Shown here in pieces: positions 1 through 64,000 of a stretch of 64,000 nt of DNA (its first letter is position 1; each line of letters starts with the position of its first letter). The position numbers were made by a program, and so were the translations under genes. The notes beneath the pieces were generated by a model, which worked only from the letters and a program-made list of their open reading frames with translations, was not told the DNA's origin and searched no databases. The stretch is from Vibrio tritonius (GTDB lineage: Bacteria > Pseudomonadota > Gammaproteobacteria > Enterobacterales > Vibrionaceae), in the NCBI RefSeq assembly GCF_001547935.1, contig NZ_AP014635.1:1860001-1924000 (forward strand). Direction: 5' to 3'.

Positions 1-1
1 A

Positions 2-268
2 CACCAGATTGAGTGGGTGGACGAGCAGAAAAATTTCTCACTACTTAGAGACAAACTACCTTTGTCTTTCACTCTGACTATCTGTGCCGTTTTAATTGGA
101 GGGGGTATTGTTCTGAAAAATTGGCATGCCGATAGCAATATGAGCACAGAGCAAGCACTTCCTGAAACAACCACTACTTGCTTCTTAGTTACCGTAAAAA
201 GTCTAGACTCAGCCAACGCTCAGACTCATCGCTGTGAACTCCCTCAACCAACAGAGCCAGGACACTAA
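2..268 (+). CDS. C-terminal part of a single-pass membrane protein, cut by the window edge
   Basis: The frame is open from base 2, so the true start is probably outside the window; a GTG at 17 is the first internal start and has no convincing ribosome site. The visible part has a short polar stretch, one membrane segment (LTICAVLIGGGIVL), then about 45 polar residues with two cysteines (TTCFLV and HRCELP). A cytoplasmic N-terminus, one helix and a short Cys-pair periplasmic tail would suit a ToxR/CadC-like membrane regulator, but no DNA-binding part is visible. The function is not assigned. A terminator follows at once. Confidence 0.45.
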   Translation, partial: HQIEWVDEQKNFSLLRDKLPLSFTLTICAVLIGGGIVLKNWHADSNMSTEQALPETTTTCFLVTVKSLDSANAQTHRCELPQPTEPGH

Positions 269-290
269 TCCTGATGCCAAATAGTCAACA

Positions 291-317
291 AAGGGATGAG
301 ACATTCATCCCTTTTTC
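291..317 (+). terminator. Rho-independent terminator
   Basis: A 9-bp stem, AAGGGATGA paired with TCATCCCTT, with a short loop is followed by a T run. It lies 22 bp after the stop of the edge gene. Confidence 0.8.
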
Positions 318-344
318 CCCTGTCATTACTATACTGATATCAAT

Positions 345-440
345 TATGCTCTAACTCATTTGGGGGCACTTTTGCGTTAGAAAGTGCCCACTGTGAAGGT
401 TCTGGACAGAAATGAGCTAGAACTAATGCTCTAAATCGTT
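345..440. repeat. Nested inverted repeat, mobile-element-like scar
   Basis: An inner hairpin (GGGCACTTT at 364-372 with AAAGTGCCC at 381-389) lies inside a wider inverted repeat, TCTAACTCATTT on the left and AAATGAGCTAGA on the right, with one mismatch. The string ATGCTCTAA occurs on both sides as a short direct repeat. No protein is encoded. It could be a small non-autonomous element or the scar of one. The rest of 318-576 holds nothing recognisable. Confidence 0.4.
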
Positions 441-576
441 TCCGTCAGATTGGGTCAAGTATATAGAAGCCATACTCGTTTGTATGTACTAAAATTCCTC
501 GCGAGTATCACGCTCTTCATATTCTGGGAAATCAATTTCGATGAGGCCGTCATCATTAAGGACAAACAATACGCTT

Positions 577-831
577 TCATTCATTCATATCAGAGCAACC
601 ACGATAGACTTCCCAATCGTATGAATAATCGAGTTGATATTGATTACAGCCCACAAAAGAAATGTTTTCGACTTCTATACCATTAACATTGTGAGCCATA
701 TGATCTATATGAGATAGATCCGGGATAAGTTTCTGTTCAAAGTCACTTTTGCTTTCAGATAGAAATCTAGTTAACTCTTCGCACAAGTGAACGCCGTTAA
801 CTAAGGGTTGGGATGAACTAGAAAAAAACAC
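577..831 (-). CDS. Small hypothetical protein
   Basis: About 84 residues if read from the GTG at 831, which has GGAG nine bases upstream; a TTG at 837 is the other choice. The product is soluble and acidic, with no signal peptide or membrane helix. I do not recognise a family. The opposite strand carries an overlapping open frame (450-686) with poorer protein character, so this strand is preferred. It is an isolated gene beside an acyltransferase in an accessory region, and it could be a remnant. Confidence 0.4.
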   Translation of the reverse strand: MFFSSSSQPLVNGVHLCEELTRFLSESKSDFEQKLIPDLSHIDHMAHNVNGIEVENISFVGCNQYQLDYSYDWEVYRGCSDMNE

Positions 832-974
832 TTTCAAATACTCCGAAACCTAATTTAATTTTGGTACTAACGCCGCAAACAGTGGCGCTAACACCAATGC
901 CGCAACAACAAAAAACCTTTAAACCACACACACCCAAGCATTAAGCGTCCATTCATTTGCTTGTATGTCTGTAC

Positions 975-1472
975 TTACGGCAAGTCTCTTAACTTTCTAG
1001 CCGGATTTCCTGCATAGATCCCTTTCTTGGTAATGTCCTTAGTCACAACACTACCCGCACCAATAACTACGCCTTCGCATATGCTAACTGGCAACACTGT
1101 CGCATTAGAGCCAATTGTAACGTTGTTAGCTATCACTGTACGCTCCCAATTATCTGGATTTGGGTCTGGTTTGCCATTCTTGAAAAGATCGTTTGCAAAC
1201 ATAACCCCATGACCGATGAAGCAATCGTCGCCAATGGTGACATACTCACAAATAAAAGTATGTGACTGTATTTTTGTCCGAGCGCCAATTACGGAGTTCT
1301 TCTGGATTTCAACAAAAGGGCCAATAAACACGTCATTCTTCAGCTCGCAACCATAAACATTAGAAGGCTTGATAACCGTTACATTCTCGCCACAGATAAT
1401 ATCTTTAACTTGAACTTCTAAAACTTTTGGACTTGGCATTCTACCTCCGAACGCTATAAGACTTTTGTTCAC
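975..1472 (-). CDS. Left-handed beta-helix (hexapeptide) acyltransferase
   Basis: The protein of 165 residues consists almost wholly of hexapeptide-repeat sequence ([LIV]-G-x4), for example VFIGPFVEIQ, VTIGDDCFIGHGVMF and VVIGAGSVVTKDI, and ends in the typical YAGNPARKLR motif. Such enzymes move an acetyl or other acyl group from CoA to an amino sugar or sugar nucleotide, usually for O-antigen or capsule. The acceptor cannot be told. The GTG at 1472 has AGGAG eight bases before it; an ATG at 1439 with GGAGGT just upstream is an equally good start. No glycan genes are adjacent, so it looks like an orphan. Confidence 0.85.
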   Translation of the reverse strand: MNKSLIAFGGRMPSPKVLEVQVKDIICGENVTVIKPSNVYGCELKNDVFIGPFVEIQKNSVIGARTKIQSHTFICEYVTIGDDCFIGHGVMFANDLFKNGKPDPNPDNWERTVIANNVTIGSNATVLPVSICEGVVIGAGSVVTKDITKKGIYAGNPARKLRDLP

Positions 1473-1702
1473 TTTTCACACTCCTATCATGTAACCTTTC
1501 CAATCAAAGTTCAATTAATAATCAATAGGTTAATAAGAAATTATGGATGTTAAATTTCAAAATGACGCAGAAGTTCTAAAAAGCTTACGTCGACACTCCC
1601 TCAGATAACTACAGGTAAGGCAAACGTACAATCACAGATTATGAGTAAACTTTCGAGCTGAGAAGGAATGGGGCAATTCCGTGCTAGCAAAGATTTCAAA
1701 GT

Positions 1703-1848
1703 AAGCAGAAAAAACACGTTTAAAAGGTTGTTTATGACTAATGTAAAGATGTGTCTTTTCTTTGTCGTTTTTATTAGCAGTGGTACGGATAGTCCATTTG
1801 CTTGGCAATCTTAATTCGCGCATCCTTTCCGGCTAATCGCTCAACCAG
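1703..1848. repeat. Source copy of the DJ-1 gene-end duplication
   Basis: This stretch, covering the last 24 or so codons of the DJ-1/PfpI gene and about 70 bp beyond it, recurs at 4451-4593 with scattered substitutions and small indels. Apart from this, 1473-1773 holds no gene. Confidence 0.8.
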
Positions 1849-2337
1849 AAATAATCCCAAATCAATAGAAGACGACACTCCCCTTCCGGTCACTACATCA
1901 CCTTCATCCACTATGCGGCTATCATGTACAGTTTTGCAGTACGGTGCTAACTCTTCGAATGCGTTAGGGTGCGTGGTTGCGCACTTATCAAAAAGAAAGC
2001 CAGCAGCTCCTAATAAAAGAGCACCAGTACAAACCGAAACCTTTAACTTTGCAGACTGACTTGTTCTTAACCATTCAATAAATCCACTATCGTATTGAAG
2101 AGTGCGAGTTCCAAATCCACCAGGGACGTAAATCAAATCGTACCCTGCCAATGACATACCAACCTTGGTGGGAATAAAAGCGAGCCCCTTATCATCAGCA
2201 ATGTCTTGTGTATACGAGCACATATCCCATTCTAAATCAGGCAAAATATTCATAGATTTTAAACGAGTGATCGCATCATAAGCACCGATAAGATCTAATG
2301 CTGTCATTTGATTAAAAATGATAAAGGCAACTTTCAT
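1774..2337 (-). CDS. DJ-1/PfpI family protein, isocyanide hydratase-like
   Basis: The protein of 187 residues has the DJ-1/PfpI flavodoxin-like fold. The nucleophile elbow is V-C-T-G-A-L-L-L-G-A-A-G, preceded by the family motif YVPGGFGTR, and an acidic residue sits early in ALDLIGAYDA, as in InhA (cyclohexyl-isocyanide hydratase) and the GATase1-like domains of some AraC regulators. The start chosen is the ATG at 2337, which has AAAGGAT six bases upstream; ten extra residues of open frame lie before it. No AraC half is attached. Substrate unknown. The gene's 3' end has been copied to 4.5 kb. Confidence 0.85.
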   Translation of the reverse strand: MKVAFIIFNQMTALDLIGAYDAITRLKSMNILPDLEWDMCSYTQDIADDKGLAFIPTKVGMSLAGYDLIYVPGGFGTRTLQYDSGFIEWLRTSQSAKLKVSVCTGALLLGAAGFLFDKCATTHPNAFEELAPYCKTVHDSRIVDEGDVVTGRGVSSSIDLGLFLVERLAGKDARIKIAKQMDYPYHC

Positions 2338-2557
2338 AGATATATCCTTTAATCTTGAAATAAACACACGTCATTGGCGTTATCTACTTGCTCAAATCCT
2401 GTTACAGCGGCTAAGGCATCGATACGTCTGGCTTAGTTGAGGTCTGATGATGTTGTATTGCTTAATCGTTGGGAAATAGTCCGCCTTTCCAACACCATAT
2501 ACAACTCATATCATAAATAATGTATGTTCATCATCTATCAATCTGATTTCAAAGTGA

Positions 2558-2735
2558 TAAGACTCTTCAGACTGACAAAAAGCACCTAAATAACTTACCT
2601 TCAGCGCAAATTCTTTGGCTTCCCCCCTCTAACTCCCCCCTGGTTTGGCGACATCGTCAAACGGGATTTTATTGCAGGGGGGAGAACGGGGTTTGCGCTT
2701 GGGGTATAAACACCGAGAGGAAATCAGCAAGGCAG
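2558..2735. repeat. Dispersed hairpin repeat, copy 1
   Basis: The core reads CCCCCCTGGTTTG, loop, CAAAC, then CAGGGGGG, so a long stem-loop can form. The flanks (ATAAGACTCTTC upstream, GTAAACAC/GAAATCAGCAAG-type sequence downstream) match the copy at 5231-5398. It has no coding frame. The core is shared with the tandem blocks at 9 and 14 kb. Confidence 0.85.
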
Positions 2736-2792
2736 AGTGTGTAATCAAAAGTCAGGACTAGGCTCGTCATCATAGTGAAAGCATACAGCTGA

Positions 2793-3059
2793 GCATTCGA
2801 ACAACCGTTTCGTAAGCTCTATTACAACCTCACCATTACCGCGTCGCCATTGATTGTTTCCTTTGTGATCGGCGGCTTTGAAACGCTAGGATTACTTACC
2901 GAAAAAGGCCACTGGCACTCCACTTTCAGCGATTGGGTAATGAGCGCCAACGACCAACTCGGCGATATCGGCTTCTGGATTGTAGGCATTATGATCGCCT
3001 GTTGGGTAGTGTCGCTGTTGAACTATCGATTGCGCGGGTATCATAGGTTGGTGGGGTGA
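2793..3059 (+). pseudogene. C-terminal remnant of a HoxN/NixA-type nickel/cobalt transporter
   Basis: Translation after a TGA stop gives AFEQPFRKLYYNLTIT, then two membrane segments with VIGGFETLGL and GDIGFWIVGIMIACW, ending in LLNYRLRGY. This is the end of NiCoT family permeases, whose full length is about 330-370 residues with eight helices. Only about 85 residues remain and there is no start codon in context (TTG at 2850 only), so the gene is a fragment. It lies right after a repeat copy, which fits loss of the 5' part by recombination at the repeat. Confidence 0.8.
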
Positions 3060-3634
3060 ATAAGCACTTTCCGTTGAAATTTACTGATGGAAATAAGAAG
3101 TTAAATTCGGGCCAAATTGATGGTGTTAAACGTTATTTTAATATGCAAGAACAAGCTATTGAACTTGGTCTGTAATCTCTTGAATCGACTCTAAAGGACT
3201 ATCACCATGTACTTTTATTGTAACGTGTAAAATGCTAACCGGAGATATATCGGAACGCCATTATTGATATTAAAACGATTAATCGAGATTTTTAATACAA
3301 TTATCACGAGAAAGAAAAACAAGCCAAATATAATTAAAATAAAGGTATTAAAAAAGAAAAATAAATAAATTATGCCTAAGTAATGGATGGCAATAAAGTT
3401 GTATCATATAGTCTAAGGTGATATTTAAAATTAGAAACACCAACAATCCTTCAAACAAGATTTATAGCATTTCTAATTCAAAAAATTCAGTTGACTGATT
3501 GTTGTAAAAATAATTGGCCTTTTATCAATAATTAATAAAGTTTGGATTAATTTACCTAGATGATTTAGGGGATAAATAATGAACACTCTCCAATTGGATA
3601 ACATTAATTCTCTTTCCAAATATTTAACCGTAAA
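3060..3634. other. AT-rich stretch without a supported gene
   Basis: A 39-codon frame (3056-3175, GTG start overlapping the transporter stop) exists but has no support beyond being open. The rest is very AT-rich and holds no clear hairpin or repeat. Confidence 0.5.
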
Positions 3635-4303
3635 CTAATTAAATTCACTCACATTGCCATCCACTACAACCTTCATAGTAACTGTATAATTTTCAACTCT
3701 AGCTTTAATATTTACTACACCTCTTGATATTGCTGAAATTTTGCATCCACTGACTGAATCTTCTAATAATACTATTTCATTTGCATTTTTTCCCTTTGTT
3801 ATTGATGTTGGTAATAATTCTAAACATTTTGGTCTCATGTAGCCTTTATATCCATCTGAATATTTCAAAAGTATGTTAGGAAAATCCTTAGACGTTTGAC
3901 CATTTTCTATAGAAGAATATATCCCCATAGTATCAAAATTAATACGTACACTCATCAGTTTAGATTTAACATGAGTGTGATCAATATCAATAATATTTGA
4001 TTTGTAACTTTTTCCGTTTATAAATGCTATTGCGTAGAATTTTGTAGTTCCAATCAATAATTTATTTGAATTAATTTCAAAAGCATATGGCTTATAGGTA
4101 TCTATATAATCAAATCCACTATTAGTCGATAGGAACCTAACTATAACACCATCTGGTATTTTTCCTCCGTCATTATCTATCAATAGGTTAATCTTTACCA
4201 CTTCATTGTATGAATACGTTTTCTTTTCTGATTCCAGATTTAGAGAAATAGCATTTGAATAACAACTTATAAAAACCATTATAAATAAAATATGTTTTTT
4301 CAT
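3635..4303 (-). CDS. Exported hypothetical protein with beta-rich repeats
   Basis: The protein of 222 residues begins with a signal peptide (MKKHILFIMVFISCYSNA) and is then rich in beta-type sequence. Two stretches resemble Ig-like or invasin-like modules, one near residues 20-110 and one near 115-215 with a cysteine pair (PKCLEL and SGCKIS), as in Big_2-type domains. It is probably periplasmic or surface-bound. Base composition is much more AT-rich than in neighbours, which suggests acquisition by transfer. No partner genes are adjacent. Family not recognised. Confidence 0.6.
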   Translation of the reverse strand: MKKHILFIMVFISCYSNAISLNLESEKKTYSYNEVVKINLLIDNDGGKIPDGVIVRFLSTNSGFDYIDTYKPYAFEINSNKLLIGTTKFYAIAFINGKSYKSNIIDIDHTHVKSKLMSVRINFDTMGIYSSIENGQTSKDFPNILLKYSDGYKGYMRPKCLELLPTSITKGKNANEIVLLEDSVSGCKISAISRGVVNIKARVENYTVTMKVVVDGNVSEFN

Positions 4304-4450
4304 TTAATATCAATCCACTGATAACGAGGGTCAAGTCTCGCATTTTGATAATCATAACTTTCCGTAGGGCAATCCTATACTAACAAGGTATTCATTAACG
4401 ATATCGCTAACTTGAAATGTGTAATTCTGTGCGATCGAACATCTCAAATT

Positions 4451-4593
4451 AAGCAGAAAACACGTTTAAAAGGTTGTTTATGACTAATTTAAAGATATGT
4501 GTTTTCTTTATTGTGTTTGTTAGCAGTGGTACGGATAGTCCATTTGCTTGGCAATCTTAATTCGCGCATCCTTTCCGGCTAGTCTTCAACCAG
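4451..4593 (-). pseudogene. Duplicated 3' end of the DJ-1/PfpI gene
   Basis: The minus strand from about 4588 to the TAA at 4520-4522 encodes the same ending as the gene at 1774-2337 (IKIAKQMDYPYHC). Upstream codons are lost where the match breaks into a hairpin-repeat fragment at about 4594. Downstream flank is also copied. It cannot be expressed as a protein. Confidence 0.8.
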
Positions 4594-4595
4594 AC

Positions 4596-4634
4596 TAACT
4601 CCCCTCTAGTTTGGCTACATCATCAAACAGGATT
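4596..4634. repeat. Partial dispersed hairpin repeat, copy 2
   Basis: About 39 bp match the left arm and loop of the repeat (TAACTCCCC, then TAGTTTGGCTACATC, then CAAACAGGATT). The right G-rich arm is missing. It is fused directly to the DJ-1 fragment, which marks a recombination joint. Confidence 0.7.
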
Positions 4635-4679
4635 AGGCACAGTTCCGGTATTAGTGTTAAAAATAGCAACGCTAAATAC

Positions 4680-4711
4680 AAAAATACACCACCTGATAGC
4701 AGGTGGTGTAG
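4680..4711 (-). terminator. Rho-independent terminator of the 4717-5058 gene
   Basis: Read on the minus strand, TACACCACCTG pairs with CAGGTGGTGTA around a CTAT loop, followed by TTTTTG. It starts just after the stop codon. Confidence 0.85.
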
Positions 4712-4716
4712 CGTAT

Positions 4717-5058
4717 TTATCTACAAGGCGGATATTTAGCCTGAATGAATTTCACCATCAGTATGCCCGCAGGGAAATCTTTGAACTTTTGTTGCGCCGG
4801 CTGACGTACCCAATCGTACATTTCATCAAACTTTTGCCCCAAGTTCAGTTGGTTATATTGATCATGGCAGTATGACTCAATGGCTGCCGAGGACAACCCC
4901 GCTTCAACGCCCCAGAAAAATAGCCTGCCAGAATCGGGATCACCCTTGGAGAGATCCACCCACTGCCCGAATGTCACGCCTATCGCCGACGATGAAAATG
5001 ATGCAGAACATAGTGATAGCAATAGAACAAACTTAACCAATTTTGAATAAATTTTCAT
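4717..5058 (-). CDS. Small exported protein of unknown function
   Basis: The protein of 113 residues has a clear signal peptide (positively charged start, core VKFVLLLSLCSASFSSSA, cleavage near residue 25). The mature part has one internal cysteine (YCHDQYNQL) and one three residues from the end (PPCR), which could form a disulfide. Tryptophan and aromatic residues are frequent. It resembles small periplasmic hypothetical proteins of Vibrio, but I do not recognise a named family. It has its own terminator and stands alone between repeats. Confidence 0.65.
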   Translation of the reverse strand: MKIYSKLVKFVLLLSLCSASFSSSAIGVTFGQWVDLSKGDPDSGRLFFWGVEAGLSSAAIESYCHDQYNQLNLGQKFDEMYDWVRQPAQQKFKDFPAGILMVKFIQAKYPPCR

Positions 5059-5230
5059 AACAACCTTAACAAAACCTATTTAACTAATTTTTATATTTCA
5101 ATTACCAGATGAGGAATTAGTATTAATATTCTTCAGGGTTATTAAAAGTAAACGAGTTGCATAGCAAGCGTCAATTACATAATTTAAATTCAATCAGTTA
5201 AATACAAGGCAAGCAGAAAACACACCAACA

Positions 5231-5398
5231 TAATAAGACTCTTCGAAAGCCCCAAAATATCTTACCTACAGCGCAAATTCTCTAGCTTCCCCCTCTAACT
5301 CCCCCCTGGTTTGGCTACATCGTCTAACGGGATTTTATTGCAGGGGGGAGAACGGGTTTTGCGCTTGGGTTGTAAACACTGAGAGTAAATCAGCAAGA
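5231..5398. repeat. Dispersed hairpin repeat, copy 3
   Basis: A near full copy of the 2558-2735 element: CCCCCCTGGTTTG arm, loop with ACATCGTC, and CAGGGGGG arm, plus the extended right flank with AAATCAGCAAG. It lies about 50 bp before the first CPBP duplication unit. Confidence 0.85.
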
Positions 5399-5450
5399 TC
5401 CCCTGCTTGTTCATCCAACCATAAGGTTCTAGTGACAGTAAGGTCGATTA

Positions 5451-6459
5451 GCAGGACAGACACCTCAATCAACGGTCAAAGACAACAGACGCCAATTTAT
5501 AAATTCGATCTAAGATTTCTCTCTTCAAATCCAACCGTGCTGGCTTTTCTTACCAATCAGCGATTTATTTCTGGTTGGAAAAGGGTTATAGATTAAGCAC
5601 ATGAGTTAGTTCACCAGCAAGTTCGATTATGCCTTTAGATTTTTCAGCTTCAATTTGGATTGCCCTCGCCTTGGCGATCATTTCGGTTTTTGTTCGTAAA
5701 AATGGCGTCGCCTTGGGTTTACTGGGTGTTGTGTTGGTTTTGGCTGTGCTCTTTGAGCGCCTTACGCTATCAACGGGATTGGGGGTTGGCGTCATACTGT
5801 TAGGTGCATGGAAACTGGGTCACCTCGCGCCGCGCTATGCGGTGCCCAGCGCTATATTGGTGATTGTTTGCTGTCTCGCCTTATTTCCCCATCATGTTCC
5901 CGGATTTCATAACCTGCTTGTGCTCGATAAGGTGATAACAGGGCCACAAAGCCGACCTTTCACCATGTATTTAAACCTCGATAAACCTTTGGCACTGTTT
6001 ATTTTGCTATTGGCTTATCCCCAAATTCTTGGTCAACGCGCAGCGCCTAACCTCAGAGCTATCGCGCTCACTGCCCTTTTGCTCTTCTGTTTACTGCCGA
6101 TTGCGGTATGGTTAGGCGCGCTTAAATATGAATTCTCATTGCCAACATGGTGGTGGCTCTTTGCCATCAATAACTTACTGTTTACGTGCGTGGCTGAAGA
6201 AGCGTTGTTCCGCGGCTACCTGCAACAGCAACTTTGCAGCAAATTGGGGTTAGTCGCAGGCATTGGTATCGCTAGTATTCTGTTTGGACTTGCCCACTTT
6301 GCCGGAGGACCACTATTTGTGATATTCGCAGCCTTAGCCGGCCTCGGCTATGGCTTGATTTTCTATTGGTCACAACGCTTATGGGCAGCAACTCTGGCAC
6401 ACTTTGCTTTTAACTTTCTGCACTTGGTGTTTTTCACCTACCCGATTGCGATCGGTTAG
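5451..6459 (+). repeat. 1,009-bp duplication, unit A
   Basis: Identity with 9586-10594 begins at GCAGGACAGACACCTC and runs to the CPBP stop codon. The offset is 4,135 bp at both ends, so there is no net indel. It includes a conserved 178-bp leader without an obvious ribosome site. Confidence 0.9.
5629..6459 (+). CDS. CPBP family intramembrane metalloprotease, copy A
   Basis: The protein of 276 residues has about eight membrane segments and the three CPBP (CAAX protease and bacteriocin-processing) motifs: E190-E191-x3-R195 in EEALFRGYL, H223 in FGLAHFAGG, and H258-x3-N262 in HFAFN. These glutamates and histidines are the expected catalytic and metal-binding set, so the enzyme should be active in the inner membrane; its substrate is unknown. 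In other bacteria such proteins process peptides or give bacteriocin immunity. The ATG at 5629 has no clear Shine-Dalgarno. A second copy at 9764-10594 differs at about 18 residues, none of them catalytic. Confidence 0.9.
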   Translation: MPLDFSASIWIALALAIISVFVRKNGVALGLLGVVLVLAVLFERLTLSTGLGVGVILLGAWKLGHLAPRYAVPSAILVIVCCLALFPHHVPGFHNLLVLDKVITGPQSRPFTMYLNLDKPLALFILLLAYPQILGQRAAPNLRAIALTALLLFCLLPIAVWLGALKYEFSLPTWWWLFAINNLLFTCVAEEALFRGYLQQQLCSKLGLVAGIGIASILFGLAHFAGGPLFVIFAALAGLGYGLIFYWSQRLWAATLAHFAFNFLHLVFFTYPIAIG

Positions 6460-6490
6460 CACTTCTAGAATTACGTACAAACTTTACAAC

Positions 6491-6505
6491 GTGTACATTG
6501 TACAC
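6491..6505. promoter_or_regulatory. Perfect palindrome, candidate antitoxin operator
   Basis: GTGTACATTGTACAC is a perfect 15-bp inverted repeat about 83 bp before the broken antitoxin gene. Such sites are typical operators of self-regulating HTH antitoxins. Between it and the antitoxin, the frame ending in the TGA that overlaps the ATG reads LINEEKAKLKQLVLLIKGEGK-like sequence, which may be the tail of a lost RelE/HigB toxin. Confidence 0.5.
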
Positions 6506-6587
6506 CACCGCATTTATTGCTCAGTTTAATTAACGAAGAAAAAGCCAAACTAAAGCAACTTGTTCTATTAATCAAAGGAGAGGGAAA

Positions 6588-6874
6588 ATGAGCATTTTTA
6601 ACGAACTTCAAGCCTCCCTTGAAGAAGCTGTAGATATTAGACAAGGTAGAAAAAGCCGGCTCGCGTTACCCGTTACAACGTCGCTGATGTCAAAGCAATT
6701 CGTGAGGATTTGCTCAAAGTCACGCAAGCTGAATTCGCAGCAACAATGGGTGTGAGTGTCGATACTATAAAAAGCTGGGAAAGCAAGCGCCGTAATCCAG
6801 CAGGACTTGCAGCTAAAGTGCTAGCGACAATAAAAGATAACCCTCAAATCTATTCATCTCTGGCTGCACACTAG
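6588..6874 (+). pseudogene. Frameshifted HTH antitoxin (NadS/HigA-like)
   Basis: The first frame gives MSIFNELQASLEEAVDIRQG and then fails; the second frame gives ARVTRYNVADVKAIRED, a helix-turn-helix (TQAEFAATMGVSVDTIKSWE) and the end IYSSLAAH. The reading length is 287 bp, one short of a whole number of codons. The break is at a run of five A residues (6650-6654), where six would restore a 95-residue protein. The gene has a strong ribosome site (AAAGGAGAGGG). The toxin that should precede it is gone apart from a possible tail. A sequencing error in the A run is the main alternative. Confidence 0.8.
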
Positions 6875-6912
6875 TCGTAGCCATGTGAAAAATAACTGAT
6901 TGTTCGGACCCG

Positions 6913-6951
6913 AAAGGAGCGCTGCATTTAATTGATGCAGTGCTCCTTTTT
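6913..6951 (+). terminator. Strong rho-independent terminator
   Basis: AAAGGAGC and GCTGCAT pair with ATGCAG and GCTCCTTTT around a TTAATTG loop. It lies 39 bp after the antitoxin stop and seals the module. Confidence 0.9.
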
Positions 6952-6982
6952 ATAATGCGCGAACAGTACACACACTTAAAAA

Positions 6983-7038
6983 CTATGAGCGAATACGTTC
7001 TCTCTGAAACAGCATCTTTAGGTTACTTGAGTATTAAA
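6983..7038. repeat. Dispersed 56-bp repeat, copy A
   Basis: This stretch (GCGAATAC, then CTGAAACAGCAT, then AGGTTACTTG) matches 58511-58566 at 48 of 56 positions. It is non-coding in both places. Confidence 0.75.
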
Positions 7039-7081
7039 GCTCAAAGATAGTTTTCGCTGTTGGGATATCTAAACACAAGAA

Positions 7082-7648
7082 TTAAAAGTTAGGCTTATAT
7101 TCAAAAGCACTTGCGGCCTTACTATCAAAAAACTCTTTAATATATTTTTTTCTCGTTAGGATAGCATTAACCAGATTATTGGGGAAAACCTGAATACCGG
7201 TATTAAAATGCTGAACATTTGAGTTGTAAATTCGAATTGCTGCCCCAACATTTTCTTCTTGCTCACTGATTTCCTGCATCAGAGAGCTATAAATATCGGT
7301 AGCTTTTAATTCTGGATAAGCTTCAAAGGTCGCGGTTAAGCCACCTGTCAATGAGTGTGTTGCACTTCGTACCTGTTTCAATAGGTCTGTATTAAACTCT
7401 TCGTCTTTACCACTGATATTGGTAAGTGCAGTACGTAACTGGGTGATATTCTTCTGAAGTGAAGATTCAAACTGTTTATACTCCTCACACAACTCAGTTA
7501 AGCGCGGTAAAATATTATCTTTTTGACGTTCTTGTGCAATGATATCAGACCAAGCTTGTTTCGCACGGTTATACCTACCAACAATGTCATTGTGAACACC
7601 GACTACAAACACCACAAAAACAATGATAATGGCCAAAATGATCAACAT
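7082..7648 (-). CDS. lemA: LemA family protein
   Basis: The protein of 188 residues has one N-terminal membrane anchor (LIILAIIIVFVVFVVGV) followed by the LemA all-helical domain, with the usual early VGRYNRAKQAWSDI and the late YNSNVQHFN. LemA proteins are membrane-anchored with a coiled helical domain, usually facing out of the cytoplasm; the function is poorly known. It lies nine bases after the DUF3137-type gene and is transcribed with it, a pairing also seen elsewhere. No terminator is visible downstream. Confidence 0.9.
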   Translation of the reverse strand: MLIILAIIIVFVVFVVGVHNDIVGRYNRAKQAWSDIIAQERQKDNILPRLTELCEEYKQFESSLQKNITQLRTALTNISGKDEEFNTDLLKQVRSATHSLTGGLTATFEAYPELKATDIYSSLMQEISEQEENVGAAIRIYNSNVQHFNTGIQVFPNNLVNAILTRKKYIKEFFDSKAASAFEYKPNF

Positions 7649-7657
7649 ATTGCTTCC

Positions 7658-8668
7658 TTATTTTGTGAAATTATTATCCCAATGTCGAATTAAATCATCG
7701 TGCAAATCGAGCAACGGATATAACTCATATAGAGAGGTTTTTCCGGATAATTCCTCGTAAAACTCATTCGGTTTCGACAACCCATACTGAGTTTCTTCTG
7801 TGTTAAGTACATCCTTTTTAAAACTAATACACATTAAGCCATTATTTGAAATTTCAATGTTTAAACCGGTATAACGTCGGCTATATCTCATTAATAATTC
7901 CATCACCGCTGGTTTTAATAACTTCGCAGCCTCATGATCTGAATTAGCACCAATGTGAAAACGCTCACTAAATTCGGTGTATGATGGGCTGTAGGTAACT
8001 GGGTTACCTACGCTACCATCAGTCATCACCGCAAGACCTGCGCCATACTCACAATCAAACACCAGTCCGTATCGGTAATGGTGGCACTCAACAGTCTCCG
8101 TGACTCTTTCTCCATCTGCATTCGTGCGATTGCGCTTTTCTTTGACGGTATAATAAAATTTATAATAGTGAAAACTATGGCTGTTACCTTCCATAGAATG
8201 GTACAGTTTAGCTATTCCACGCTTATCGGTACTAATACCTCTGCGAAATTCACGAAATTGAGAAATCAGCTCGTTAGATAACGAACATTTAGAATTAATT
8301 TCTTCTATAAGATTATCAAGCAAGAAATCCCGTTGAAACAGTTTCTTGCTCAGCTCATTCATGGGTGCTGCACGTAAAGCTATAACTATCAACGGAATAA
8401 TGAACAGCGCTAAAAAGATGGCATAAATAAGGTAGCGATCAGCTGGAAAAACAAAAATAATCTCAAAATACTGCAATGCCAAAAATATCAAACCACCAAA
8501 AAAACCAAGTGCCATTAGCCGACGCATAGCACGATGATCATAATACAACTCACCGTCGAAATCTTTGGCTAGTTGCACTAAAGAAAGTATATCATCATGA
8601 CTGGTAATGTTTTTCTCTCGTTCAGTCATAACTTTAATCAATTGAGTTAGTTTCTCGTTATGAGTCAT
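7658..8668 (-). CDS. DUF3137-like membrane protein, partner of LemA
   Basis: The protein of 336 residues starts with a helical cytosolic part, then two adjacent membrane segments (near residues 57-77 and 81-103), then a long soluble domain with a FEERF-like stretch (YTEFSERFHIGANSDHEAAKLL) and a beta-rich region ending near NNGLMCISF. This matches the general pattern of DUF3137 proteins, which often sit beside LemA. The ATG at 8668 is preferred over a GTG at 8677; neither has a strong ribosome site. The function is not known; a joint membrane complex with LemA is an inference. Confidence 0.7.
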   Translation of the reverse strand: MTHNEKLTQLIKVMTEREKNITSHDDILSLVQLAKDFDGELYYDHRAMRRLMALGFFGGLIFLALQYFEIIFVFPADRYLIYAIFLALFIIPLIVIALRAAPMNELSKKLFQRDFLLDNLIEEINSKCSLSNELISQFREFRRGISTDKRGIAKLYHSMEGNSHSFHYYKFYYTVKEKRNRTNADGERVTETVECHHYRYGLVFDCEYGAGLAVMTDGSVGNPVTYSPSYTEFSERFHIGANSDHEAAKLLKPAVMELLMRYSRRYTGLNIEISNNGLMCISFKKDVLNTEETQYGLSKPNEFYEELSGKTSLYELYPLLDLHDDLIRHWDNNFTK

Positions 8669-8861
8669 ACAGTTCACACTTTAGTTAAAACCTATCTTGC
8701 ATCTTTGCGGCATAGTAATAGGTCGATAAAATAAAGAAAAGTCGCGATTACATCTACTCAAACTATGACTGAGTTTTCTGGAGCAAGTTGGCGTTTTCAT
8801 AGCTTGCTATACATTTTCTTTCATTCAATTTTTCTAACTTTTTCCTAAAATTACCAGGATA

Positions 8862-9560
8862 CACATCATAAGTGCCAATGTGACAACTTCGCACCGCTCT
8901 CAATTACTTTTTAAATATCAATAAGATAAGCATTAATCAACAAAAGATAGTGCGGTAAGAAATTAAGCAGGACACACATCTTAAATGCCAAAGTGACAAT
9001 TTCACACTTATTTCAATTACTTTATAAATATCAATAGAATAAGTATTGATCAGCGAAAAATAGTGCGGTGTATAACATAACCTTCAGCGTAAATTCTTTG
9101 GCTTCCCCCCTCTAACTCCCCCTGGTTTGGCTGCCTCGTCAAACGGAATTCCATTGCAGGGGGAGGATCGGTTTTGCACTTGGGGTATGCCTCGAAGGCT
9201 ACAATTGGCTGCGCATTTAGTTACAAGAGAACTGCTGAGCTAAAAAGGACAGCCACTCTAAAATGACTTAACTACTTTATAAATATCAATAACATAAGCA
9301 TTAAGTAACGAAAAATAGTGCGGTGTATAACATAACCTTCAGCGCATATTCTTTAGCTTCCCCCCTCTAACTCCCCCCTGGTTTGGCTGCCTCGTCAAAC
9401 GGGATTTCATTGCAGGGGGGAGGACCGGTTTTGCATTTGGGGTATGTTCCGGAGGCTAAAATTGCCCTCGCATTTAGTTAAAAGAGAACTGCTGAGCTAA
9501 AAAGGACAGTCACTCTAAAAAAACTTAACTACTTTATAAATATCAATGACATAAATCTTG
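8862..9560. repeat. Left tandem repeat block with two hairpin cores
   Basis: The anchor TAGTGCGGTG occurs at 9061 and 9316 (255 bp apart), with a shorter core-less unit anchored at 8948. Each full unit has ACTTTATAAATATCAAT, the anchor, the CCCCCCTGG/CAGGGGGG hairpin (cores near 9100-9170 and 9360-9420), and GCTAAAAAGGACAG. The first core has lost one C and one G from its arms in step, which keeps the stem. No gene lies between 8669 and 9763. Confidence 0.9.
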
Positions 9561-9585
9561 AGTAACCAACAGTTAAAAACGATAT

Positions 9586-10594
9586 GCAGGACAGACACCT
9601 CAATCAAAGGTCAAAGACAACAGACACTAATTTATAAACTCGAAGCAAGATTTCCCTCTTCAAATCCAACCTTGCTGGCTTTTCTTACCAATCAGCGATT
9701 TATTTCTGGTTGAAAAAGGGTTATAGATTAAGCACATGAGATAGTTCACCAGCAAATTCGATTATGCCTTTAGATTATTCAGCTTCAATTTGGATTGCCC
9801 TCGCCTTGGCGATCGTTTCTGTTTTTGTTCGTAAAAATGGCGTCGCCTTCGGGTTACTGGGTGTTGCGTTGGTTTTGGCAGTGCTCTTTGAGCGCCTTAC
9901 GCTATCAACGGGATTGGGGGTTGGCGTCATACTGTTAGGCGCATGGAAACTGGGTCACCTCGCGCCGCGCTATGCAGTGCCCAGCGCTATATTGGTGATT
10001 GTTTGTTGTCTCGCCTTATTTACCCATCACGTACCCGGATTTCATAACCTGCTTGTGCTCGATAAGGTGGTAACAGGGCCTCACAGCCAACCTTTCACCA
10101 TGTATTTAAACCTCGATAAACCTTTGGCACTGTTTATCTTGCTATTGGCTTATCCCAAAATTCTTGGTCAACACGGAATACCTAACCTCAGAGCTATCGC
10201 GCTCACTGTCATTTCTCTCTTCTGTTTACTGCCGATTGCGGTATGGTTAGGTGCACTTAAATATGAATTCTCATTGCCAACATGGTGGTGGCTCTTTGCA
10301 ATCAATAACTTGCTGTTTACGTGCGTGGCTGAAGAAGCATTGTTCCGCGGCTACCTGCAACAACAACTTTGTCGCAAATTGGGGTTAGTCGCAGGCATTG
10401 GTATCGCTAGCATTCTGTTTGGACTTGTCCACTTTGCCGGAGGACCACTATTTGTGGTATTTGCAGCCTTAGCTGGCCTCGGTTATGGATTGATTTTCTA
10501 TTGGTCACAACGCTTATGGGCAGCAACACTGGCACACTTTGCTTTTAACTTTCTGCACTTGGTGTTTTTCACCTACCCGATTGCGATCGGTTAA
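9586..10594 (+). repeat. 1,009-bp duplication, unit B
   Basis: The partner of 5451-6459, covering leader and CPBP gene. It is placed directly after the left tandem block, so repeat-mediated recombination is a likely origin. Confidence 0.9.
9764..10594 (+). CDS. CPBP family intramembrane metalloprotease, copy B
   Basis: A paralogue of the gene at 5629, also 276 residues, with every CPBP motif kept: EEALFRGYL, FGLVHFAGG and HFAFN. About 18 residues differ, clustered near residues 103-110, 132-139 and 149-151, which are mostly in loops between membrane segments. The pattern suggests both copies are still under selection for the active site. Substrate unknown. The leader is copied with it, so any control in the leader is shared. 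Confidence 0.9.
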   Translation: MPLDYSASIWIALALAIVSVFVRKNGVAFGLLGVALVLAVLFERLTLSTGLGVGVILLGAWKLGHLAPRYAVPSAILVIVCCLALFTHHVPGFHNLLVLDKVVTGPHSQPFTMYLNLDKPLALFILLLAYPKILGQHGIPNLRAIALTVISLFCLLPIAVWLGALKYEFSLPTWWWLFAINNLLFTCVAEEALFRGYLQQQLCRKLGLVAGIGIASILFGLVHFAGGPLFVVFAALAGLGYGLIFYWSQRLWAATLAHFAFNFLHLVFFTYPIAIG

Positions 10595-10663
10595 TGCGCC
10601 GTTTATGAGAAGAATTTGTGTATCACTGAATAATTGCGTTGTCGTTTGGGTCACAGAGCACTA

Positions 10664-10686
10664 GGGCTAGCGTTATCTGCTAGCCC
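10664..10686. terminator. Hairpin between convergent genes
   Basis: GGGCTAGC and GCTAGCCC form a perfect 8-bp stem with a GTTATCT loop. It lies between the CPBP gene and the convergent small gene. It lacks a T run, so intrinsic termination is only likely, not certain. Confidence 0.55.
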
Positions 10687-10700
10687 TGTCGAATTGCAGT

Positions 10701-10823
10701 TTAATGACAATGATAAGGTTTAGAGCCAGCATGACATCCATTCTTGTCAGTGCCACCAGAATGAGCGATTGCTGGCGAAGACATGATTAAAGCGATAAAG
10801 AGTAAACCAAGTGACTTTTTCAT
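10701..10823 (-). CDS. Tiny exported protein with Cys/His tail (YHCH type)
   Basis: A 40-residue frame starts at an ATG with AAAGGATCTCT just upstream. It has a signal peptide (MKKSLGLLFIALIMSSPAIA) and a 20-residue mature peptide, HSGGTDKNGCHAGSKPYHCH. The DKNGCH and YHCH ends match the short YHYH/excalibur-like domain found at the C-termini of some nucleases and secreted proteins. The two cysteines and four histidines could bind a metal. The role is unknown. The good ribosome site, signal peptide and motif together argue that it is real. Confidence 0.7.
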   Translation of the reverse strand: MKKSLGLLFIALIMSSPAIAHSGGTDKNGCHAGSKPYHCH

Positions 10824-11051
10824 AGAGATCCTTTTACCAATTAGTTGTTTGTAAGCGTTATTCACAACTGTTTTCGAAAATAAAAATCCAGTTGCATATT
10901 AGCTATAGCGGCACTTGGAATGTATGAGCCAACTTCTTAATAACTTTATTGTCAGCATTGTGCGTATAATCACTATTAATATGAAACCAATACAATCATT
11001 ACTAATGATTATACATTTAACGTAAAACTCGATAGGTACATAACAGCGCGC

Positions 11052-11161
11052 TGATTCTTTAGCTTCCCCCCTGATTTGGCTACATCGTCAAACGGGATTT
11101 TATTGCAGGGGGAGAACGGAATTTGTGCTTATTGGATGTTCAGTTGACTAAGGTTGGCAGC
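11052..11161. repeat. Dispersed hairpin repeat interrupted by an insertion sequence
   Basis: This is a shortened copy of the hairpin repeat (CCCCCTGATTTGGC, loop, CAAAC, CAGGGGG). Its right flank, GACTAAGGTTGGCAGC, continues beyond the insertion sequence at 12409-12440 (GCGCATGTCC), matching the GGCTAAAATTGGCTGCGCATTT flank of other copies. Confidence 0.75.
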
Positions 11162-12408
11162 CAGGGCGACCGCATGAGTGTTTAATTTTTGCTCACTGAG
11201 TTTAAACCAGCATTAAGGACAGCTTCCAACATCGATGTATTCATCATGCAGCGTTTTTGTTTTCCCACAATGCTCAGTTTGGTTGGCTCAGAGCGCAACA
11301 TATTTAGACTAATATGACGTAAGCAAGAGAGATTCTCTGCTCCGTGGTCCTTGTAAACCTGACAAGCATCCTCGGCCATGGTGACATCTAAAACCCAATG
11401 CATTGACTCTATGCCCCAATGCTCTCTCACTGCATTTGCTGCTTGCTCTGCACTTAGCTGCTTTGAACTAATGTAGTAACGATATTCAAGCTCTGCTGTT
11501 TTGCCTTTTGGATAACGGAAATTTTCTACCATCACAATAGATTTTAGTCCCTTCCAACGTGAGAAATTGCCATCGAGAGCTTCACTATTTAATACGTATG
11601 CTTGACGAACTTCTATACGACCGTGACCTTGTTCAACCTTTATGCGCTCTGGCGTTGTTGCACGTTGAGTGGCAAAAACGGCTTCAATGGCTTTACGTAA
11701 TTTACCTTGGTTATTTTTGACCGCAAGTAAGTAATCTGCCCCTTGTCCGACGATTGTTTTCGCTATCTCGGTTTGACATGCCATTGCATCGATAGTGACC
11801 AAAGCACCTTTAATATCGAGCAGTTTTATAAGCTCAGGTATCGCTGTGATTTCATTGCTTTTCTGTTCTGTTTTAAGTTGTCCAAGGACTAACTTGTTTG
11901 AAGAGGCATACGCACTAATCATGTGGATAGTGCTAGCACGGTCATCTCTGTTGTACGAACCTCGAAGCGTCTTGCCATCAATAGCAACGATTTGACCATC
12001 CGTTAATGAATACACCGCTGACATCCAGTTAATAAAGCAGGTGTGAAACGAGTCTGGGTCAATTCTCGATAGGATGCGGGCTATCGTATCATCGACAGGA
12101 ATATCATTAATAAACATACCATTACGCTTAAACCAATCATGATGACCAAGAATGTATTCTCGAATATCAAACCACCCTTTTGCTCCAGCGATAACGGCAC
12201 ATAAAGAGCCAAACAATACCTCAAATAAACAATAAGTTACCTTGGCAGATTGGCGTTCATCTGTGACTGCGTGGAAATACTCTTTAAACTCGTCAATGTG
12301 CATGATGGGAAGCGCTCTAATTTTAAAAGAGCGTATATGATCACAGGTAAATATGATCGTCAACTCGATCATTTCAATCGTTCAAAAAACGTTCGCGATC
12401 TTACCCTG
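11162..12408 (-). mobile_element. ISAs1-family insertion sequence, complete
   Basis: The element is 1,247 bp and bounded by CAGGG at the left and CCCTG at the right, with imperfect terminal inverted repeats (CAGGGCGACCGCATGA against CAGGGTAAGATCGCGA). The 10-bp sequence GGTTGGCAGC flanks both ends (11152-11161 and 12409-12418), a target duplication of the size expected for the family. One intact transposase gene fills it. Identical flanks and an unbroken gene point to a fairly recent insertion. Confidence 0.92.
11182..12303 (-). CDS. ISAs1-family DDE transposase
   Basis: The protein has 373 residues from the ATG at 12303; the frame is open for 23 more codons to a possible start at 12372. It carries the N-terminal DDE_Tnp_1-associated domain (FKEYFHAVTDERQ), then catalytic acids in AIDGKTLRGS and VTIDAMACQ, and the glutamate in the signature REHWGIESMHWVLDVTMAEDA-type stretch. 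These are the DDE residues of the ISAs1/H-repeat group. It looks intact and able to mobilise the element. Confidence 0.95.
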   Translation of the reverse strand: MHIDEFKEYFHAVTDERQSAKVTYCLFEVLFGSLCAVIAGAKGWFDIREYILGHHDWFKRNGMFINDIPVDDTIARILSRIDPDSFHTCFINWMSAVYSLTDGQIVAIDGKTLRGSYNRDDRASTIHMISAYASSNKLVLGQLKTEQKSNEITAIPELIKLLDIKGALVTIDAMACQTEIAKTIVGQGADYLLAVKNNQGKLRKAIEAVFATQRATTPERIKVEQGHGRIEVRQAYVLNSEALDGNFSRWKGLKSIVMVENFRYPKGKTAELEYRYYISSKQLSAEQAANAVREHWGIESMHWVLDVTMAEDACQVYKDHGAENLSCLRHISLNMLRSEPTKLSIVGKQKRCMMNTSMLEAVLNAGLNSVSKN

Positions 12409-12626
12409 GGTTGGCAGCGCATGTCCTAGCAATTTTACAGTTCATTCATAGTCATTCTTCGATTAACGCCAAAATGCAAAAAATTGCATCAAGTTTACCT
12501 AAGAGTTAGTTGTCTTTTATCTACTGACTCTTTTACTGCTCTTTAAAATCATTTTATAAATCGCAGTTAAGGATTAAATATTGATGTCATAGCTTAAATG
12601 AATCTGTGATTCACAAGCCTTAATAT

Positions 12627-13304
12627 TTATACATAACCCGAAAGTTGATAGACCGAAAACAAAAATGTAGGGATTGCAATTACAGAAAAAGCGAATAATG
12701 CGCATCCATTATTAAGTTGCCGAGCTCGTGCTTCACTTTCAATTTTGACTTCCTGATTGTATAACGCCGCAAAATTATCTCTTCGAACTCGGATATCCTC
12801 TAATGAAGCTATTGCTTCGCTTTCCGATTCTAAAGGTAACTTCTCAGTGACCAATGCCAGTTCTGCGGTATATGAGTGGACAGAATAACGATAATTTCCT
12901 GAGCGAAAGGTCTCTTTTTCATATTTCAGACTTAATATGGCATTCGCTCCGACCTTGTCAGCCAATCCTCTCAAGTGCTTTTTGGCATCTTCCAAATCTT
13001 CAAAAAATCGAGTTGCGATGGTAGCTTGATAAACAACATCCCCATATTTAGGTTTACTTGCTTTTGTGATAAAGAAGTCAACTGGCTTGGATGCAAAAAA
13101 TACTGAAGAAATCGACACCTTTTTAGCAGATAATCCCTTCGGGGTGGGACAAGGCTCAAATTCAACCATAATACCTTTAACAAGCTTTGATTCGTCACTT
13201 TTATTAACTAAGCCAGAAGCATGCAAAAAGTAACTTTCACCATCCTCGCCGTTAACGAAACCATATTTTTTACTGGTGACATAGGAAACTAGTCGTCCTT
13301 TCAC
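12627..13304 (-). CDS. Cold-shock-domain membrane protein
   Basis: About 226 residues from the GTG at 13304 (TGAGG six bases upstream). Residues 1-60 form a cold-shock-like domain: [22 protein letters not shown], then YFLHASGL, then [17 protein letters not shown], which is an OB fold that binds nucleic acid. Residues 65-150 form a second domain with [14 protein letters not shown], a pattern also seen in YbjQ/DUF74-like folds. A helical stretch and one C-terminal membrane segment ([18 protein letters not shown]) follow. A nucleic-acid-binding domain tied to the membrane is unusual. No partner genes are adjacent. Confidence 0.75.
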
Positions 13305-13399
13305 AAAAAACCTCAACCATTACTTGCAGAAAATCATGTAGTTATATCAAATATTGACACTCAATACATTCATAATTTCAATTAATAGGATGAGTTCTG

Positions 13400-14850
13400 T
13401 ACTTAAGGTATGTTCAGTTGGCTAAATTAGCCGCACATTTATTTAAACAGAAATTAAGCAGGACACACATCATAAATGTCAAAGTAGCAATTTCACACTT
13501 ATCTCAATTACTTTATAAATATCAATAATATAAGCCTGAGTAACGAAAAATAGTGCGGTGTATAACATAACCTTCAGGGCAAATTCTTTGGCTTCCCCCC
13601 TCTAACTCCCCCCTGGTTTGGCTGCCTCGTCAAACGGGATTTCATTGCAGGGGGGAGGACCGGTTTTGCACTTGGTGTATGTTCCGGAAGCTAAAATTGG
13701 CTGCGCATTTAGTTAAAAGAGAACTACTCAGCCAAAAAGTGAGCTAAAAAGGACAGTCACTCTAAAATGACTTAACTACTTTATCAATATCAATAACATA
13801 ACTATTGAGTAACGAAAAATAGTGCGGTGTATAACATAACCTTCAGCGCAATTTCTTGGCTTCCCCCCTCTAACTCCCCCCTGGTTTGGCTGCCTCGTCA
13901 AACGGGATTTCATTGCAGGGGGGAGGACCGGTTTTGCACTTAGTGTATGTTCCGGAGGCTACAATTGGCCTCGCATTTAGTTAAAAGAGAACTGCTCAGC
14001 CAAAAAGGACAGCCACTCTAAAATGACTTAACTATTTTATAAATATCAATAACATAAGTCTTAAATAACAAAAGATAGTGCGGTGTATAACATAACCTTC
14101 AGCGCAATTTCTTTGGCTTCCCTCCTCTAACTCCCCCCTGGTTTGGCTGCCTCGTCAAACAGGATTTCATTGCAGGGGGGAGGATCGGTTTTGCACTTGG
14201 TGTATGTTCCGTAGGCTACAATTGGCCTCGCATTTAGTTAAAAGAGAACTGCTCAGCCAAAAAGTGAGCTAAAAAGGACAGTCACTCTAAAATGACTTAA
14301 CTACTTTATAAATATCAATAATATAAGCCTGAGTAACGAAAGATAGTGCGGTGTATAACATAACCTTCAGCGCAATTTCTTTGGCTTCCCCCCTCTAACT
14401 CCCCCCTGGTTTGGCTGCCTCGTCAAACGGGATTTCATTCCAGGGGGGAGGACCGGTTTTGCACTTGGGGTATGCCTCGGAGGCTACAATTGGCTGCGCA
14501 TTTAGTTACAAGAGAATTGCTGAGCTAAAAAGGACAGTCACTCTAAAATGACTTAACTACTTTATAAATATCAATAACATAAGCCTTAAATAACAAAAGA
14601 TAGTGCGGTGTATAACATAACCTTCAGCGCATATTCTTTGGCTTCCCCCCTCTAACTCCCCCCTGGTTTGGCTGCCTCGTCAAACAGGATTTCATTGCAG
14701 GGGGGAGGATCGGTTTTGCACTTGGGGTATGCCTCGAAGGCTACAATTGGCCTCGCATTTAGTTAAAAGAGAACTGCTGAGCCAAAAAGGACAGTCGGCA
14801 GCTAAAAAGGACAGTCACTCTAAAAGTGAAGCTAAAAAGGACAGTCGCCT
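13400..14850. repeat. Right tandem block with five hairpin units of alternating length
   Basis: The anchor TAGTGCGGTG is found at 13551, 13820, 14076, 14344 and 14601, giving steps of 269, 256, 268 and 257 bp. Each unit contains the CCCCCCTGG/CAGGGGGG hairpin. The longer units carry an extra CCAAAAAGTGAG-type tract before CTAAAAAGGACAG. The block ends in three close copies of GCYAAAAAGGACAGTC at 14781, 14801 and 14831. There is no supported gene between 13305 and 14961. Confidence 0.92.
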
Positions 14851-14867
14851 TAAAAATCGAACTGATA

Positions 14868-14904
14868 TTAACTTTGGCGATTAAGTAATCATCGCCAAAG
14901 TTAA
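14868..14904. terminator. Perfect 14-bp stem hairpin
   Basis: TTAACTTTGGCGAT and ATCGCCAAAGTTAA pair perfectly around a 9-base loop. It lies 58 bp beyond the stop of the oxidase operon on the minus strand and probably ends it, although the minus-strand transcript lacks a clear U run after the stem. Confidence 0.6.
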
Positions 14905-14961
14905 AAAAAGCACCGTCATATGTTCATTAACGAGGGAGAGATATAAGATGAATCGTTTCGC

Positions 14962-16092
14962 TTACACCGCTAACTCGGCAAAGCGTTCATAGCCCAGTTC
15001 GCTAATATCGATCGACGGGGTTTCGTCGTTGGCGAGTTCGGCTAATACAGTGCCGACGGAAGGGGATATACCAAAGCCGTGACCAGAAAAACCGCAGCCG
15101 AGAATTAAGCCCGGTAAATCATCGACTTTGCTGATCACAGGCACTTTGTCTTTGGAATAGTCGATAATCCCTACCCAACTGCGCACGACCTTGGCGTGTT
15201 TTAAGGCGGGAAGATAACCGAGGATGCCGCGACACGTTGCTGAGGTGGCTTCAATCGGCGTGTGATCAGAGGCTTCATTTACTAAGCTGGCATCCAAGGG
15301 GGAGCCGCCGCCAAAGATAAACGATCCGTGAGTGGTTTGATGCCCGTAGAAATCGGCCATTGCTGTGCCGAGCATTTGGTAGAACATTGGTGGCTGTGCG
15401 TCGGTGATCAACGTATCCAGTGCAACAGCAGAGATCGGCACATCAATGCCAACGGTTTGAATAATAGGGCGACTTGCTAATCCAGCGGCGACGACAATTC
15501 GGTCGGCTTCAAATTCACCGCTTTGCGTCACGACTTTTCGTACTTTGCCGCCAACCATCACCAGCTTTAACACGCTTTGTTCAGTGTAAAACTGAACGCC
15601 ACGTTGGCGCGCCGCGTTATGAAAAGCGAGTGTGGTTTTGAGCGGGTTGGCGTGACCATCGGAAGGGCACCAACTTGCGCCAATCACTTCATTGGACAGA
15701 TGCGGACAAATTTCACGTACGTCAGCGCCGCTCACCATGGTCACATCAAGTCCCTGCCCGACCGCCGTGGCGGTTAACCCTTTTAAGATATTGATATGAT
15801 CGTCGGTTTTGCCTAAACGCAAATTCCCTTGTTGGTAATACTCGACGTCGGTTCCGAGTTCTTCAGAGAGATGCGGCCAGAGATGTTTCACGCCGTACAT
15901 AGCCAGTGCCAATTCGCGTTTATCGCGCCCCGACTGGCGAACGCCACCACCATTGCGACCCGAACCACCGTAACCAATCACTTTTCCCTGTTCTAACACA
16001 ATGACTGAGCGACCTTTTTTCGCCAGATAATAGGCGGTTGCACAGCCGATAATTCCTGCGCCAATAATGATGACATCTGCGTTTTTTTTCAT
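14962..16092 (-). CDS. DadA-type FAD-dependent amine oxidoreductase subunit (HcnC/OoxB-like)
   Basis: The protein has 376 residues from the ATG at 16092. An N-terminal Rossmann motif, VIIIGAGIIGCATAYYLAKKG, binds FAD, and the DAO fold continues with GRNGGGVRQSG and the C-terminal LGCGFSGHGFG motif. This is the catalytic subunit type of hydrogen cyanide synthase, opine oxidase and D-hydroxyproline dehydrogenase, enzymes that oxidise an amine next to a carboxylate. It follows the two electron-transfer subunits by 115 bp. RidA in the same operon suggests that a reactive imine is formed. The exact substrate cannot be read from sequence. Confidence 0.85.
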   Translation of the reverse strand: MKKNADVIIIGAGIIGCATAYYLAKKGRSVIVLEQGKVIGYGGSGRNGGGVRQSGRDKRELALAMYGVKHLWPHLSEELGTDVEYYQQGNLRLGKTDDHINILKGLTATAVGQGLDVTMVSGADVREICPHLSNEVIGASWCPSDGHANPLKTTLAFHNAARQRGVQFYTEQSVLKLVMVGGKVRKVVTQSGEFEADRIVVAAGLASRPIIQTVGIDVPISAVALDTLITDAQPPMFYQMLGTAMADFYGHQTTHGSFIFGGGSPLDASLVNEASDHTPIEATSATCRGILGYLPALKHAKVVRSWVGIIDYSKDKVPVISKVDDLPGLILGCGFSGHGFGISPSVGTVLAELANDETPSIDISELGYERFAELAV

Positions 16093-16206
16093 TGTCGTTC
16101 TCTCTGCAATGCGGCGAAAACCATGCCTAGCTCCTACCATTCCCTATTGCGATTTCGTCCTTGGCAATTCAGCCTTCAGCAATACCATGCTGATACAACT
16201 AACCGA

Positions 16207-17601
16207 TTAATTTTTCTCGCTAAATTGCATGGTAGCGTACTGTTCAATACTCAATGGTTTGATTGGCGTACGAACGTGTAGCGTTCCGACCTCTTTGATA
16301 TCGATGTTGCAACTTGCCGCAATCATTTCTGTGAGCGTAGCGCCACACATTCGGCCTTGGCATGGGCCCATTCCTGAGCGAGTTTTGCCTTTGATTTGCG
16401 CTGGATGACGAGCTCCTTGGGCAATTGCCTCACGGATTTGTCCGGCAGTGATCTCTTCACAACGGCAGACTAAGACGTCATCATCCACGGGATTCAGTGT
16501 CTGGCGATTAGGCGGGAAAACGTGGTCTAAAAATGGGCGAATCGAGCGATCCCGTTTGAGCTGTTTACGATGTTCAACCGCTAGGCTCTCGCGTTCTTGA
16601 GCGGTGATTTTACCAAGTTGGTATGCGGTATTAATCGCCGCTAAATGCCCTCTCGATGCAGCGATAGGACCGCCGCCAATACCCGATGCATCACCAGCAA
16701 TCGATACTCCATCGACACTGGTTTGACCCCATTCATCCAGTTTTGGTTTCCAGTAACGCTGCGGCTCATACCATTCATGTTCGCAATTAAGAGCTTGGCT
16801 CAAACGTAAATTAGGCACAACGCCTTCATGAAGCAGCACAGATTGAGCCACAATTTCATGAGTTTTACCGCGACAGCAAAAACGAAAGCCTTCCGCCTGC
16901 TGATCGCCTATGACCTCAAGGTCGCGACAACCTATATAAAGCGGAACGCCTGCACGTTTGAGCTTTAGTCGCATCTGTAAGCCTTTGATAAGGTAATTAA
17001 CTCGCGGCCAGGCTTGATGAAGAAAAGGCGCTGCTTTCAGGTAATCTTTAAAACTTGCCGTTTCGACCATGGCAGCAATGTGCGCGCCATTATCAACAAG
17101 ATGGCAAGCCGCAAGCAGCAGTAGCGGACCGCTACCTGCAATCACCACGGGACCTTCGGGAACCATATCCGCTGATTTAAATAGAATGTCGGCCGCCGCC
17201 GCGCCCATTACGCCGGGTAGCGTCCAGTTTTTCATCGGCACAGGGCGTTCAACCGCGCCAATGCTGACTATCATGCGCTTACTACAAACTCTATGAGTAA
17301 TCCCTTTACACAGCAAATCAAGCTCAAACTGATTGGCAATATTAAGCACTGTCGTGCTTGGCATATAGGTCGCATTGGAAGCGCGAAACATCTCCACCAG
17401 CGGCTTTCCAGCAAAATAGTCTTTGCCTAATGTATCGATATTTTCTGCTCGGCTACGTTCCATCGAACGATAAATCTGACCGCCCGGCTCTGGCTGTTCA
17501 TCCACCACCAGTGTATCGAGCCCTAAGTTAGACGCAGTGACTGCCGCAGCCAGCCCGCCGGGGCCTGCACCGATGACGATAAGGTCGTACATTTTATCCA
17601 T
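16207..17601 (-). CDS. FAD/NAD(P) oxidoreductase with C-terminal BFD-like 2Fe-2S domain (HcnB/OoxA-like)
   Basis: The protein of 464 residues has two dinucleotide-binding motifs: FAD site VIGAGPGGLAAAVTA at residues 9-23 and VIAGSGPLLLLAA near residue 153. The C-terminal domain (near residues 375-430) has cysteines in VCRCEE, GPCQGRMCG, typical of BFD-like iron-sulfur domains. It matches the alpha subunit of HCN synthase/opine oxidase complexes, which passes electrons from the amine oxidase subunit. Its start overlaps the end of the upstream ferredoxin-like gene by 8 bp (RBS AAGGTGG), so the two are translationally coupled. Confidence 0.87.
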   Translation of the reverse strand: MDKMYDLIVIGAGPGGLAAAVTASNLGLDTLVVDEQPEPGGQIYRSMERSRAENIDTLGKDYFAGKPLVEMFRASNATYMPSTTVLNIANQFELDLLCKGITHRVCSKRMIVSIGAVERPVPMKNWTLPGVMGAAAADILFKSADMVPEGPVVIAGSGPLLLLAACHLVDNGAHIAAMVETASFKDYLKAAPFLHQAWPRVNYLIKGLQMRLKLKRAGVPLYIGCRDLEVIGDQQAEGFRFCCRGKTHEIVAQSVLLHEGVVPNLRLSQALNCEHEWYEPQRYWKPKLDEWGQTSVDGVSIAGDASGIGGGPIAASRGHLAAINTAYQLGKITAQERESLAVEHRKQLKRDRSIRPFLDHVFPPNRQTLNPVDDDVLVCRCEEITAGQIREAIAQGARHPAQIKGKTRSGMGPCQGRMCGATLTEMIAASCNIDIKEVGTLHVRTPIKPLSIEQYATMQFSEKN

Positions 17602-17899
17602 TAGCGGCCACCTTTTTCCCGATCTGACGGTTCACCACCATGCCATCGTGAACTAAGGTGTTACACGCTTGCTGATTAGGAACGCCGTCGATTTCCATCA
17701 GGCATTCAAAGCAGACGCCCATCTGGCAGTAACCCGCACGATGCGCGCCGCTGATAGGCGAAGTTCGGTTATATCCCATCCCAGCCGCCATCACTGAGGC
17801 TAAAACGGTTTCACCTGCCGGGACTTGCAGCGCTTGACCTTCAAAGGTAATCGTCACCAGCTCCGCTTCAGGTCGATTTTTATGAATTCTTTTCAGCAT
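17594..17899 (-). CDS. 2Fe-2S ferredoxin-like subunit (HcnA-like)
   Basis: The protein of 101 residues is taken from the ATG at 17899, six bases after GAGGAG. Four cysteines are arranged as YCQMGVCFECLMEI and, twelve residues on, QQAC, the plant-type 2Fe-2S pattern of the small subunit in HCN synthase, opine oxidase and proline/hydroxyproline dehydrogenase complexes. It is the first electron-transfer gene of the operon, 42 bp after ridA. Confidence 0.87.
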   Translation of the reverse strand: MLKRIHKNRPEAELVTITFEGQALQVPAGETVLASVMAAGMGYNRTSPISGAHRAGYCQMGVCFECLMEIDGVPNQQACNTLVHDGMVVNRQIGKKVAANG

Positions 17900-17941
17900 A
17901 CTCAACTCCTCAACGCTCCAGAAGAATCCTTATTTCTTGGA

Positions 17942-18343
17942 CTATTCGCTACAAAGTTCGCAGCCGATCATCGCTTCAAGTTCAATTTCAACCAATTGAC
18001 TAGGGCGATTAAGTTTGGGAGTTTCGACCATGGTAAACAGTGGGCGAACGTCTTTAAAAACCGCACTGTAAGCTTGCGCAACGTCTTTGCCCAAAGCCAT
18101 ATCAGTAATGTAAGCCTTTATTTTGTAGACATCTTTTGCTTCGGATCCAGCGCGTGCTAGTAGCCCAATGAATTTTTCGAAGATAAATTGCGCTTGTTCA
18201 AACGCGGTAGAACCGGATACAGAGCCATCTGGCAACACGGCGGTTGTGCCACCAATGTGGATTTGATTACCCACTTTGACCATACGCGAATAACCAGCGA
18301 TCTCTTCTAACGGCGCACCAGATGAATAGTTAATACGTTGCAT
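17942..18343 (-). CDS. RidA family enamine/imine deaminase
   Basis: About 133 residues from the ATG at 18343 (GGGAAGAG before it); the longer open frame to 18484 has no ribosome site. The RidA/YjgF fold is seen in QIHIGGTTAVLPDG near the start and DVRPLFTMVETPKL and ELEAMIGCE at the end. RidA proteins hydrolyse reactive imines or enamines to keto acids and ammonia. As first gene of an amine oxidase operon it should remove the oxidation product. The substrate arginine expected in many RidA proteins is not evident at VEIE, so activity may differ. Confidence 0.85.
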   Translation of the reverse strand: MQRINYSSGAPLEEIAGYSRMVKVGNQIHIGGTTAVLPDGSVSGSTAFEQAQFIFEKFIGLLARAGSEAKDVYKIKAYITDMALGKDVAQAYSAVFKDVRPLFTMVETPKLNRPSQLVEIELEAMIGCELCSE

Positions 18344-18644
18344 AATCTCTTCCCTTATTTGTGTACAGCTCATCCATGATGATTCCACCAACGCGAAAAA
18401 CATCAGCGCACTCATGTCAAACACGTTCTTATTAACATCGATACTAGGGAGCCGGGTTATGCGTGTATTGTATTTTTGCGACATCTAAGGCTTGTGACGA
18501 ATTCAAAATTAGCTGTTGAGGTTATGTAACCAGCTGAGCAAAGAAGCGATATTTCCTCAAACGAAACTAATCAATTTGCATATCCAAACTTAACAGCATA
18601 GAGTAAATTCAATGAGTTACATCAAAGAGACTAAGGAAGGAATC

Positions 18645-19517
18645 ATGAGTGAATATGGATGCCAATTGATGGCTGAGCCAATGACCCGAGTATTAATGCG
18701 ACGCCCGGGCAAAAGCCTGTTAGCTGCAGACAAAACGACTTGGCACTACAACGACTATTTCGATGCTAAAAAAGCCATTGTGCAATTTAATGAGTTTGCC
18801 AAGTTAATTGAAGCGACTGGCTGTGAGATTTTGTGGTTAGACGATAACGATGATGGACTTGCCGATGCCATGTTTACCCGTGATTCGTCGCTGGTCACCA
18901 AGGCAGGAGCTATTGCACTACGTATGGGTAAAAAACTGCGTGCTCCAGAACCTCAAATGCACAAAGACTTTTACGAAACCGCGGGCATTCCGATGTTAGG
19001 TGAACTCACTGGTGTAGCGCGTATTGAAGGTGGTGACCTGATTTGGTTAAACGAAACGACACTGCTTGTAGGTATGGGTTTTCGTTCGAATGAAGAAGGG
19101 GTAAAACAGCTGAATGCTCTATTAAATTCCCATGGCATTCAAGCGTTAGGATTTGATATGCCTTATTGGACAGGCGAAGATGCCTGTTTGCATTTAATGT
19201 CGGTAATCTCTCCTTTAACCGAGACTAAATATCTTGTTCATCCTCCTCTGATACCAGCACGTCTGTGGCGTATACTTCAAGAGCTTAATATTGAACTGGT
19301 TATCGCACCAGAAGATGAATTTGCTGATTCTTTTGGTCTTAACCTGAATGTGCTTCCTACCTCACCCGATCACTGCATCATGATTGAAGGTTTTCCTAAA
19401 ACTAAAGCGGTGGTGGAAGCGCATGGAGTTACGGTAACCACCTTTGCCGGAGATGCCCTTTGTATGGCATGTGAAGGCGGTCCAACCTGCTTAACCAACC
19501 CACTCGTGCGCAGTTAA
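18645..19517 (+). CDS. Dimethylarginine dimethylaminohydrolase-like amidinohydrolase
   Basis: The protein of 290 residues begins at an ATG with AAGGAAGG just upstream. It has the guanidine-modifying (pentein) fold: D80 in FTRDSS, E128 in ARIEGGD, H183 in CLHLMS and the nucleophile C282 in GGPTCLTNP close to the C-terminus. Such enzymes split citrulline from methylated arginine, or act on arginine or agmatine. It is divergent from the RidA-oxidase operon, with about 300 bp between starts. Together they suggest catabolism of arginine-derived amines or opines. Arginine deiminase is less likely because that enzyme is about 400 residues. Confidence 0.82.
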   Translation: MSEYGCQLMAEPMTRVLMRRPGKSLLAADKTTWHYNDYFDAKKAIVQFNEFAKLIEATGCEILWLDDNDDGLADAMFTRDSSLVTKAGAIALRMGKKLRAPEPQMHKDFYETAGIPMLGELTGVARIEGGDLIWLNETTLLVGMGFRSNEEGVKQLNALLNSHGIQALGFDMPYWTGEDACLHLMSVISPLTETKYLVHPPLIPARLWRILQELNIELVIAPEDEFADSFGLNLNVLPTSPDHCIMIEGFPKTKAVVEAHGVTVTTFAGDALCMACEGGPTCLTNPLVRS

Positions 19518-19862
19518 TCGACTCCCCGACTAAAACAGAAACAGCAAAGCGACTCTACGTGCTTTACTATTTCCCCCTGAGAAGGGGGATTCTCAAAATC
19601 ATAAACAAGTTCCTCAAGCGACTACTTATATAGGAATTTTTATTCATCTTTACCCATCAAAGAAATGATATCGATGTGGGGAATAAACCATTAGTGCATA
19701 GATGGAAGGAGCGAATATACCATAACGTCCCTACTCAAAACTTACTTGATTATTTCAGATGAAATTGCTACGAGCATCACGCGTAAGGTGCCTTAAAGTT
19801 ACACGACACAAAAGCAATTGCTCTACTATTAACAAATATATCGTGTAAAAAGGTCATACTTT
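19518..19862. other. Intergenic with hairpins, no gene
   Basis: An imperfect stem made of AAAGC and GCTTT with flanking GAAA/TTTC lies near 19540-19572, and CCCCCTgagaAGGGGG at 19573-19588. One or both probably end transcription of the hydrolase gene. The rest looks like the promoter region of the outer membrane protein gene. Confidence 0.5.
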
Positions 19863-20534
19863 ATGTTAAAGAAAATATTGTGTGTGTCCTCGTTAGCATT
19901 ATTATCAACTCCCATTTTGGCCGCAATTAATGTGGATCATGAGAGCATCCTAGGAAACAATGACTGGTATGTGTCTGGTGGACTTGGTATTACAATTCCC
20001 TTAAATGCTGATTTTTATAATAATGTTGGTAACCGAGGAACATTTGACTTAGATAATTCAGCGAATTTTTCTGCATCTATGGGTTATAAAATCAATAGGT
20101 TATTTCGAGCAGAAAGTGAACTGTCGTATAGAAAGAATGATATCAGTCGTGCTAGTTATTCAGGCATTGGTTCTGGCTCTTCTTCAGGTGATATTGCTAC
20201 CTATATACTGATGCTGAATGGATACTATGACATTTTAACTATCAACCATTTTACTCCTTATGTTTCTTTAGGTTTGGGGATTTCACGCCACCATATTAGT
20301 TCAACTCAAGTTGACATTTCTGGAGTAACAGACGGTAAAAGTGATTCGGATACCGCTTTTGCCTATCAATTCGGTCTAGGTGTGAATTACCAACTGTATG
20401 ATGACCTGCTATTAACTGCAGGCTATCGATATTTGACAACAGAAAATCCAAAATTTGATGTAGGGAATGATGTCGATGTTAAGGCGGATTACGATATCCA
20501 TGAAATAAAAATCGGTATTATATATGCTTTCTAA
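19863..20534 (+). CDS. Outer membrane beta-barrel protein (OmpA/OmpX-like)
   Basis: The protein of 223 residues has a signal peptide (MLKKILCVSSLALLSTPILA) and alternating amphipathic strands, for example YVSGGLGITIPL, ASMGYKINRLFRAESELSYR, YVSLGLGISR and FGLGVNYQLY. It ends in IKIGIIYAF, with the terminal phenylalanine used by the BAM machinery. This is an eight-stranded porin-type or adhesin-type barrel of unknown role. It is a single gene with its own terminator. Confidence 0.88.
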   Translation: MLKKILCVSSLALLSTPILAAINVDHESILGNNDWYVSGGLGITIPLNADFYNNVGNRGTFDLDNSANFSASMGYKINRLFRAESELSYRKNDISRASYSGIGSGSSSGDIATYILMLNGYYDILTINHFTPYVSLGLGISRHHISSTQVDISGVTDGKSDSDTAFAYQFGLGVNYQLYDDLLLTAGYRYLTTENPKFDVGNDVDVKADYDIHEIKIGIIYAF

Positions 20535-20557
20535 TTTCGAGATTATAATTATCCTCA

Positions 20558-20597
20558 AATATAGATAGTTATTAATTTAATAACTATCTATATTTTC
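20558..20597 (+). terminator. Rho-independent terminator
   Basis: A long AT-rich stem (AATATAGATAGTTATTA with TAATAACTATCTATATT) lies 24 bp after the barrel gene and is followed by T residues. Confidence 0.85.
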
Positions 20598-20821
20598 AGA
20601 CTCATGGGCTCTTCCTCTCTTGGGGTCTGCAAATCTCCACCAAAATTATTGACGTAGTCTTTCACCGTTTGATTTGAAAGTCGTTCTGGTAATGACTTTC
20701 ACTCAGTGTATTGTCCGATCTTCAAATCACTTACTGGCGACGATCTCGCTCAGTGCAATAGTGCTGTACAATTACGGCTCGATTCGTTGGTCATCATCGC
20801 CTAAAATAGTGGCTCATTCAC

Positions 20822-21673
20822 ATGTACCGAGCGGCAGTTTATCTGCTCGCGCTAAGGTTTCATCATACGCTAAGGAATGCTTTGCAGTTATCCAGCTTTA
20901 AACACAAAACCCGCAAAGGCCCCGACTATCGCTTTGGTGAGCAGATGTCGTTTATCGATATTCGTGACACCTTTGGTATCGGTAGCATCCGCGTGGGGAA
21001 ATGGGTGAACAGTGAAGAGAAAGATCTTGCTGCGAATCTGATATTTGATTCATTGGCCGATCTTGCTTATCTGCTTGCTATTCCCCCATCTGCGATAGGT
21101 TTGCGGGGCAATTTAAATCTCGCCTTTGGTACTGGTGGACGTAAAGGTGTACAAGCCCACTATGCGCCGAATTTGCGGGAGCTAGCGTTAGCAAAGAATG
21201 CCGGAGCCGGTGCCCTCGCCCATGAATTTTGGCACGCGTTTGATCATCACATCGCGGAAAAGGCGTTTGATATTGGCGACCGTTCCGGTCCGCAGCGGCA
21301 GATTCTGTTTGCCAGTGATTGTTGGCTGCACAATGCCAAGCCTTTTGTGCACCCGCTTAACGAAAAGCTGTTTAAAATTTTTGATGTTGCCTTACTAAGC
21401 AGTGATGGACAAGAAGTGCACGACTATGTCGCCCGCAGTGTCAAAGCGGATAAAGCCGCTGGTATTCAATACTTTTCTACACCCACAGAGATGATGGCAC
21501 GCGCCTTTGAAGCCGTCGTGGAATCTTGTTCGGGTATTGAAAATCCCTATCTTGTCGCAGGAACCACCAAAGGCGAGATGCTTCCTGTTTATCCCGACTT
21601 ACACCACCGAACCCTTATCCATCAAGCGCTACAAGACTATTTTCGCCCTTTAGGTGAAGCGTTAAGTCGTTAG
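20822..21673 (+). CDS. CLCA_X-like protein with HExxH zinc site
   Basis: The frame has 283 residues. From about residue 34 it reads DYRFGEQMSFIDIRDTFG, then AANLIFDSLADL, LALAKNAGAGALAHEFWHAFDHH, which matches my memory of the CLCA_X family of gammaproteobacteria. HEFWH is an HExxH zinc-protease motif. The role of the family is unknown. The first 30 residues look unlike the family and the ATG at 20822 has no clear ribosome site, so the true start may be later or the 5' end may be altered. The region 20598-20821 shows no gene. Confidence 0.7.
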   Translation: MYRAAVYLLALRFHHTLRNALQLSSFKHKTRKGPDYRFGEQMSFIDIRDTFGIGSIRVGKWVNSEEKDLAANLIFDSLADLAYLLAIPPSAIGLRGNLNLAFGTGGRKGVQAHYAPNLRELALAKNAGAGALAHEFWHAFDHHIAEKAFDIGDRSGPQRQILFASDCWLHNAKPFVHPLNEKLFKIFDVALLSSDGQEVHDYVARSVKADKAAGIQYFSTPTEMMARAFEAVVESCSGIENPYLVAGTTKGEMLPVYPDLHHRTLIHQALQDYFRPLGEALSR

Positions 21674-21858
21674 TAAAACAGCCAAATTACCCCTAACACA
21701 TGTAATGCTTTAACTGTTCACTATCACCATCATGAATCTTTCTCATGTTTCACATTAAGTAATACCATTGTTAATTCTGTAGCACGCCAGTTATAAATTC
21801 ATCATCGAATTTAAACACAGATGATGACAAATTCATCTAGGCAAAATGGACTCAGGCT

Positions 21859-22827
21859 ATGACTCAGAATTTTACATTTACTATTAAAAGCACTTGTCTT
21901 GATGAAAACTACCACCCATCAGACAACACTCGTATCACAACGAACTTTGCAAACTTGGCTCGTGGCGAACATCGTCAACAAAACCTGCGCAATGCCTTGA
22001 ACATGATTGATACGCGCTTTAACGAGCTAGCTTCTTGGGATAACCCAACCGGCGATCGTTACTCGGTGGAACTGGAAATCATCTCTGCTGACATTGAACT
22101 GGATGGAAAGACCATCCCTTCGATTGAAGTATTGAAAACTTACATTGTTGATAACAAAACCCATCAACGCATTGAGGGCATTGTAGGTAACAACTTCTCC
22201 TCCTACGTTCGTGATTACGATTTTAGTGTGCGCCTGCTGGATCACAATAAAGATAAGCCTGGTTTTTCTGTACCAACGGATTTTGGAGACTTGCACGGCA
22301 ACATCTTTAAATATTTCGTTAATTCAGAAACCTATGCACAAAACTTTGCGAAAAAACCTGTTATTTGTTTGAGTGTTTCCGACAGCAAAGTGTATAGCAG
22401 AACAGAGAACGAGCACCCTATTCTTGGTTTTGAATACGAGCCAAATGAATCGTCACTAACAGAACAATACTTCAAAAAAATGGGCTTACAAGTGCGCTAT
22501 TTCCAACCGAAAAACAGCGTAGCGCCGTTTGCTTTCTACTTCTTTGGTGACTTGCTAAACGATTACACTAACTTGGAATTGATCAGCACAATTAGCACCA
22601 TGGAAACATTCCAAAAAATCTATCGTCCTGAGATCTATTTCGCTCATGAAGTTGCAGGCAAGCAGTATCAACCAAACTTGAGAAATAGTGAACACTCTTT
22701 AACAGACATTGTTTACGACCGTGAAGAACGTACTCAACTTGCGATTAAACAAGGGAAATACGCTGAAGAAGTCTTCATTAAACCTTACCAAACCATTCTA
22801 GAGCAATGGTCAGCTCAGTACGCTTAA
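21859..22827 (+). CDS. mesX: MesX, DUF1852 partner of methionine synthase MesD
   Basis: The protein of 322 residues is soluble, without signal or membrane segment, and starts MTQNFTFTIKSTCLDENYHP, typical of DUF1852. DUF1852 proteins (MesX) are required, with oxygen, for the activity of the folate-independent methionine synthase MesD in aerobic bacteria (Price and co-workers, 2021). The chemistry and methyl donor are unknown. It lies 31 bp upstream of the mesD gene on the same strand, which supports the call. Internal sequence has many conserved aromatic and acidic residues but no known cofactor motif. Confidence 0.85.
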   Translation: MTQNFTFTIKSTCLDENYHPSDNTRITTNFANLARGEHRQQNLRNALNMIDTRFNELASWDNPTGDRYSVELEIISADIELDGKTIPSIEVLKTYIVDNKTHQRIEGIVGNNFSSYVRDYDFSVRLLDHNKDKPGFSVPTDFGDLHGNIFKYFVNSETYAQNFAKKPVICLSVSDSKVYSRTENEHPILGFEYEPNESSLTEQYFKKMGLQVRYFQPKNSVAPFAFYFFGDLLNDYTNLELISTISTMETFQKIYRPEIYFAHEVAGKQYQPNLRNSEHSLTDIVYDREERTQLAIKQGKYAEEVFIKPYQTILEQWSAQYA

Positions 22828-22858
22828 TCCTAAACGAGACAATTTAACGGTAACGAAC

Positions 22859-23890
22859 ATGACAAAACTATTCCCAACTTCGACTGCAGGTAGCCTGCCA
22901 AAACCAACGTGGCTTGCTCAACCAGAAGTGCTTTGGTCTCCATGGAAATTGGAAGGACAAGAGCTGATTGATGGCAAACACGATGCTCTACGAGTCGCAT
23001 TGCAAGAGCAACTTTTAGCAGGCACCGACATCGTAAGTGATGGCGAGCAAACGCGTCAGCACTTTGTAACTACCTTTATCGAACACTTAAATGGCGTCGA
23101 TTTTGAAAACCGCCAAACGGTAAAAATCCGTGACCGCTACGATGCGAGCGTACCAAGCGTGGTTGGCCCAGTATCACGTCAAAAACCAGTGTTTGTTGAA
23201 GATGCCAAATTCTTACGTTCGCAAACCGACAAGCCAATCAAATGGGCGCTTCCTGGGCCGATGACCATGGTTGATACCCTTTACGATGCGCACTACAAAA
23301 GCCGTAAAGAACTGGCGCTTGAGTTTGCTAAAATCCTGAACCAAGAAGCAAAAGAGCTAGAAGCCGCTGGCGTCGACATCATCCAATTTGATGAACCCGC
23401 CTTTAACGTGTTCTTTGATGAAGTAAACGATTGGGGTATTGCTGCACTTGAAACAGCGATTGAAGGGTTGAAGTGCGAAACCGCAATTCACATCTGTTAC
23501 GGCTATGGCATCAAAGCCAACACCGATTGGAAAAAGACATTAGGCAGCGAATGGCGTCAGTACGAAGAAGCGTTCCCGAAACTACGCGAATCGAACATCG
23601 ACATCATCTCTCTTGAGTGTCACAACTCAAAAGTACCAATGGAACTGCTGGAATTGGTGCGCGGTAAGAAAGTGATGGTCGGCGCAATTGATGTGGCAAC
23701 CAACGACATCGAAACGCCTGAAGAAGTAGCTGCAACTCTGCGCGAAGCGTTGAAATACGTCGATGCCGACAAACTTTACCCATGCACCAACTGTGGTATG
23801 GCGCCGCTTTCACGTGAAGTGGCTCGCGCCAAACTGCACGCACTGAGTGCAGGTGCTGAGCTGGTACGTAATGAGTTTCTAGCCAAATAA
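22859..23890 (+). CDS. mesD: Core methionine synthase MesD
   Basis: The protein of 343 residues corresponds only to the C-terminal catalytic half of MetE (about 755 residues); the folate-binding N-terminal half is absent. Zinc ligands are expected in HICYGYG, SLECHN and the final PCTNCGM, and the homocysteine-side QFDEPAF motif is present. It should methylate homocysteine to methionine without folate or B12, in concert with MesX. Two strong hairpins follow. The alternative, an uncharacterised MetE paralogue with another thiol acceptor, is less likely given the DUF1852 neighbour. Confidence 0.87.
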   Translation: MTKLFPTSTAGSLPKPTWLAQPEVLWSPWKLEGQELIDGKHDALRVALQEQLLAGTDIVSDGEQTRQHFVTTFIEHLNGVDFENRQTVKIRDRYDASVPSVVGPVSRQKPVFVEDAKFLRSQTDKPIKWALPGPMTMVDTLYDAHYKSRKELALEFAKILNQEAKELEAAGVDIIQFDEPAFNVFFDEVNDWGIAALETAIEGLKCETAIHICYGYGIKANTDWKKTLGSEWRQYEEAFPKLRESNIDIISLECHNSKVPMELLELVRGKKVMVGAIDVATNDIETPEEVAATLREALKYVDADKLYPCTNCGMAPLSREVARAKLHALSAGAELVRNEFLAK

Positions 23891-23899
23891 ACGCGCCTA

Positions 23900-23978
23900 T
23901 TTTCTGCCATTCTATTTGGCAGAAAAACAGACTCAATTAAAAAAGGTTACCGGAGAAATTCGGTAACCTTTTTTTACT
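23900..23978. terminator. Two consecutive hairpins, bidirectional terminator
   Basis: The first stem is TTTTCTGCCA with TGGCAGAAAA (23900-23925). The second is AAAAGGTTACCG with CGGTAACCTTTTTTT (about 23941-23976). They separate convergent mesD and apbE. Confidence 0.88.
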
Positions 23979-24007
23979 CAACAAACTTAGCTAAATGCGT
24001 TCTAGAC

Positions 24008-24940
24008 CTACGCCATCACTACCTTATGACGCAGACCCGCCGTCATCGCCAATTGCCCATCGGTGGTGATAACAATGGCGTCCATTCCTTCAATTTGCGT
24101 CACCGCGTGCAAAATGGCGCGTGGCTCTAAACCAAATAGCTTAGTGGTGTAAAGATCGCAGTCTAAAGAGCTATCCGCAATAATCGTCAGCGAAGCGACA
24201 CTGTTTTGTACCGGATAGCCAGTTTGACTATCAAAAATGTGGTGATATTGCTGCCCATTATGCTCAAAGGTGCGTTCGTAAATACCCGAGGTCACTACCG
24301 ATTGATTGGCTATTTTTACCGAGGCCACACAATGCCCTCTTGGTAAAAAAGGATTTTGAATACCCACATCCCAATCCAAACTTTGCTTAGGGGATTCGCC
24401 ATAGACCAGCAGGTTACCGCCGATATCCACCATTGCAGAAATGGGCAACTTTTGCTTAAAAAACGCCATGACTTTGTCGCTAAAATAGCCTTTGGCGATT
24501 GCGCCTAAATCGATTTCTAGTCCCGGCTTGGTAAAGAATATCGAACGTTCTTCATCGTTTAAAATCATGTCAGCAGGATTTAAGCGCTCTAACACCGTAT
24601 CGATTTCCGCTTGAGTGGGCACTCGCGCCTCTTTAAATCCCACCCGCCACAGTTTAACCAACGGCCCGATAGCAATATTCAAAAAACTCTTTGGATCGAC
24701 ACTATGTTGATGGCCGATTTTGATCAATTCGTATAAATCAGCATCAACCACAACAGGATGATTAGCCGCATTTATTTTCACATCGGCAAGCTGTGATGCA
24801 TCGCTATTTGCGCTAAACACTTGCTCATAACGCCGTAACATGGCACAAGCTTGCTCGAGACATTGCTCTGCATGTTCGCCTTTAAAATAAAGGCGAATTT
24901 TGGTGCCCATCAGTTCGATGAGTTGGTGTGCTTCGGTCAT
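24008..24940 (-). CDS. ApbE-type FAD:protein FMN transferase, cytosolic form
   Basis: About 310 residues from the ATG at 24940. ApbE hallmarks are the MGT near the start (LMGTKIRLYF), LNIAIGPLVKLW, LEIDLGAIAKGYFSDK, AMVDIGGNLLVYG and the SVVTSGIYERTF motif. It has no signal peptide or lipobox, unlike periplasmic ApbE, so it should act in the cytosol. Such enzymes attach FMN to Ser/Thr in FMN_bind domains. The adjacent big reductase (26702-29122) has exactly such a domain and no signal peptide, so it is the likely client. Transcribed with the LysR gene upstream of it. Confidence 0.9.
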   Translation of the reverse strand: MTEAHQLIELMGTKIRLYFKGEHAEQCLEQACAMLRRYEQVFSANSDASQLADVKINAANHPVVVDADLYELIKIGHQHSVDPKSFLNIAIGPLVKLWRVGFKEARVPTQAEIDTVLERLNPADMILNDEERSIFFTKPGLEIDLGAIAKGYFSDKVMAFFKQKLPISAMVDIGGNLLVYGESPKQSLDWDVGIQNPFLPRGHCVASVKIANQSVVTSGIYERTFEHNGQQYHHIFDSQTGYPVQNSVASLTIIADSSLDCDLYTTKLFGLEPRAILHAVTQIEGMDAIVITTDGQLAMTAGLRHKVVMA

Positions 24941-25009
24941 GTCATCTCTCTTACTTTTCAGCATGCGCGCGGTTGTCGTCAGTAGCTTTGCTCATTGATA
25001 GCAACATTC

Positions 25010-25939
25010 TTAATATTCTGCCGTATCTTTATAGCGCATAAAGGCATCCACCAGCCCTTTATCCATCTCAGTGAGATCACGGTTGTAGTGGTGAGCAATA
25101 AAATAGTCCGCGTTAAGTTGCTCAACGGGCAACATGTAAATGTTATAGTTTTCTGCACATGGTTCAATCATCAAGCTTTCCGGCACAAACGTCACTCCGG
25201 CATCTGCCATGGCCAGATTTTTTACGGTTGCTATCTCGCAGCTCTCTAGCACGATATCAGGCTTTATCTTATAAATATCAAGCAGGTGGTCGACCTGTGT
25301 CCGAATTACCGACCCTTTTATCGTTAGTACCAACTTTTGGCTAAGTAACTCATCCATCGCAATACTGCCTTGGGGAATCATCGCTGTGCCTTTTTGGTAG
25401 AGTGCGCTCGATTTAGGTATCACCGCATAGTATCGATGGTTTCCCCATGACACCGCTCTAAGATTAGGGTCAAGATGCCTTGAATTTTGTCCCACCCAAA
25501 AATCGACTTCACTTTTTAACAGTCTCTTCTCGTTGTTATCTGGCATATCTTCCACCAACTCAATTTGACACAGCGGATAATTCGCTAAAAATTTGGGCAG
25601 AAACAAAGGCAAAAGATAAGAACCAATGCTTGGCAAAATACCTATCTTGATGGTCGTTTTATCCATATCGGTGATAGCAGTGATATTACGGCGCATATTG
25701 GAATACACCGTTTCTATCGAGCCCAGATAATCGTAGTAAATCTTGCCCTGCTCAGTTAAACGATATGGCAACTCACTACGGTTGATAATTTGGCAATTAA
25801 GCTCACTTTCAATCCGTTTGATCACTTGCGTAAGATAAGGTTGCGAAATTTTAAGGGAATCGGCTGCCTTACTGTAATTGCTGAATTTGAGTAACGCATC
25901 GATGTAATAGAGGGTGTTTTGACTGCGATATTTTGACAT
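25010..25939 (-). CDS. LysR-type regulator of the reductase cluster
   Basis: The protein of 309 residues has an N-terminal winged helix (NYSKAADSLKISQPYLTQVIKRIE) and a substrate-binding domain with the LPSIGSYLLPLFLPKFL and PDNNEKRLLKSEVDFWVG pattern. It is divergent from the reductase pair (150 bp between starts) and reads into apbE after 69 bp. The most likely role is sensing the organic acid substrate and switching on both the reductase genes and apbE. The ligand is unknown. Confidence 0.87.
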   Translation of the reverse strand: MSKYRSQNTLYYIDALLKFSNYSKAADSLKISQPYLTQVIKRIESELNCQIINRSELPYRLTEQGKIYYDYLGSIETVYSNMRRNITAITDMDKTTIKIGILPSIGSYLLPLFLPKFLANYPLCQIELVEDMPDNNEKRLLKSEVDFWVGQNSRHLDPNLRAVSWGNHRYYAVIPKSSALYQKGTAMIPQGSIAMDELLSQKLVLTIKGSVIRTQVDHLLDIYKIKPDIVLESCEIATVKNLAMADAGVTFVPESLMIEPCAENYNIYMLPVEQLNADYFIAHHYNRDLTEMDKGLVDAFMRYKDTAEY

Positions 25940-26088
25940 TGCTCAATCTCACTATGCGCTTAAGTGCATTCCTATAACAAATTACTTATCAACCCTTATT
26001 TTATAGCTATTAGATAGCAATTGCATACTGTGATACAACTGAACACAGAATTTAATTATGGCTATGACAATTTAGGGAAACCTCTACT

Positions 26089-26700
26089 ATGAACTACTTA
26101 GCAATTGTTGGCACCAACTCCAAGGTGTCAACAAATCGTATGTTACTGCAATTCATGAAAGAGCATTTTAAAGACGAAGCCCAGCTTGAACTTTTTGAAA
26201 TAAAAGACCTGCCCGCTTTCTACGAACCTGACGATAACCAAGCCCCCCAACAAATTGTTGAACTATCAGCAAAAATTCTTGCCGCAGATGGCGTTATTAT
26301 TGCCACGCCGGAGTATGACCACACCATTACTGCCGCACTAAAAAGTGCGTTAGAGTGGATCAGTTACACAACGCAAGCACTGACGGATAAACCCGTTTTG
26401 ATCGTGGGTGCTTCCCATGGTGCTTTGGGTTCTTCTCGCGCTCAAGCTCACCTTCGTCAGATTCTTGATTCCCCAGAATTGGCCGCTCGCCTTATGCCGA
26501 GCAGCGAATTTCTCCTTGGTAAATCGCAAGCTGCTTTTAATGCTGGAGGGGCTTTAATCTATCCAGAAAAGGTCACAGAACTCGATGAAATTTTTAGAGA
26601 ATTCATGTTATTTACCGACCTTATTACAAAATTGTTATCAGAGAAGCCCGCAACTCGTAAAGGTAAGAAATTCGCTTGGCAAACTCAGGAGGCAAAATAA
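26089..26700 (+). CDS. NAD(P)H-dependent FMN reductase-like subunit (CrdA-like)
   Basis: The protein of 203 residues is a flavodoxin-like FMN reductase of the YieF/SsuE group: [21 protein letters not shown] at the start for phosphate binding, [20 protein letters not shown] and [20 protein letters not shown]. It closely resembles the N-terminal domain of the next gene, so the two probably arose by duplication. Spacing is one base, with AGGAGG overlapping its end. In reported heterodimeric NADH:cinnamate reductase of a Vibrio, a similar small partner pairs with a three-domain subunit. Confidence 0.85.
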
Positions 26701-26701
26701 C

Positions 26702-29122
26702 ATGAAATTTGCAGCTATCGTTGGAACTACGTCTCCAAAATCATACAACCGTACTCTACTTCAATTCATGCAAGCGTATTTCAAAGACAAAGCGGAAATT
26801 GAACTGTTAGAGATCAACGACGTTCCTATGTTTAACCAAGATTTGCCATCAAACAACGCGCAACTCTTAGCCATCAATGAAAAAATCAACGCCAGCGATG
26901 GTGTGATCATCGCAACACCTGAATATAACCATTCGATTCCATCTAGCCTAAAAAGCGTGCTGGAATGGCTTAGCTATGAGCTACATCCATTGGATGGCAA
27001 ACCTGTAATGATTATTGGTGCCTCTATTGATTCTCAAGGCTCTTCACGCGCGCAGCTACACCTTCGCCAAGTATTAGATGCTCCTGGTGTTAACGCCAAC
27101 GTGATGCCGGGTTACGAATTTTTACTCGGTAACGCCAACAAAGCCTTTGATGAAAACGGTAATCTTAACAGCGAAGGCACCATCGACTTCTTAGAAAGAT
27201 GTTTCTTACGCTTTATGCGTTTCGCCAAAATTTCTAATCAGCTCAACGAAGAAGAGGAATTTTCATTCACTCCGGGCACTTATGATGTTCACGCTCTAGG
27301 TCACGGTGGCGCGTTACCGATGAAAGTGGCGTTCAGTGAAAAGCGCATCGAAAGCATTGATATCGACACCGCTGGCGAAACCGAAGGTTTAGCAGACGTG
27401 GTATTTGTACGCATTCCAGACAAAATCATTGAAGGCCAAACCCTTAATGTAGATGCCCTATCCGGCGCATCCGAAACCAGTAATGCCGTGCTTGATGGCG
27501 TAGCAAAAGCAGTGAAACTGGCTGGTGTAAACCCAGATATTTTAAGAAAACGACCAAAACCAGCAAGCAGCATCAATCAAGGCGATGAAGAGTACACCTG
27601 TGATGTGGTTGTGATTGGCGGCGGCGGTGCAGGTTTAAGTGCAGCCGCAACTGTATTACAACAAGGTAAAAGCGCGATTGTTTTGGAAAAATACCCAGCG
27701 GTTGGCGGTAACACTATTCGTACTGGTGGCCCAATTAACGCTGCCGATCCAGAATGGCAACGTACCTTCGATGAAAACCCAGGTGAACGTCATACTATTC
27801 AACATCTTCTTAGCATTGATGAAAAGGACATTCACCAAGAGTACCTTGCAGATTTTCGCGCCCTTAAAGATGAGTTTGCCAGCTACGAAGCGCAATTTGG
27901 CGAAGGCAAAGGTTACCTATTTGACTCACCACTGCTGCACCGTATGCAAACTTACTTCGGTGGTAAGCGTACCGATTTATTGGGTAATGACATCTACGGT
28001 CAATATGACTTAGTGAAAATCCTAACTGACCATGCCCTCGAAAGTGTGCAATGGTTAGAAGAGATTGGTGTGGAATACGATAAATCCATCGTGTTTGCCC
28101 CAGTGGGCGCGCTATGGCGTCGTGGTCATAAACCAGTGAAAAAATACGGCACGGCTTTTGTGCTGGCATTGAGTCAATACATCGAAAAAATGAACGGTAA
28201 GGTCATTACCGATACTCCAGCACAAGAGTTTTTGATTGAAGATGGAGAAATCAAAGGCATTATCGCCACTGGCGTGAATGGCCAGAAAGTGACTGTTCGT
28301 GCTAACGCGGTTGTGCTGGCAACGGGTGGTTTTGGTGCCAACACTAAGATGCTTCAACAGTACAATACTTACTGGAGCAGCATTCCTGATGATGTGAAAA
28401 CCACCAACTCTTACGCAATGACCGGTGATGGTATCGTTCTTGGTCAATCAGTTGGTGCTGGGCTAACCGGTATGGGCTTTACCCAAATGATGCCAGTAGC
28501 CGACCCAATTACTGGTGAGCTGTTTAGTGGCCTGCAAGTACCGCCAGAAAACTTCGTGATTGTGAACAAACAAGGTAAACGTTTTATCAACGAGTTTGCT
28601 GGTCGTGATGTTTTGACCAAAGCAGCATTGGCAGAAGGTGGCCTGTTCTATCTCATCGCCGATGATGAAATCAAGAAAACCGCAGCAAACACAAGCCAAG
28701 AGAAAATCGATCGCCAAGTGGCAGCAGGCACGTTATTTAAAGCCGACACCCTTGAAGAGTTGGCGCTAAAAGTCGGTATGGACCCAGCAACACTGGTCGA
28801 CACCGTCGCTAAATACAACAGCTATGTTGAAGCGGGCGAAGATCCAGAGTTCCATAAAGATACCTTTAGCTTGAAAGTGGAAAAAGCGCCGTTCTACGCC
28901 ACTCCACGTCAACCGGCGGTTCACCACACTATGGGTGGTTTAAAAATTGATACCGCAACTCGCGTACTTGATGAGAACAATCAACCAATCAAGAACCTAT
29001 ACGCGGCAGGTGAAGTAGCCGGTGGTATCCACGCTGGTAACCGCCTTGGCGGTAACGCACTTGCTGATATCTTCACGTTCGGCCGCATTGCAGGCAAAAC
29101 GGCGATGGCAGAAATGGACTAA
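26702..29122 (+). CDS. Three-domain NADH-dependent alkene-acid reductase (acrylate/cinnamate reductase type)
   Basis: The protein has 806 residues from the ATG with AGGAGG before it; the longer frame to 26585 overlaps the upstream gene. Residues 1-180 are an FMN reductase, 190-283 an FMN_bind domain with the flavinylation motif DALSGAS at 251-257 (Ser257 probable FMN site), and 300-806 a fumarate reductase-type FAD flavoprotein ([10 protein letters not shown] at 303-311). R635, H742 and R781 match catalytic residues of fumarate reductase, but the usual QxHP is Q-M-M-P at 595-598, as in relatives that do not use fumarate. No signal peptide, so cytosolic. ApbE next door fits covalent FMN. Substrate is an inference. 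Confidence 0.88.
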
Positions 29123-29178
29123 ACCATTCGTTCTCTACGCCGATGATTGTTCGGTAGTAATGAGCAAATGAAAGCCCA

Positions 29179-29206
29179 AGACCAACCGCAAGGTTGGTCT
29201 TTTTAC
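29179..29206 (+). terminator. Rho-independent terminator
   Basis: AAGACCAACC and GGTTGGTCTT pair around GCAA, with a T run, after the reductase operon. Confidence 0.9.
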
Positions 29207-29280
29207 TTTCACCGATTAAATTACTTTCACTGAATAAATTACGCTCACCGATTCAGCAAAGTAAATAACACGACGCCCCG

Positions 29281-30513
29281 CTATTTGGCTGGATAGGCTG
29301 GTGCGACTGACGATGAGCGCGATTGAGTTTTCATAGACAAAGCCAGCAGCACAAGCGTGATAGTGGCAAACATCGTCATCACGCAAGCCATCGAGATCAA
29401 GCTGTTCTCGCCAACCAAACCAACCGCCGCTGCCGCAATAGCGCCAAATACCATTTGCAGAGACCGTTGCAGTGCTGCCGCACTACCCGCCACATTACCC
29501 AGATCTTTTAAAGCGTGATGGGTCGCAGTTGGCATAATAACTCCTGCGCAGAAATTGCTCACCACAACCAAAGTGGCGCATAAAGCAATGGATTGAACCC
29601 CCAGCAACGCAAGCGCTAGTAGTGTAACTGAAGCCATAAAACAGCCCAGTACAGCCACACACAACAAACGCTCAGCGCCAAAACGCGGCGCAAGACGAGC
29701 GTTACATGCAGCGCCAAGAATTTCCCCAATCGCGGTTAAAGCAAACAGGCACCCAAATGTTGTCGCAGAAGCGCCAAAGAGGTTCATAAATACCGATGAA
29801 GAGCTGGAGATATAAGCAAACATAATGCCGAACGTCGCAGAAAAAAGCCCCGTGGCGATAAGATAGTTGCGATTGGACAACACCTGTCGATACGACCAAA
29901 GTGCCGAGCGAAGTACCGTATTTTCCGTTTGCACACGCGAAGCCGTTTCTTGGTAACCCAACCAAACCGACATAAACAAAATAGCCCCAACCACCGTCAG
30001 TGCTTCATAGATAGAACGCCAATCGCCAAACGATATTATTGCCGCACCAACAAGTGGGGCAATCAGAGGTGTCACGGCATTTACCATAGCCACGTACGAT
30101 TGGCGATTTAGTGCCATTTCACCACGAAAGACATCACGCACAATCGCCGCCGGAAGAGAAGCCGCAGCCCCCGCCCCTATCCCTTGAATCACTCGCAGAA
30201 CGAAGAGGGTTTCAATGCTTGGGGCAAACGCACAGCCTAGCGCCGCAAGGGAAAAAAGTGCAACCCCAAAAAGAAGAATGGGCTTACGCCCGTAATGATC
30301 AGACAAAGGACCAAACAGAACCGGACCAAACGCGAAGCCGACCAAAAATAGCGTCAATGTTTGGGTGGCTTGCGCCAGTGTGACATTTAACTCAGCCTGC
30401 ATATTGGGAATCGCTGGCAACCCAACATCGATACCAAAAGGAGGCAATGCCGACATAAGACCAAGCATAACAATATAAAAGAATGATGTGACGGGAATAA
30501 CTAAACGTGACAT
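29281..30513 (-). CDS. Bcr/CflA-type MFS drug efflux transporter
   Basis: About 410 residues from the ATG at 30513, with twelve membrane helices. The Bcr/CflA group is shown by GIDVGLPAIPNMQAEL in helix 1, the motif A loop GPLSDHYGRKPILLFG, and motif C-like GAGAAASLPAAIVRD. Bcr pumps export bicyclomycin, sulfonamides, or metabolites such as amino acids or purine analogues. It is divergent from the IclR gene, with 63 bp between start codons, so local control is likely. Confidence 0.88.
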   Translation of the reverse strand: MSRLVIPVTSFFYIVMLGLMSALPPFGIDVGLPAIPNMQAELNVTLAQATQTLTLFLVGFAFGPVLFGPLSDHYGRKPILLFGVALFSLAALGCAFAPSIETLFVLRVIQGIGAGAAASLPAAIVRDVFRGEMALNRQSYVAMVNAVTPLIAPLVGAAIISFGDWRSIYEALTVVGAILFMSVWLGYQETASRVQTENTVLRSALWSYRQVLSNRNYLIATGLFSATFGIMFAYISSSSSVFMNLFGASATTFGCLFALTAIGEILGAACNARLAPRFGAERLLCVAVLGCFMASVTLLALALLGVQSIALCATLVVVSNFCAGVIMPTATHHALKDLGNVAGSAAALQRSLQMVFGAIAAAAVGLVGENSLISMACVMTMFATITLVLLALSMKTQSRSSSVAPAYPAK

Positions 30514-30526
30514 GATAACCAACCTA

Positions 30527-30566
30527 ACCACAATGCAATACACGAAGTGTACCACAATGCGGTACA
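30527..30566. promoter_or_regulatory. Paired direct repeats between MFS and IclR genes
   Basis: ACCACAATGCAATACA at 30527 and ACCACAATGCGGTACA at 30551 agree at 14 of 16 bases and are 24 bp apart. The second also sits in an inverted repeat, GTACC-N7-GGTAC (30549-30565). They fill most of the 63-bp divergent region and are good candidates for IclR-type operator sites. Confidence 0.6.
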
Positions 30567-30576
30567 GAGGCAATAA

Positions 30577-31353
30577 ATGAAAAAAGACTCCGACAAAGGC
30601 ATTCAGGTAATTTCTCGTGCATCCGCTATTTTGCGCGAAGTCGTCGCCAATTCAGATGGAATGAGCTTGGGACAATTGGCCACAGCAACTGGCCTTGCTC
30701 GTTCAACCGTGCAACGAATTGTTGATGCGCTGGAAATCGAGTGTTTAGTACAGGCAGGAGCTGGCGGCGTAAGGCCCGGCTGGGGATTGCGTCGTTTAGG
30801 CGATTTAGCTGGACCAAGTATCGCATCTCAACTGCGACCACAACTGTTTCGTTTATTTGAAGCGACAAACCAAACCGTCGATTTGTCGACACTTACCAGC
30901 ACAGAAGTTCTTTTTCTTGATCGTTTTCTCTCAGAGAACAGTGTCCGGGTAGTACCGGATGCGGGAGAGCATTATCCCGCCTATGCGATGGCAACAGGTA
31001 AAGCGCTTTTGGCGGGGCTAACTAATGATGACATCTGCGCCATGTATGGTAACAACACATTGGAACGCCTTACTCCAATGACAATTTCAACCGTCGACAA
31101 GCTCATAGCCGAACTTGATACCATCAGATCTGGCGGCTTTGCCTATGATGTTGAAGAGCACGCATTAGGATCATGTGCTATTGGCCTTCCGGTCGGTATT
31201 TTTGGTTCCACTCAACTGGCGGTTTCTGTGGTCATTCCAACAGAACACTATGCCGCCCAAAAGGACGCCATTGAGCAAGCACTACGTGTGAGTGCCCGTG
31301 ATTTTGTACAACGAATTGATGTATTGAATGGGTTAACAGGGTCCAGTAACTGA
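30577..31353 (+). CDS. IclR family transcriptional regulator
   Basis: The protein of 258 residues has the IclR N-terminal winged helix (SLGQLATATGLARSTVQRIVDAL) and the C-terminal effector domain with YPAYAMATGKALLAGL and GFAYDVEEHALGSCAIGLPV. IclR proteins usually repress neighbouring catabolic or efflux genes. The divergent Bcr-type pump is the obvious target. It ends with a terminator. Confidence 0.9.
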   Translation: MKKDSDKGIQVISRASAILREVVANSDGMSLGQLATATGLARSTVQRIVDALEIECLVQAGAGGVRPGWGLRRLGDLAGPSIASQLRPQLFRLFEATNQTVDLSTLTSTEVLFLDRFLSENSVRVVPDAGEHYPAYAMATGKALLAGLTNDDICAMYGNNTLERLTPMTISTVDKLIAELDTIRSGGFAYDVEEHALGSCAIGLPVGIFGSTQLAVSVVIPTEHYAAQKDAIEQALRVSARDFVQRIDVLNGLTGSSN

Positions 31354-31390
31354 TTGAAAAATTAGATATTGTGGAACAGTTTCAATATCT

Positions 31391-31425
31391 ACAGGGATGA
31401 GACGTCAACGCCTCATCCCTGTTTT
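31391..31425 (+). terminator. Rho-independent terminator
   Basis: CAGGGATGAG and CTCATCCCTG pair around a 9-10-base loop, with TTTT after. It serves the IclR gene and lies before a convergent gene. Confidence 0.8.
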
Positions 31426-31452
31426 CATTACTAAAAAGATCACTCTTTAAAA

Positions 31453-32370
31453 TCAGTTTACTGCACGGGTGCTTAACTTAATGCGTAATACGCCAAATCC
31501 ACCTAACAATAACAACCAAAAGATAGAAAATGCGCCACCTGAATGATCATCAGATGAGCTATTTTGAGTGGATAAGCTTTCAAGTTTAACAATTTGAGCT
31601 TCTAATTTATCAAGCTGCTTGTTCAACGTGTCAATGGTTGTTACCTGATCGACATAGACTGTCATCTGCCCTAAAGCCAACACATCAATATCATTGAGTG
31701 CGTACGCGATATTAACTAAACGACGGCGTTGATCTTCCATTCCAACACTCACGTTAGCATCGCTAGCGGTTGAATTAAAACCAAGCGCTATCCCGCCATC
31801 ATTAATGCTCGCATCTTCCAGTAATTTTACACCATTCTTCACCGGTACCGGAGCTGTGGATGTGCCACACTGGGGAGTTTTAATCGGCTCACCTCGTGGA
31901 ATAACACCATCTGCATTAACATAAACTATGCCCGAATCGACCAGCGATTGATTAACATTATATACTTCAGCGTCATTCGTGTAATAAAAGCATCGATAAT
32001 TAACAGCAGTACCATCACTTAATAAGGTGGGTGTCTTACTATAGGATTGTTCGAGTGCGAAATAGTTTTGCCCACCATTTGCCGAATCATTCGCGTCGAG
32101 GTTCCAACTATTACCGAACTCCGCTATATAGTAATAATCTGAGGAATGAAGTTCGATACTTTCAGCGTTTAACGTGCTGACTTCTAACTTTATCTTTAGA
32201 TTATTTTCCTTCAACACTAAAGGCGGAGTCGTGAATGTCATATTGCTCGAACAGTCATTGCCAATACAAGTATTATCTTGAATGATACCGTCGTCGGTAT
32301 AAACCGTATCCGCCACACAAATGAATGAAGCAGAGAGACAAGCAATGAAAAAGAAGATGACTTTTAACAT
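31453..32370 (-). CDS. Secreted protein with trimeric-autotransporter neck-like motif and GlyGly-CTERM-like tail
   Basis: The protein of 305 residues has a signal peptide (VIFFFIACLSASFICVA), a beta-rich body with cysteine pairs, then near residue 215 the stretch MEDQRRRLVNIAYALNDIDVLALGQM, which follows the YadA neck pattern (RxIxNVAxG, DAVxxxQL). A coiled coil (LNKQLDKLEAQIVKLESL) comes next and then a tail, SGG, hydrophobic helix (FWLLLLGGFGV), basic residues, which looks like a GlyGly-CTERM rhombosortase signal. It lacks the YadA barrel anchor. It is 10 bp after its upstream relative and is probably cell-surface or secreted. Confidence 0.7.
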   Translation of the reverse strand: MLKVIFFFIACLSASFICVADTVYTDDGIIQDNTCIGNDCSSNMTFTTPPLVLKENNLKIKLEVSTLNAESIELHSSDYYYIAEFGNSWNLDANDSANGGQNYFALEQSYSKTPTLLSDGTAVNYRCFYYTNDAEVYNVNQSLVDSGIVYVNADGVIPRGEPIKTPQCGTSTAPVPVKNGVKLLEDASINDGGIALGFNSTASDANVSVGMEDQRRRLVNIAYALNDIDVLALGQMTVYVDQVTTIDTLNKQLDKLEAQIVKLESLSTQNSSSDDHSGGAFSIFWLLLLGGFGVLRIKLSTRAVN

Positions 32371-32380
32371 GTCGTCTACC

Positions 32381-32977
32381 CTATTCTAAGTTTTCAGCTA
32401 ACGCTTCAACACGGCTAGTCAAATCGTTGATTCTTTTTTGTAATGCCGCCACTTGTTTTTGTACCGTACTCGTTTCAGAGTCCAAATTTAATGTAGCGAC
32501 ATAACTTTGAAATTGCCCAAGCGTCACTGCATCCGTGGCATCAACACCATCCGCAACGTAACTTATACGACGCTCATAACCAGACGAACCAAAAGAAATT
32601 GCTCCATCAACCACTTCAGAGCCGCCACCTAACGCAACATCGCCATCAGATGAAATTTGCAATACGTATTGCCCAGCCGTCGAATTCTCAATAAAAAACG
32701 CACCAGGATCGTCACTACTACTGCCTTGAACGCCAACCTGCCAGTCAACATTCGGAAATGAAGATGTAGAGCTAGTATCATCAAATACAATCTGTGGAGC
32801 ATCACTCTTTAATTTTAACGTGTCATAATCAAATACTTCATCCACTTCACAAGATGGACCAGCACATAACGATCCTGGCACGATTAAATCATCCGTAATG
32901 ACAGTATCTGCATGAGCCACAGTACTAAAATTAAGAAAAATAAAGCTTATTAATGCCTTTTTAATTGTAAGTTTCAT
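32381..32977 (-). CDS. Secreted coiled-coil protein with YadA-neck-like motif
   Basis: About 198 residues from the ATG at 32977; an upstream TTG/ATG start at 33013 would only add residues before the signal peptide. Signal peptide: KKALISFIFLNFSTVAHA. The opening after it (DTVITDDLIVPGSLCAGPSC) mirrors that of the next gene (DTVYTDDGIIQDNTCIGNDC), so the two are paralogues. Near residue 145 is YERRISYVADGVDATDAVTLGQFQ-like neck sequence, then a C-terminal coiled coil (VQKQVAALQKRINDLTSRVEAL). It probably trimerises. No membrane anchor is seen. Confidence 0.7.
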   Translation of the reverse strand: MKLTIKKALISFIFLNFSTVAHADTVITDDLIVPGSLCAGPSCEVDEVFDYDTLKLKSDAPQIVFDDTSSTSSFPNVDWQVGVQGSSSDDPGAFFIENSTAGQYVLQISSDGDVALGGGSEVVDGAISFGSSGYERRISYVADGVDATDAVTLGQFQSYVATLNLDSETSTVQKQVAALQKRINDLTSRVEALAENLE

Positions 32978-33257
32978 ATTTACCAATTTAGTCAAGAAAG
33001 AGTGAGGCGGCATTCTAGTAATAACTTGACCAAATTAACAACCATACCTATTTAGAGTTATGGTTTATTTTTATATATTAAAAATATTTTCTATAAATTT
33101 AAACCATTAAATTAATATAAATATAATTTACAAAACAACCCAAAAATCAAAGTGCGACAAATAGTACCATTTCGTATATTTTTTGGTTAAGTGATGAATT
33201 ATATGCGTATTTATACACTTCTTATGGTTTCGTAATATTAGTTATGTCGATAAATAG

Positions 33258-33287
33258 AAAAATCCGGATATCTATGATACCCGGATT
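33258..33287 (-). terminator. Rho-independent terminator of the pectate lyase gene
   Basis: On the minus strand AATCCGGGTATC pairs with GATATCCGGATT, followed by TTTTC, 34 bp after the stop codon. The stretch 33014-33257 is AT-rich with nothing else visible. Confidence 0.85.
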
Positions 33288-33320
33288 GGCTTTTTATCCG
33301 ATTATATTGCGGCGTTGGCC

Positions 33321-35150
33321 TTATTTAGATTCAAAAGAACCTAAGTCTGGTGCACTACCGTTGTAATCAAGACCCACATTGGTACCAGCATCAATAAGGT
33401 CACTGCCTGATTTCAAGTGGAAAGACTTAACGACTGGCAAACTACCATCGCTTTGGCGGTCAGCCAGTAAGCCATCAATACTTACGCTATTGAAGTCAGA
33501 TGATGAAGCTGAAAGGCCATTCTGCCAGCTGTTGTTAGAAATGCTGGTTGAACTGCCGCCAAATTTGTCGCTGTTATCCCCACCCAAAGAAACGCTGTTT
33601 TTGATAGTCAGTTTCTTCAATTGACGAGAGCTGCCATCACCCAAACCAAAGTTACGGTCATTATCATACGCAACTGCGTTGTAGATAGTAACAGTGCCTC
33701 GGTTACTGTTTTGGTCATAGCCATCTGCTGTGTTACCAGCAGAAATAGTATTGATGTACAGACCGTTGTGAGCTAGATCTTTATCGTCACTACCACCGGT
33801 TTTAAAGCCGTTACCATCACCAGCACCTTTCACACCATTTTTCTGATAACCGTTTCTGATCATCCAAGTGTATTCTAGAGTGGTGGTTACAGAGCTACCG
33901 TTATCACGTAGGTAACCATCAAAACCATCATCTAGGTTATTCCATGCACGACAACCGTAGAAGTAGTTACCAGTCCCTACCGTTAATTTAGCGGCAAAGC
34001 CGTCAGCATTTTCAAGTGATGAGTCGGCATTGTAGTAAGAGTCTGAGTTTTTGATAAAGTTATACGCCGCGCCACTGCTGATCTGTAAACCGGTATCGGC
34101 GTTTTCATAGAACTTCATAAACTCAATGGTATTGTGAGACCCTGTGAGGTACATACCATTATCGCCTGCTTTAGTGATATCAATACCGTAGATATGCCAG
34201 TAATTTGCACTCACTTGGAAACCACGGTTAGAGCTCTTTTCAGACATTGCTTGGAAATTAAATACCGGGTGATCGTCTCCAGGATACACACTCAGTACGA
34301 TAGCTTTAGATGACGTACCACTGTTTTTTATCTTAATGGTGTCTGAAGGATAGTAAGTACCTTCACGAACGTAGATAACATCGCCAGCGCTGGCGTCATC
34401 AATCGCCTCAAGTAAACCAGCCAAGCTAGAGACTACCGTTGCACTGGACTTCTTACTTTTAATAAATGAAGGGTATCCGTTGGTCAAAGGTTCACTGTTC
34501 GCCCCAGCACTTTTAGCTGCAGATGCGGTAGGCGCAGCAGAAGAACTTGAGATATCAACAGTTGACGAGCTACCAGAATCAGAATCGGATGAACTGTCTG
34601 AATCAGAACTTGTAGAACCACAGGTTCTGGTCACAGGTTCAAGCCACCAGCGCTGAGAACTGCCACCGGCATCGGAGTTTTGATAAACATCAGAACCTTC
34701 TGATGAACCCGCAACCGTCATAAGCAAATCGGACTTGGCATTGATGATTTTATACGCCCCTTTATAGGTGCCAGATGTTACCTGCTCCAATTCCCACTCT
34801 TGACTTGTCGAACCACTGAAAGGCTTTTGTTGAATGGTGGCACCATTACTTTTCGACCCACCTTCCACCGTGGCAGCATAATCGGTATTAGAAGCCTGAA
34901 TCGCCCAATATCCATTGCTCTGCTTATTTAAGTAGAATCGTTGCGAATCACTGCCCGTGTTTTTTTCTATCTCTACGTTTGCTTTTTTCGCTGTCGATTC
35001 AGCGGCAACAAGCATATCTACACCGGTACTAACAATTTTGTACACGACCCCATCAACAGCCGCATCGGTACAATAATCTGCTGCGTAAACTTGGCTACTG
35101 ACCATAGCGGAGCCCATTATTCCCGCAATAACAATGGGCAAAGTTTTCAT
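33321..35150 (-). CDS. Secreted RICIN-PL9 pectate lyase
   Basis: About 609 residues from the ATG at 35150. A signal peptide (to about residue 23, VSSQVYA) is followed by a RICIN-type beta-trefoil lectin (25-175, with QEWELE and QRWWLEP repeats), a Ser/Asp linker (about 178-205) and a right-handed beta-helix (240-609). PL9 residues are visible: D383 and K388 in NADGFAAKL (calcium ligand and catalytic base) and D407, D408, D411 in NNLDDGFDG. It should cut pectate outside the cell by beta-elimination with calcium, the lectin giving binding to polysaccharide. No other pectin genes are in the window. The chemoreceptor next door could serve the same habitat. Confidence 0.9.
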   Translation of the reverse strand: MKTLPIVIAGIMGSAMVSSQVYAADYCTDAAVDGVVYKIVSTGVDMLVAAESTAKKANVEIEKNTGSDSQRFYLNKQSNGYWAIQASNTDYAATVEGGSKSNGATIQQKPFSGSTSQEWELEQVTSGTYKGAYKIINAKSDLLMTVAGSSEGSDVYQNSDAGGSSQRWWLEPVTRTCGSTSSDSDSSSDSDSGSSSTVDISSSSAAPTASAAKSAGANSEPLTNGYPSFIKSKKSSATVVSSLAGLLEAIDDASAGDVIYVREGTYYPSDTIKIKNSGTSSKAIVLSVYPGDDHPVFNFQAMSEKSSNRGFQVSANYWHIYGIDITKAGDNGMYLTGSHNTIEFMKFYENADTGLQISSGAAYNFIKNSDSYYNADSSLENADGFAAKLTVGTGNYFYGCRAWNNLDDGFDGYLRDNGSSVTTTLEYTWMIRNGYQKNGVKGAGDGNGFKTGGSDDKDLAHNGLYINTISAGNTADGYDQNSNRGTVTIYNAVAYDNDRNFGLGDGSSRQLKKLTIKNSVSLGGDNSDKFGGSSTSISNNSWQNGLSASSSDFNSVSIDGLLADRQSDGSLPVVKSFHLKSGSDLIDAGTNVGLDYNGSAPDLGSFESK

Positions 35151-35799
35151 ATTGTTCACTTTCACCGTTTTGAGTCCTTCTAGATTCAACATATAAAGTA
35201 ACACTTTCGATTGTCCATCAGCGATATATCACAACTGCTTGTTGCTGATTCGAATCAATGCTATCAAACTAATTGACCATCAAAATAAAAAGAATTGAAG
35301 AAATGGATGGAAAACTAATAAATGAAATAACGTTTTATTTTGTTGAAAATCTTTAGCAGAGTTCACAAAAATATTATTAACAATATGGTATTAAATTATG
35401 TAAATGTGTGATTACCGTTCGAAAAATTAATTTGGCAAATAAATGAATTTTGGAAAACCGAACTATAGGATAAATAAAAACAGCTAAAAATGCGTATAAA
35501 AACCCAGAATTAAAAATGTGCTCACCTCGACCTTAAGAACTAACACCTAGCGAATGCAATGCATGAAAAAACACTATAAATTAACACCTTAATGACACTC
35601 AAGGCAAAAAGTCTTAGCGAGTTTTACATAACCTGCGCTTAATTTCGCCATTAGCACACCTATTTTTCATATCAATTTGGTTTTAAAAAAATTGAAAAAC
35701 CAAACAATCTATTTGTGTAAAACTAATATTTAACATAATTAACAATAAGAAATACCAGCTCAAAAATTCATACTTTTGTTGTATCAGAATGGACATAAA
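35151..35799. other. Long AT-rich divergent intergenic region
   Basis: About 650 bp between the lyase and chemoreceptor starts. It holds no gene, terminator or repeat that I can support. It presumably contains both promoters. Its length suggests room for several regulator sites. Confidence 0.5.
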
Positions 35800-37392
35800 A
35801 TGAAGTTATCAAATCAACTATCTTTAATTGTAGGTATCGTTGCAGTAGGTTTTACCATACTGTGTGTTGTCGCTTTAAATTCCCTCAAAACAAACTTGGT
35901 TAACGGTTACCAACATGAAATTGAATCGGTATTAACTTACGCCAAAAATCAGTCGATGATTTACATCAACCAATCAGAAAAAGGACTCATTAGCAGAGAA
36001 GAAGCCGAGAAAAAAGTTGTCGAGGTACTTTCTGGTGTCCGTTCAGGCACCTCTTACCTGTGGGCCAATGACAACAATGCCAACACTCGCGTACACATCA
36101 AAACCCAAAAACTTGGTACATTTCAAAAGTCATACGCGCCAGACTTGGCAAAAATCCAAGCCTCTAAAACAGGCTACGATTTTGATGTTAAATTGAACGC
36201 CAAGCCCGGACTCGATCATAAAGTCTATAAAATGAATGGTAAGACTCTCCTTCCTAAATGGAACTGGGTTATCGGCATCGGCGTTTATATGGATGATGTA
36301 GATAACGCCTATTGGAGTTTTGCGACGCAATTTATCGTGATCGCGGGCATTATTTTGATCGCCATTATTGGTATCAGTGTGGTAATGGTTCGCACCATAC
36401 TCAATAAGTTAGGCGGCGAACTCAACTATGCGGTTGAAGTAACACAATCCATTGCCAAAGGTGAATTGGCTAAAACCATCGAAGGCAAATTCAAACCAGA
36501 CAGCCTATTAGGCGCGATTTCTACCATGCAATCGTCATTAAAGCTTATGGTTGCGGATATTCAAAGCGGGGCTACCCAACTTCGCACGGCGAGTAATGAT
36601 TTGAACCAACAGTTTGAGAACATCGCGAAGGATTCAAAAGCCTCATCCGATGCCTCTATTTCTACCGCGACCGCAATCACTGAGCTATCTAGCTGCATTA
36701 ATGAGATTTCGCAAAACTCTTTACTGTCGGAACAAAACTCAGAAAAATCCTCACAACTATGCATTAGTGGCGAAGAACTTGTTCATCAATCCAATGACGT
36801 CACCAATGATATTTCGAATCAAATTTCGACCTCAATCGACAATTTCAAAAAGCTTAAACAAAAATCAAGCAGCATTGGCAACATCGTCGATGTGATAACA
36901 GAAATTGCCGAACAAACCAACCTACTAGCACTCAACGCCGCCATTGAAGCCGCTCGAGCAGGCGAACAAGGCCGAGGGTTTGCGGTTGTCGCTGATGAAG
37001 TAAGAACACTGGCGTCACGCACCGCCCATGCAACAAGGGAAATTACGTCCACCATTCAAGAGATGCAATCGGAAACCGACTCCGTAGAACACTCGCTTGA
37101 GTCCATGATACCTAAAGTAGGGAAAAGCGTTGCCAGTGCCGACGAAGTGACCAACATGCTGATCGACATTCAACAAAGCTCGTCTGACACGCTTAACTTA
37201 ATTCGTGGTGTCGCCAGCTCAACCTCGGAACAGAAGCTCGCCGCCGATGAGTTATCAGAACATGTCGAAAAGATATCGAACATGGTAAAAAGTACCGCCG
37301 ACGCCATCGCAAGCTGCAAAGAAACGGTTTCCTATCTCGATCAACTGTCGCACAAGCTTACGCAAAATATTGGGTACTTCGCATTGAAATAG
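35800..37392 (+). CDS. Methyl-accepting chemotaxis protein with single Cache domain
   Basis: About 530 residues from the ATG at 35800; the TTG at 35776 adds little. Order: membrane helix (residues 5-27), periplasmic single Cache domain (with [14 protein letters not shown] and a later [14 protein letters not shown]), second membrane helix (near 185-207), HAMP region, and a cytoplasmic signalling domain with the hairpin tip [34 protein letters not shown]. sCache_2 receptors of this type often sense small carboxylates. There is no C-terminal CheR-binding pentapeptide. It is a single gene. Confidence 0.9.
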
Positions 37393-37546
37393 AAACATCG
37401 ATGTTTCTTATCTCAGGCCAAAGTCGCTACTTGATAAACGGAGTGAGCGGCTTGGCCCTTTCACCATACGTTGTGATGAGTGAAATAGCAGCAAGAGAAA
37501 TAAACACTTAGATCATATCATTGCCTAAGCTCTGCCCCAAAATCGG

Positions 37547-38428
37547 TTACTTTCCCTGATAACGCAGTGTATTGACCAATGCCTGAAAAGCGGGAGAATC
37601 CTGCCTGCGATGAGGATAATATAAATAGTAGCCATCAAAATAGGGACACCAGTCGAGCATAAAAGCAACCAGTTTTCCTTGCTGCAAGTACTCCTCGACA
37701 TAATACTCGGGCAAATAGGCAACACCTATCCCATCTAAAGCCGCAGCAAGAACATGTGGATTACTGTTCGCGGTGTATTGACCTTTTACTTTTAAATTGA
37801 GCTTTTTATCCCCTTTTTGAAATTCCCATGCATATAAGCCACTTTTATCTGAGTAGCGAATATTGATGCAGTTATGACTTAGCAAATCTTCTGGCTTTTT
37901 AGGTGCACTGTGGTTACGCAAATACTGCGGGGAAGCCACCAGAACCTGTCGCCAGTCTGGGCTGATTTTTACAGCAATCATGTCATTATTGAGATCTTCA
38001 CCTAACCGAATGCCCGCATCGAAACGATCTTTAACGATATCTGTCAGGGAGTAATTCACTGAAACCTCAATGTTAACCTCTGGATATCGGCTTAAAAAAC
38101 GAGGTAACTTAGGCTGGAGAATATACTGTATAGCATCATCTGCAGCGGTGATGCGAATATTGCCCGCAGGTTTATCTTTCAGTTCATTGAGCCTTAGAAT
38201 GGCATCATCGACTTTGTCAAACAAAGGCGTTAAATCATCAATGAGTTGCCTGCCCGCCTCTGTCGGTGAAACGCTCCGAGTGGTTCGAGCAAATAGTCTC
38301 ACCCCTAACCGCTCTTCAAGCACTTTTAATGTATGGCTTAAAGCCGAGGGGGTCACACCGAGTTCAGCAGCGGCTTTGGTTAAGCTGCCGTGACGTGCAA
38401 TCACAAGAAATGCTTTTAATTCATCCAA
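37547..38428 (-). CDS. LysR-type regulator next to alcohol dehydrogenase
   Basis: About 294 residues from a TTG at 38428, which has AAGGAG six bases upstream and puts the helix-turn-helix ([24 protein letters not shown]) at the normal position; the ATG-type starts upstream (38494, 38509) would add an atypical basic tail. The effector domain follows the usual LysR order ([32 protein letters not shown]). It is divergent from the dehydrogenase at 38725. A 40-bp element shared by that gene and the YqhD-type gene suggests it controls both. Confidence 0.87.
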
Positions 38429-38494
38429 CTTAGCTCTCCTTTTTCGTCGCCGAAGTATAGCATTCGATATTGCTATCGAGACCTCGTGATTCAT

Positions 38495-38534
38495 GAATAT
38501 TACTAACAAATGAATGAAATTTCAGACTATTAAT
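38495..38534. promoter_or_regulatory. Shared 40-bp upstream element, copy 1
   Basis: The stretch GAAT..TACTAACAAATGAAT..CTATTAAT is matched at 32 of 40 bases, with no gap, by 40086-40125. It lies between the divergent LysR and alcohol dehydrogenase genes and is a candidate LysR binding site plus promoter part. Confidence 0.6.
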
Positions 38535-38724
38535 CTGCAGGTCTCTATTTGGTAGATTAGCTATTGAGTGGCAAAAAATGGAGAACGTAACATATGTTCA
38601 ATATTTTCATAATGTTAAGAACATAAGCCCACCATTACAAACCCAATTGGCTTGAGCCATCACAGCACAAAAACACGGTATCTATTCGTCACCATTATTG
38701 ATAACCCAGTATGGAGAAATGGGC

Positions 38725-39879
38725 ATGAATGAAGAGACAGATAAACAGAGAAGAAAAGTATTAAAACTCACAGGAGCGATAGGCGTTGGCGCAATGCTCG
38801 CAAGCCCTTTCAATGTTTTCGCCAGCGAGCCGAATCGGCGAATTCCATCGCGTGGTTACGCAGCGTTTGATGAATCTGGTGTACTAAAACCTTGGACCTT
38901 TGAACGTCGACCTGTGGGCGATAACGATATTCTTATCGACATCAAGTTCGCCAGTATTTGCCGCTCCGATATCCACCAAGAAAAGGGGCACTGGGGTAAA
39001 CAGCAATACCCACAAGTACCCGGCCATGAAATCGTCGGCATTGTCTCTGCGGTAGGGAAAAACGTTTCAAAATTCAAAGTGGGTGATCGGGCTGGCGTGG
39101 GTTGTATGTGCGGAAATCACTATCACCACCATGCTACCGATGAAGAACAATACAACGCCGATACTCTATTTACCTATGGTTTCCCCGACGATCGCTCGCC
39201 GACTGGCATCACTCAAGGCGGGTACTCCAACAATATCGTGGTCGAAGAAGAGTTTGCGGTACACATTCCGCAAAGTGTTAGCTTTCAAGAAGCCGTGCCG
39301 CTACTTTGCGCAGGCATTACCACCTACTCACCACTGATGCGTGCCGACATTAAACCTGGCATGAAAGTGGGCGTCGCGGGGATTGGTGGCTTAGGCCATC
39401 TTGCCGTGAAAATTGCCGTATCTAAAGGTGCGGAAGTGTACGCGTTCACCACCAGCCCAACCAAGGTCAAAGACATTCTTGCCTTTGGTGCCAAAGAGGC
39501 CATCGTGGTCGACGACCTCTCCAAGCTCCAGCCATACCATGGGCAACTGGATTATGTCATCTCCACTATCCCTTACGACTTTAACGTTGCTGCCTATGCA
39601 GCTGTGGTGAAACCGTACGGAACATTTACACAAGTTGGGATGCCGATCAATTCAGAAGTCACCATGAACGCACTCTATTTGGCCTTTTCCCGCGTTAATT
39701 TCAATGCGTCATTAATTGGCGGCATGAAAGAAACCCAAGAAGTGGTGAATTACTGCGCCAGCCATAATGTGCTGCCGAATATTGAGATGATCAACGCTAA
39801 CCAAATTAACCAAGCATGGGAAAACGTTGTCGATAAAAAAGCCCGTTATCGATATGTCATTGATGCGAGCACTTTTTAG
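38725..39879 (+). CDS. Zinc-type alcohol dehydrogenase with Tat-like signal
   Basis: About 384 residues from the ATG at 38725 (GGAG eight bases before). The N-terminus has a twin-arginine-like signal (RRKVLKLTGAIGVGAMLASPFNVFA), then a medium-chain dehydrogenase of the YahK/cinnamyl alcohol type: catalytic zinc residues in ICRSDIH, GHE and LLCAG, and the NADP fold GVAGIGGLGHLAVKIA. The structural-zinc loop is odd: GCMCGNHYHHHATDEEQYN has only two of the usual four cysteines, with His or Asn at the others. Export with bound nicotinamide cofactor would need Tat, which fits. Alternatively the leader is only a membrane anchor. Confidence 0.82.
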   Translation: MNEETDKQRRKVLKLTGAIGVGAMLASPFNVFASEPNRRIPSRGYAAFDESGVLKPWTFERRPVGDNDILIDIKFASICRSDIHQEKGHWGKQQYPQVPGHEIVGIVSAVGKNVSKFKVGDRAGVGCMCGNHYHHHATDEEQYNADTLFTYGFPDDRSPTGITQGGYSNNIVVEEEFAVHIPQSVSFQEAVPLLCAGITTYSPLMRADIKPGMKVGVAGIGGLGHLAVKIAVSKGAEVYAFTTSPTKVKDILAFGAKEAIVVDDLSKLQPYHGQLDYVISTIPYDFNVAAYAAVVKPYGTFTQVGMPINSEVTMNALYLAFSRVNFNASLIGGMKETQEVVNYCASHNVLPNIEMINANQINQAWENVVDKKARYRYVIDASTF

Positions 39880-39887
39880 TTAGCTAG

Positions 39888-39923
39888 AAAATAAGGAAGG
39901 CGAAATGTTTTCCTTATTTTTTT
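39888..39923 (+). terminator. Rho-independent terminator
   Basis: AAATAAGGAA and TTCCTTATTT pair around a GGCGAAATG loop with a T run, right after the dehydrogenase. Confidence 0.85.
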
Positions 39924-40085
39924 ATGACCAAAACTTTTGATTTTGCGTGATTCGGGCGGAATCGGTAATCACATCTCGATAAATCACTGCTGCGCCTGCT
40001 CTTCGTTACAAAGCCTATTACTTTTTAACCCAATAATTTCATTCAAAATCGATTATCCCTAACGTTGCGTGTCACTGGTATTTGT

Positions 40086-40125
40086 GAATTTCACTAACAA
40101 ATAAATCAAATTTGTAGCTATTAAT
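40086..40125 (+). promoter_or_regulatory. Shared 40-bp upstream element, copy 2
   Basis: The counterpart of 38495-38534, here about 109 bp upstream of the YqhD-type start. The best block is ACTAACAAATAAATCAAATTT and then CTATTAAT (split by four variable bases). The rest of 39924-40233 shows nothing else. Confidence 0.6.
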
Positions 40126-40233
40126 TCCTCGACGCTTGCTTGGTAAAGTCTTTCTCAACGAAGGCAAAAGGCAAATGCGATGTTTATGAAGCCTCTTTGC
40201 CTTTTCATTTTCTTAGTTTCAATAGGTTACTCA

Positions 40234-41391
40234 ATGGAAAACTTCATCTTTCATAATCCGGTTAAGGTGCTATTTGGCAAAAATCAAATCGCACAAATTA
40301 ATAACGAAGTTCCACAAGACAAGCGTGTCATGATTGTCTATGGCGGCGGCAGTGTGGTGAAAACGGGTGTTCTGCAACGCGTTAAAGATGCATTGCAAAA
40401 CGACATTATTTTCGAATTTGGCGGTGTTGAAGCGAACCCTCATTACGAAACACTGATGCGTGCCGTTGAGATCGTAAAATCAGAAAAAATCGACTTTTTG
40501 CTTGCTGTCGGTGGTGGCTCTGTTATTGACGGAACCAAATTCATTGCTGCCGCAGCAAAATATCAAGGTGATGCTTGGGAAATTGTCAAAAGCTACGGCA
40601 ATGTTGTGCAAGATGCGCTGCCGATTGGCTGTGTGTTAACCATCGCAGCAACAGGCTCAGAGATGAATAACGTGGCTGTAGTCACCAAAGCGGAAACCAA
40701 AGACAAATTGTTCTTTGGCTCTCCTTATGTGCTGCCAAAATTCTCAGTTTTAGAGCCAGAAATTACCTTTACGCTGCCTAAAAATCAGACCGCAAATGGT
40801 GTGGTAGATGCATTTATCCACATTCTGGAGCAATACATCACCTACCCTGTTAATGCCAAAATTCCTGACCGCATTGCAGAAGGTCTGCTTAATACGCTAA
40901 AAGAAGATGGACCAAAAGCGCTGACCCAACCTGATGACTATGAAGCGCGCGCCAATATTATGTGGTCTGCCACCATGGCATTAAACGGCGTACTAAGCAC
41001 AGGCGTTCCTGCCGACTGGGCAACACACATGATCGGTCAAGAAATAACTGGGCTTTATGGACTTGATCATGCCCAAACGCTAGCAATCGTATTGCCTGCG
41101 CTGTGGACTTTCTGCAAAAAAGAGAAATCCGCGAAGCTTGCCCAATACGCTGCTCGTGTATGGGACATCCCAGTGCAAGATGAACTGGTGATGGCGGAAA
41201 AAGCAATTGCATGCACTACTCAGTTCTTTGAATCCATGGGGATTAAAACCCATCTATCCGACTATGGATTAGGTGAAGACATCATCCCGATCGTCGTGGC
41301 GAAACTGGAAGAACACGGTCATGTGAATATTGGTGAAAACCAATCCATCACCGCTGAAAGTGCAGCCGAGATCCTTAAACTCGCACTCTAA
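40234..41391 (+). CDS. Iron-containing alcohol/aldehyde dehydrogenase, YqhD type
   Basis: About 385 residues from the ATG at 40234 (MENFIFHNPVKVLFG, the family start). A start at 40180 would add a hydrophobic 18-residue leader, unlikely for a cytosolic enzyme, although no strong ribosome site favours either. Motifs: GGGSVVKTG and AVGGGSVIDGTKFIA for NADP, and metal ligands near DAFIHILEQY and GLDHAQTLAIVLP. YqhD reduces short and toxic aldehydes with NADPH. The shared upstream element links it with the LysR/ADH pair as an aldehyde or alcohol response set. Confidence 0.9.
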   Translation: MENFIFHNPVKVLFGKNQIAQINNEVPQDKRVMIVYGGGSVVKTGVLQRVKDALQNDIIFEFGGVEANPHYETLMRAVEIVKSEKIDFLLAVGGGSVIDGTKFIAAAAKYQGDAWEIVKSYGNVVQDALPIGCVLTIAATGSEMNNVAVVTKAETKDKLFFGSPYVLPKFSVLEPEITFTLPKNQTANGVVDAFIHILEQYITYPVNAKIPDRIAEGLLNTLKEDGPKALTQPDDYEARANIMWSATMALNGVLSTGVPADWATHMIGQEITGLYGLDHAQTLAIVLPALWTFCKKEKSAKLAQYAARVWDIPVQDELVMAEKAIACTTQFFESMGIKTHLSDYGLGEDIIPIVVAKLEEHGHVNIGENQSITAESAAEILKLAL

Positions 41392-41492
41392 CATTAAGCA
41401 AATGGGGGAATGCGTTTGCTAGTGTTAAGAAAATATTTACCGGCATCGTTTCCCCTTATTGTTCAGCCTTCATTAAAAAAGGGAAGTTAATC

Positions 41493-42209
41493 ATGGCACG
41501 AATTTTCGTTTCGGGTTCAACAGATGGGCTCGGTTTAGCTACCGCTACAAGCCTATTAGAACAAGGCCATGAAGTCCTTGTTCATAGTCGAAATAGTGAG
41601 CGGCTTTCTCAAATTCAGCCCCTATTAAATAAAGGAGCCAAAGCCGTTATTGGTGATTTATCGCAGCTAGCACAACAAATTTCTGTTGCCGAGCAAATCA
41701 ATCAGCACGGACATATAGATGTAGCCATTCACAATGCAGGAACTACGAACCAACAGGATCTTTTTTCAGTGAACGTGCTCGCTCCCTATGTTTTAAGCGC
41801 TTTGGTACCGCAGCCTACTCGCCTAATTTATCTCAGCAGTAGTATGCATTTTGATGGTAGGAAAAACTTAGAGCTTGGGAGTGCAGAACTCACCTACTCC
41901 GATAGCAAATTACTTGTTACCACATTGAGTAATGCCATCGCTAACAGATGGCCAGATTCCTACTGTTTCAGTGTTGATCCCGGCTGGGTTCCCACCAAGA
42001 TGGGCGGCGCTCATGCACCAGATGATTTCATTGAGGGTTATCAGACCCAAGTTTGGCTGGCTACAACTAACATATTAACTTCTCTAACAAGTGGAACTTA
42101 TTGGCACCACAGACAGTGTGCTAAGCATCATATTGCGGCGGAAGATGAGCAGTTTCAAACACAGCTTCTTAACCATTTAGAAAAGATAAGTGGGATTGTC
42201 TTACCTTAA
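41493..42209 (+). CDS. SDR family oxidoreductase
   Basis: The protein of 238 residues is a short-chain dehydrogenase: cofactor motif GSTDGLGLATA at the start, NAG in AIHNAGTTN, a serine in YLSSSMHF and the YxxxK pair in TYSDSKLL. GGGAAG-type ribosome site (AAAGGGAAG) precedes the ATG. The substrate is unknown. It is 101 bp after the YqhD-type gene in the same direction and could be part of the same response. Confidence 0.88.
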   Translation: MARIFVSGSTDGLGLATATSLLEQGHEVLVHSRNSERLSQIQPLLNKGAKAVIGDLSQLAQQISVAEQINQHGHIDVAIHNAGTTNQQDLFSVNVLAPYVLSALVPQPTRLIYLSSSMHFDGRKNLELGSAELTYSDSKLLVTTLSNAIANRWPDSYCFSVDPGWVPTKMGGAHAPDDFIEGYQTQVWLATTNILTSLTSGTYWHHRQCAKHHIAAEDEQFQTQLLNHLEKISGIVLP

Positions 42210-42472
42210 CGTTAAGTATCGCACTCCCCATCCATAACCTAACAACATCAATAATTATTTTTACAACAACAAAGTGAGGAACCCTTCGATGGATAACTTT
42301 ACCCACCATTCACCAACGCGCGTTATAGGTTATCCGGCCTAATTCATCCAAATGATAGTCCCTACTGCAATAAATAACGGACTACTCGTTTCAACTTCAT
42401 CATAACATTCATTACTGAAAGAGCATGGATTGCATGCTCTTAAAAACACGATTACCTATTTTCGAGATATCC

Positions 42473-43639
42473 ATGACAAAACATGAAAAACCAATGCCTT
42501 ATATGGCGTTGCTCGCCTTTGCCATGACGGGTTTTATCTGCATTATGACAGAAACTATCCCAGCAGGTTTGCTTCCAGAGATAAGCCATGAGTTGGCGAT
42601 TCCACTATCGACAGCAGGCCAGTGGGTCACCGCCTATGCATTAGGTTCACTGTTTGCCGCGATTCCGTTAACCATTGCCACCCGCGCTTGGTCTCGCCGC
42701 ACTGTACTACTTACCACTGTGCTTGGTTTTATTCTGTTTAATAGCTTAACGGCATTATCAACCAACTTAGTGCTCACTTTCACTGCTCGCTTTTTAGCTG
42801 GAGCCTGTGCGGGATTAGCTTGGAGCTTACTGGCGAGTTATGCACGCCGCATCGTCGAGCCTTATCAACAAGGCAAAGCGATGGCAATCGCAATGGTGGG
42901 CACTCCGATTGCCCTTTCCGCTGGTGTTCCTTTAGGTACTTGGCTTGGGCAAGTTCTGGGCTGGCGTTTAACCTTTGGTGCAATGTCTTTGCTGTCTGCG
43001 TTACTGATTGTTTGGATCATCGTGTGCGTACCTAACGTTGCAGGCCAATCAAAACAGATGAAATTGGAATTTAGCAAAGTACTGCATATTAAAGGGGTTA
43101 AACCTGTATTGGCGGTGGTGCTGACATGGATGCTTGCGCATAACATTCTTTATACCTACATCGCGCCATTTGTTCAGCCATCGGGAATGAACAGCCATGT
43201 GCAGTGGGTCTTGATGATCTTTGGTCTCACCTCTTTAGTTGGCATTATCGTCACTGGTAAATTGATCGACAAATACTTGCGCAAAATGGTGTTGATTTCA
43301 CTGGCGTGCTTCTTCCTTGTCGCGGTCATTTTCAGTCTATTTATCAAAAGTTCCGATGTCATTCTGATTGGAACCGCCATCTGGGGATTAACCTTCGGCG
43401 GCGCGGCCACTCTACTGAATACCGCATTAGCTGATGCAGCAGGCGAATGGGCTGAACTGGCAATGTCTTTAACCGTAGTGAGTTGGAATAGTGCCATTTC
43501 CCTTGGCGGAATCGTAGGCGGCGTGCTGCTGCAATTCTATGGCACATCATCACTACCAATGACGTTAGCTGGGCTACTGTTCGTCAGTTTGTTGATCGTA
43601 AAAATCAATTCGACGTACGCGTTTCCTCACCGTCGATAA
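42473..43639 (+). CDS. MFS efflux transporter (sugar/purine-efflux group)
   Basis: About 388 residues from the ATG at 42473, with twelve helices. The start FICIMTETIPAGLLPEISHEL, the helix 2-3 loop and LAGACAGLAWSLLASYARRI resemble the DHA1 group that includes SotB, NepI and PbuE, exporters of sugars, ribonucleosides or drugs. Substrate not certain. The frame extends to 42425 but the earlier codons have no support. Confidence 0.85.
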   Translation: MTKHEKPMPYMALLAFAMTGFICIMTETIPAGLLPEISHELAIPLSTAGQWVTAYALGSLFAAIPLTIATRAWSRRTVLLTTVLGFILFNSLTALSTNLVLTFTARFLAGACAGLAWSLLASYARRIVEPYQQGKAMAIAMVGTPIALSAGVPLGTWLGQVLGWRLTFGAMSLLSALLIVWIIVCVPNVAGQSKQMKLEFSKVLHIKGVKPVLAVVLTWMLAHNILYTYIAPFVQPSGMNSHVQWVLMIFGLTSLVGIIVTGKLIDKYLRKMVLISLACFFLVAVIFSLFIKSSDVILIGTAIWGLTFGGAATLLNTALADAAGEWAELAMSLTVVSWNSAISLGGIVGGVLLQFYGTSSLPMTLAGLLFVSLLIVKINSTYAFPHRR

Positions 43640-43767
43640 GGCAGTTTTTATCGACAAATACCCACTCGGTTTCACCGTCTTATACAAGATTAAGAGGAAC
43701 ACTCTGGTTATTCGCGTCAATGTGAAACCGTTTATTTAACCATCATTCATTATCAATAGAGGTATCT

Positions 43768-44511
43768 ATGCAAAATATTAAAGATAAAGTCGTTGTCATC
43801 ACTGGTGCTAGCTCTGGTCTGGGCGAAGCGACCGCGAGATTGCTCGCCGCAGAAGGCGCAAAAGTGGTGCTTGGCGCTCGCCGCGCAGAAAAGCTCGAAG
43901 TTATCGTAAAAGAAATTGTTGATGCTGGCGGCATTGCAACTGCGGTAACTACTGACGTCAAAAACCATGAAGAGGTTAAAAAACTGGTCGACACTGCAGT
44001 AGAAAACTACGGTCGCGTTGATGTTCTTCTTAACAACGCAGGGTTGATGCCACTCGCTCCGTTTGAACGTTTACAAATTGCGGAATGGAACGAGACGATT
44101 GATGTCAATATTAAAGGCGTTCTGAACGGTATTGCTGCCGCGTTGCCACACATGCAAGCGCAAAAATCCGGCCACATCATCAACGTTTCGTCTGTATATG
44201 GTCACATTGTTGCTCAAGGTGCGGGGGTTTACTGCGGTACTAAATGGGCGGTTCGCGCAATTTCAGAAGGTCTTCGTCAAGAGGTGAAACCTTACAACCT
44301 GCGCACCACCATCATCTCTCCTGGAGCTGTCAATACTGAGTTGCTTGAGCATATCAGTCAGAAAGACATCCAAGAAACCGTGAAGAAAATCGTCGGTGAA
44401 TTTGGTCTTTCTCCTGATGCCTTTGCGCGTATGGTGGCGTTTGCGATCTCACAACCTGATGAAGTCGATGTGTCAGAAATCTTATTCCGCCCAACAGCGC
44501 AGCCGGAATAA
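43768..44511 (+). CDS. SDR family oxidoreductase
   Basis: The protein of 247 residues has [18 protein letters not shown] at the start for NADP binding, LLNNAGLMP, the serine in NVSSVYG and YCGTKWA for the YxxxK pair. It matches the common YdfG-like group that reduces hydroxy acids or ketones. RBS AGAGGT. It follows the MFS gene by 128 bp and ends at a strong bidirectional terminator. Confidence 0.9.
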
Positions 44512-44562
44512 TAGACATCATTCAATCGCTTAGCTGTTGAATAAATAATCCACTTCAATAAT

Positions 44563-44595
44563 AAAGGGTATCGCCTTGCCCGGGATACCCTTTTC
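44563..44595. terminator. Bidirectional terminator
   Basis: AAAGGGTATC and GGATACCCTTTT form a stem between the convergent SDR and EamA genes. Confidence 0.85.
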
Positions 44596-44612
44596 TCCAG
44601 CAGATACTATGA

Positions 44613-45545
44613 CTAGACCGACTCTGTATTGACACCACGGCGCTGTGTGAAAGAGATCAAACGAGGTAACAGTAAACCACTAAGAACGACTCCAATCCCG
44701 AGTAATTGTATTCCTGTCACGGGTTGACCTAATGCCAAAGAAGTGACAACAGAAAAAATAGGCACCAGATTAAAGAAAACCGAGGCATTTGCAGAGCCCA
44801 TACGTTGAATACCGCTCAACCAAAGTAAATACCCTAGTACGGTCCCAAATAGTCCGATGTAACCCACCTCCAACACGCTGAACATGGATGCCAGCTTTAG
44901 TTCATAGATCGGATGAACAGAAGGTAATGCGAAACAAACCATACCCGTCACTACAGCGCCACTGAACATACCAACGAACGTATAAACACTCGGTAACATC
45001 CAACGGCTAATACTCTGACTGAAATAGGTGTAAATACTCCAAGAAAACATGCCACAGAGTATTAATTGATCACCCCAATTAAACCGAAAGGAACGCAGTG
45101 TTTCAATATGTCCATTCGTGATGGCTATTAAGACCCCCACAAAACTTATTACTAAGCTAACGCATTGAATCTTTGATGGTAATTTACGTACAGCGACACT
45201 GGCAATAACGGAAGTCACTATCGGGCTTAATGCCATAATCAGAGAACCATTGGTTGGGCTGGTATAAGATAAACCAACAAAAACGATGAGGTTGAAGCCA
45301 GCAATACCAGATGCACTGATCGCCACCACCCAAATCCATTGATCGAGCCGCAAGCGTGGTATCGGCGTTCGTACGGCACACAAATATAAAATCAAGCAGG
45401 TAGATGCAATCACAAATCGCCAAAAGACTAAGGTAAACGCACTCATCTCCTCTAATGCGGTTTTACCTATGGGGTAACAACTTCCCCATAAAAAGGTACA
45501 AATAATAAGTGGAACAATGGCTTTCATAATAGAGTTGGAATGCAT
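44613..45545 (-). CDS. EamA/DMT family exporter
   Basis: About 310 residues from the ATG at 45545 (TTGGAG seven bases upstream), with ten membrane helices in two EamA repeats: FLWGSCYPIGKTALEE in the first half and a second unit starting near LILCGMFSWSIYTYFSQ. Drug/metabolite transporters of this type export amino acids or other small metabolites. It runs away from the GNAT gene upstream of it in the same direction. Confidence 0.88.
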   Translation of the reverse strand: MHSNSIMKAIVPLIICTFLWGSCYPIGKTALEEMSAFTLVFWRFVIASTCLILYLCAVRTPIPRLRLDQWIWVVAISASGIAGFNLIVFVGLSYTSPTNGSLIMALSPIVTSVIASVAVRKLPSKIQCVSLVISFVGVLIAITNGHIETLRSFRFNWGDQLILCGMFSWSIYTYFSQSISRWMLPSVYTFVGMFSGAVVTGMVCFALPSVHPIYELKLASMFSVLEVGYIGLFGTVLGYLLWLSGIQRMGSANASVFFNLVPIFSVVTSLALGQPVTGIQLLGIGVVLSGLLLPRLISFTQRRGVNTESV

Positions 45546-45594
45546 GATTACTCCAAGCAACATCAAGGATGAGGGTCGTAAATAGGAATGTTTT

Positions 45595-45629
45595 AATCCC
45601 GATCAATCACTTAATGACTGACCGGGATT
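45595..45629. terminator. Long imperfect inverted repeat
   Basis: The arms of 15 bases (AATCCCGATCAATCA and TGACTGACCGGGATT) match at 13 positions around a CTTAA loop, between the GNAT and EamA genes. It lacks a T run on the minus strand, so it may be a weak terminator or an operator. Confidence 0.5.
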
Positions 45630-45665
45630 TCGCTAAAGAGTGGGTATAAAAATATTTAAAGTTGA

Positions 45666-46382
45666 TCAGTTTGATAAGGTAATTAACTCAGACAACTTCT
45701 TGATTTGATGACAAAACTCATCAAAGTTATTAGGTTCAAGCCATGCTTGATACGCGGATTTAATGGCATCATATTCGCTATCGAGTAATGCAAACCATGC
45801 AGTATCTCTGTTGCGACCTTGAGTAACCTGCAGTTGACGGAAAATACCTTCAAACGTAAAACCAAAGCGTTGTGCGGCGGCTCTTGAAGGTTCATTTAAA
45901 GAATCACATTTCCATTCTAAACGGCGATAGCCCAACTCTTCGAAAACATACTTGGATAACAGCGCCATAACCTCTGTTGAAAGCGGTGTTCGTTGCATGC
46001 GGGGGGAATACACCACATGACCGATTTCGATTACACCATTGGCGGTATCAATACGCATAAGTGATACCGTACCAACCGCTTTGTTAGTCGAACGGTCAAT
46101 CACGGCATAGTGAAAAGGATCGCTTAGCCCTTCCATCGTCAGTAAAAACTCTCGGTACTCATCACTTGAGTGAAATGGGCCATAAGGCAGATAAGTCCAG
46201 TGGCGACCATCGGGACTATCTTGAAATGCTTCATACAGCTCTTCGGCATGTTGAGCAACATTTAAGCGTTCCAAGCGGCAAAAGTGCCCAGATAACGTTG
46301 TTTTTTCTGGCTGCTTTGCTGCCGTCCATCCAGTTAAATCGAAACCAATAGGTTGCTGAAATTCATTAAGTCGTGCAGTCAC
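45666..46382 (-). CDS. GNAT family N-acetyltransferase (RimJ/RimL type)
   Basis: About 238 residues from a GTG at 46382 with AGGAAAG before it; the frame is open to 46448 but that part reads into the divergent promoter. RimJ/L-type GNAT motifs: CRLERLNVAQHAEELYEA, AVIDRSTNKAVGTVSLMRID, IEIGHVVYSP and LGYRRLEWKCDSLNEPSRAAAQRFGFTFEG for acetyl-CoA binding. The acceptor could be a protein N-terminus, a peptide or an antibiotic. It is divergent from a MocR-type regulator. Confidence 0.88.
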   Translation of the reverse strand: MTARLNEFQQPIGFDLTGWTAAKQPEKTTLSGHFCRLERLNVAQHAEELYEAFQDSPDGRHWTYLPYGPFHSSDEYREFLLTMEGLSDPFHYAVIDRSTNKAVGTVSLMRIDTANGVIEIGHVVYSPRMQRTPLSTEVMALLSKYVFEELGYRRLEWKCDSLNEPSRAAAQRFGFTFEGIFRQLQVTQGRNRDTAWFALLDSEYDAIKSAYQAWLEPNNFDEFCHQIKKLSELITLSN

Positions 46383-46465
46383 TTCACTTTCCTGTTTTGT
46401 TGTAACAATGCAACTAACATAGAAAAATACTGGTATGATAAAAAGCACCAGTCAGCGCAAATTTT

Positions 46466-47953
46466 ATGGTACCACCTATGATTGATATTACCGGCGTTCT
46501 CGACCCTAATGCTAAAACCTCATCGGGTGACAAGATCTCCCTACATAAACAATTAGTCGAGCGATTACAGCAGGCGATTTTATCGGGAAGGTTACCCGCA
46601 GACACAAGGCTCAGTTCTTCACGCACTTTGGCTACCGAGCTTGGGGTGTCGCGTAATACTGTTGTTCTTGCTTACGAACATTTAGCCGCCGAGGGCTATA
46701 TTATTGCCGACCAGCAAGGCACAAAAGTTGCCAGTTTAAGCGCGCAATCTGCTCGCATACGTTCGGTGAAAAAGGCCCAAACAACACCAGTAACCCTCGC
46801 TAAGCGGTGGCATAATTTAGCAGATTCAAAACCCACTTCAGATATAAAACAGGCCTCTCTTACTCCGGGAATGCCAGCGCTTGATCATTTTCCCATTGCC
46901 GCTTGGCGTCGCTCGTTGGAACGAACGACCAAACAACTTCATCGCCAATCACTATTGAGTCATGAGCCACTTGGGGTTCCAGCGTTAAAGCAGTCAATTG
47001 CCAATCATCTGCACATTGCACGAGGAGTAAAATGCGAACCCAACCAAATCGTGATAACGGCCGGAGCACAACAAGCGCTTGATCTCTGCCTTGCTTTAAT
47101 CACAAATCCAGAAGAGACGGTTTGGATTGAAGACCCATGCTATTTTGGAGCTAAATCGGCACTTAACATTCGCGGTTTAACTGTCGTCTCAATCCCAGTG
47201 GATAAAGAGGGAATTGATGCAGTTAACGCAACACAGGCCACCCACACTCACCCACCGAAATTGATATTTACCACCCCGGCTCATCAATACCCAACTGGGG
47301 CGGTACTCTCCGTTGCGCGGCGTTTAGCACTTATTGAATATGCTCAGAAAATAGGGGCATGGATCATCGAAGATGATTACGATGGCGACTTTCGTCATTT
47401 CGGCTCTCCTATTGCCAGTATGCAAGGGTTAATCGAAGATGCGCCTGTCATCTACATTGGGTCGTTTAGTAAAACCCTATTTCCTGCATTAAGAATCGGT
47501 TTTATGGTGCTACCGAAAAACCTCATGAATCAAGCCAGCCCCATATTGGAAACCATGTTAAGCAGCGGTAATCAACTTCAACAACTGGCGTTGGCGGACT
47601 TTATGACATCCGGTGAGTTTGGTCGCCATTTAGGACGGATGAGACGGGTTTATCGAGAGCGGCAGAAAGTATTAAAAGCCGCGCTTGTCCAATACTTCCC
47701 TCGTGACTGGATTCTTGGTGGCAGCGCCGGCATGCATCTTACTCTAACGCTTTCAGCAGATTTAAACGACAAATCCATAGCAGAGGAGGCAAATCGACAA
47801 GGCATTGGCGTGACAGCCCTATCGATCTACTACAGCAACACGCCCGCAAAACGTCATGGGCTGGTTATCGGTTATGGCTACACAGATAAAGAGAAGATCA
47901 TTCAATCTATAGCCACACTTGCCAAAATAATCCAAGCTCACAGCAGTCATTAG
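46466..47953 (+). CDS. MocR/PdxR-type regulator (GntR helix-turn-helix plus aminotransferase domain)
   Basis: The protein of 495 residues (a second ATG at 46478 is possible) has an N-terminal GntR winged helix (LHKQLVERLQQAILSGRLPADTRLSSSRTLA, SRNTVVLAYEHL) and a fold-type I aminotransferase domain, with IIEDDYDGDFRH and the PLP lysine in GSFSKTLFPALRIG. MocR proteins use PLP or a PLP-amino acid adduct as effector. Candidate targets are the divergent GNAT gene and perhaps the EamA gene after it. The inverted repeat ACTGGT (46429) with ACCAGT (46447) lies in the shared promoter region. Confidence 0.9.
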   Translation: MVPPMIDITGVLDPNAKTSSGDKISLHKQLVERLQQAILSGRLPADTRLSSSRTLATELGVSRNTVVLAYEHLAAEGYIIADQQGTKVASLSAQSARIRSVKKAQTTPVTLAKRWHNLADSKPTSDIKQASLTPGMPALDHFPIAAWRRSLERTTKQLHRQSLLSHEPLGVPALKQSIANHLHIARGVKCEPNQIVITAGAQQALDLCLALITNPEETVWIEDPCYFGAKSALNIRGLTVVSIPVDKEGIDAVNATQATHTHPPKLIFTTPAHQYPTGAVLSVARRLALIEYAQKIGAWIIEDDYDGDFRHFGSPIASMQGLIEDAPVIYIGSFSKTLFPALRIGFMVLPKNLMNQASPILETMLSSGNQLQQLALADFMTSGEFGRHLGRMRRVYRERQKVLKAALVQYFPRDWILGGSAGMHLTLTLSADLNDKSIAEEANRQGIGVTALSIYYSNTPAKRHGLVIGYGYTDKEKIIQSIATLAKIIQAHSSH

Positions 47954-47970
47954 GCTATGAGCCTAATGAC
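47946..47970. terminator. Hairpin overlapping the MocR stop codon
   Basis: GTCATTAGGC and GCCTAATGAC form a perfect 10-bp stem around TATGA, between convergent genes. The stop codon of the MocR gene lies inside the left arm. Confidence 0.65.
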
Positions 47971-47973
47971 TTG

Positions 47974-48609
47974 TTAACAAGAGCTTACCCCCGGAGCTTT
48001 CGCTAGATAGGTATCGCTCTCAATTTGGTCAAACATAAATTTGGCAAGATCTAAGCGACTAAGCGCAAGTTGATGACGAGTTTTGCCATACACGCCGACA
48101 TTAATGCCTTTTGAATCACTTCGGTTAGTTAAGAAACCCGCTCTCACCATTGTCCAATCACGATCGGATTGGCGAATCACCTGCGCTAGTGCCACGATAT
48201 CTTGGTAAATACTCGGCATTAGGTACTTAATCAAAATGGCTGGCAGACGAATCTTCATATCATAGCGATCATCAGGGTCAGCAGCTGTCCCAGTCGAAAC
48301 GGCAATCAAACGCCTCACCTGAGCTTGCGCCATGATGTCTATCATAGCTTGCGTTGCATGAGCAATCGGCTCACCTTTCGGATGAGGAAATTGCGTTGGA
48401 CCCAGCGCTGACAGCACAGCATCCGCGCCGTTAATCGCTTCATACAGATCAATAGCATCAGTGAAATCGCCGCGTACAATACGCACATTTTCGTAATCAA
48501 AGCTACTGGACTGGCGCGCAAATACCGTGATCTCATGGCCTCGCTTCAATCCTTCTTCAATAAGATAAGGACCCGTTTTGCCAGTCGCCCCAAACAACGT
48601 AATTTTCAT
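47974..48609 (-). CDS. NAD(P)-binding atypical SDR (NmrA/NAD(P)H-binding type)
   Basis: About 211 residues from the ATG at 48609. The start MKITLFGATGKTGPYLIEEGLKRG is the atypical SDR cofactor motif GxxGxxG, followed by VRIVRGDFTDA and ADAVLSALGPTQ and WTMVRAGFLTN. Such proteins act as flavin or quinone reductases (SDR_a5) or redox sensors. It follows the SDR gene by 66 bp on the same strand. Confidence 0.87.
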   Translation of the reverse strand: MKITLFGATGKTGPYLIEEGLKRGHEITVFARQSSSFDYENVRIVRGDFTDAIDLYEAINGADAVLSALGPTQFPHPKGEPIAHATQAMIDIMAQAQVRRLIAVSTGTAADPDDRYDMKIRLPAILIKYLMPSIYQDIVALAQVIRQSDRDWTMVRAGFLTNRSDSKGINVGVYGKTRHQLALSRLDLAKFMFDQIESDTYLAKAPGVSSC

Positions 48610-48642
48610 AAAACATTCCAATAATCAGAGTTATGGGTTTAG

Positions 48643-48665
48643 GGAGCCCGAAAATTTTGGGCTCC
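48643..48665 (-). terminator. Hairpin between two SDR-type genes
   Basis: GGAGCCC and GGGCTCC pair around a 9-base A/T-rich loop. No T run follows on the minus strand, so it may only reduce transcription into the next gene. Confidence 0.5.
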
Positions 48666-48674
48666 TGGGCATGG

Positions 48675-49418
48675 TTATCGAGCACTATCTATGAGCAAGC
48701 CACCATCCGGTGTCATACTGTATCCGGTCATATACTGTGAATCTTGGCTCGCTAAGAATAGCACCACAGGTGCGATGTCTTCCTCGGGTGAACCATAGCG
48801 TCCTAACGGGCAAGCAGGCGGCGGAAGCTCTACATCATCGCCCCATGTTTTGGCAACTGGCATCATATTATTCACGGTGATGTTATCTACCGCCCATTCA
48901 CGAGCAGCGGTACGAGTTAACGCTCGCACTGCTTCTTTAGCCATGTTGTAAGGAGCATACCCTGTTAATCCAGTGACGCCAGCCATCGACCCAAAGTTGA
49001 TTACTCGACCCGAACCACTCTTTTTCAAATGCGGGTAAGCGGCCTGCATCCAACGTAAATAGGCAATTGGACCGATTTCAAAATTACGTTGTAACTGCTC
49101 AACCGAAAGTTCAAGCACGGAAGAAAATGGCGCAGAGGGATCAAACGCATTGTTCACAAGAATGTCGATGCCACCAAAGGTATCAACCACTTGTTGTATT
49201 GCGACCTGGGTTTGAGTTAGGTCGCTAATATCGCAGGCAATTGCCAGAGCTTGACCACCTTCTGCTGCAATTTCGTTTACTACTGCATCGACATTGTGTT
49301 GAGAACGAGAAACTACAGCTACTAACGCTCCTTCAGCTGCAAACAGTTTGGCCGTTGCACGACCAATGCCCTTGCTACCACCCGTGACAATGGCTACTTT
49401 TCCAATTAATCTATTCAT
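48675..49418 (-). CDS. SDR family oxidoreductase
   Basis: The protein of 247 residues shows VTGGSKGIGRATAKLFAAEGA, ILVNNAFDPS, and the YxxxK in YNMAKEAVRAL. The tail TGYSMTPDGGLLID is typical of FabG-like SDRs. The start overlaps the end of the DoxX-like gene by 8 bp, so it is translationally coupled. Substrate unknown. Confidence 0.9.
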   Translation of the reverse strand: MNRLIGKVAIVTGGSKGIGRATAKLFAAEGALVAVVSRSQHNVDAVVNEIAAEGGQALAIACDISDLTQTQVAIQQVVDTFGGIDILVNNAFDPSAPFSSVLELSVEQLQRNFEIGPIAYLRWMQAAYPHLKKSGSGRVINFGSMAGVTGLTGYAPYNMAKEAVRALTRTAAREWAVDNITVNNMMPVAKTWGDDVELPPPACPLGRYGSPEEDIAPVVLFLASQDSQYMTGYSMTPDGGLLIDSAR

Positions 49419-49830
49419 GATTTTTTCCTACAGTTTCAGTAATGAAAGAGGCCCCAGCACTATTGGCTGACGGTAAGTTTCGTGCCGCATTCTGGGTCGT
49501 AAATGACGCCGCAATAAGCAGAACGCCCACTATGGCTGGTAACGCTTCTTTGGGCTTTTTCACCCCCCAATGCGCTCCAATGGCTAACATCAAATGCAAT
49601 GTCATCGCCGCATAAGTGAAATCGGTTAAGCTGGCGTTAAACCGAGAAATCACCACGATCACGGCTAACGTCTTACAAAAGATCAAAGGTTTTACTAAAT
49701 AACTCGGATAACCAAACGCCGTGAACTGCTCCTTTACCCAATTGGTTTTTATTGTGTAAAGGGTTGCTGATGCTAAATACAGCAATGAGAGCAAGGTGGT
49801 GCTTATCCAATAGGTGTATATCGTGGTCAT
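49411..49830 (-). CDS. DoxX-like small membrane protein
   Basis: About 139 residues from the ATG at 49830 (AAGGCG upstream), with four membrane helices (TTLLSLLYLASATLY, IFCKTLAVIVVIS, FTYAAMTLHLMLAIGAHWG, AIVGVLLIAASF). It matches DoxX-like proteins, whose second and third helices carry such H-x3-A patterns. It is first in an operon with an SDR and divergent from an HxlR regulator, a common arrangement for quinone or electrophile stress modules. Confidence 0.82.
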   Translation of the reverse strand: MTTIYTYWISTTLLSLLYLASATLYTIKTNWVKEQFTAFGYPSYLVKPLIFCKTLAVIVVISRFNASLTDFTYAAMTLHLMLAIGAHWGVKKPKEALPAIVGVLLIAASFTTQNAARNLPSANSAGASFITETVGKNHE

Positions 49831-49924
49831 AAATCGCCTTAAGTTGTTCGACTTTGCAGCGATAATGTTATGTAATAGAAAAATTAACAAGTAGGATGAA
49901 TTTCAATGGGTTGGTATTATTTAT

Positions 49925-50299
49925 ATGACTAATGAACAAAATCAACGCAATATGCACGAAGAAATGCGCAGAGCATTTTCGCTGTTATCGGGAAAGTGGA
50001 AGCTGGAGATTATGTGGCTGCTCAATCAACGCATTTATCGCTTTGGTGAACTACGTAAAGCGATCCCTGGGATAACTCAGCACATGTTGACAACTCAGCT
50101 TAGGGAATTGGAAGCCGATGGTTTGGTTTCTCGTACCATCTATCCTGAGGTACCACCACGAGTCGAATATGAGATTACCGACAAAGCGCGCGGCTTAGGG
50201 CCAACGATGGAAGCATTGACCAAATGGTGGGAACAATACGGTGATTCATTGCCACTGAGAAATGAAACCAGAGGACGTAAGCCGAACCAAAATAAGTAG
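49925..50299 (+). CDS. HxlR family transcriptional regulator
   Basis: The protein of 124 residues has the HxlR winged helix: LLSGKWKLEIMWLLNQRIYRFGEL, then PGITQHMLTTQLRELEADGLVSRT and PPRVEYEITDKARGL. HxlR proteins sense reactive carbonyls or quinones, often through a cysteine, but no cysteine is present here, so sensing must differ. It likely controls the divergent DoxX-SDR-SDR operon. Confidence 0.9.
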   Translation: MTNEQNQRNMHEEMRRAFSLLSGKWKLEIMWLLNQRIYRFGELRKAIPGITQHMLTTQLRELEADGLVSRTIYPEVPPRVEYEITDKARGLGPTMEALTKWWEQYGDSLPLRNETRGRKPNQNK

Positions 50300-50340
50300 G
50301 CTTGAATAGAAAAGGAACGATACAGGTAAAAACGCTTCCC

Positions 50341-50787
50341 CTACTCAACATCAACCACGGTTCGTCCATCGGTTAAACGCTCTTCAATACCAGCACCTTT
50401 GAGTTGCATGCCTAGTGGCGATTGGGGCGTAACAACCACCATCTTGCCATCGCTTAGTTTAGTACCACCGCAATCGGGCAAGAGCCAATACATGGAATTG
50501 TCATCGAGGGTAATAATTGCTCCAATGGCAATTTCATCCTCTTCGGTAAAATCTCGTAATACCAATGACTTGATACGCGCGATGATCGCATCGCATTCGG
50601 CGACTCGCTGCGACTGCCCATGGGCAAGATACGCCGCTTCTAAACCCACGGTATCGTATTGCGTTTCCGGTTTACTTTGCTCGTGAGTGGCTAAATCATG
50701 GGCACTGCTTGCCGCATCAAAGGCAATTTGGCGCTGCGCCGCGAGAAGTTCGAGAAGTTGCTGACGTAACAAAGTTTTATCTATCAT
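50341..50787 (-). CDS. GreA/GreB C-terminal domain protein
   Basis: The protein of 148 residues has a helical N-terminus with QRQIAFDAASSAHDLATHEQSK and a C-terminal GreA/GreB-like FKBP-type domain (LGAIITLDDNSMYWLLPDCGGTKL and VVTPQSPLGMQLKGAGIEE). The usual acidic tip of the Gre coiled coil is not obvious, so it may bind RNA polymerase without inducing cleavage, as Rnk-like proteins do. It is a single gene. Confidence 0.8.
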   Translation of the reverse strand: MIDKTLLRQQLLELLAAQRQIAFDAASSAHDLATHEQSKPETQYDTVGLEAAYLAHGQSQRVAECDAIIARIKSLVLRDFTEEDEIAIGAIITLDDNSMYWLLPDCGGTKLSDGKMVVVTPQSPLGMQLKGAGIEERLTDGRTVVDVE

Positions 50788-50912
50788 GACGCTGTCGTAT
50801 TACCCATTGAAAAATCGCGAAGGAGTCTATCATAGTTCACCAAACTGGCGCGAATGCTGAGCTTCATTAACACCATCACCCACAACGTCTCAGCACTCTA
50901 CCAACTCTCTTT

Positions 50913-51782
50913 TCAAAAGAACCCAATCGGCAAATAAAAGTCGAGTTCAAACTGCTCATTTTCATCCAGAAAGTGATTTTTATGATACTGCACATAAGCG
51001 GGTGTCGAACGTAACTTAAAACCAGATTTGGGTAACCAATCTTCAAGTATGGCGCTCAGTTGCGGTAAAAGCTCACCATAAATGCCACGCAGTCGAAAAA
51101 CCGCGTGTAATCCACCGGGGATAACAAATTGGTTCACGACTCCACGTAACGAAATGGGTCTATCGATTTCGATGCAAGCCACATAACGGCAATTGTCCAA
51201 CGCAACCCAAGCGGGATTGGAATGGTGCAGCCCATATTGAATGGAAAAATCACGCCCTTCACTCATAGCCCACGCCTTCAGTAACAACCATGCATGGGCG
51301 ATGGAACGGTTATAGCCAGTGTGGCGAACATACGCCGAGGTACGACTTGGCACTTCCACAATTTTGGGATTAGGCAGGAGACGATTTGCGACGCGTTGAT
51401 ATCCATTGGCAATCTCTGGGTCTTTTAGATAGGGCTTTTCACCCATCTGTAAATCGTGTTTACGCCAATCGCGCGGCGACATCGCAAACACACTTTTAAA
51501 CGCGCGATTAAATGAGGAGGCTGAGCTAAATCCGCACTTATTGACGATATCGATCACGGGGGTATGTGGGTCAAACATCAACTGGTTCGCTGCATATTCC
51601 ATCCGAATGCGCCGAATGTATTGGTTAACCGATTCGCCAACAACCTGTTGAAAAGTGCGATGAAAATGCTGCTCTGAATAAGAGGCGACATTAGCTAACA
51701 CGCGCGCCGTTAAATCTCGACTGATGTCTTGATGGATATAAAACAGCACGTCGTTTATCCGTGACTGTTGGAGCTTGTTCAT
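50913..51782 (-). CDS. AraC family regulator with GyrI-like domain
   Basis: The protein of 289 residues has two helix-turn-helix motifs at the N-terminus (LTARVLANVASYSEQHFHRTFQQVVGESV and VIDIVNKCGFSSASSFNRAFKSVFAMSPRDWR) and a C-terminal effector domain of the GyrI/SOUL type (KIVEVPSRTSAYVRHTGY). This layout matches Rob-like drug-sensing regulators. It is divergent from the aminotransferase gene, 113 bp away. Confidence 0.9.
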   Translation of the reverse strand: MNKLQQSRINDVLFYIHQDISRDLTARVLANVASYSEQHFHRTFQQVVGESVNQYIRRIRMEYAANQLMFDPHTPVIDIVNKCGFSSASSFNRAFKSVFAMSPRDWRKHDLQMGEKPYLKDPEIANGYQRVANRLLPNPKIVEVPSRTSAYVRHTGYNRSIAHAWLLLKAWAMSEGRDFSIQYGLHHSNPAWVALDNCRYVACIEIDRPISLRGVVNQFVIPGGLHAVFRLRGIYGELLPQLSAILEDWLPKSGFKLRSTPAYVQYHKNHFLDENEQFELDFYLPIGFF

Positions 51783-51895
51783 TATTCACACCAAATAGCA
51801 TAAATGGACATGTTAGTGAGCATATATGGACCGACTTGGTTTGCCAATAGTCATTACTATGACAAAACCATCCACATTCACCATTTGAGAGTTTT

Positions 51896-53065
51896 ATGGA
51901 AATTGCACAAGCGGTTCAACAGATACAGCCCTCTTATATAAGAGAAATCCTCGCAGCAGCCAGCGATAAAAAGGTGATTTCATTGGCAGGCGGATTGCCC
52001 GACGAACAGACTTTTCCCCTTCATCTGATGAAGCCCACCATTGATGCTTTAACTACCCTGCGCGATGTCTTTCAATATGGGCCGACTGCGGGCTATCCAC
52101 CACTTATCGAATACTTAACGGCGGCGTATCAACTGCCAGACACACATCAAGTGATCACCTGTACCGGTTCGCAGCAAGGATTAGATCTCATCGCGCGTGC
52201 TTACGTTAATCCCAACGATACCGTGGCCATGGAAGCGCCGTGCTATCTAGGAGCCATGCAAGTATTTGGCCTAGCCCAAGCCAATTTAGTTACTGTATCG
52301 CAAGATAGATGGGGTCCTAACATTGAGGAGTTAGAGCTCTGTTTTAAAACCGCAGCACCAAAGATGTTCTATGCGGTGCCTGATTTTCACAACCCAACCG
52401 GGGTAAGTTGGTCGCTGGAAAGACGCCAGCAAGTGGCAAAGCTGTGTAACCAATATCAGGTTGTGTTCATTGAAGATGCCCCTTATCGAGAGCTACGTTT
52501 TGCTGGCACACCTCTTCCTTTAGTTTCTGATTTTTGTCCAGATCTCTCGATTGTCTTACGTTCCATGTCGAAAGTGGCTTCACCTGGCCTGCGCTTTGGC
52601 ACAGTCAGTGGTAAAAGAAGTTACATCGCGCCACTGATTAAAGTAAAACAAGGAGCTGATTTGCACTCTAGCCTGCCAGTGCAAGCCATCATTTTGGGGT
52701 TATTACAACACCCAGAATTTGCCGACCATATTGGCAAAATTCGCGAGTTATACCGTTCTCGCTATGACACGTTGTTTGAGGCGCTGCAAACGTATTTGCC
52801 ACAAGGATGCCACGTTAACGCGACAGAAGGCGGAATGTTTGTGTGGGTCACCCTACCGCAATGCGATACTTTTGCCTTGGCGAAAACCTTACTCGCGAAT
52901 CAAGTGGCCGTCGTACCCAGCCCGGTGTTTTATCCACCGTCGAGCCAAGCACCATCGGCGCTGCGCCTTAATTTTACCAATGCCAATCCAGAGGAGCTAG
53001 TCACCGCAGTACAGAGGATTGCTGAAGTGTTGGATAAGACAACATTTCCCTTTGCCATCTACTGA
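51896..53065 (+). CDS. PLP-dependent aminotransferase (LysN/2-aminoadipate type)
   Basis: The protein of 389 residues is a fold-type I aminotransferase: ISLAGGLPDEQTFP, YGPTAGYPPLIEYL, GSQQGLDLIARAY, PDFHNPTGVSW, EDAPYRELRF and the PLP lysine in SMSKVASPGLRFG. The arrangement matches LysN and MocR-derived aminotransferases with broad specificity for aromatic or 2-aminoadipate substrates. It has no GntR domain. Confidence 0.9.
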   Translation: MEIAQAVQQIQPSYIREILAAASDKKVISLAGGLPDEQTFPLHLMKPTIDALTTLRDVFQYGPTAGYPPLIEYLTAAYQLPDTHQVITCTGSQQGLDLIARAYVNPNDTVAMEAPCYLGAMQVFGLAQANLVTVSQDRWGPNIEELELCFKTAAPKMFYAVPDFHNPTGVSWSLERRQQVAKLCNQYQVVFIEDAPYRELRFAGTPLPLVSDFCPDLSIVLRSMSKVASPGLRFGTVSGKRSYIAPLIKVKQGADLHSSLPVQAIILGLLQHPEFADHIGKIRELYRSRYDTLFEALQTYLPQGCHVNATEGGMFVWVTLPQCDTFALAKTLLANQVAVVPSPVFYPPSSQAPSALRLNFTNANPEELVTAVQRIAEVLDKTTFPFAIY

Positions 53066-53124
53066 AAATCCAACAGGTCTTAACCATGCGTTATTTTATA
53101 TAATGATTTGAATTTTATAGAGAA

Positions 53125-53153
53125 TAAAAGAGCCTAAAAAAACATAGGCCCTA
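53125..53153 (-). terminator. Terminator of the glycerate operon
   Basis: On the minus strand AGGGCCTA pairs with TAGGCTCT (one G:U) around a T-rich loop, followed by TTTTATT. Confidence 0.65.
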
Positions 53154-53191
53154 CGTAGAAACAAAAAACGGTAAGGATCGTGTTGCTGCAT

Positions 53192-54331
53192 CTATCGCTG
53201 ATGAAACATCACTAATAGTGCTGCCACATTACGTGCCGTCAGTTCGAGGTTACTTGACGCATTTTGCAATGCTCCTTGTAGATCGGTTGCCCCAGGTACA
53301 ACATCGAAAACGGCATCGATACCGTAGTCATGAACAACGGCACAATCAGGAGACAAGCAGCCAGCAATACCTATCACTGGAATGTTGGCGGCTTTACATA
53401 CCTTAGCGACACCGCTTGGTGTTTTGCCATGAATCGTTTGGCTATCAATGCGGCCTTCACCAGTGATCACCACGTCAGCACCTTGAATCGCTTGTTCTAA
53501 TTGAGTCGCCTCAATCACAATATCAATGCCCGGTTTCATGGTTGCGTTTAACAAACCGTAAAGGGCTGCACCAAGACCACCTGCAGCACCAGCGCCTGGA
53601 ATATTTTTCACATCAACGCCCAGTTGCTCTAGAACCACATCAGCAAAGTGAGCAAGGTTGGCATCGAGACGAGTAATCATCTCGGGCGTCGCCCCTTTTT
53701 GAGGGCCAAACACATGAGAAGCGCCAGTAGGACCACATAGCGGATTGGTGACATCACATGCAACTTCTAAGGTCACATTGGCTAAGCGTGGATCAAGATT
53801 AGAGAGATCAATTTTGTCAAGTTTATCTAACTCACCGCCGCCATAGCCTAATGAGTTTCCTTCTTTATCAAGAAATTGAATGCCTAATGCTTGGCACATG
53901 CCCATACCAGCGTCATTGGTTGCGCTCCCACCGATGCCGAGAATCAGGTGATTCACTTCCAAATCTAATGCAGCTTTAATCAACTGACCTGTACCAAAGG
54001 TTGTGGTAATCAGTGGATTACGATTTTCAGGCTCTGCAAGATGGATACCAGACGCAGATGCCATTTCAATCACAGCCGTGTGTGAATTGCCCATCAAACC
54101 AAAATATGCTTGAACCTGATTACCCATAGGACCAATCACTTTCGCTTTCACAATCGTTCCTTGACTGGAGTCTATCAGCGACTGAACCGTTCCTTCACCA
54201 CCATCAGCCATAGGAACTTTAACGATCTCTGCATTTGGGATGACTTTGCGAATGCCACGTTCAATACTGTCTGCCACTTGCAACGCGGTTAAGCTCTCTT
54301 TGAATGAATCAGGTGCAATAACAATTTTCAT
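53192..54331 (-). CDS. Glycerate 2-kinase (GarK/GlxK family)
   Basis: About 379 residues from the ATG at 54331 (GGAG seven bases upstream). The start KIVIAPDSFKESLTALQVADSIERG, MADGGEGTVQSL, GIGGSATNDAGMG and the PGAGAAGGLGAAL motif are those of the GarK/GlxK family, which makes 2-phosphoglycerate from D-glycerate and ATP. It is last in the cdaR-gntP-kinase set, 14 bp after the permease gene. Confidence 0.92.
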   Translation of the reverse strand: MKIVIAPDSFKESLTALQVADSIERGIRKVIPNAEIVKVPMADGGEGTVQSLIDSSQGTIVKAKVIGPMGNQVQAYFGLMGNSHTAVIEMASASGIHLAEPENRNPLITTTFGTGQLIKAALDLEVNHLILGIGGSATNDAGMGMCQALGIQFLDKEGNSLGYGGGELDKLDKIDLSNLDPRLANVTLEVACDVTNPLCGPTGASHVFGPQKGATPEMITRLDANLAHFADVVLEQLGVDVKNIPGAGAAGGLGAALYGLLNATMKPGIDIVIEATQLEQAIQGADVVITGEGRIDSQTIHGKTPSGVAKVCKAANIPVIGIAGCLSPDCAVVHDYGIDAVFDVVPGATDLQGALQNASSNLELTARNVAALLVMFHQR

Positions 54332-54345
54332 CTTTTTCTCCACTC

Positions 54346-55614
54346 TTACAGGCCAAACACGTTAAATACGCCAAACAGTAATACCGATACAAAACTGATC
54401 ATTAAGCCGACCAATGATTCATAAGGGACAAGTTTCAATCGTTGACCAATACTCATGTTTACCGCCCCACCTGTTGCATGGAAGAAGCTGCCGTGTGGCA
54501 TGTGATCCAACACCGTAGCACCCGCATGAATCATCGCCGCACCAGCCAATGCCGGCACGCCCAATTCAAGAATAGTCGAACTGAATACATTTGAAGCGAC
54601 AGCGGTCCCAGCGGTTGTTGATGCTGTAGCAAGTGACATCAAAGCACCTGAGAAAGGGGCTAATAAGTAACTTGGCAAACCCAAGCCATTTAATGCCTCA
54701 ATAAGACCTGCCTTTAACCCTGAGTTGGCAATGATACCCGCCAAAGTACCCGTACCGAGCAGCATAATCGCCACGGGTGCCATGCGTGATAGTCCAGACA
54801 CCGCAAAGTCATTAATCTCTTTGGTACGTTTCATCGCAAGTGCCCCAACAATACCGCCTAAAGGTAGCGCAATCATGGGGTCGACATTGATACCCGCTAA
54901 AGGACGAAGAGCCAAGGTGACAATCGCAACGATAGGCGCAAGAATCGCGCACGCAAAATGAGGTAAAGCGCCTCGACTGTGGTTAATGACTTCATGCTCT
55001 TGAACTTTGTCGCCTTTGTTAACCAATTTTCTTGCTAGCCAATACGCAAAGACCAAACCGCATAAACCCGGAATAATACCTGCCATCATGACAGAGGTAA
55101 GTGGCACATGAAACGCATCCGATGCTGCAATCGCATTTGGGTTAGGTGACATCACGTTCCCTGCTTTACCACCGCCGATCATTGCCAATAAAATCGCTGT
55201 TTTAGATAAGTCTGCACGACGACCAATCGCCAGAGCGATTGGCGCTACAGTGATAACAGCTACATCAACAAATACGCCAACCGCGGTCAAAATCATGGTC
55301 GCGATAGCAAGCGCCAATAATGCTCGTGTCTCTCCTACTTTGTTGACGATGGTTTCTGCAATCGAAGTGGCTGCGCCTGATTCAATCAATACGCCAGCCA
55401 AAACACCCGCCGCAAGAATACGTAACACTGCAGTGACAATACCTTGGGCACCATGAATCATCAGTTGCACTGTATCAATCAGTGACACACCGCCCACAAG
55501 CCCGCCAATCAGCGCCCCCAGAATCATTCCGTACGCAGGCGGAACTTTTTTCAATATCAAAACAATCGCAACGATAAGGGCCGTGAAAGCACCTAGTGTT
55601 GATACTTCTATCAT
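54346..55614 (-). CDS. GntP family permease, probably for D-glycerate
   Basis: About 422 residues from the ATG at 55614 (AAAGGA upstream), with eleven to thirteen helices. GntP family signs: GALIGGLVGGVSL, GKAGNVMSPNPNAIAASDAF and the late DHMPHGSFFHATGG. GntP permeases take up gluconate and related acids. The kinase and CdaR neighbours point to D-glycerate. Confidence 0.9.
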   Translation of the reverse strand: MIEVSTLGAFTALIVAIVLILKKVPPAYGMILGALIGGLVGGVSLIDTVQLMIHGAQGIVTAVLRILAAGVLAGVLIESGAATSIAETIVNKVGETRALLALAIATMILTAVGVFVDVAVITVAPIALAIGRRADLSKTAILLAMIGGGKAGNVMSPNPNAIAASDAFHVPLTSVMMAGIIPGLCGLVFAYWLARKLVNKGDKVQEHEVINHSRGALPHFACAILAPIVAIVTLALRPLAGINVDPMIALPLGGIVGALAMKRTKEINDFAVSGLSRMAPVAIMLLGTGTLAGIIANSGLKAGLIEALNGLGLPSYLLAPFSGALMSLATASTTAGTAVASNVFSSTILELGVPALAGAAMIHAGATVLDHMPHGSFFHATGGAVNMSIGQRLKLVPYESLVGLMISFVSVLLFGVFNVFGL

Positions 55615-55751
55615 GGTTATTCCTTTTATGGTGTAGGGTTTTATGCGATGCATGATATTGGGCAGGCCTAAAAGTGCTCAATGTTCAAAGTGACATACAC
55701 GGACATTCAAATGGCCAAATATTTTGTGTGGTTGCACAAATTGCATTGTGC

Positions 55752-56867
55752 TTATGCATAATAGTTAATCGCTGCATACATCTTGAACAAGTCACTTAAC
55801 TTATTGAAATCTAATGATGTTATTTCACCAATGCGTGTTAAACGATATCGAAGTGTATTTCGATGAATACCTAACTTCTTGCACGTTTGTTGCTGATCAC
55901 AATTCTGCATTAAGTACGTCTTGATTGTGAGAACCAAAACCAAGGTGGGATCGACACTTTCAAGCTCTGTTAATGGATGGCGTAACTGCGCTTTCACCCA
56001 AGGTGCATTCTCTAAAGTGCCAAATTGATACTTCACAATATCATCGCTATAACAGACCACTTTTTTACGTGCATCCATGCGGTTTTCGATTGCTAGACGG
56101 GCTGTTTGGTACGAGAGCGCAATGCCATCTAACTCAGGGAATCCCCCACCTAACGCCGCTCGTATGGCTAACCCTTTATGATTTTCCATGTAACGCACGA
56201 GGTCTTTAATCCATAATGTATTATTTTTATCGCTATTTTTAAGTACTACAATTTCCCGCTTAAACATAGAGAATGTACTCACTAACAATCCTTTATCGTA
56301 CATGTATATTTCATCAATCAGTTCTTGAAATAATGTTGCCGTCATTATTTCCACATTGCTAATTTTTATAATCCCCACCACTTTATTTCCAGTTAAATCA
56401 TATTTAATAAACTGAGAAAGATTATCGATGTAATCATTATCTGGATGATTTGGTTTGATAAGCAACTCGAGTAGATCCTCTTTATACTTTCGGTCAGTAT
56501 GTAATTTTGACACTAGGTCGAGGTTTTCCAATATGAGTTCAGTTGCCATATTGACTAATTGAGCTAGCTCTTCCACCACCTGTATCGGGCCACCAACGCC
56601 AATAACTCCGATTATTTCATTTTGAAAGACAATCGGAATATTAATGCCCTCTTTCGCTCCTTGGATAAGTTTTGCAGCCGCCTTATCCAGCTTAACCACA
56701 TTGCCGGTACGCAACACTTCTACCGCGCCATCATGCACGGTATTAATGCGTTCCAGGTCAGACGAAGCCACAATAATTCCTTTATTATTCATTACATTAA
56801 TCGGAAAACCAACGATAGCGTAAGAACGTTCAACAATTTTCCCAGCCGTGTATTCATTAAGCTGCAT
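55752..56867 (-). CDS. cdaR: CdaR-type sugar-diacid/glycerate regulator
   Basis: About 371 residues from the ATG at 56867 (a GTG lies two codons earlier). It has the N-terminal diacid-recognition domain (TAGKIVERSYAIVGFPINVMNN, EGINIPIVFQNEIIGVIGVGGP) and a C-terminal PucR helix-turn-helix (CKKLGIHRNTLRYRLTRIGEIT). In E. coli CdaR activates glycerate, glucarate and galactarate genes when it binds D-glycerate. It should activate the downstream permease and kinase. Confidence 0.9.
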   Translation of the reverse strand: MQLNEYTAGKIVERSYAIVGFPINVMNNKGIIVASSDLERINTVHDGAVEVLRTGNVVKLDKAAAKLIQGAKEGINIPIVFQNEIIGVIGVGGPIQVVEELAQLVNMATELILENLDLVSKLHTDRKYKEDLLELLIKPNHPDNDYIDNLSQFIKYDLTGNKVVGIIKISNVEIMTATLFQELIDEIYMYDKGLLVSTFSMFKREIVVLKNSDKNNTLWIKDLVRYMENHKGLAIRAALGGGFPELDGIALSYQTARLAIENRMDARKKVVCYSDDIVKYQFGTLENAPWVKAQLRHPLTELESVDPTLVLVLTIKTYLMQNCDQQQTCKKLGIHRNTLRYRLTRIGEITSLDFNKLSDLFKMYAAINYYA

Positions 56868-57325
56868 ACCCACCTCTCATACTTGTTAAAACAGACTAGA
56901 GATACCCTAAAAACAACTTGGATATCATTCAAAATCCATGTTTAGATTGAAGCTTGATTTTTGCGGGGGTGGATAATATACATTCGAACCCATGATACCA
57001 AACATATTTACAATGAAATTATAAATATGAAATCTAGATCTCACTTTGTGATTGAAAAAATTAACATGCAAAATAACACAAATATTAACGCACAAAACAG
57101 TTATGATTTTAATCAAAAACAACTTGTTATAAATAATCAAAAACAGTAAAGATAATATTATTAATAATACAAATCCGATAAATAAAAAACAATAATAAGA
57201 TAGACATAAACTCCTAAAATAATAACAAATACTTTTACTTGATTAATATCAGATTGCTTTTTTACAACAAAAAAAATCCCCGCATACAATTATGCAGGGA
57301 TTAAAAATATTGAACTGAAATAAAC
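56868..57325. other. AT-rich intergenic region
   Basis: The region upstream of cdaR to the trhO end. Besides the trhO terminator at 57268-57304 it is very AT-rich. Overlapping open frames on both strands at 56925-57149 are low-complexity and not supported. Confidence 0.5.
57268..57304 (-). terminator. Rho-independent terminator of trhO
   Basis: On the minus strand AATCCCTGCATA pairs with TATGCGGGGATT around ATTG, followed by a run of eight T. Confidence 0.9.
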
Positions 57326-58306
57326 TTATTTTGCTTTACGCTGCTGCTCTTTACGGGCCAATTTCTCTTGGCGACGCTGCAAAATCACATCATCGGCGGC
57401 ACCGCCTACATGCACTTCACCGCGTTGAGTAGCCAATTGCACTTGCTTTTCACGTTCACGAAAACGGGCTTTTTGCTCATCAGAGTGCTTATCAAAGCAG
57501 TGTGGGCAACTTACCCCTTTCTCATATTTAGGTGACAAGGTGTCTTCATGCGTAATTGGCAAACGACATGCGTTACACATATCGTAATCGCTTTTCTCAA
57601 GCTGATGATTGACCGCTACGCGTCCATCGAACACATAACAATCCCCTTTCCATAAGCTCTCTTCTTCTGGCACTTCTTCAAGATATTTGAGAATACCACC
57701 TTCTAAGTGATACACCTCATCAAAGCCCTGCTCTTTCAGAAAAGCGGTGGATTTTTCGCAGCGGATACCACCGGTACAGAACATCGCAACTTTCTTGTTT
57801 TTGCTCGGATCCATATGTTCAGCAACATACTGAGGAAACTCACGAAACGATTCTGTTTTAGGGTTGACTGCGTTTTGGAACGTGCCAATCGAGATTTCAT
57901 AATCGTTACGTGTATCAACCACAAATACTTCTGGATCAGAAATCAGTTGATTCCATTCTTTGGGTTTTACATATGTTCCAACCACATGGCGAGGGTCAAT
58001 GCCTTCTACACCTAGGGTAACGATCTCTTTTTTCAGTTTTACTTTAGTACGGTTAAATGGCTGCTCTTTATCGAATGACTCTTTGTAAACGATGTCAGCC
58101 AAACGAGAATCGGATTTAAACCATGCCAGCAAAGCATTAATACCCTCGCGGGTTGATGCTACTGTGCCGTTAATGCCTTCATTAGCCAGCAGCAAAGTAC
58201 CGCGGATTTGATGCTCTTCCATCAATGTTTTCAGTGGCTCACGAAGTTCAACATAATCTTCAAGACGTACAAACTTGTACAACGCGCACACTACGTAATC
58301 TGTCAT
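57326..58306 (-). CDS. trhO: TrhO, tRNA uridine(34) hydroxylase (rhodanese-like)
   Basis: The protein of 326 residues matches YceA/TrhO throughout: an N-terminal ferredoxin-like domain ([14 protein letters not shown]), a rhodanese domain ([17 protein letters not shown]) with the active cysteine in [15 protein letters not shown], and a C-terminal zinc-type cluster ([18 protein letters not shown]). TrhO hydroxylates U34 of some tRNAs with oxygen, giving ho5U. It is a single gene with its own terminator. Confidence 0.95.
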
Positions 58307-58510
58307 TTTCTTACCTATTCGTGCACAGGATATACCGTCCCATGCTCTTTATTTCATTATGGCGAAGTATAGCGTAGCAATGCAGAGACAAACACGGACA
58401 GTTGTTAAGGGTAAAGCTTGTCTTTTTATACAACCTTCATTTAAGTCCATATAAATTAGATAGTTATATTTTCTACGTAGAATAACTATGTATTCAAATC
58501 GGTTCCTTGC

Positions 58511-58566
58511 CTATAAGCGAATACATTCGCGCTGAAACAGCATATTGAGGTTACTTGGGTATAAAA
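58511..58566. repeat. Dispersed 56-bp repeat, copy B
   Basis: Matches 6983-7038 at 48 of 56 positions. The GCGAATACATTCGC part is an inverted repeat with 6-bp arms here, while in copy A it is degraded. The end GGTTACTTGGGTATA recalls the GGGTATA end of ERIC-type elements. It is non-coding, as is the rest of 58307-58632. Confidence 0.75.
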
Positions 58567-58632
58567 TGATAACAATTCAGCAAAAAGACATAAGAACTGC
58601 ACTGAATAGACAGGAAATAAAAGCGAAGGGAG

Positions 58633-58656
58633 ATCGCCGCTCAGAAAAGCGGCGAT
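58633..58656 (-). terminator. Terminator of the mscS-type gene
   Basis: ATCGCCGCT pairs with AGCGGCGAT around a 6-base loop, followed on the minus strand by a T-rich stretch. Confidence 0.75.
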
Positions 58657-58661
58657 GTTAA

Positions 58662-59504
58662 TTAGTTAAGAGTTACCCCTTCTTTATTGGTCACAGTAAG
58701 ATGCACATCGCGTTGTGGGAATGGAATAGACAAGCCCGCTTCTTCAATTTTGGGTTTAACCTGACGCTGAATACTCCAGTACGTATCCCAGTATGTATCG
58801 ACCGTACACCAAGCTCGCAATTGCAGATTCACTGAACTGTCGGCCAACATTTGTACAAGCACTTTTGGTGCAGGATCTTGGAGTACAGCTTCGTGGCTCA
58901 GAGCCAGTTCTTTTAGTACATTTAAACCCGTTTCAATGGAATCTTCGTATGAAATCCCCACCGTGATGTCCATACGGCGACGACTATTACGGGTGTAGTT
59001 TTTAATTGTTGCCCCCGATACGACACGGTTTGGACTCGAAATGTAGAGGCCATCCCCCGTTTCCAAAATAGTCGTGAACAAACCAATATCACGTACGGTA
59101 CCGGAAAAACCCGCGTATTCAACAAACTCACCTTTTTTGATTGGCTTAAGAATCAGCAGCATAATACCTGCAGCAATATTACTTAACGTATCTTTAAGCG
59201 CTAGACCTATTGCCAAGCCTGTTGCACCAACTAAAGCCACCAAACTTGTCGTATTTACACCAAAAAGATCCAAAATGATGACCAGTGCCAATAGATAGAT
59301 GGCATATGACGCTACACGAGCAAACAGTCGAGATACAAGTTCGTCACCGTTGCTAATTTTCATAAAGCTCGCCATAACGCCCTTGCGTACCAACTTGGCC
59401 ATTACAACAGCGATAAACAAAATCACCACCGCCAAGACTAAGTTCCTTAGCGTCTCGACAATCACCAATTGGTGATTTGTATAAAAATCGATTATTGCGT
59501 CCAT
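58662..59504 (-). CDS. Small mechanosensitive channel, MscS family
   Basis: The protein of 280 residues has the MscS core: three helices, the last with the glycine/alanine pore pattern (VALVGATGLAIGLALKDTLSNIAAGIML), then the beta domain with VEYAGFSGTVRDIGLFTTILET and the C-terminal alpha/beta cage. Its length is that of E. coli MscS (286). The pore motif and SNIAAGIML after it are conserved. ATG with GGAG upstream. It releases solutes upon hypo-osmotic shock. Confidence 0.95.
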   Translation of the reverse strand: MDAIIDFYTNHQLVIVETLRNLVLAVVILFIAVVMAKLVRKGVMASFMKISNGDELVSRLFARVASYAIYLLALVIILDLFGVNTTSLVALVGATGLAIGLALKDTLSNIAAGIMLLILKPIKKGEFVEYAGFSGTVRDIGLFTTILETGDGLYISSPNRVVSGATIKNYTRNSRRRMDITVGISYEDSIETGLNVLKELALSHEAVLQDPAPKVLVQMLADSSVNLQLRAWCTVDTYWDTYWSIQRQVKPKIEEAGLSIPFPQRDVHLTVTNKEGVTLN

Positions 59505-59868
59505 ATTTTCTCCGGTAAATCCTCATAATAAAACGAAGCTTCATCCATAATGCTCGAACGCTTCGCTAACGATTCAACAACACAATATTAAGCATATCTG
59601 ATATAGCAATGGATAAACACCACAGGTTTCGAGCGGTTATACTTAACGCCAGTAAAGCCGACTGTTTTTCTCCCTCAAACTGTCATTTATTCATCCAGTT
59701 TTGTATTAAAGAGTTTACACCTTAGGTATAACTCAAAATGGCATTAGCCGATTTTCTCCGTTGTGATTCGGTTAACATAACCAGTGTTTAGGTAACAAAT
59801 TACCCTAGAGTAAAGGAATGAACTTTGAAGCAGACAGCATCAAAGTAGCAAGACAAACAGGAGTGACA

Positions 59869-60846
59869 ATGAGCTTGAGTCAAAGTAAATTGGCCATTAT
59901 CGGTATGGGTCATGTGGGCTGTGCCTTGGCACACCATCTCACCATCGGCAATCTTTGTGATGAATTGATACTGATCGATCACCTCAAAGAAAAAGCTTGG
60001 GCGGAAGCGGAAGATTTAAAACACTCACTAGGCTTCTCTGAAAACCGCATGAACATTTATGCGGGTGATTACAGTGACTGTATAGATGCCGATATTGTGG
60101 TTCTTTCCGTTTCAGCGCCCAATGTTGGCGTCACTACTCGCCTTGATATGCTTGATAAAGCATCACGCATCGTAAGCGATATTGTTCCGCAAGTGATGCA
60201 AAGTGGTTTTGCTGGCATCTTTATCGTTATTACCAATCCCGTCGATGCTATTTCCTACTTGGTGCACAAACTTTCAGGCTTGCCTCCCCACCGAGTCATG
60301 GGAACAGGAACATCGCTAGACTCCGCTCGCTTAAGGCATTTTTTGGCAGACACCATGGGCGTAGATCCGCGTAGCGTGGAAGCCATGTGCTTAGGTGAAC
60401 ACGGCGATTCACAGATGATTCCATGGAGCCAAGTTACCGTCGGTGCCAAGAAATTTAGTGAAATCCTGCATGACAATCCTGAACGTTTGCAAGGGATTGA
60501 TATCCACAAAGTGCAACAGGAAATAAGCCAAATCGCCTATAAAATTGTGCATGCTAAAGGCGCTACTAATTTCGGTATAGCGGCAGTAGCAGCACGAATG
60601 ATAAAGGCAATTGTGCGCGATAGTAATACCGTCATGCCTGTATCGGTGATGCTCAATGGCGAATATGGTGAGTCTGATGTCTACACTGGCGTCCCAGCAG
60701 TAATTACCTGCAACGGAATTAAAGAACTGGTCACCTACCATCTTGAAGAACATGAGCTGGCGGAATTCAAACAATCGCTTCAACTACTTAAACGGGTGAA
60801 TCAGCAGATGATGGCCTCATTCAATAATGAAGAACTGTGCGAGTAA
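59869..60846 (+). CDS. L-lactate/L-2-hydroxyacid dehydrogenase
   Basis: The protein of 325 residues is taken from the ATG at 59869 (AGGAGTGAC before it); the frame extends 17 codons further upstream without support. The lactate/malate dehydrogenase family is seen in KLAIIGMGHVGCALAHHL (NAD site), VITNPVDAISYLVHK and the catalytic histidine in CLGEHGDSQMIPW. Loop sequence fits L-LDH or L-2-hydroxyisocaproate dehydrogenase more than malate dehydrogenase. The region 59505-59868 holds only promoter-like sequence. Confidence 0.9.
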   Translation: MSLSQSKLAIIGMGHVGCALAHHLTIGNLCDELILIDHLKEKAWAEAEDLKHSLGFSENRMNIYAGDYSDCIDADIVVLSVSAPNVGVTTRLDMLDKASRIVSDIVPQVMQSGFAGIFIVITNPVDAISYLVHKLSGLPPHRVMGTGTSLDSARLRHFLADTMGVDPRSVEAMCLGEHGDSQMIPWSQVTVGAKKFSEILHDNPERLQGIDIHKVQQEISQIAYKIVHAKGATNFGIAAVAARMIKAIVRDSNTVMPVSVMLNGEYGESDVYTGVPAVITCNGIKELVTYHLEEHELAEFKQSLQLLKRVNQQMMASFNNEELCE

Positions 60847-60875
60847 TCATACTTGCACGAAAAATCCACTAAAAT

Positions 60876-60907
60876 AAAAGAGAACCCACTTAGGTTCTCT
60901 TTTTTAA
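60876..60907 (+). terminator. Rho-independent terminator
   Basis: AAAAGAGAACC and GGTTCTCTTTTTT form a stem around CACTTA between convergent genes. Confidence 0.9.
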
Positions 60908-60944
60908 CTAGTTGAACGTTCAATTTGTTCGCCTTTTCAAAAAG

Positions 60945-61292
60945 TTAAATCTCTATGGAAAGCAAACAAAATAGCGCGGCAGGAAGGCTAGAAAGAAACA
61001 ACTTTAAACAGACATTAAGATGAAGATGAGCCACTTGGCGCAATTCATCGATTCTTTGTACCGTACTGTCACCGGCAATTTGAAATGTACTACTTGTACC
61101 CGGCTGAACCAGATAGAACATCGTGGTAAGAACCCAAAACCAAATCATTAGCACAAACGAATAATCCGCGGCATGGGTCAAAGTCAGTAGCGTTGTATAA
61201 TGTGTGATGGTCATCAGTGCCAATAATGAAATCACATTCGCCACACAGATAAACAAAACAACCTTTACCGCCAAATTTTTCATGCCACTCAT
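60945..61292 (-). CDS. Small membrane protein of unknown function
   Basis: The protein of 115 residues has three membrane segments (VVLFICVANVISLLALM, FVLMIWFWVLTTMFYLV, LFLSSLPAALFCLL) and a short loop between the second and third (DSTVQRIDELRQVAHLHLN). I do not recognise a family. It follows the adenosylhomocysteinase-like gene in position, on the same strand, with no terminator between, so the two may be co-transcribed. Confidence 0.55.
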   Translation of the reverse strand: MSGMKNLAVKVVLFICVANVISLLALMTITHYTTLLTLTHAADYSFVLMIWFWVLTTMFYLVQPGTSSTFQIAGDSTVQRIDELRQVAHLHLNVCLKLFLSSLPAALFCLLSIEI

Positions 61293-61339
61293 TCACTCTA
61301 CTATTTCGGATTTATTGAAAATCATCCAACCGTTTTTTA

Positions 61340-62446
61340 CTACAGCACTGGCATCCAAGCCGATTCTGGTAATAGATACACACCAGGGTCATAGTCTGAT
61401 CCAACACCAACAATATGGCCGATCCCTGATGCCATAACAGCCAACGTCACATCAAAGGCGTTGAGGCTATCGCCAAAACCAGCGGTCAAATTAAACATGG
61501 ATCCATCGGCGAGTAAGTAAACGGTTTTACCATCCAAACAATAGGCGTTGATATATGGCATAGGCTCACTATGAACCGCGTGTGATTTGAGATAACCGAC
61601 ATCAATCTCTTTTGCTACATGGCCCACATTAAGAATAAATACGCCATCTGGCATTGCGTCTAGGTGCTTCGCTGTAATCACATCATGTGCGCCAGTTGCA
61701 GTAGCGAACACATCACCGTATTGAGCGGCATCACTCATCTCGACCACTGACCAACCATCGTATTTCGCCTGAAGAGCTCGAGCTGGATTGGTTTCCACGA
61801 TTTTGACCTGTCCACCATAAGCTTTCGCGGCAGCCGCTGTTCCTTGACCTACAAGACCATAGCCAATCACGATCACCACTTTTTCATGTAGTGTAAGGTG
61901 CGTAGTTTGGAAAAAGGTGTGCCAGGCGGTTAATCCCACCATATGACGATTGTGCAAACCTTCTTTCACCGGAAGATCATCCCAGTTAAAAATAGGATAG
62001 CGCGGGTGAACACTACCAAGACGACTGATACCTGACCCAGTGGCTTCTAAGCCGGCAACAATGGTTGGGCCATCGGCCTTTTCATGCAATCGTGTGGTTA
62101 GGTCTGCGCCCATTTCGCAAAGATGTGTAGGCTGCCATTCAAGTGCAAGATCAAACGATTTAGACCACTCGTCATCTTCCATATCACGCCATGCGTGTCC
62201 TTGTGCTCCTTTACTTTTAAGGTATGCGACTACTTCATCTTGCACTGTCGTCGGATTGCACGTGGTGAGATAAATACTCGCCCCTTTATTAAGTAACCCT
62301 TCGACTAAAGGAATCATCTTTAAATCTAAATGCATATTGCAAGCAAGGCGAACTCCTGTCAGATCAGGCAGTTCATTTATGGCACGTCGAGTGCGAGTCA
62401 TGTGCAATGCAGTCCAATTGAGTTCCGCTGCAAAATCCTTATACAT
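61340..62446 (-). CDS. Adenosylhomocysteinase-like NAD-binding protein, diverged
   Basis: About 368 residues from the ATG at 62446 (GGAG upstream), against 430-490 for normal S-adenosylhomocysteine hydrolases. The NAD fold (VVIVIGYGLVGQGTAAAAKAYG at about 190-211) and the later ILNVGHVAKEIDVG are clear. In the substrate lobe K161 and N166 of VKEGLHNRH match catalytic Lys and Asn, but the adjacent Asp is His, and the C-terminal Lys/Tyr tail is absent. It may act on another adenosyl or thioether compound. No methionine genes are beside it; mesXD is 38 kb away. Confidence 0.78.
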   Translation of the reverse strand: MYKDFAAELNWTALHMTRTRRAINELPDLTGVRLACNMHLDLKMIPLVEGLLNKGASIYLTTCNPTTVQDEVVAYLKSKGAQGHAWRDMEDDEWSKSFDLALEWQPTHLCEMGADLTTRLHEKADGPTIVAGLEATGSGISRLGSVHPRYPIFNWDDLPVKEGLHNRHMVGLTAWHTFFQTTHLTLHEKVVIVIGYGLVGQGTAAAAKAYGGQVKIVETNPARALQAKYDGWSVVEMSDAAQYGDVFATATGAHDVITAKHLDAMPDGVFILNVGHVAKEIDVGYLKSHAVHSEPMPYINAYCLDGKTVYLLADGSMFNLTAGFGDSLNAFDVTLAVMASGIGHIVGVGSDYDPGVYLLPESAWMPVL

Positions 62447-62721
62447 GAGGGCTCCAATCAAATGACTTATCATACCAAACTAGGTAATTAAATCGCTTTC
62501 AAATCAATTGATTGCATAATACCGCACTTTTAAGCGTCGCGCAGCATACTCGCCAAAGATTGTGATGCAAATGAAGGCAACCCGACCACTCGAGATCTTT
62601 AACAGTAAAGTAATAAGGCTGAAACATTAGCTCATTTTTTAGACAAAGAAAGTGCGCTAGAAGCATCACGCATTGATGATGGATAAATCATCACAACAAA
62701 ACAGGAATTGAAGAAAAGAAC

Positions 62722-62904
62722 TTACCAATGAGGAAAAGCAGCGTCGCTGTTGTTAGCGTCTTGATTAAGACTGTCTGCAGGCTCGTCAAGCTGTTCTAGC
62801 TCTTCTCGAGACATAGAAAAGTAAGCAAATGTCTGCTCAATAAAACGTTGAGTGTCGACATTCACATTATCAATTTCGTTATTAGAAAATAAAACCATAC
62901 CCAT
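62722..62904 (-). CDS. Small acidic hypothetical protein
   Basis: A 60-residue acidic, soluble protein with a strong ribosome site (AAAAGGAG five bases from the ATG) and no motif that I recognise. The sequence EQTFAYFSMSREELEQLDEPAD is helical; the end is Asn/Asp rich. It is an isolated gene. Confidence 0.6.
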   Translation of the reverse strand: MGMVLFSNNEIDNVNVDTQRFIEQTFAYFSMSREELEQLDEPADSLNQDANNSDAAFPHW

Positions 62905-63633
62905 ATACTCCTTTTAATATTTAGTTTCGTGGGTCAACAAATACTCCTTCTCAAAAATATTTTCGTTGAACACCGACTATTATACAGATTAGGAGTTATT
63001 TTGCCAGTAAAAATAACTTACTCAATAAAACGCAATGAAAAACATCATGAAGGCAGCATTGTAAGTTGCTGATATAAATGAATTAAAAAATTAATGCAAA
63101 TTAATAAACACGTCTATTAGTAAACAGAAGTAATATTTATGGCAGCAAGATCTTTTGTTTATTATTACTTTAATCTGACCAATAAATGACAATTAACCCT
63201 ATAAATAAAACGGAGTATTTTCTATTTTCTTAAATCAAAAACCAACTATTTATTGCATATCAATAGGACACACAGTCTCACACGCTCCCCCTCCTTGGCG
63301 AAGAGGGGCTGCTTATCAGCATCTACCTGATGAGTAAAATTAGAGCATCATTAGGAACGGTTATTTAGAGGAAAAAACTTTATTTAACGAGCAAATCAAC
63401 TGTCAGTTTATGTCGCAATCCCGACAATGTACCGTAAGTACCTCCTAATCTTACGGCATCACTATACAATTACGTTGAACTCTCGTAATTGAGCTTAACC
63501 TTTACTCATTGATGAAGCTCTGAATTCAGCATCTTGAGGGCATTTGGGTGTGTACCCAAATGTCCTTATCTGTTTTGGCATGAAACATGAAACGGCATGG
63601 GTTAGTCATCTCACATTACAAAAGGAAAACAGT
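62905..63633. other. Long intergenic region with two hairpins and a NifA-like site
   Basis: The region holds TGT-N10-ACA at 63411-63426, hairpin CCGTAAG/CTTACGG (63432-63456), and a perfect 9-bp stem CATTTGGGT/ACCCAAATG with a GTGT loop (63541-63562). It looks regulatory. No gene was found. Confidence 0.5.
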
Positions 63634-63843
63634 ATGTCTAATACAACGATTGAACAAGATCTTACTAAAGCGCTAAAGCGTGCCAAGCGTATTGTTGCAG
63701 AGCGTGCTGGAGAATTACACGATTTAGTAGAAGAGCGCCTACCGGAAGATTATGAACAGCTCCCTATCCTCAGCCAAGCTTGCTATGAAGCCTGTTTAGA
63801 ATGGGCAACACTAAAAGAACAGATACGCAAACTCGCTGATTAA
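63634..63843 (+). CDS. CCE_0567-like small metalloprotein
   Basis: The protein of 69 residues is taken from the ATG at 63634 (GGAAAA upstream); the longer frame to 63544 runs through the hairpin region. The sequence AERAGELHDLVEERLPEDYEQLP and YEACLEWATLKEQIRKL follows the CCE_0567 family pattern (two helices, HDLxE...LP), a small metal-binding protein usually encoded in nif clusters near nifX. This hints at a nitrogenase locus outside the window. Confidence 0.72.
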   Translation: MSNTTIEQDLTKALKRAKRIVAERAGELHDLVEERLPEDYEQLPILSQACYEACLEWATLKEQIRKLAD

Positions 63844-63864
63844 CGCCTGCTCGCTCTTATTACT

Positions 63865-63999
63865 TTAGTGGCGCAGACGATCAACAATACCGACAAATCT
63901 AGAGACGCCAGCACTCACATCTTCTAAGCCATGTTGTACCGAGTGAATGCTGTCTTCTCCTTGTAATGCGACGAGATTTACCGAATCAAGATGACCATC
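63865..63999 (-). CDS. C-terminal end of a protein cut by the window edge
   Basis: The minus strand reads 44 residues open from the edge, GHLDSVNLVALQGEDSIHSV through GVSRFVGIVDRLRH, and then TAA. It has helical character with no motif, so the family cannot be told. It converges on the CCE_0567-like gene. Confidence 0.5.
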   Translation of the reverse strand, partial: DGHLDSVNLVALQGEDSIHSVQHGLEDVSAGVSRFVGIVDRLRH

Positions 64000-64000
64000 C

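Follow-up and report, generated by a model that had tools for sequence, protein, structure and literature searches.

Methionine synthesis that needs MesX and oxygen, and that depends neither on MetF or B12 nor on methyl-folate, has been reported for the MesD/MesX system in other species (PMC7857596). The same work suggests activity only in air, sees an overlap of MesD/MesX with other methionine synthases more widely, places a putative flavin reductase near mesXD and predicts a flavin for MesX. Moreover, it treats 3rpd as a MesD structure, uses a threshold of at least 560 bits to ACIAD3523 for MesD and is the source of the roles assigned below to seven zinc and homocysteine residues. On the regulatory side, PF08908-metE2 has been presented as a well-conserved target of MetR, the consensus of which is given as ATGAA-N5-TTCAT (PMC4239095), and B12 was found to lower DUF1852 transcripts in Acinetobacter baumannii (log2 -8.33; PMC12892962).

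The window analysed here, a stretch of 64,000 nucleotides of Vibrio tritonius DNA, contains a gene pair that very probably belongs to this system, preceded by an operator-like box. The predicted features are:

21732..21746, + strand: MetR-type operator-like box ATGAATCTTTCTCAT, 9/10 fixed bases of ATGAA-N5-TTCAT (scan)
21859..22827, + strand: mesX (DUF1852, PF08908), putative oxygenase, 322 aa (PF08908, 572.4 bits)
22859..23890, + strand: mesD, 343 aa, core methionine synthase lacking the folate-binding half (PF01717, NF006589, 3rpd_A, residues)

The initial annotation had claimed a DUF1852 gene followed 31 bp on by a MetE catalytic half, and coordinates, gap (22828-22858) and both families agree with this description; the two genes share one strand. 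PF08908 covers MesX over its full length (profile 1-323 of 323, 3e-172, cut-off 25 bits) and is the only Pfam family matched by the protein; Pfam now labels it MesX, 'Putative oxygenase MesX'. In MesD, the sole domain is PF01717 (MetE catalytic, 130.5 bits) and a folate-binding half is absent. The protein passes the NCBIfam model NF006589 with 683.7 bits at a cut-off of 392, and it stays far below the cut-off of the full-length MetE model TIGR01371 (106.6 vs. 929.95 bits). Its nearest solved relative is 3rpd_A with 666 bits, and the scores to NF006589 and 3rpd_A served as stand-ins for the ACIAD3523 score. In an alignment with the MetE of the same genome, the homocysteine residues S12, E63 and D178 as well as the zinc ligands H211, C213, E253 and C312 are all kept in MesD. 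The HMM comparison that had been proposed for both proteins placed each in the expected family; neither did the 343-aa protein group with an unrelated MetE-like clade, nor did its partner fail to match DUF1852.

For comparison, relatives were taken from named genomes as the best 80 of at least 590 confirmed MesX matches; these loci are mostly from marine Gammaproteobacteria, and all counts refer to related, not independent, genomes. The pairing of mesX and mesD is not due to chance, since 76 of these best 80 of at least 590 loci have mesD after mesX in the same orientation (phmmer, >300 bits), with one short MesD and three solo mesX genes of Pseudoalteromonas luteoviolacea making up the remaining four. 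In a tree of 96 MesX sequences, a node with local support of 1.0 unites the MesX of the window with those of Vibrio plantisponsor and V. metschnikovii, and the closest named MesX among the matches listed is likewise from Vibrio. Because of the family models, the 3rpd match, the seven MesD residues and the pairing in 76 of the best 80 of at least 590 loci, 21859-23890 is, as judged from sequence, very probably a mesX-mesD operon encoding a folate-independent, B12-independent and oxygen-dependent methionine synthase system, including the overall reaction. Together with the MetR-type box upstream, the same evidence bears out the MesX/MesD reading that had been made from the letters of the window. 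The locus is one more copy of the known MesX-MesD system and ordinary for its group.

The first base of the box lies 127 bp upstream of the mesX ATG. Of the 80 relatives (best 80 of at least 590), 63 have a box with 9 or 10 fixed bases in the roughly 250 bp preceding mesX. Boxes of this quality turned up in 50 of 1600 windows taken at random and, among the remaining intergenic upstream regions of these loci, in 11 of 359; the scan covered one strand of 250 bp + 20 bp, and both controls were drawn from the loci of the test set itself. Across the whole window, the short MetR core pattern with one mismatch allowed occurs 49 times vs. 47.3 expected by chance, so that only the placement upstream of mesX and the conservation there count. 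Elsewhere in the host genome, a MetR-like LysR gene lies divergently beside metE (379.2 bits, just under the MetR-model cut-off of 382) and the metF locus carries a 10/10 box. Neither a box above 8/10 in the metE-metR gap nor a box of 9 or more at the metH locus was found; hence, in this genome, not all expected targets can be recognised by the motif alone. The box is predicted to be an operator through which mesXD is probably controlled by MetR. Control by a riboswitch was rejected, with 0 Rfam matches at gathering scores in the 64-kb window, and so was a MetJ operator, as no pair of tandem MetJ boxes was found in the window even with 3 mismatches allowed.

Downstream of mesD, the following genes were found by domain search:

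24008-24964, strand opposite to mesD: ApbE
25010-25939, strand opposite to mesD: LysR
26089-26700: FMN_red, 203 aa
26585-29122: protein of 845 aa, domains FMN_red, FMN_bind and FAD_binding_2

The 203-aa and 845-aa frames overlap at 26585-26700, the start of the latter being uncertain, and the 845-aa protein passes a flavocytochrome c model (343.4 bits vs. a cut-off of 285.45). Together, these genes resemble the Vibrio reductases that act on acrylate or cinnamate with NADH and to which ApbE would attach the FMN; 24008-29122 appears to encode a flavinylated, NADH-dependent enzyme that reduces unsaturated acids, and a literature search found no support for a cinnamate reductase reading of it. When the called genes within 8 kb on each side of mesX, where the contig allows, were searched in the best 80 of at least 590 relatives, none of the loci held a match to ApbE, LysR, FMN_red or the 845-aa protein (blastp 1e-30, >60% coverage). 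A looser tblastn search gave, in two of these best 80 of at least 590 loci (L141, L149), FMN_red-like stretches at a distance of about 6 kb from mesX, with 28-31% identity. The mesXD operon of the window contains no flavin reductase gene, and the FMN_red at 26089 lies past two opposite-strand genes and scores only 17.7 bits against the MsuE that is linked to mesX elsewhere. A role of this cluster as reductase of MesX was rejected owing to its absence at threshold from the best 80 of at least 590 loci, its unlikeness to the MsuE type and the intervening opposite-strand genes, and we take it to be a chance neighbour of mesXD. Thus, the flavin-reductase cluster pointed out by the initial annotation within 2.2 kb is indeed in place, whereas a link to mesXD did not emerge. 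As this link is unsupported, the context of mesXD in the host genome, which had been expected to be informative, is uninformative; the informative contexts are those in relatives.

Other genes of the window were noted in passing. Just upstream of mesX, a CLCA_X family protein with an LPD1 domain (20822-21673) matches NF041907 with 343 bits (cut-off 260), and no match to it was found in the best 80 of at least 590 relatives' loci (blastp 1e-30, >60% coverage). A three-piece oxidoreductase (DAO; Pyr_redox-Fer2_BFD; Fer2_4) at 14962-17905 resembles sarcosine or hydroxyproline dehydrogenases, and beside it lie genes for a Rid protein (17942-18484) and for an arginine-deiminase-like protein (18612-19517). 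Additionally, the window holds an ISAs1-family transposase (11182-12372, 418 bits) and a pectate-lyase-like protein with ricin-type lectin domains (33321-35204).

In other bacteria, reductases of two families neighbour mesX or mesD. An MsuE-type reductase (PF03358) lies directly upstream of mesX on plasmids of Comamonas and Acidovorax (252.1 and 251.8 bits vs. a cut-off of 212.5), and MsuE-like genes of 66-80% identity are located upstream of mesX in locus L050 and directly downstream of mesX in locus L061. Reductases of the PF01613 type are found downstream of mesD on plasmids of Thioclava, Acinetobacter and Croceibacterium; by tblastn, matches of 28-31% identity were obtained in L125, L135 and L138 and a partial one of 83% in L055. 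The two families are presumably unrelated in fold. Linkage of a reductase to mesX is far from universal: among the best 80 of at least 590 loci, the PF01613 type occurs near mesX in three (tblastn) and the MsuE type in none, and a reductase stands beside the pair in 5 of 16 plasmid loci, which were hand-chosen for variety from the 60 listed of 209 MesX records among 72,556 plasmid records and for which the gene table is incomplete. The host genome itself encodes one PF01613 protein (86.9 bits), away from the pair. As two reductase families neighbour mesX in some bacteria, these arrangements support an FMNH2-fed oxygenase to which another enzyme would deliver the reduced flavin.

Apart from mesD, the sole frequent neighbour with a fixed place is a TauE/SafE-type membrane protein (PF01925), which stands beside mesX in 44 of the best 80 of at least 590 loci and in 14 of the 31 hand-typed labels (mostly genera, some families or a MAG) into which these best 80 of at least 590 loci fall. 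Its gene is divergent upstream of mesX in 35 cases, downstream on the same strand in 6 and downstream on the other strand in 3 (again among the best 80 of at least 590). LysR genes come next, in 21 of these best 80 of at least 590 loci and in scattered places; the tally of neighbour positions left out L138, and that of TauE took all 80. By tblastn, TauE-like stretches were detected anywhere in the stretch in 48 of the best 80 of at least 590 loci, as well as in 11 of 31 loci from the family and 4 of 23 from the phylum, two sets of which 1.5 kb on each side was shown. Rooted on the host genome's own TauE paralogue, the mesX-linked proteins fall into two clades whose members are 68-99% alike, as against 31-40% from one clade to the other, and the Acinetobacter plasmid protein represents a third type with 35-41% to either clade. 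The types are 34-40% identical to the host paralogue and thus as diverged from it as among themselves. TauE is also present in 3 of the 16 hand-picked plasmid loci (Acinetobacter, Vibrio and Pseudoalteromonas); the two TauE paralogues of the host genome, 41% and 28% to the mesX-linked type, lie outside the window. A functional link with mesX is supported by the association of dissimilar TauE members at differing positions. This link was not found by word search in the main texts of PMC7857596, PMC12892962 and PMC4239095, and among the literature matches listed for TauE, methionine synthase and DUF1852, none named both TauE and DUF1852. The solo mesX genes of P. luteoviolacea were considered as a new system and dismissed, as all three genomes hold a second complete mesX-mesD-TauE set; in these three loci (L080, L081, L084), solo mesX keeps the conserved residues, with one change in L081, and TauE adjoins in L084.

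In the working scheme, MesD is the zinc enzyme, to which homocysteine binds and which adds the methyl group to the homocysteine sulfur, and MesX would most likely be the oxygenase half of the system. A separate flavin reductase would supply MesX with reduced flavin, which MesX would react with O2 and a small central metabolite as substrate; the products would be an activated methyl group for MesD and an oxidised, perhaps anionic, co-product. Use of flavin by MesX is the slightly favoured assumption here. The anionic nature of the co-product is more tentative, a possibility suggested by TauE in 44 of the best 80 of at least 590 loci and in diverged groups. Sulfur compounds such as methanesulfonate and the like were considered as donors because of MsuE and TauE; they are not preferred, since the rescue of E. 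coli in M9 glucose described in PMC7857596 offers no visible source of them. A fuller version, in which MesX is an FMNH2-fed oxygenase with a GNAT-like core, a fold new for flavoenzymes, that cleaves a methyl group off a small acid, organic or sulfonic, passes it on to MesD in activated form (perhaps as N5-methyl flavin) and leaves an anion to be exported by three diverged TauE/SafE types, seems improbable as a whole.

An alternative would be a metal-dependent oxygenase of the non-haem iron type, with the iron held by H146, H186 and an acidic residue such as E192, D119 or D121 and the nearby reductases either giving electrons only or being incidental. H186, E192, D119 and D121 are present in 96 of 96 MesX sequences and H146 in 95 of 96, the MesX of the window itself being among the 96, and the oxygen dependence reported in PMC7857596 would suit such an enzyme as well. 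However, two reductase families linked to mesX in several arrangements are beyond what incidental neighbours would lead one to expect, and one MesX (L119) carries Asn at position 146, which makes this alternative rather unlikely.

The structure of MesX has also to be weighed, for which the AF2 model (mean pLDDT 90.9) was used, a search for a solved structure having found none at E up to 1. The model shows the strand-helix order of GNAT folds, with two inserts and a helical C-terminal part, and acyltransferase-type proteins fill ranks 1-29 among the best 50 structural matches listed. The most conserved stretch of MesX, G110-S123, maps to the junction of strand 4 and helix 3, which we take to be the place where GNATs bind CoA. 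On this model, MesX might be a GNAT-like acyl-CoA binder that cuts a methyl group from an acyl-CoA with O2, the donor being a CoA thioester such as acetyl-CoA, a reading we hold to be quite improbable. No flavoprotein was found among the best 50 structural matches listed, and one may follow further down. The FMNH2-fed oxygenase is kept here as the preferred reading of MesX.

As for the need of the host for this pathway, its genome (5.22 Mb, two contigs) contains a single copy of mesX as well as one full MetE (1119 bits), one MetH (1823 bits) and MetF (339 bits); three more short MetE-like genes (L034, L035, L036) of 378-392 aa give weak partial matches to the MetE model. MesX was found in 90 of 197 genomes sampled from the family and in 25 of 299 sampled from the phylum. 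In the family sample, MetE (E up to 1e-150) is present in 74 of 90 genomes with MesX vs. 88 of 107 without, and a role of MesXD as MetE replacement was rejected (odds ratio 1.0, p = 1). As MetE is equally common with and without MesX, the pair is an addition rather than a replacement, and in the host it provides an extra route that is presumably aerobic and B12-free. That the host pair is a dispensable or decaying remnant, as the presence of MetE, MetH and MetF at the above scores, the departure of MesX from consensus at 4 of 150 columns of at least 95% conservation (F86I, M216Q, N261F and N263H) and its third-lowest score among 90 full-length family matches might suggest, is very improbable, considering that neither frame is truncated, that the seven MesD residues, 146 of 150 conserved MesX columns and the operator-like box upstream are kept, and that redundancy with MetE is the rule in MesX genomes of the family (74 of 90).

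What matters beyond this locus is the question of where the methyl group of the MesX-MesD reaction comes from. It is narrowed by the reductases of two families in some bacteria and by the anion exporters of three diverged types in others, which together predict what an assay should feed (FMNH2) and which product it should look for (an exported anion, sulfite or sulfonate included). The additions made here are comparative: a test of the operator-like box, the dismissal of the hint from the flavin cluster, reductases of two families near mesX and the association with TauE. Together they make the MesX reaction easier to test.

Compared with the MesD/MesX systems of Acinetobacter baylyi ADP1 and Sphingomonas koreensis as described in PMC7857596, the locus shares the same two families in adjacent genes, a MesD without the folate-binding half and conserved zinc and homocysteine residues; it differs in that the pair has no adjoining flavin reductase, that the genome also encodes MetE and MetH, and that a MetR-type box lies upstream. 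This MetR-type box upstream of mesX is common to the PF08908-metE2 target of the MetR regulon, for which the prediction in PMC4239095 spans five to seven taxonomic groups, whereas the present one covers this window and 80 loci with two controls. With the catalytic half of MetE, MesD of the window has PF01717 and the zinc ligands in common, but it lacks the folate-binding half. Finally, as in two-component FMNH2-dependent monooxygenases with MsuE- or HpaC-type reductases, such a reductase adjoins mesX or mesD in some relatives; unlike in those enzymes, the only Pfam family of MesX is PF08908 and the operon in the window comes without a reductase.
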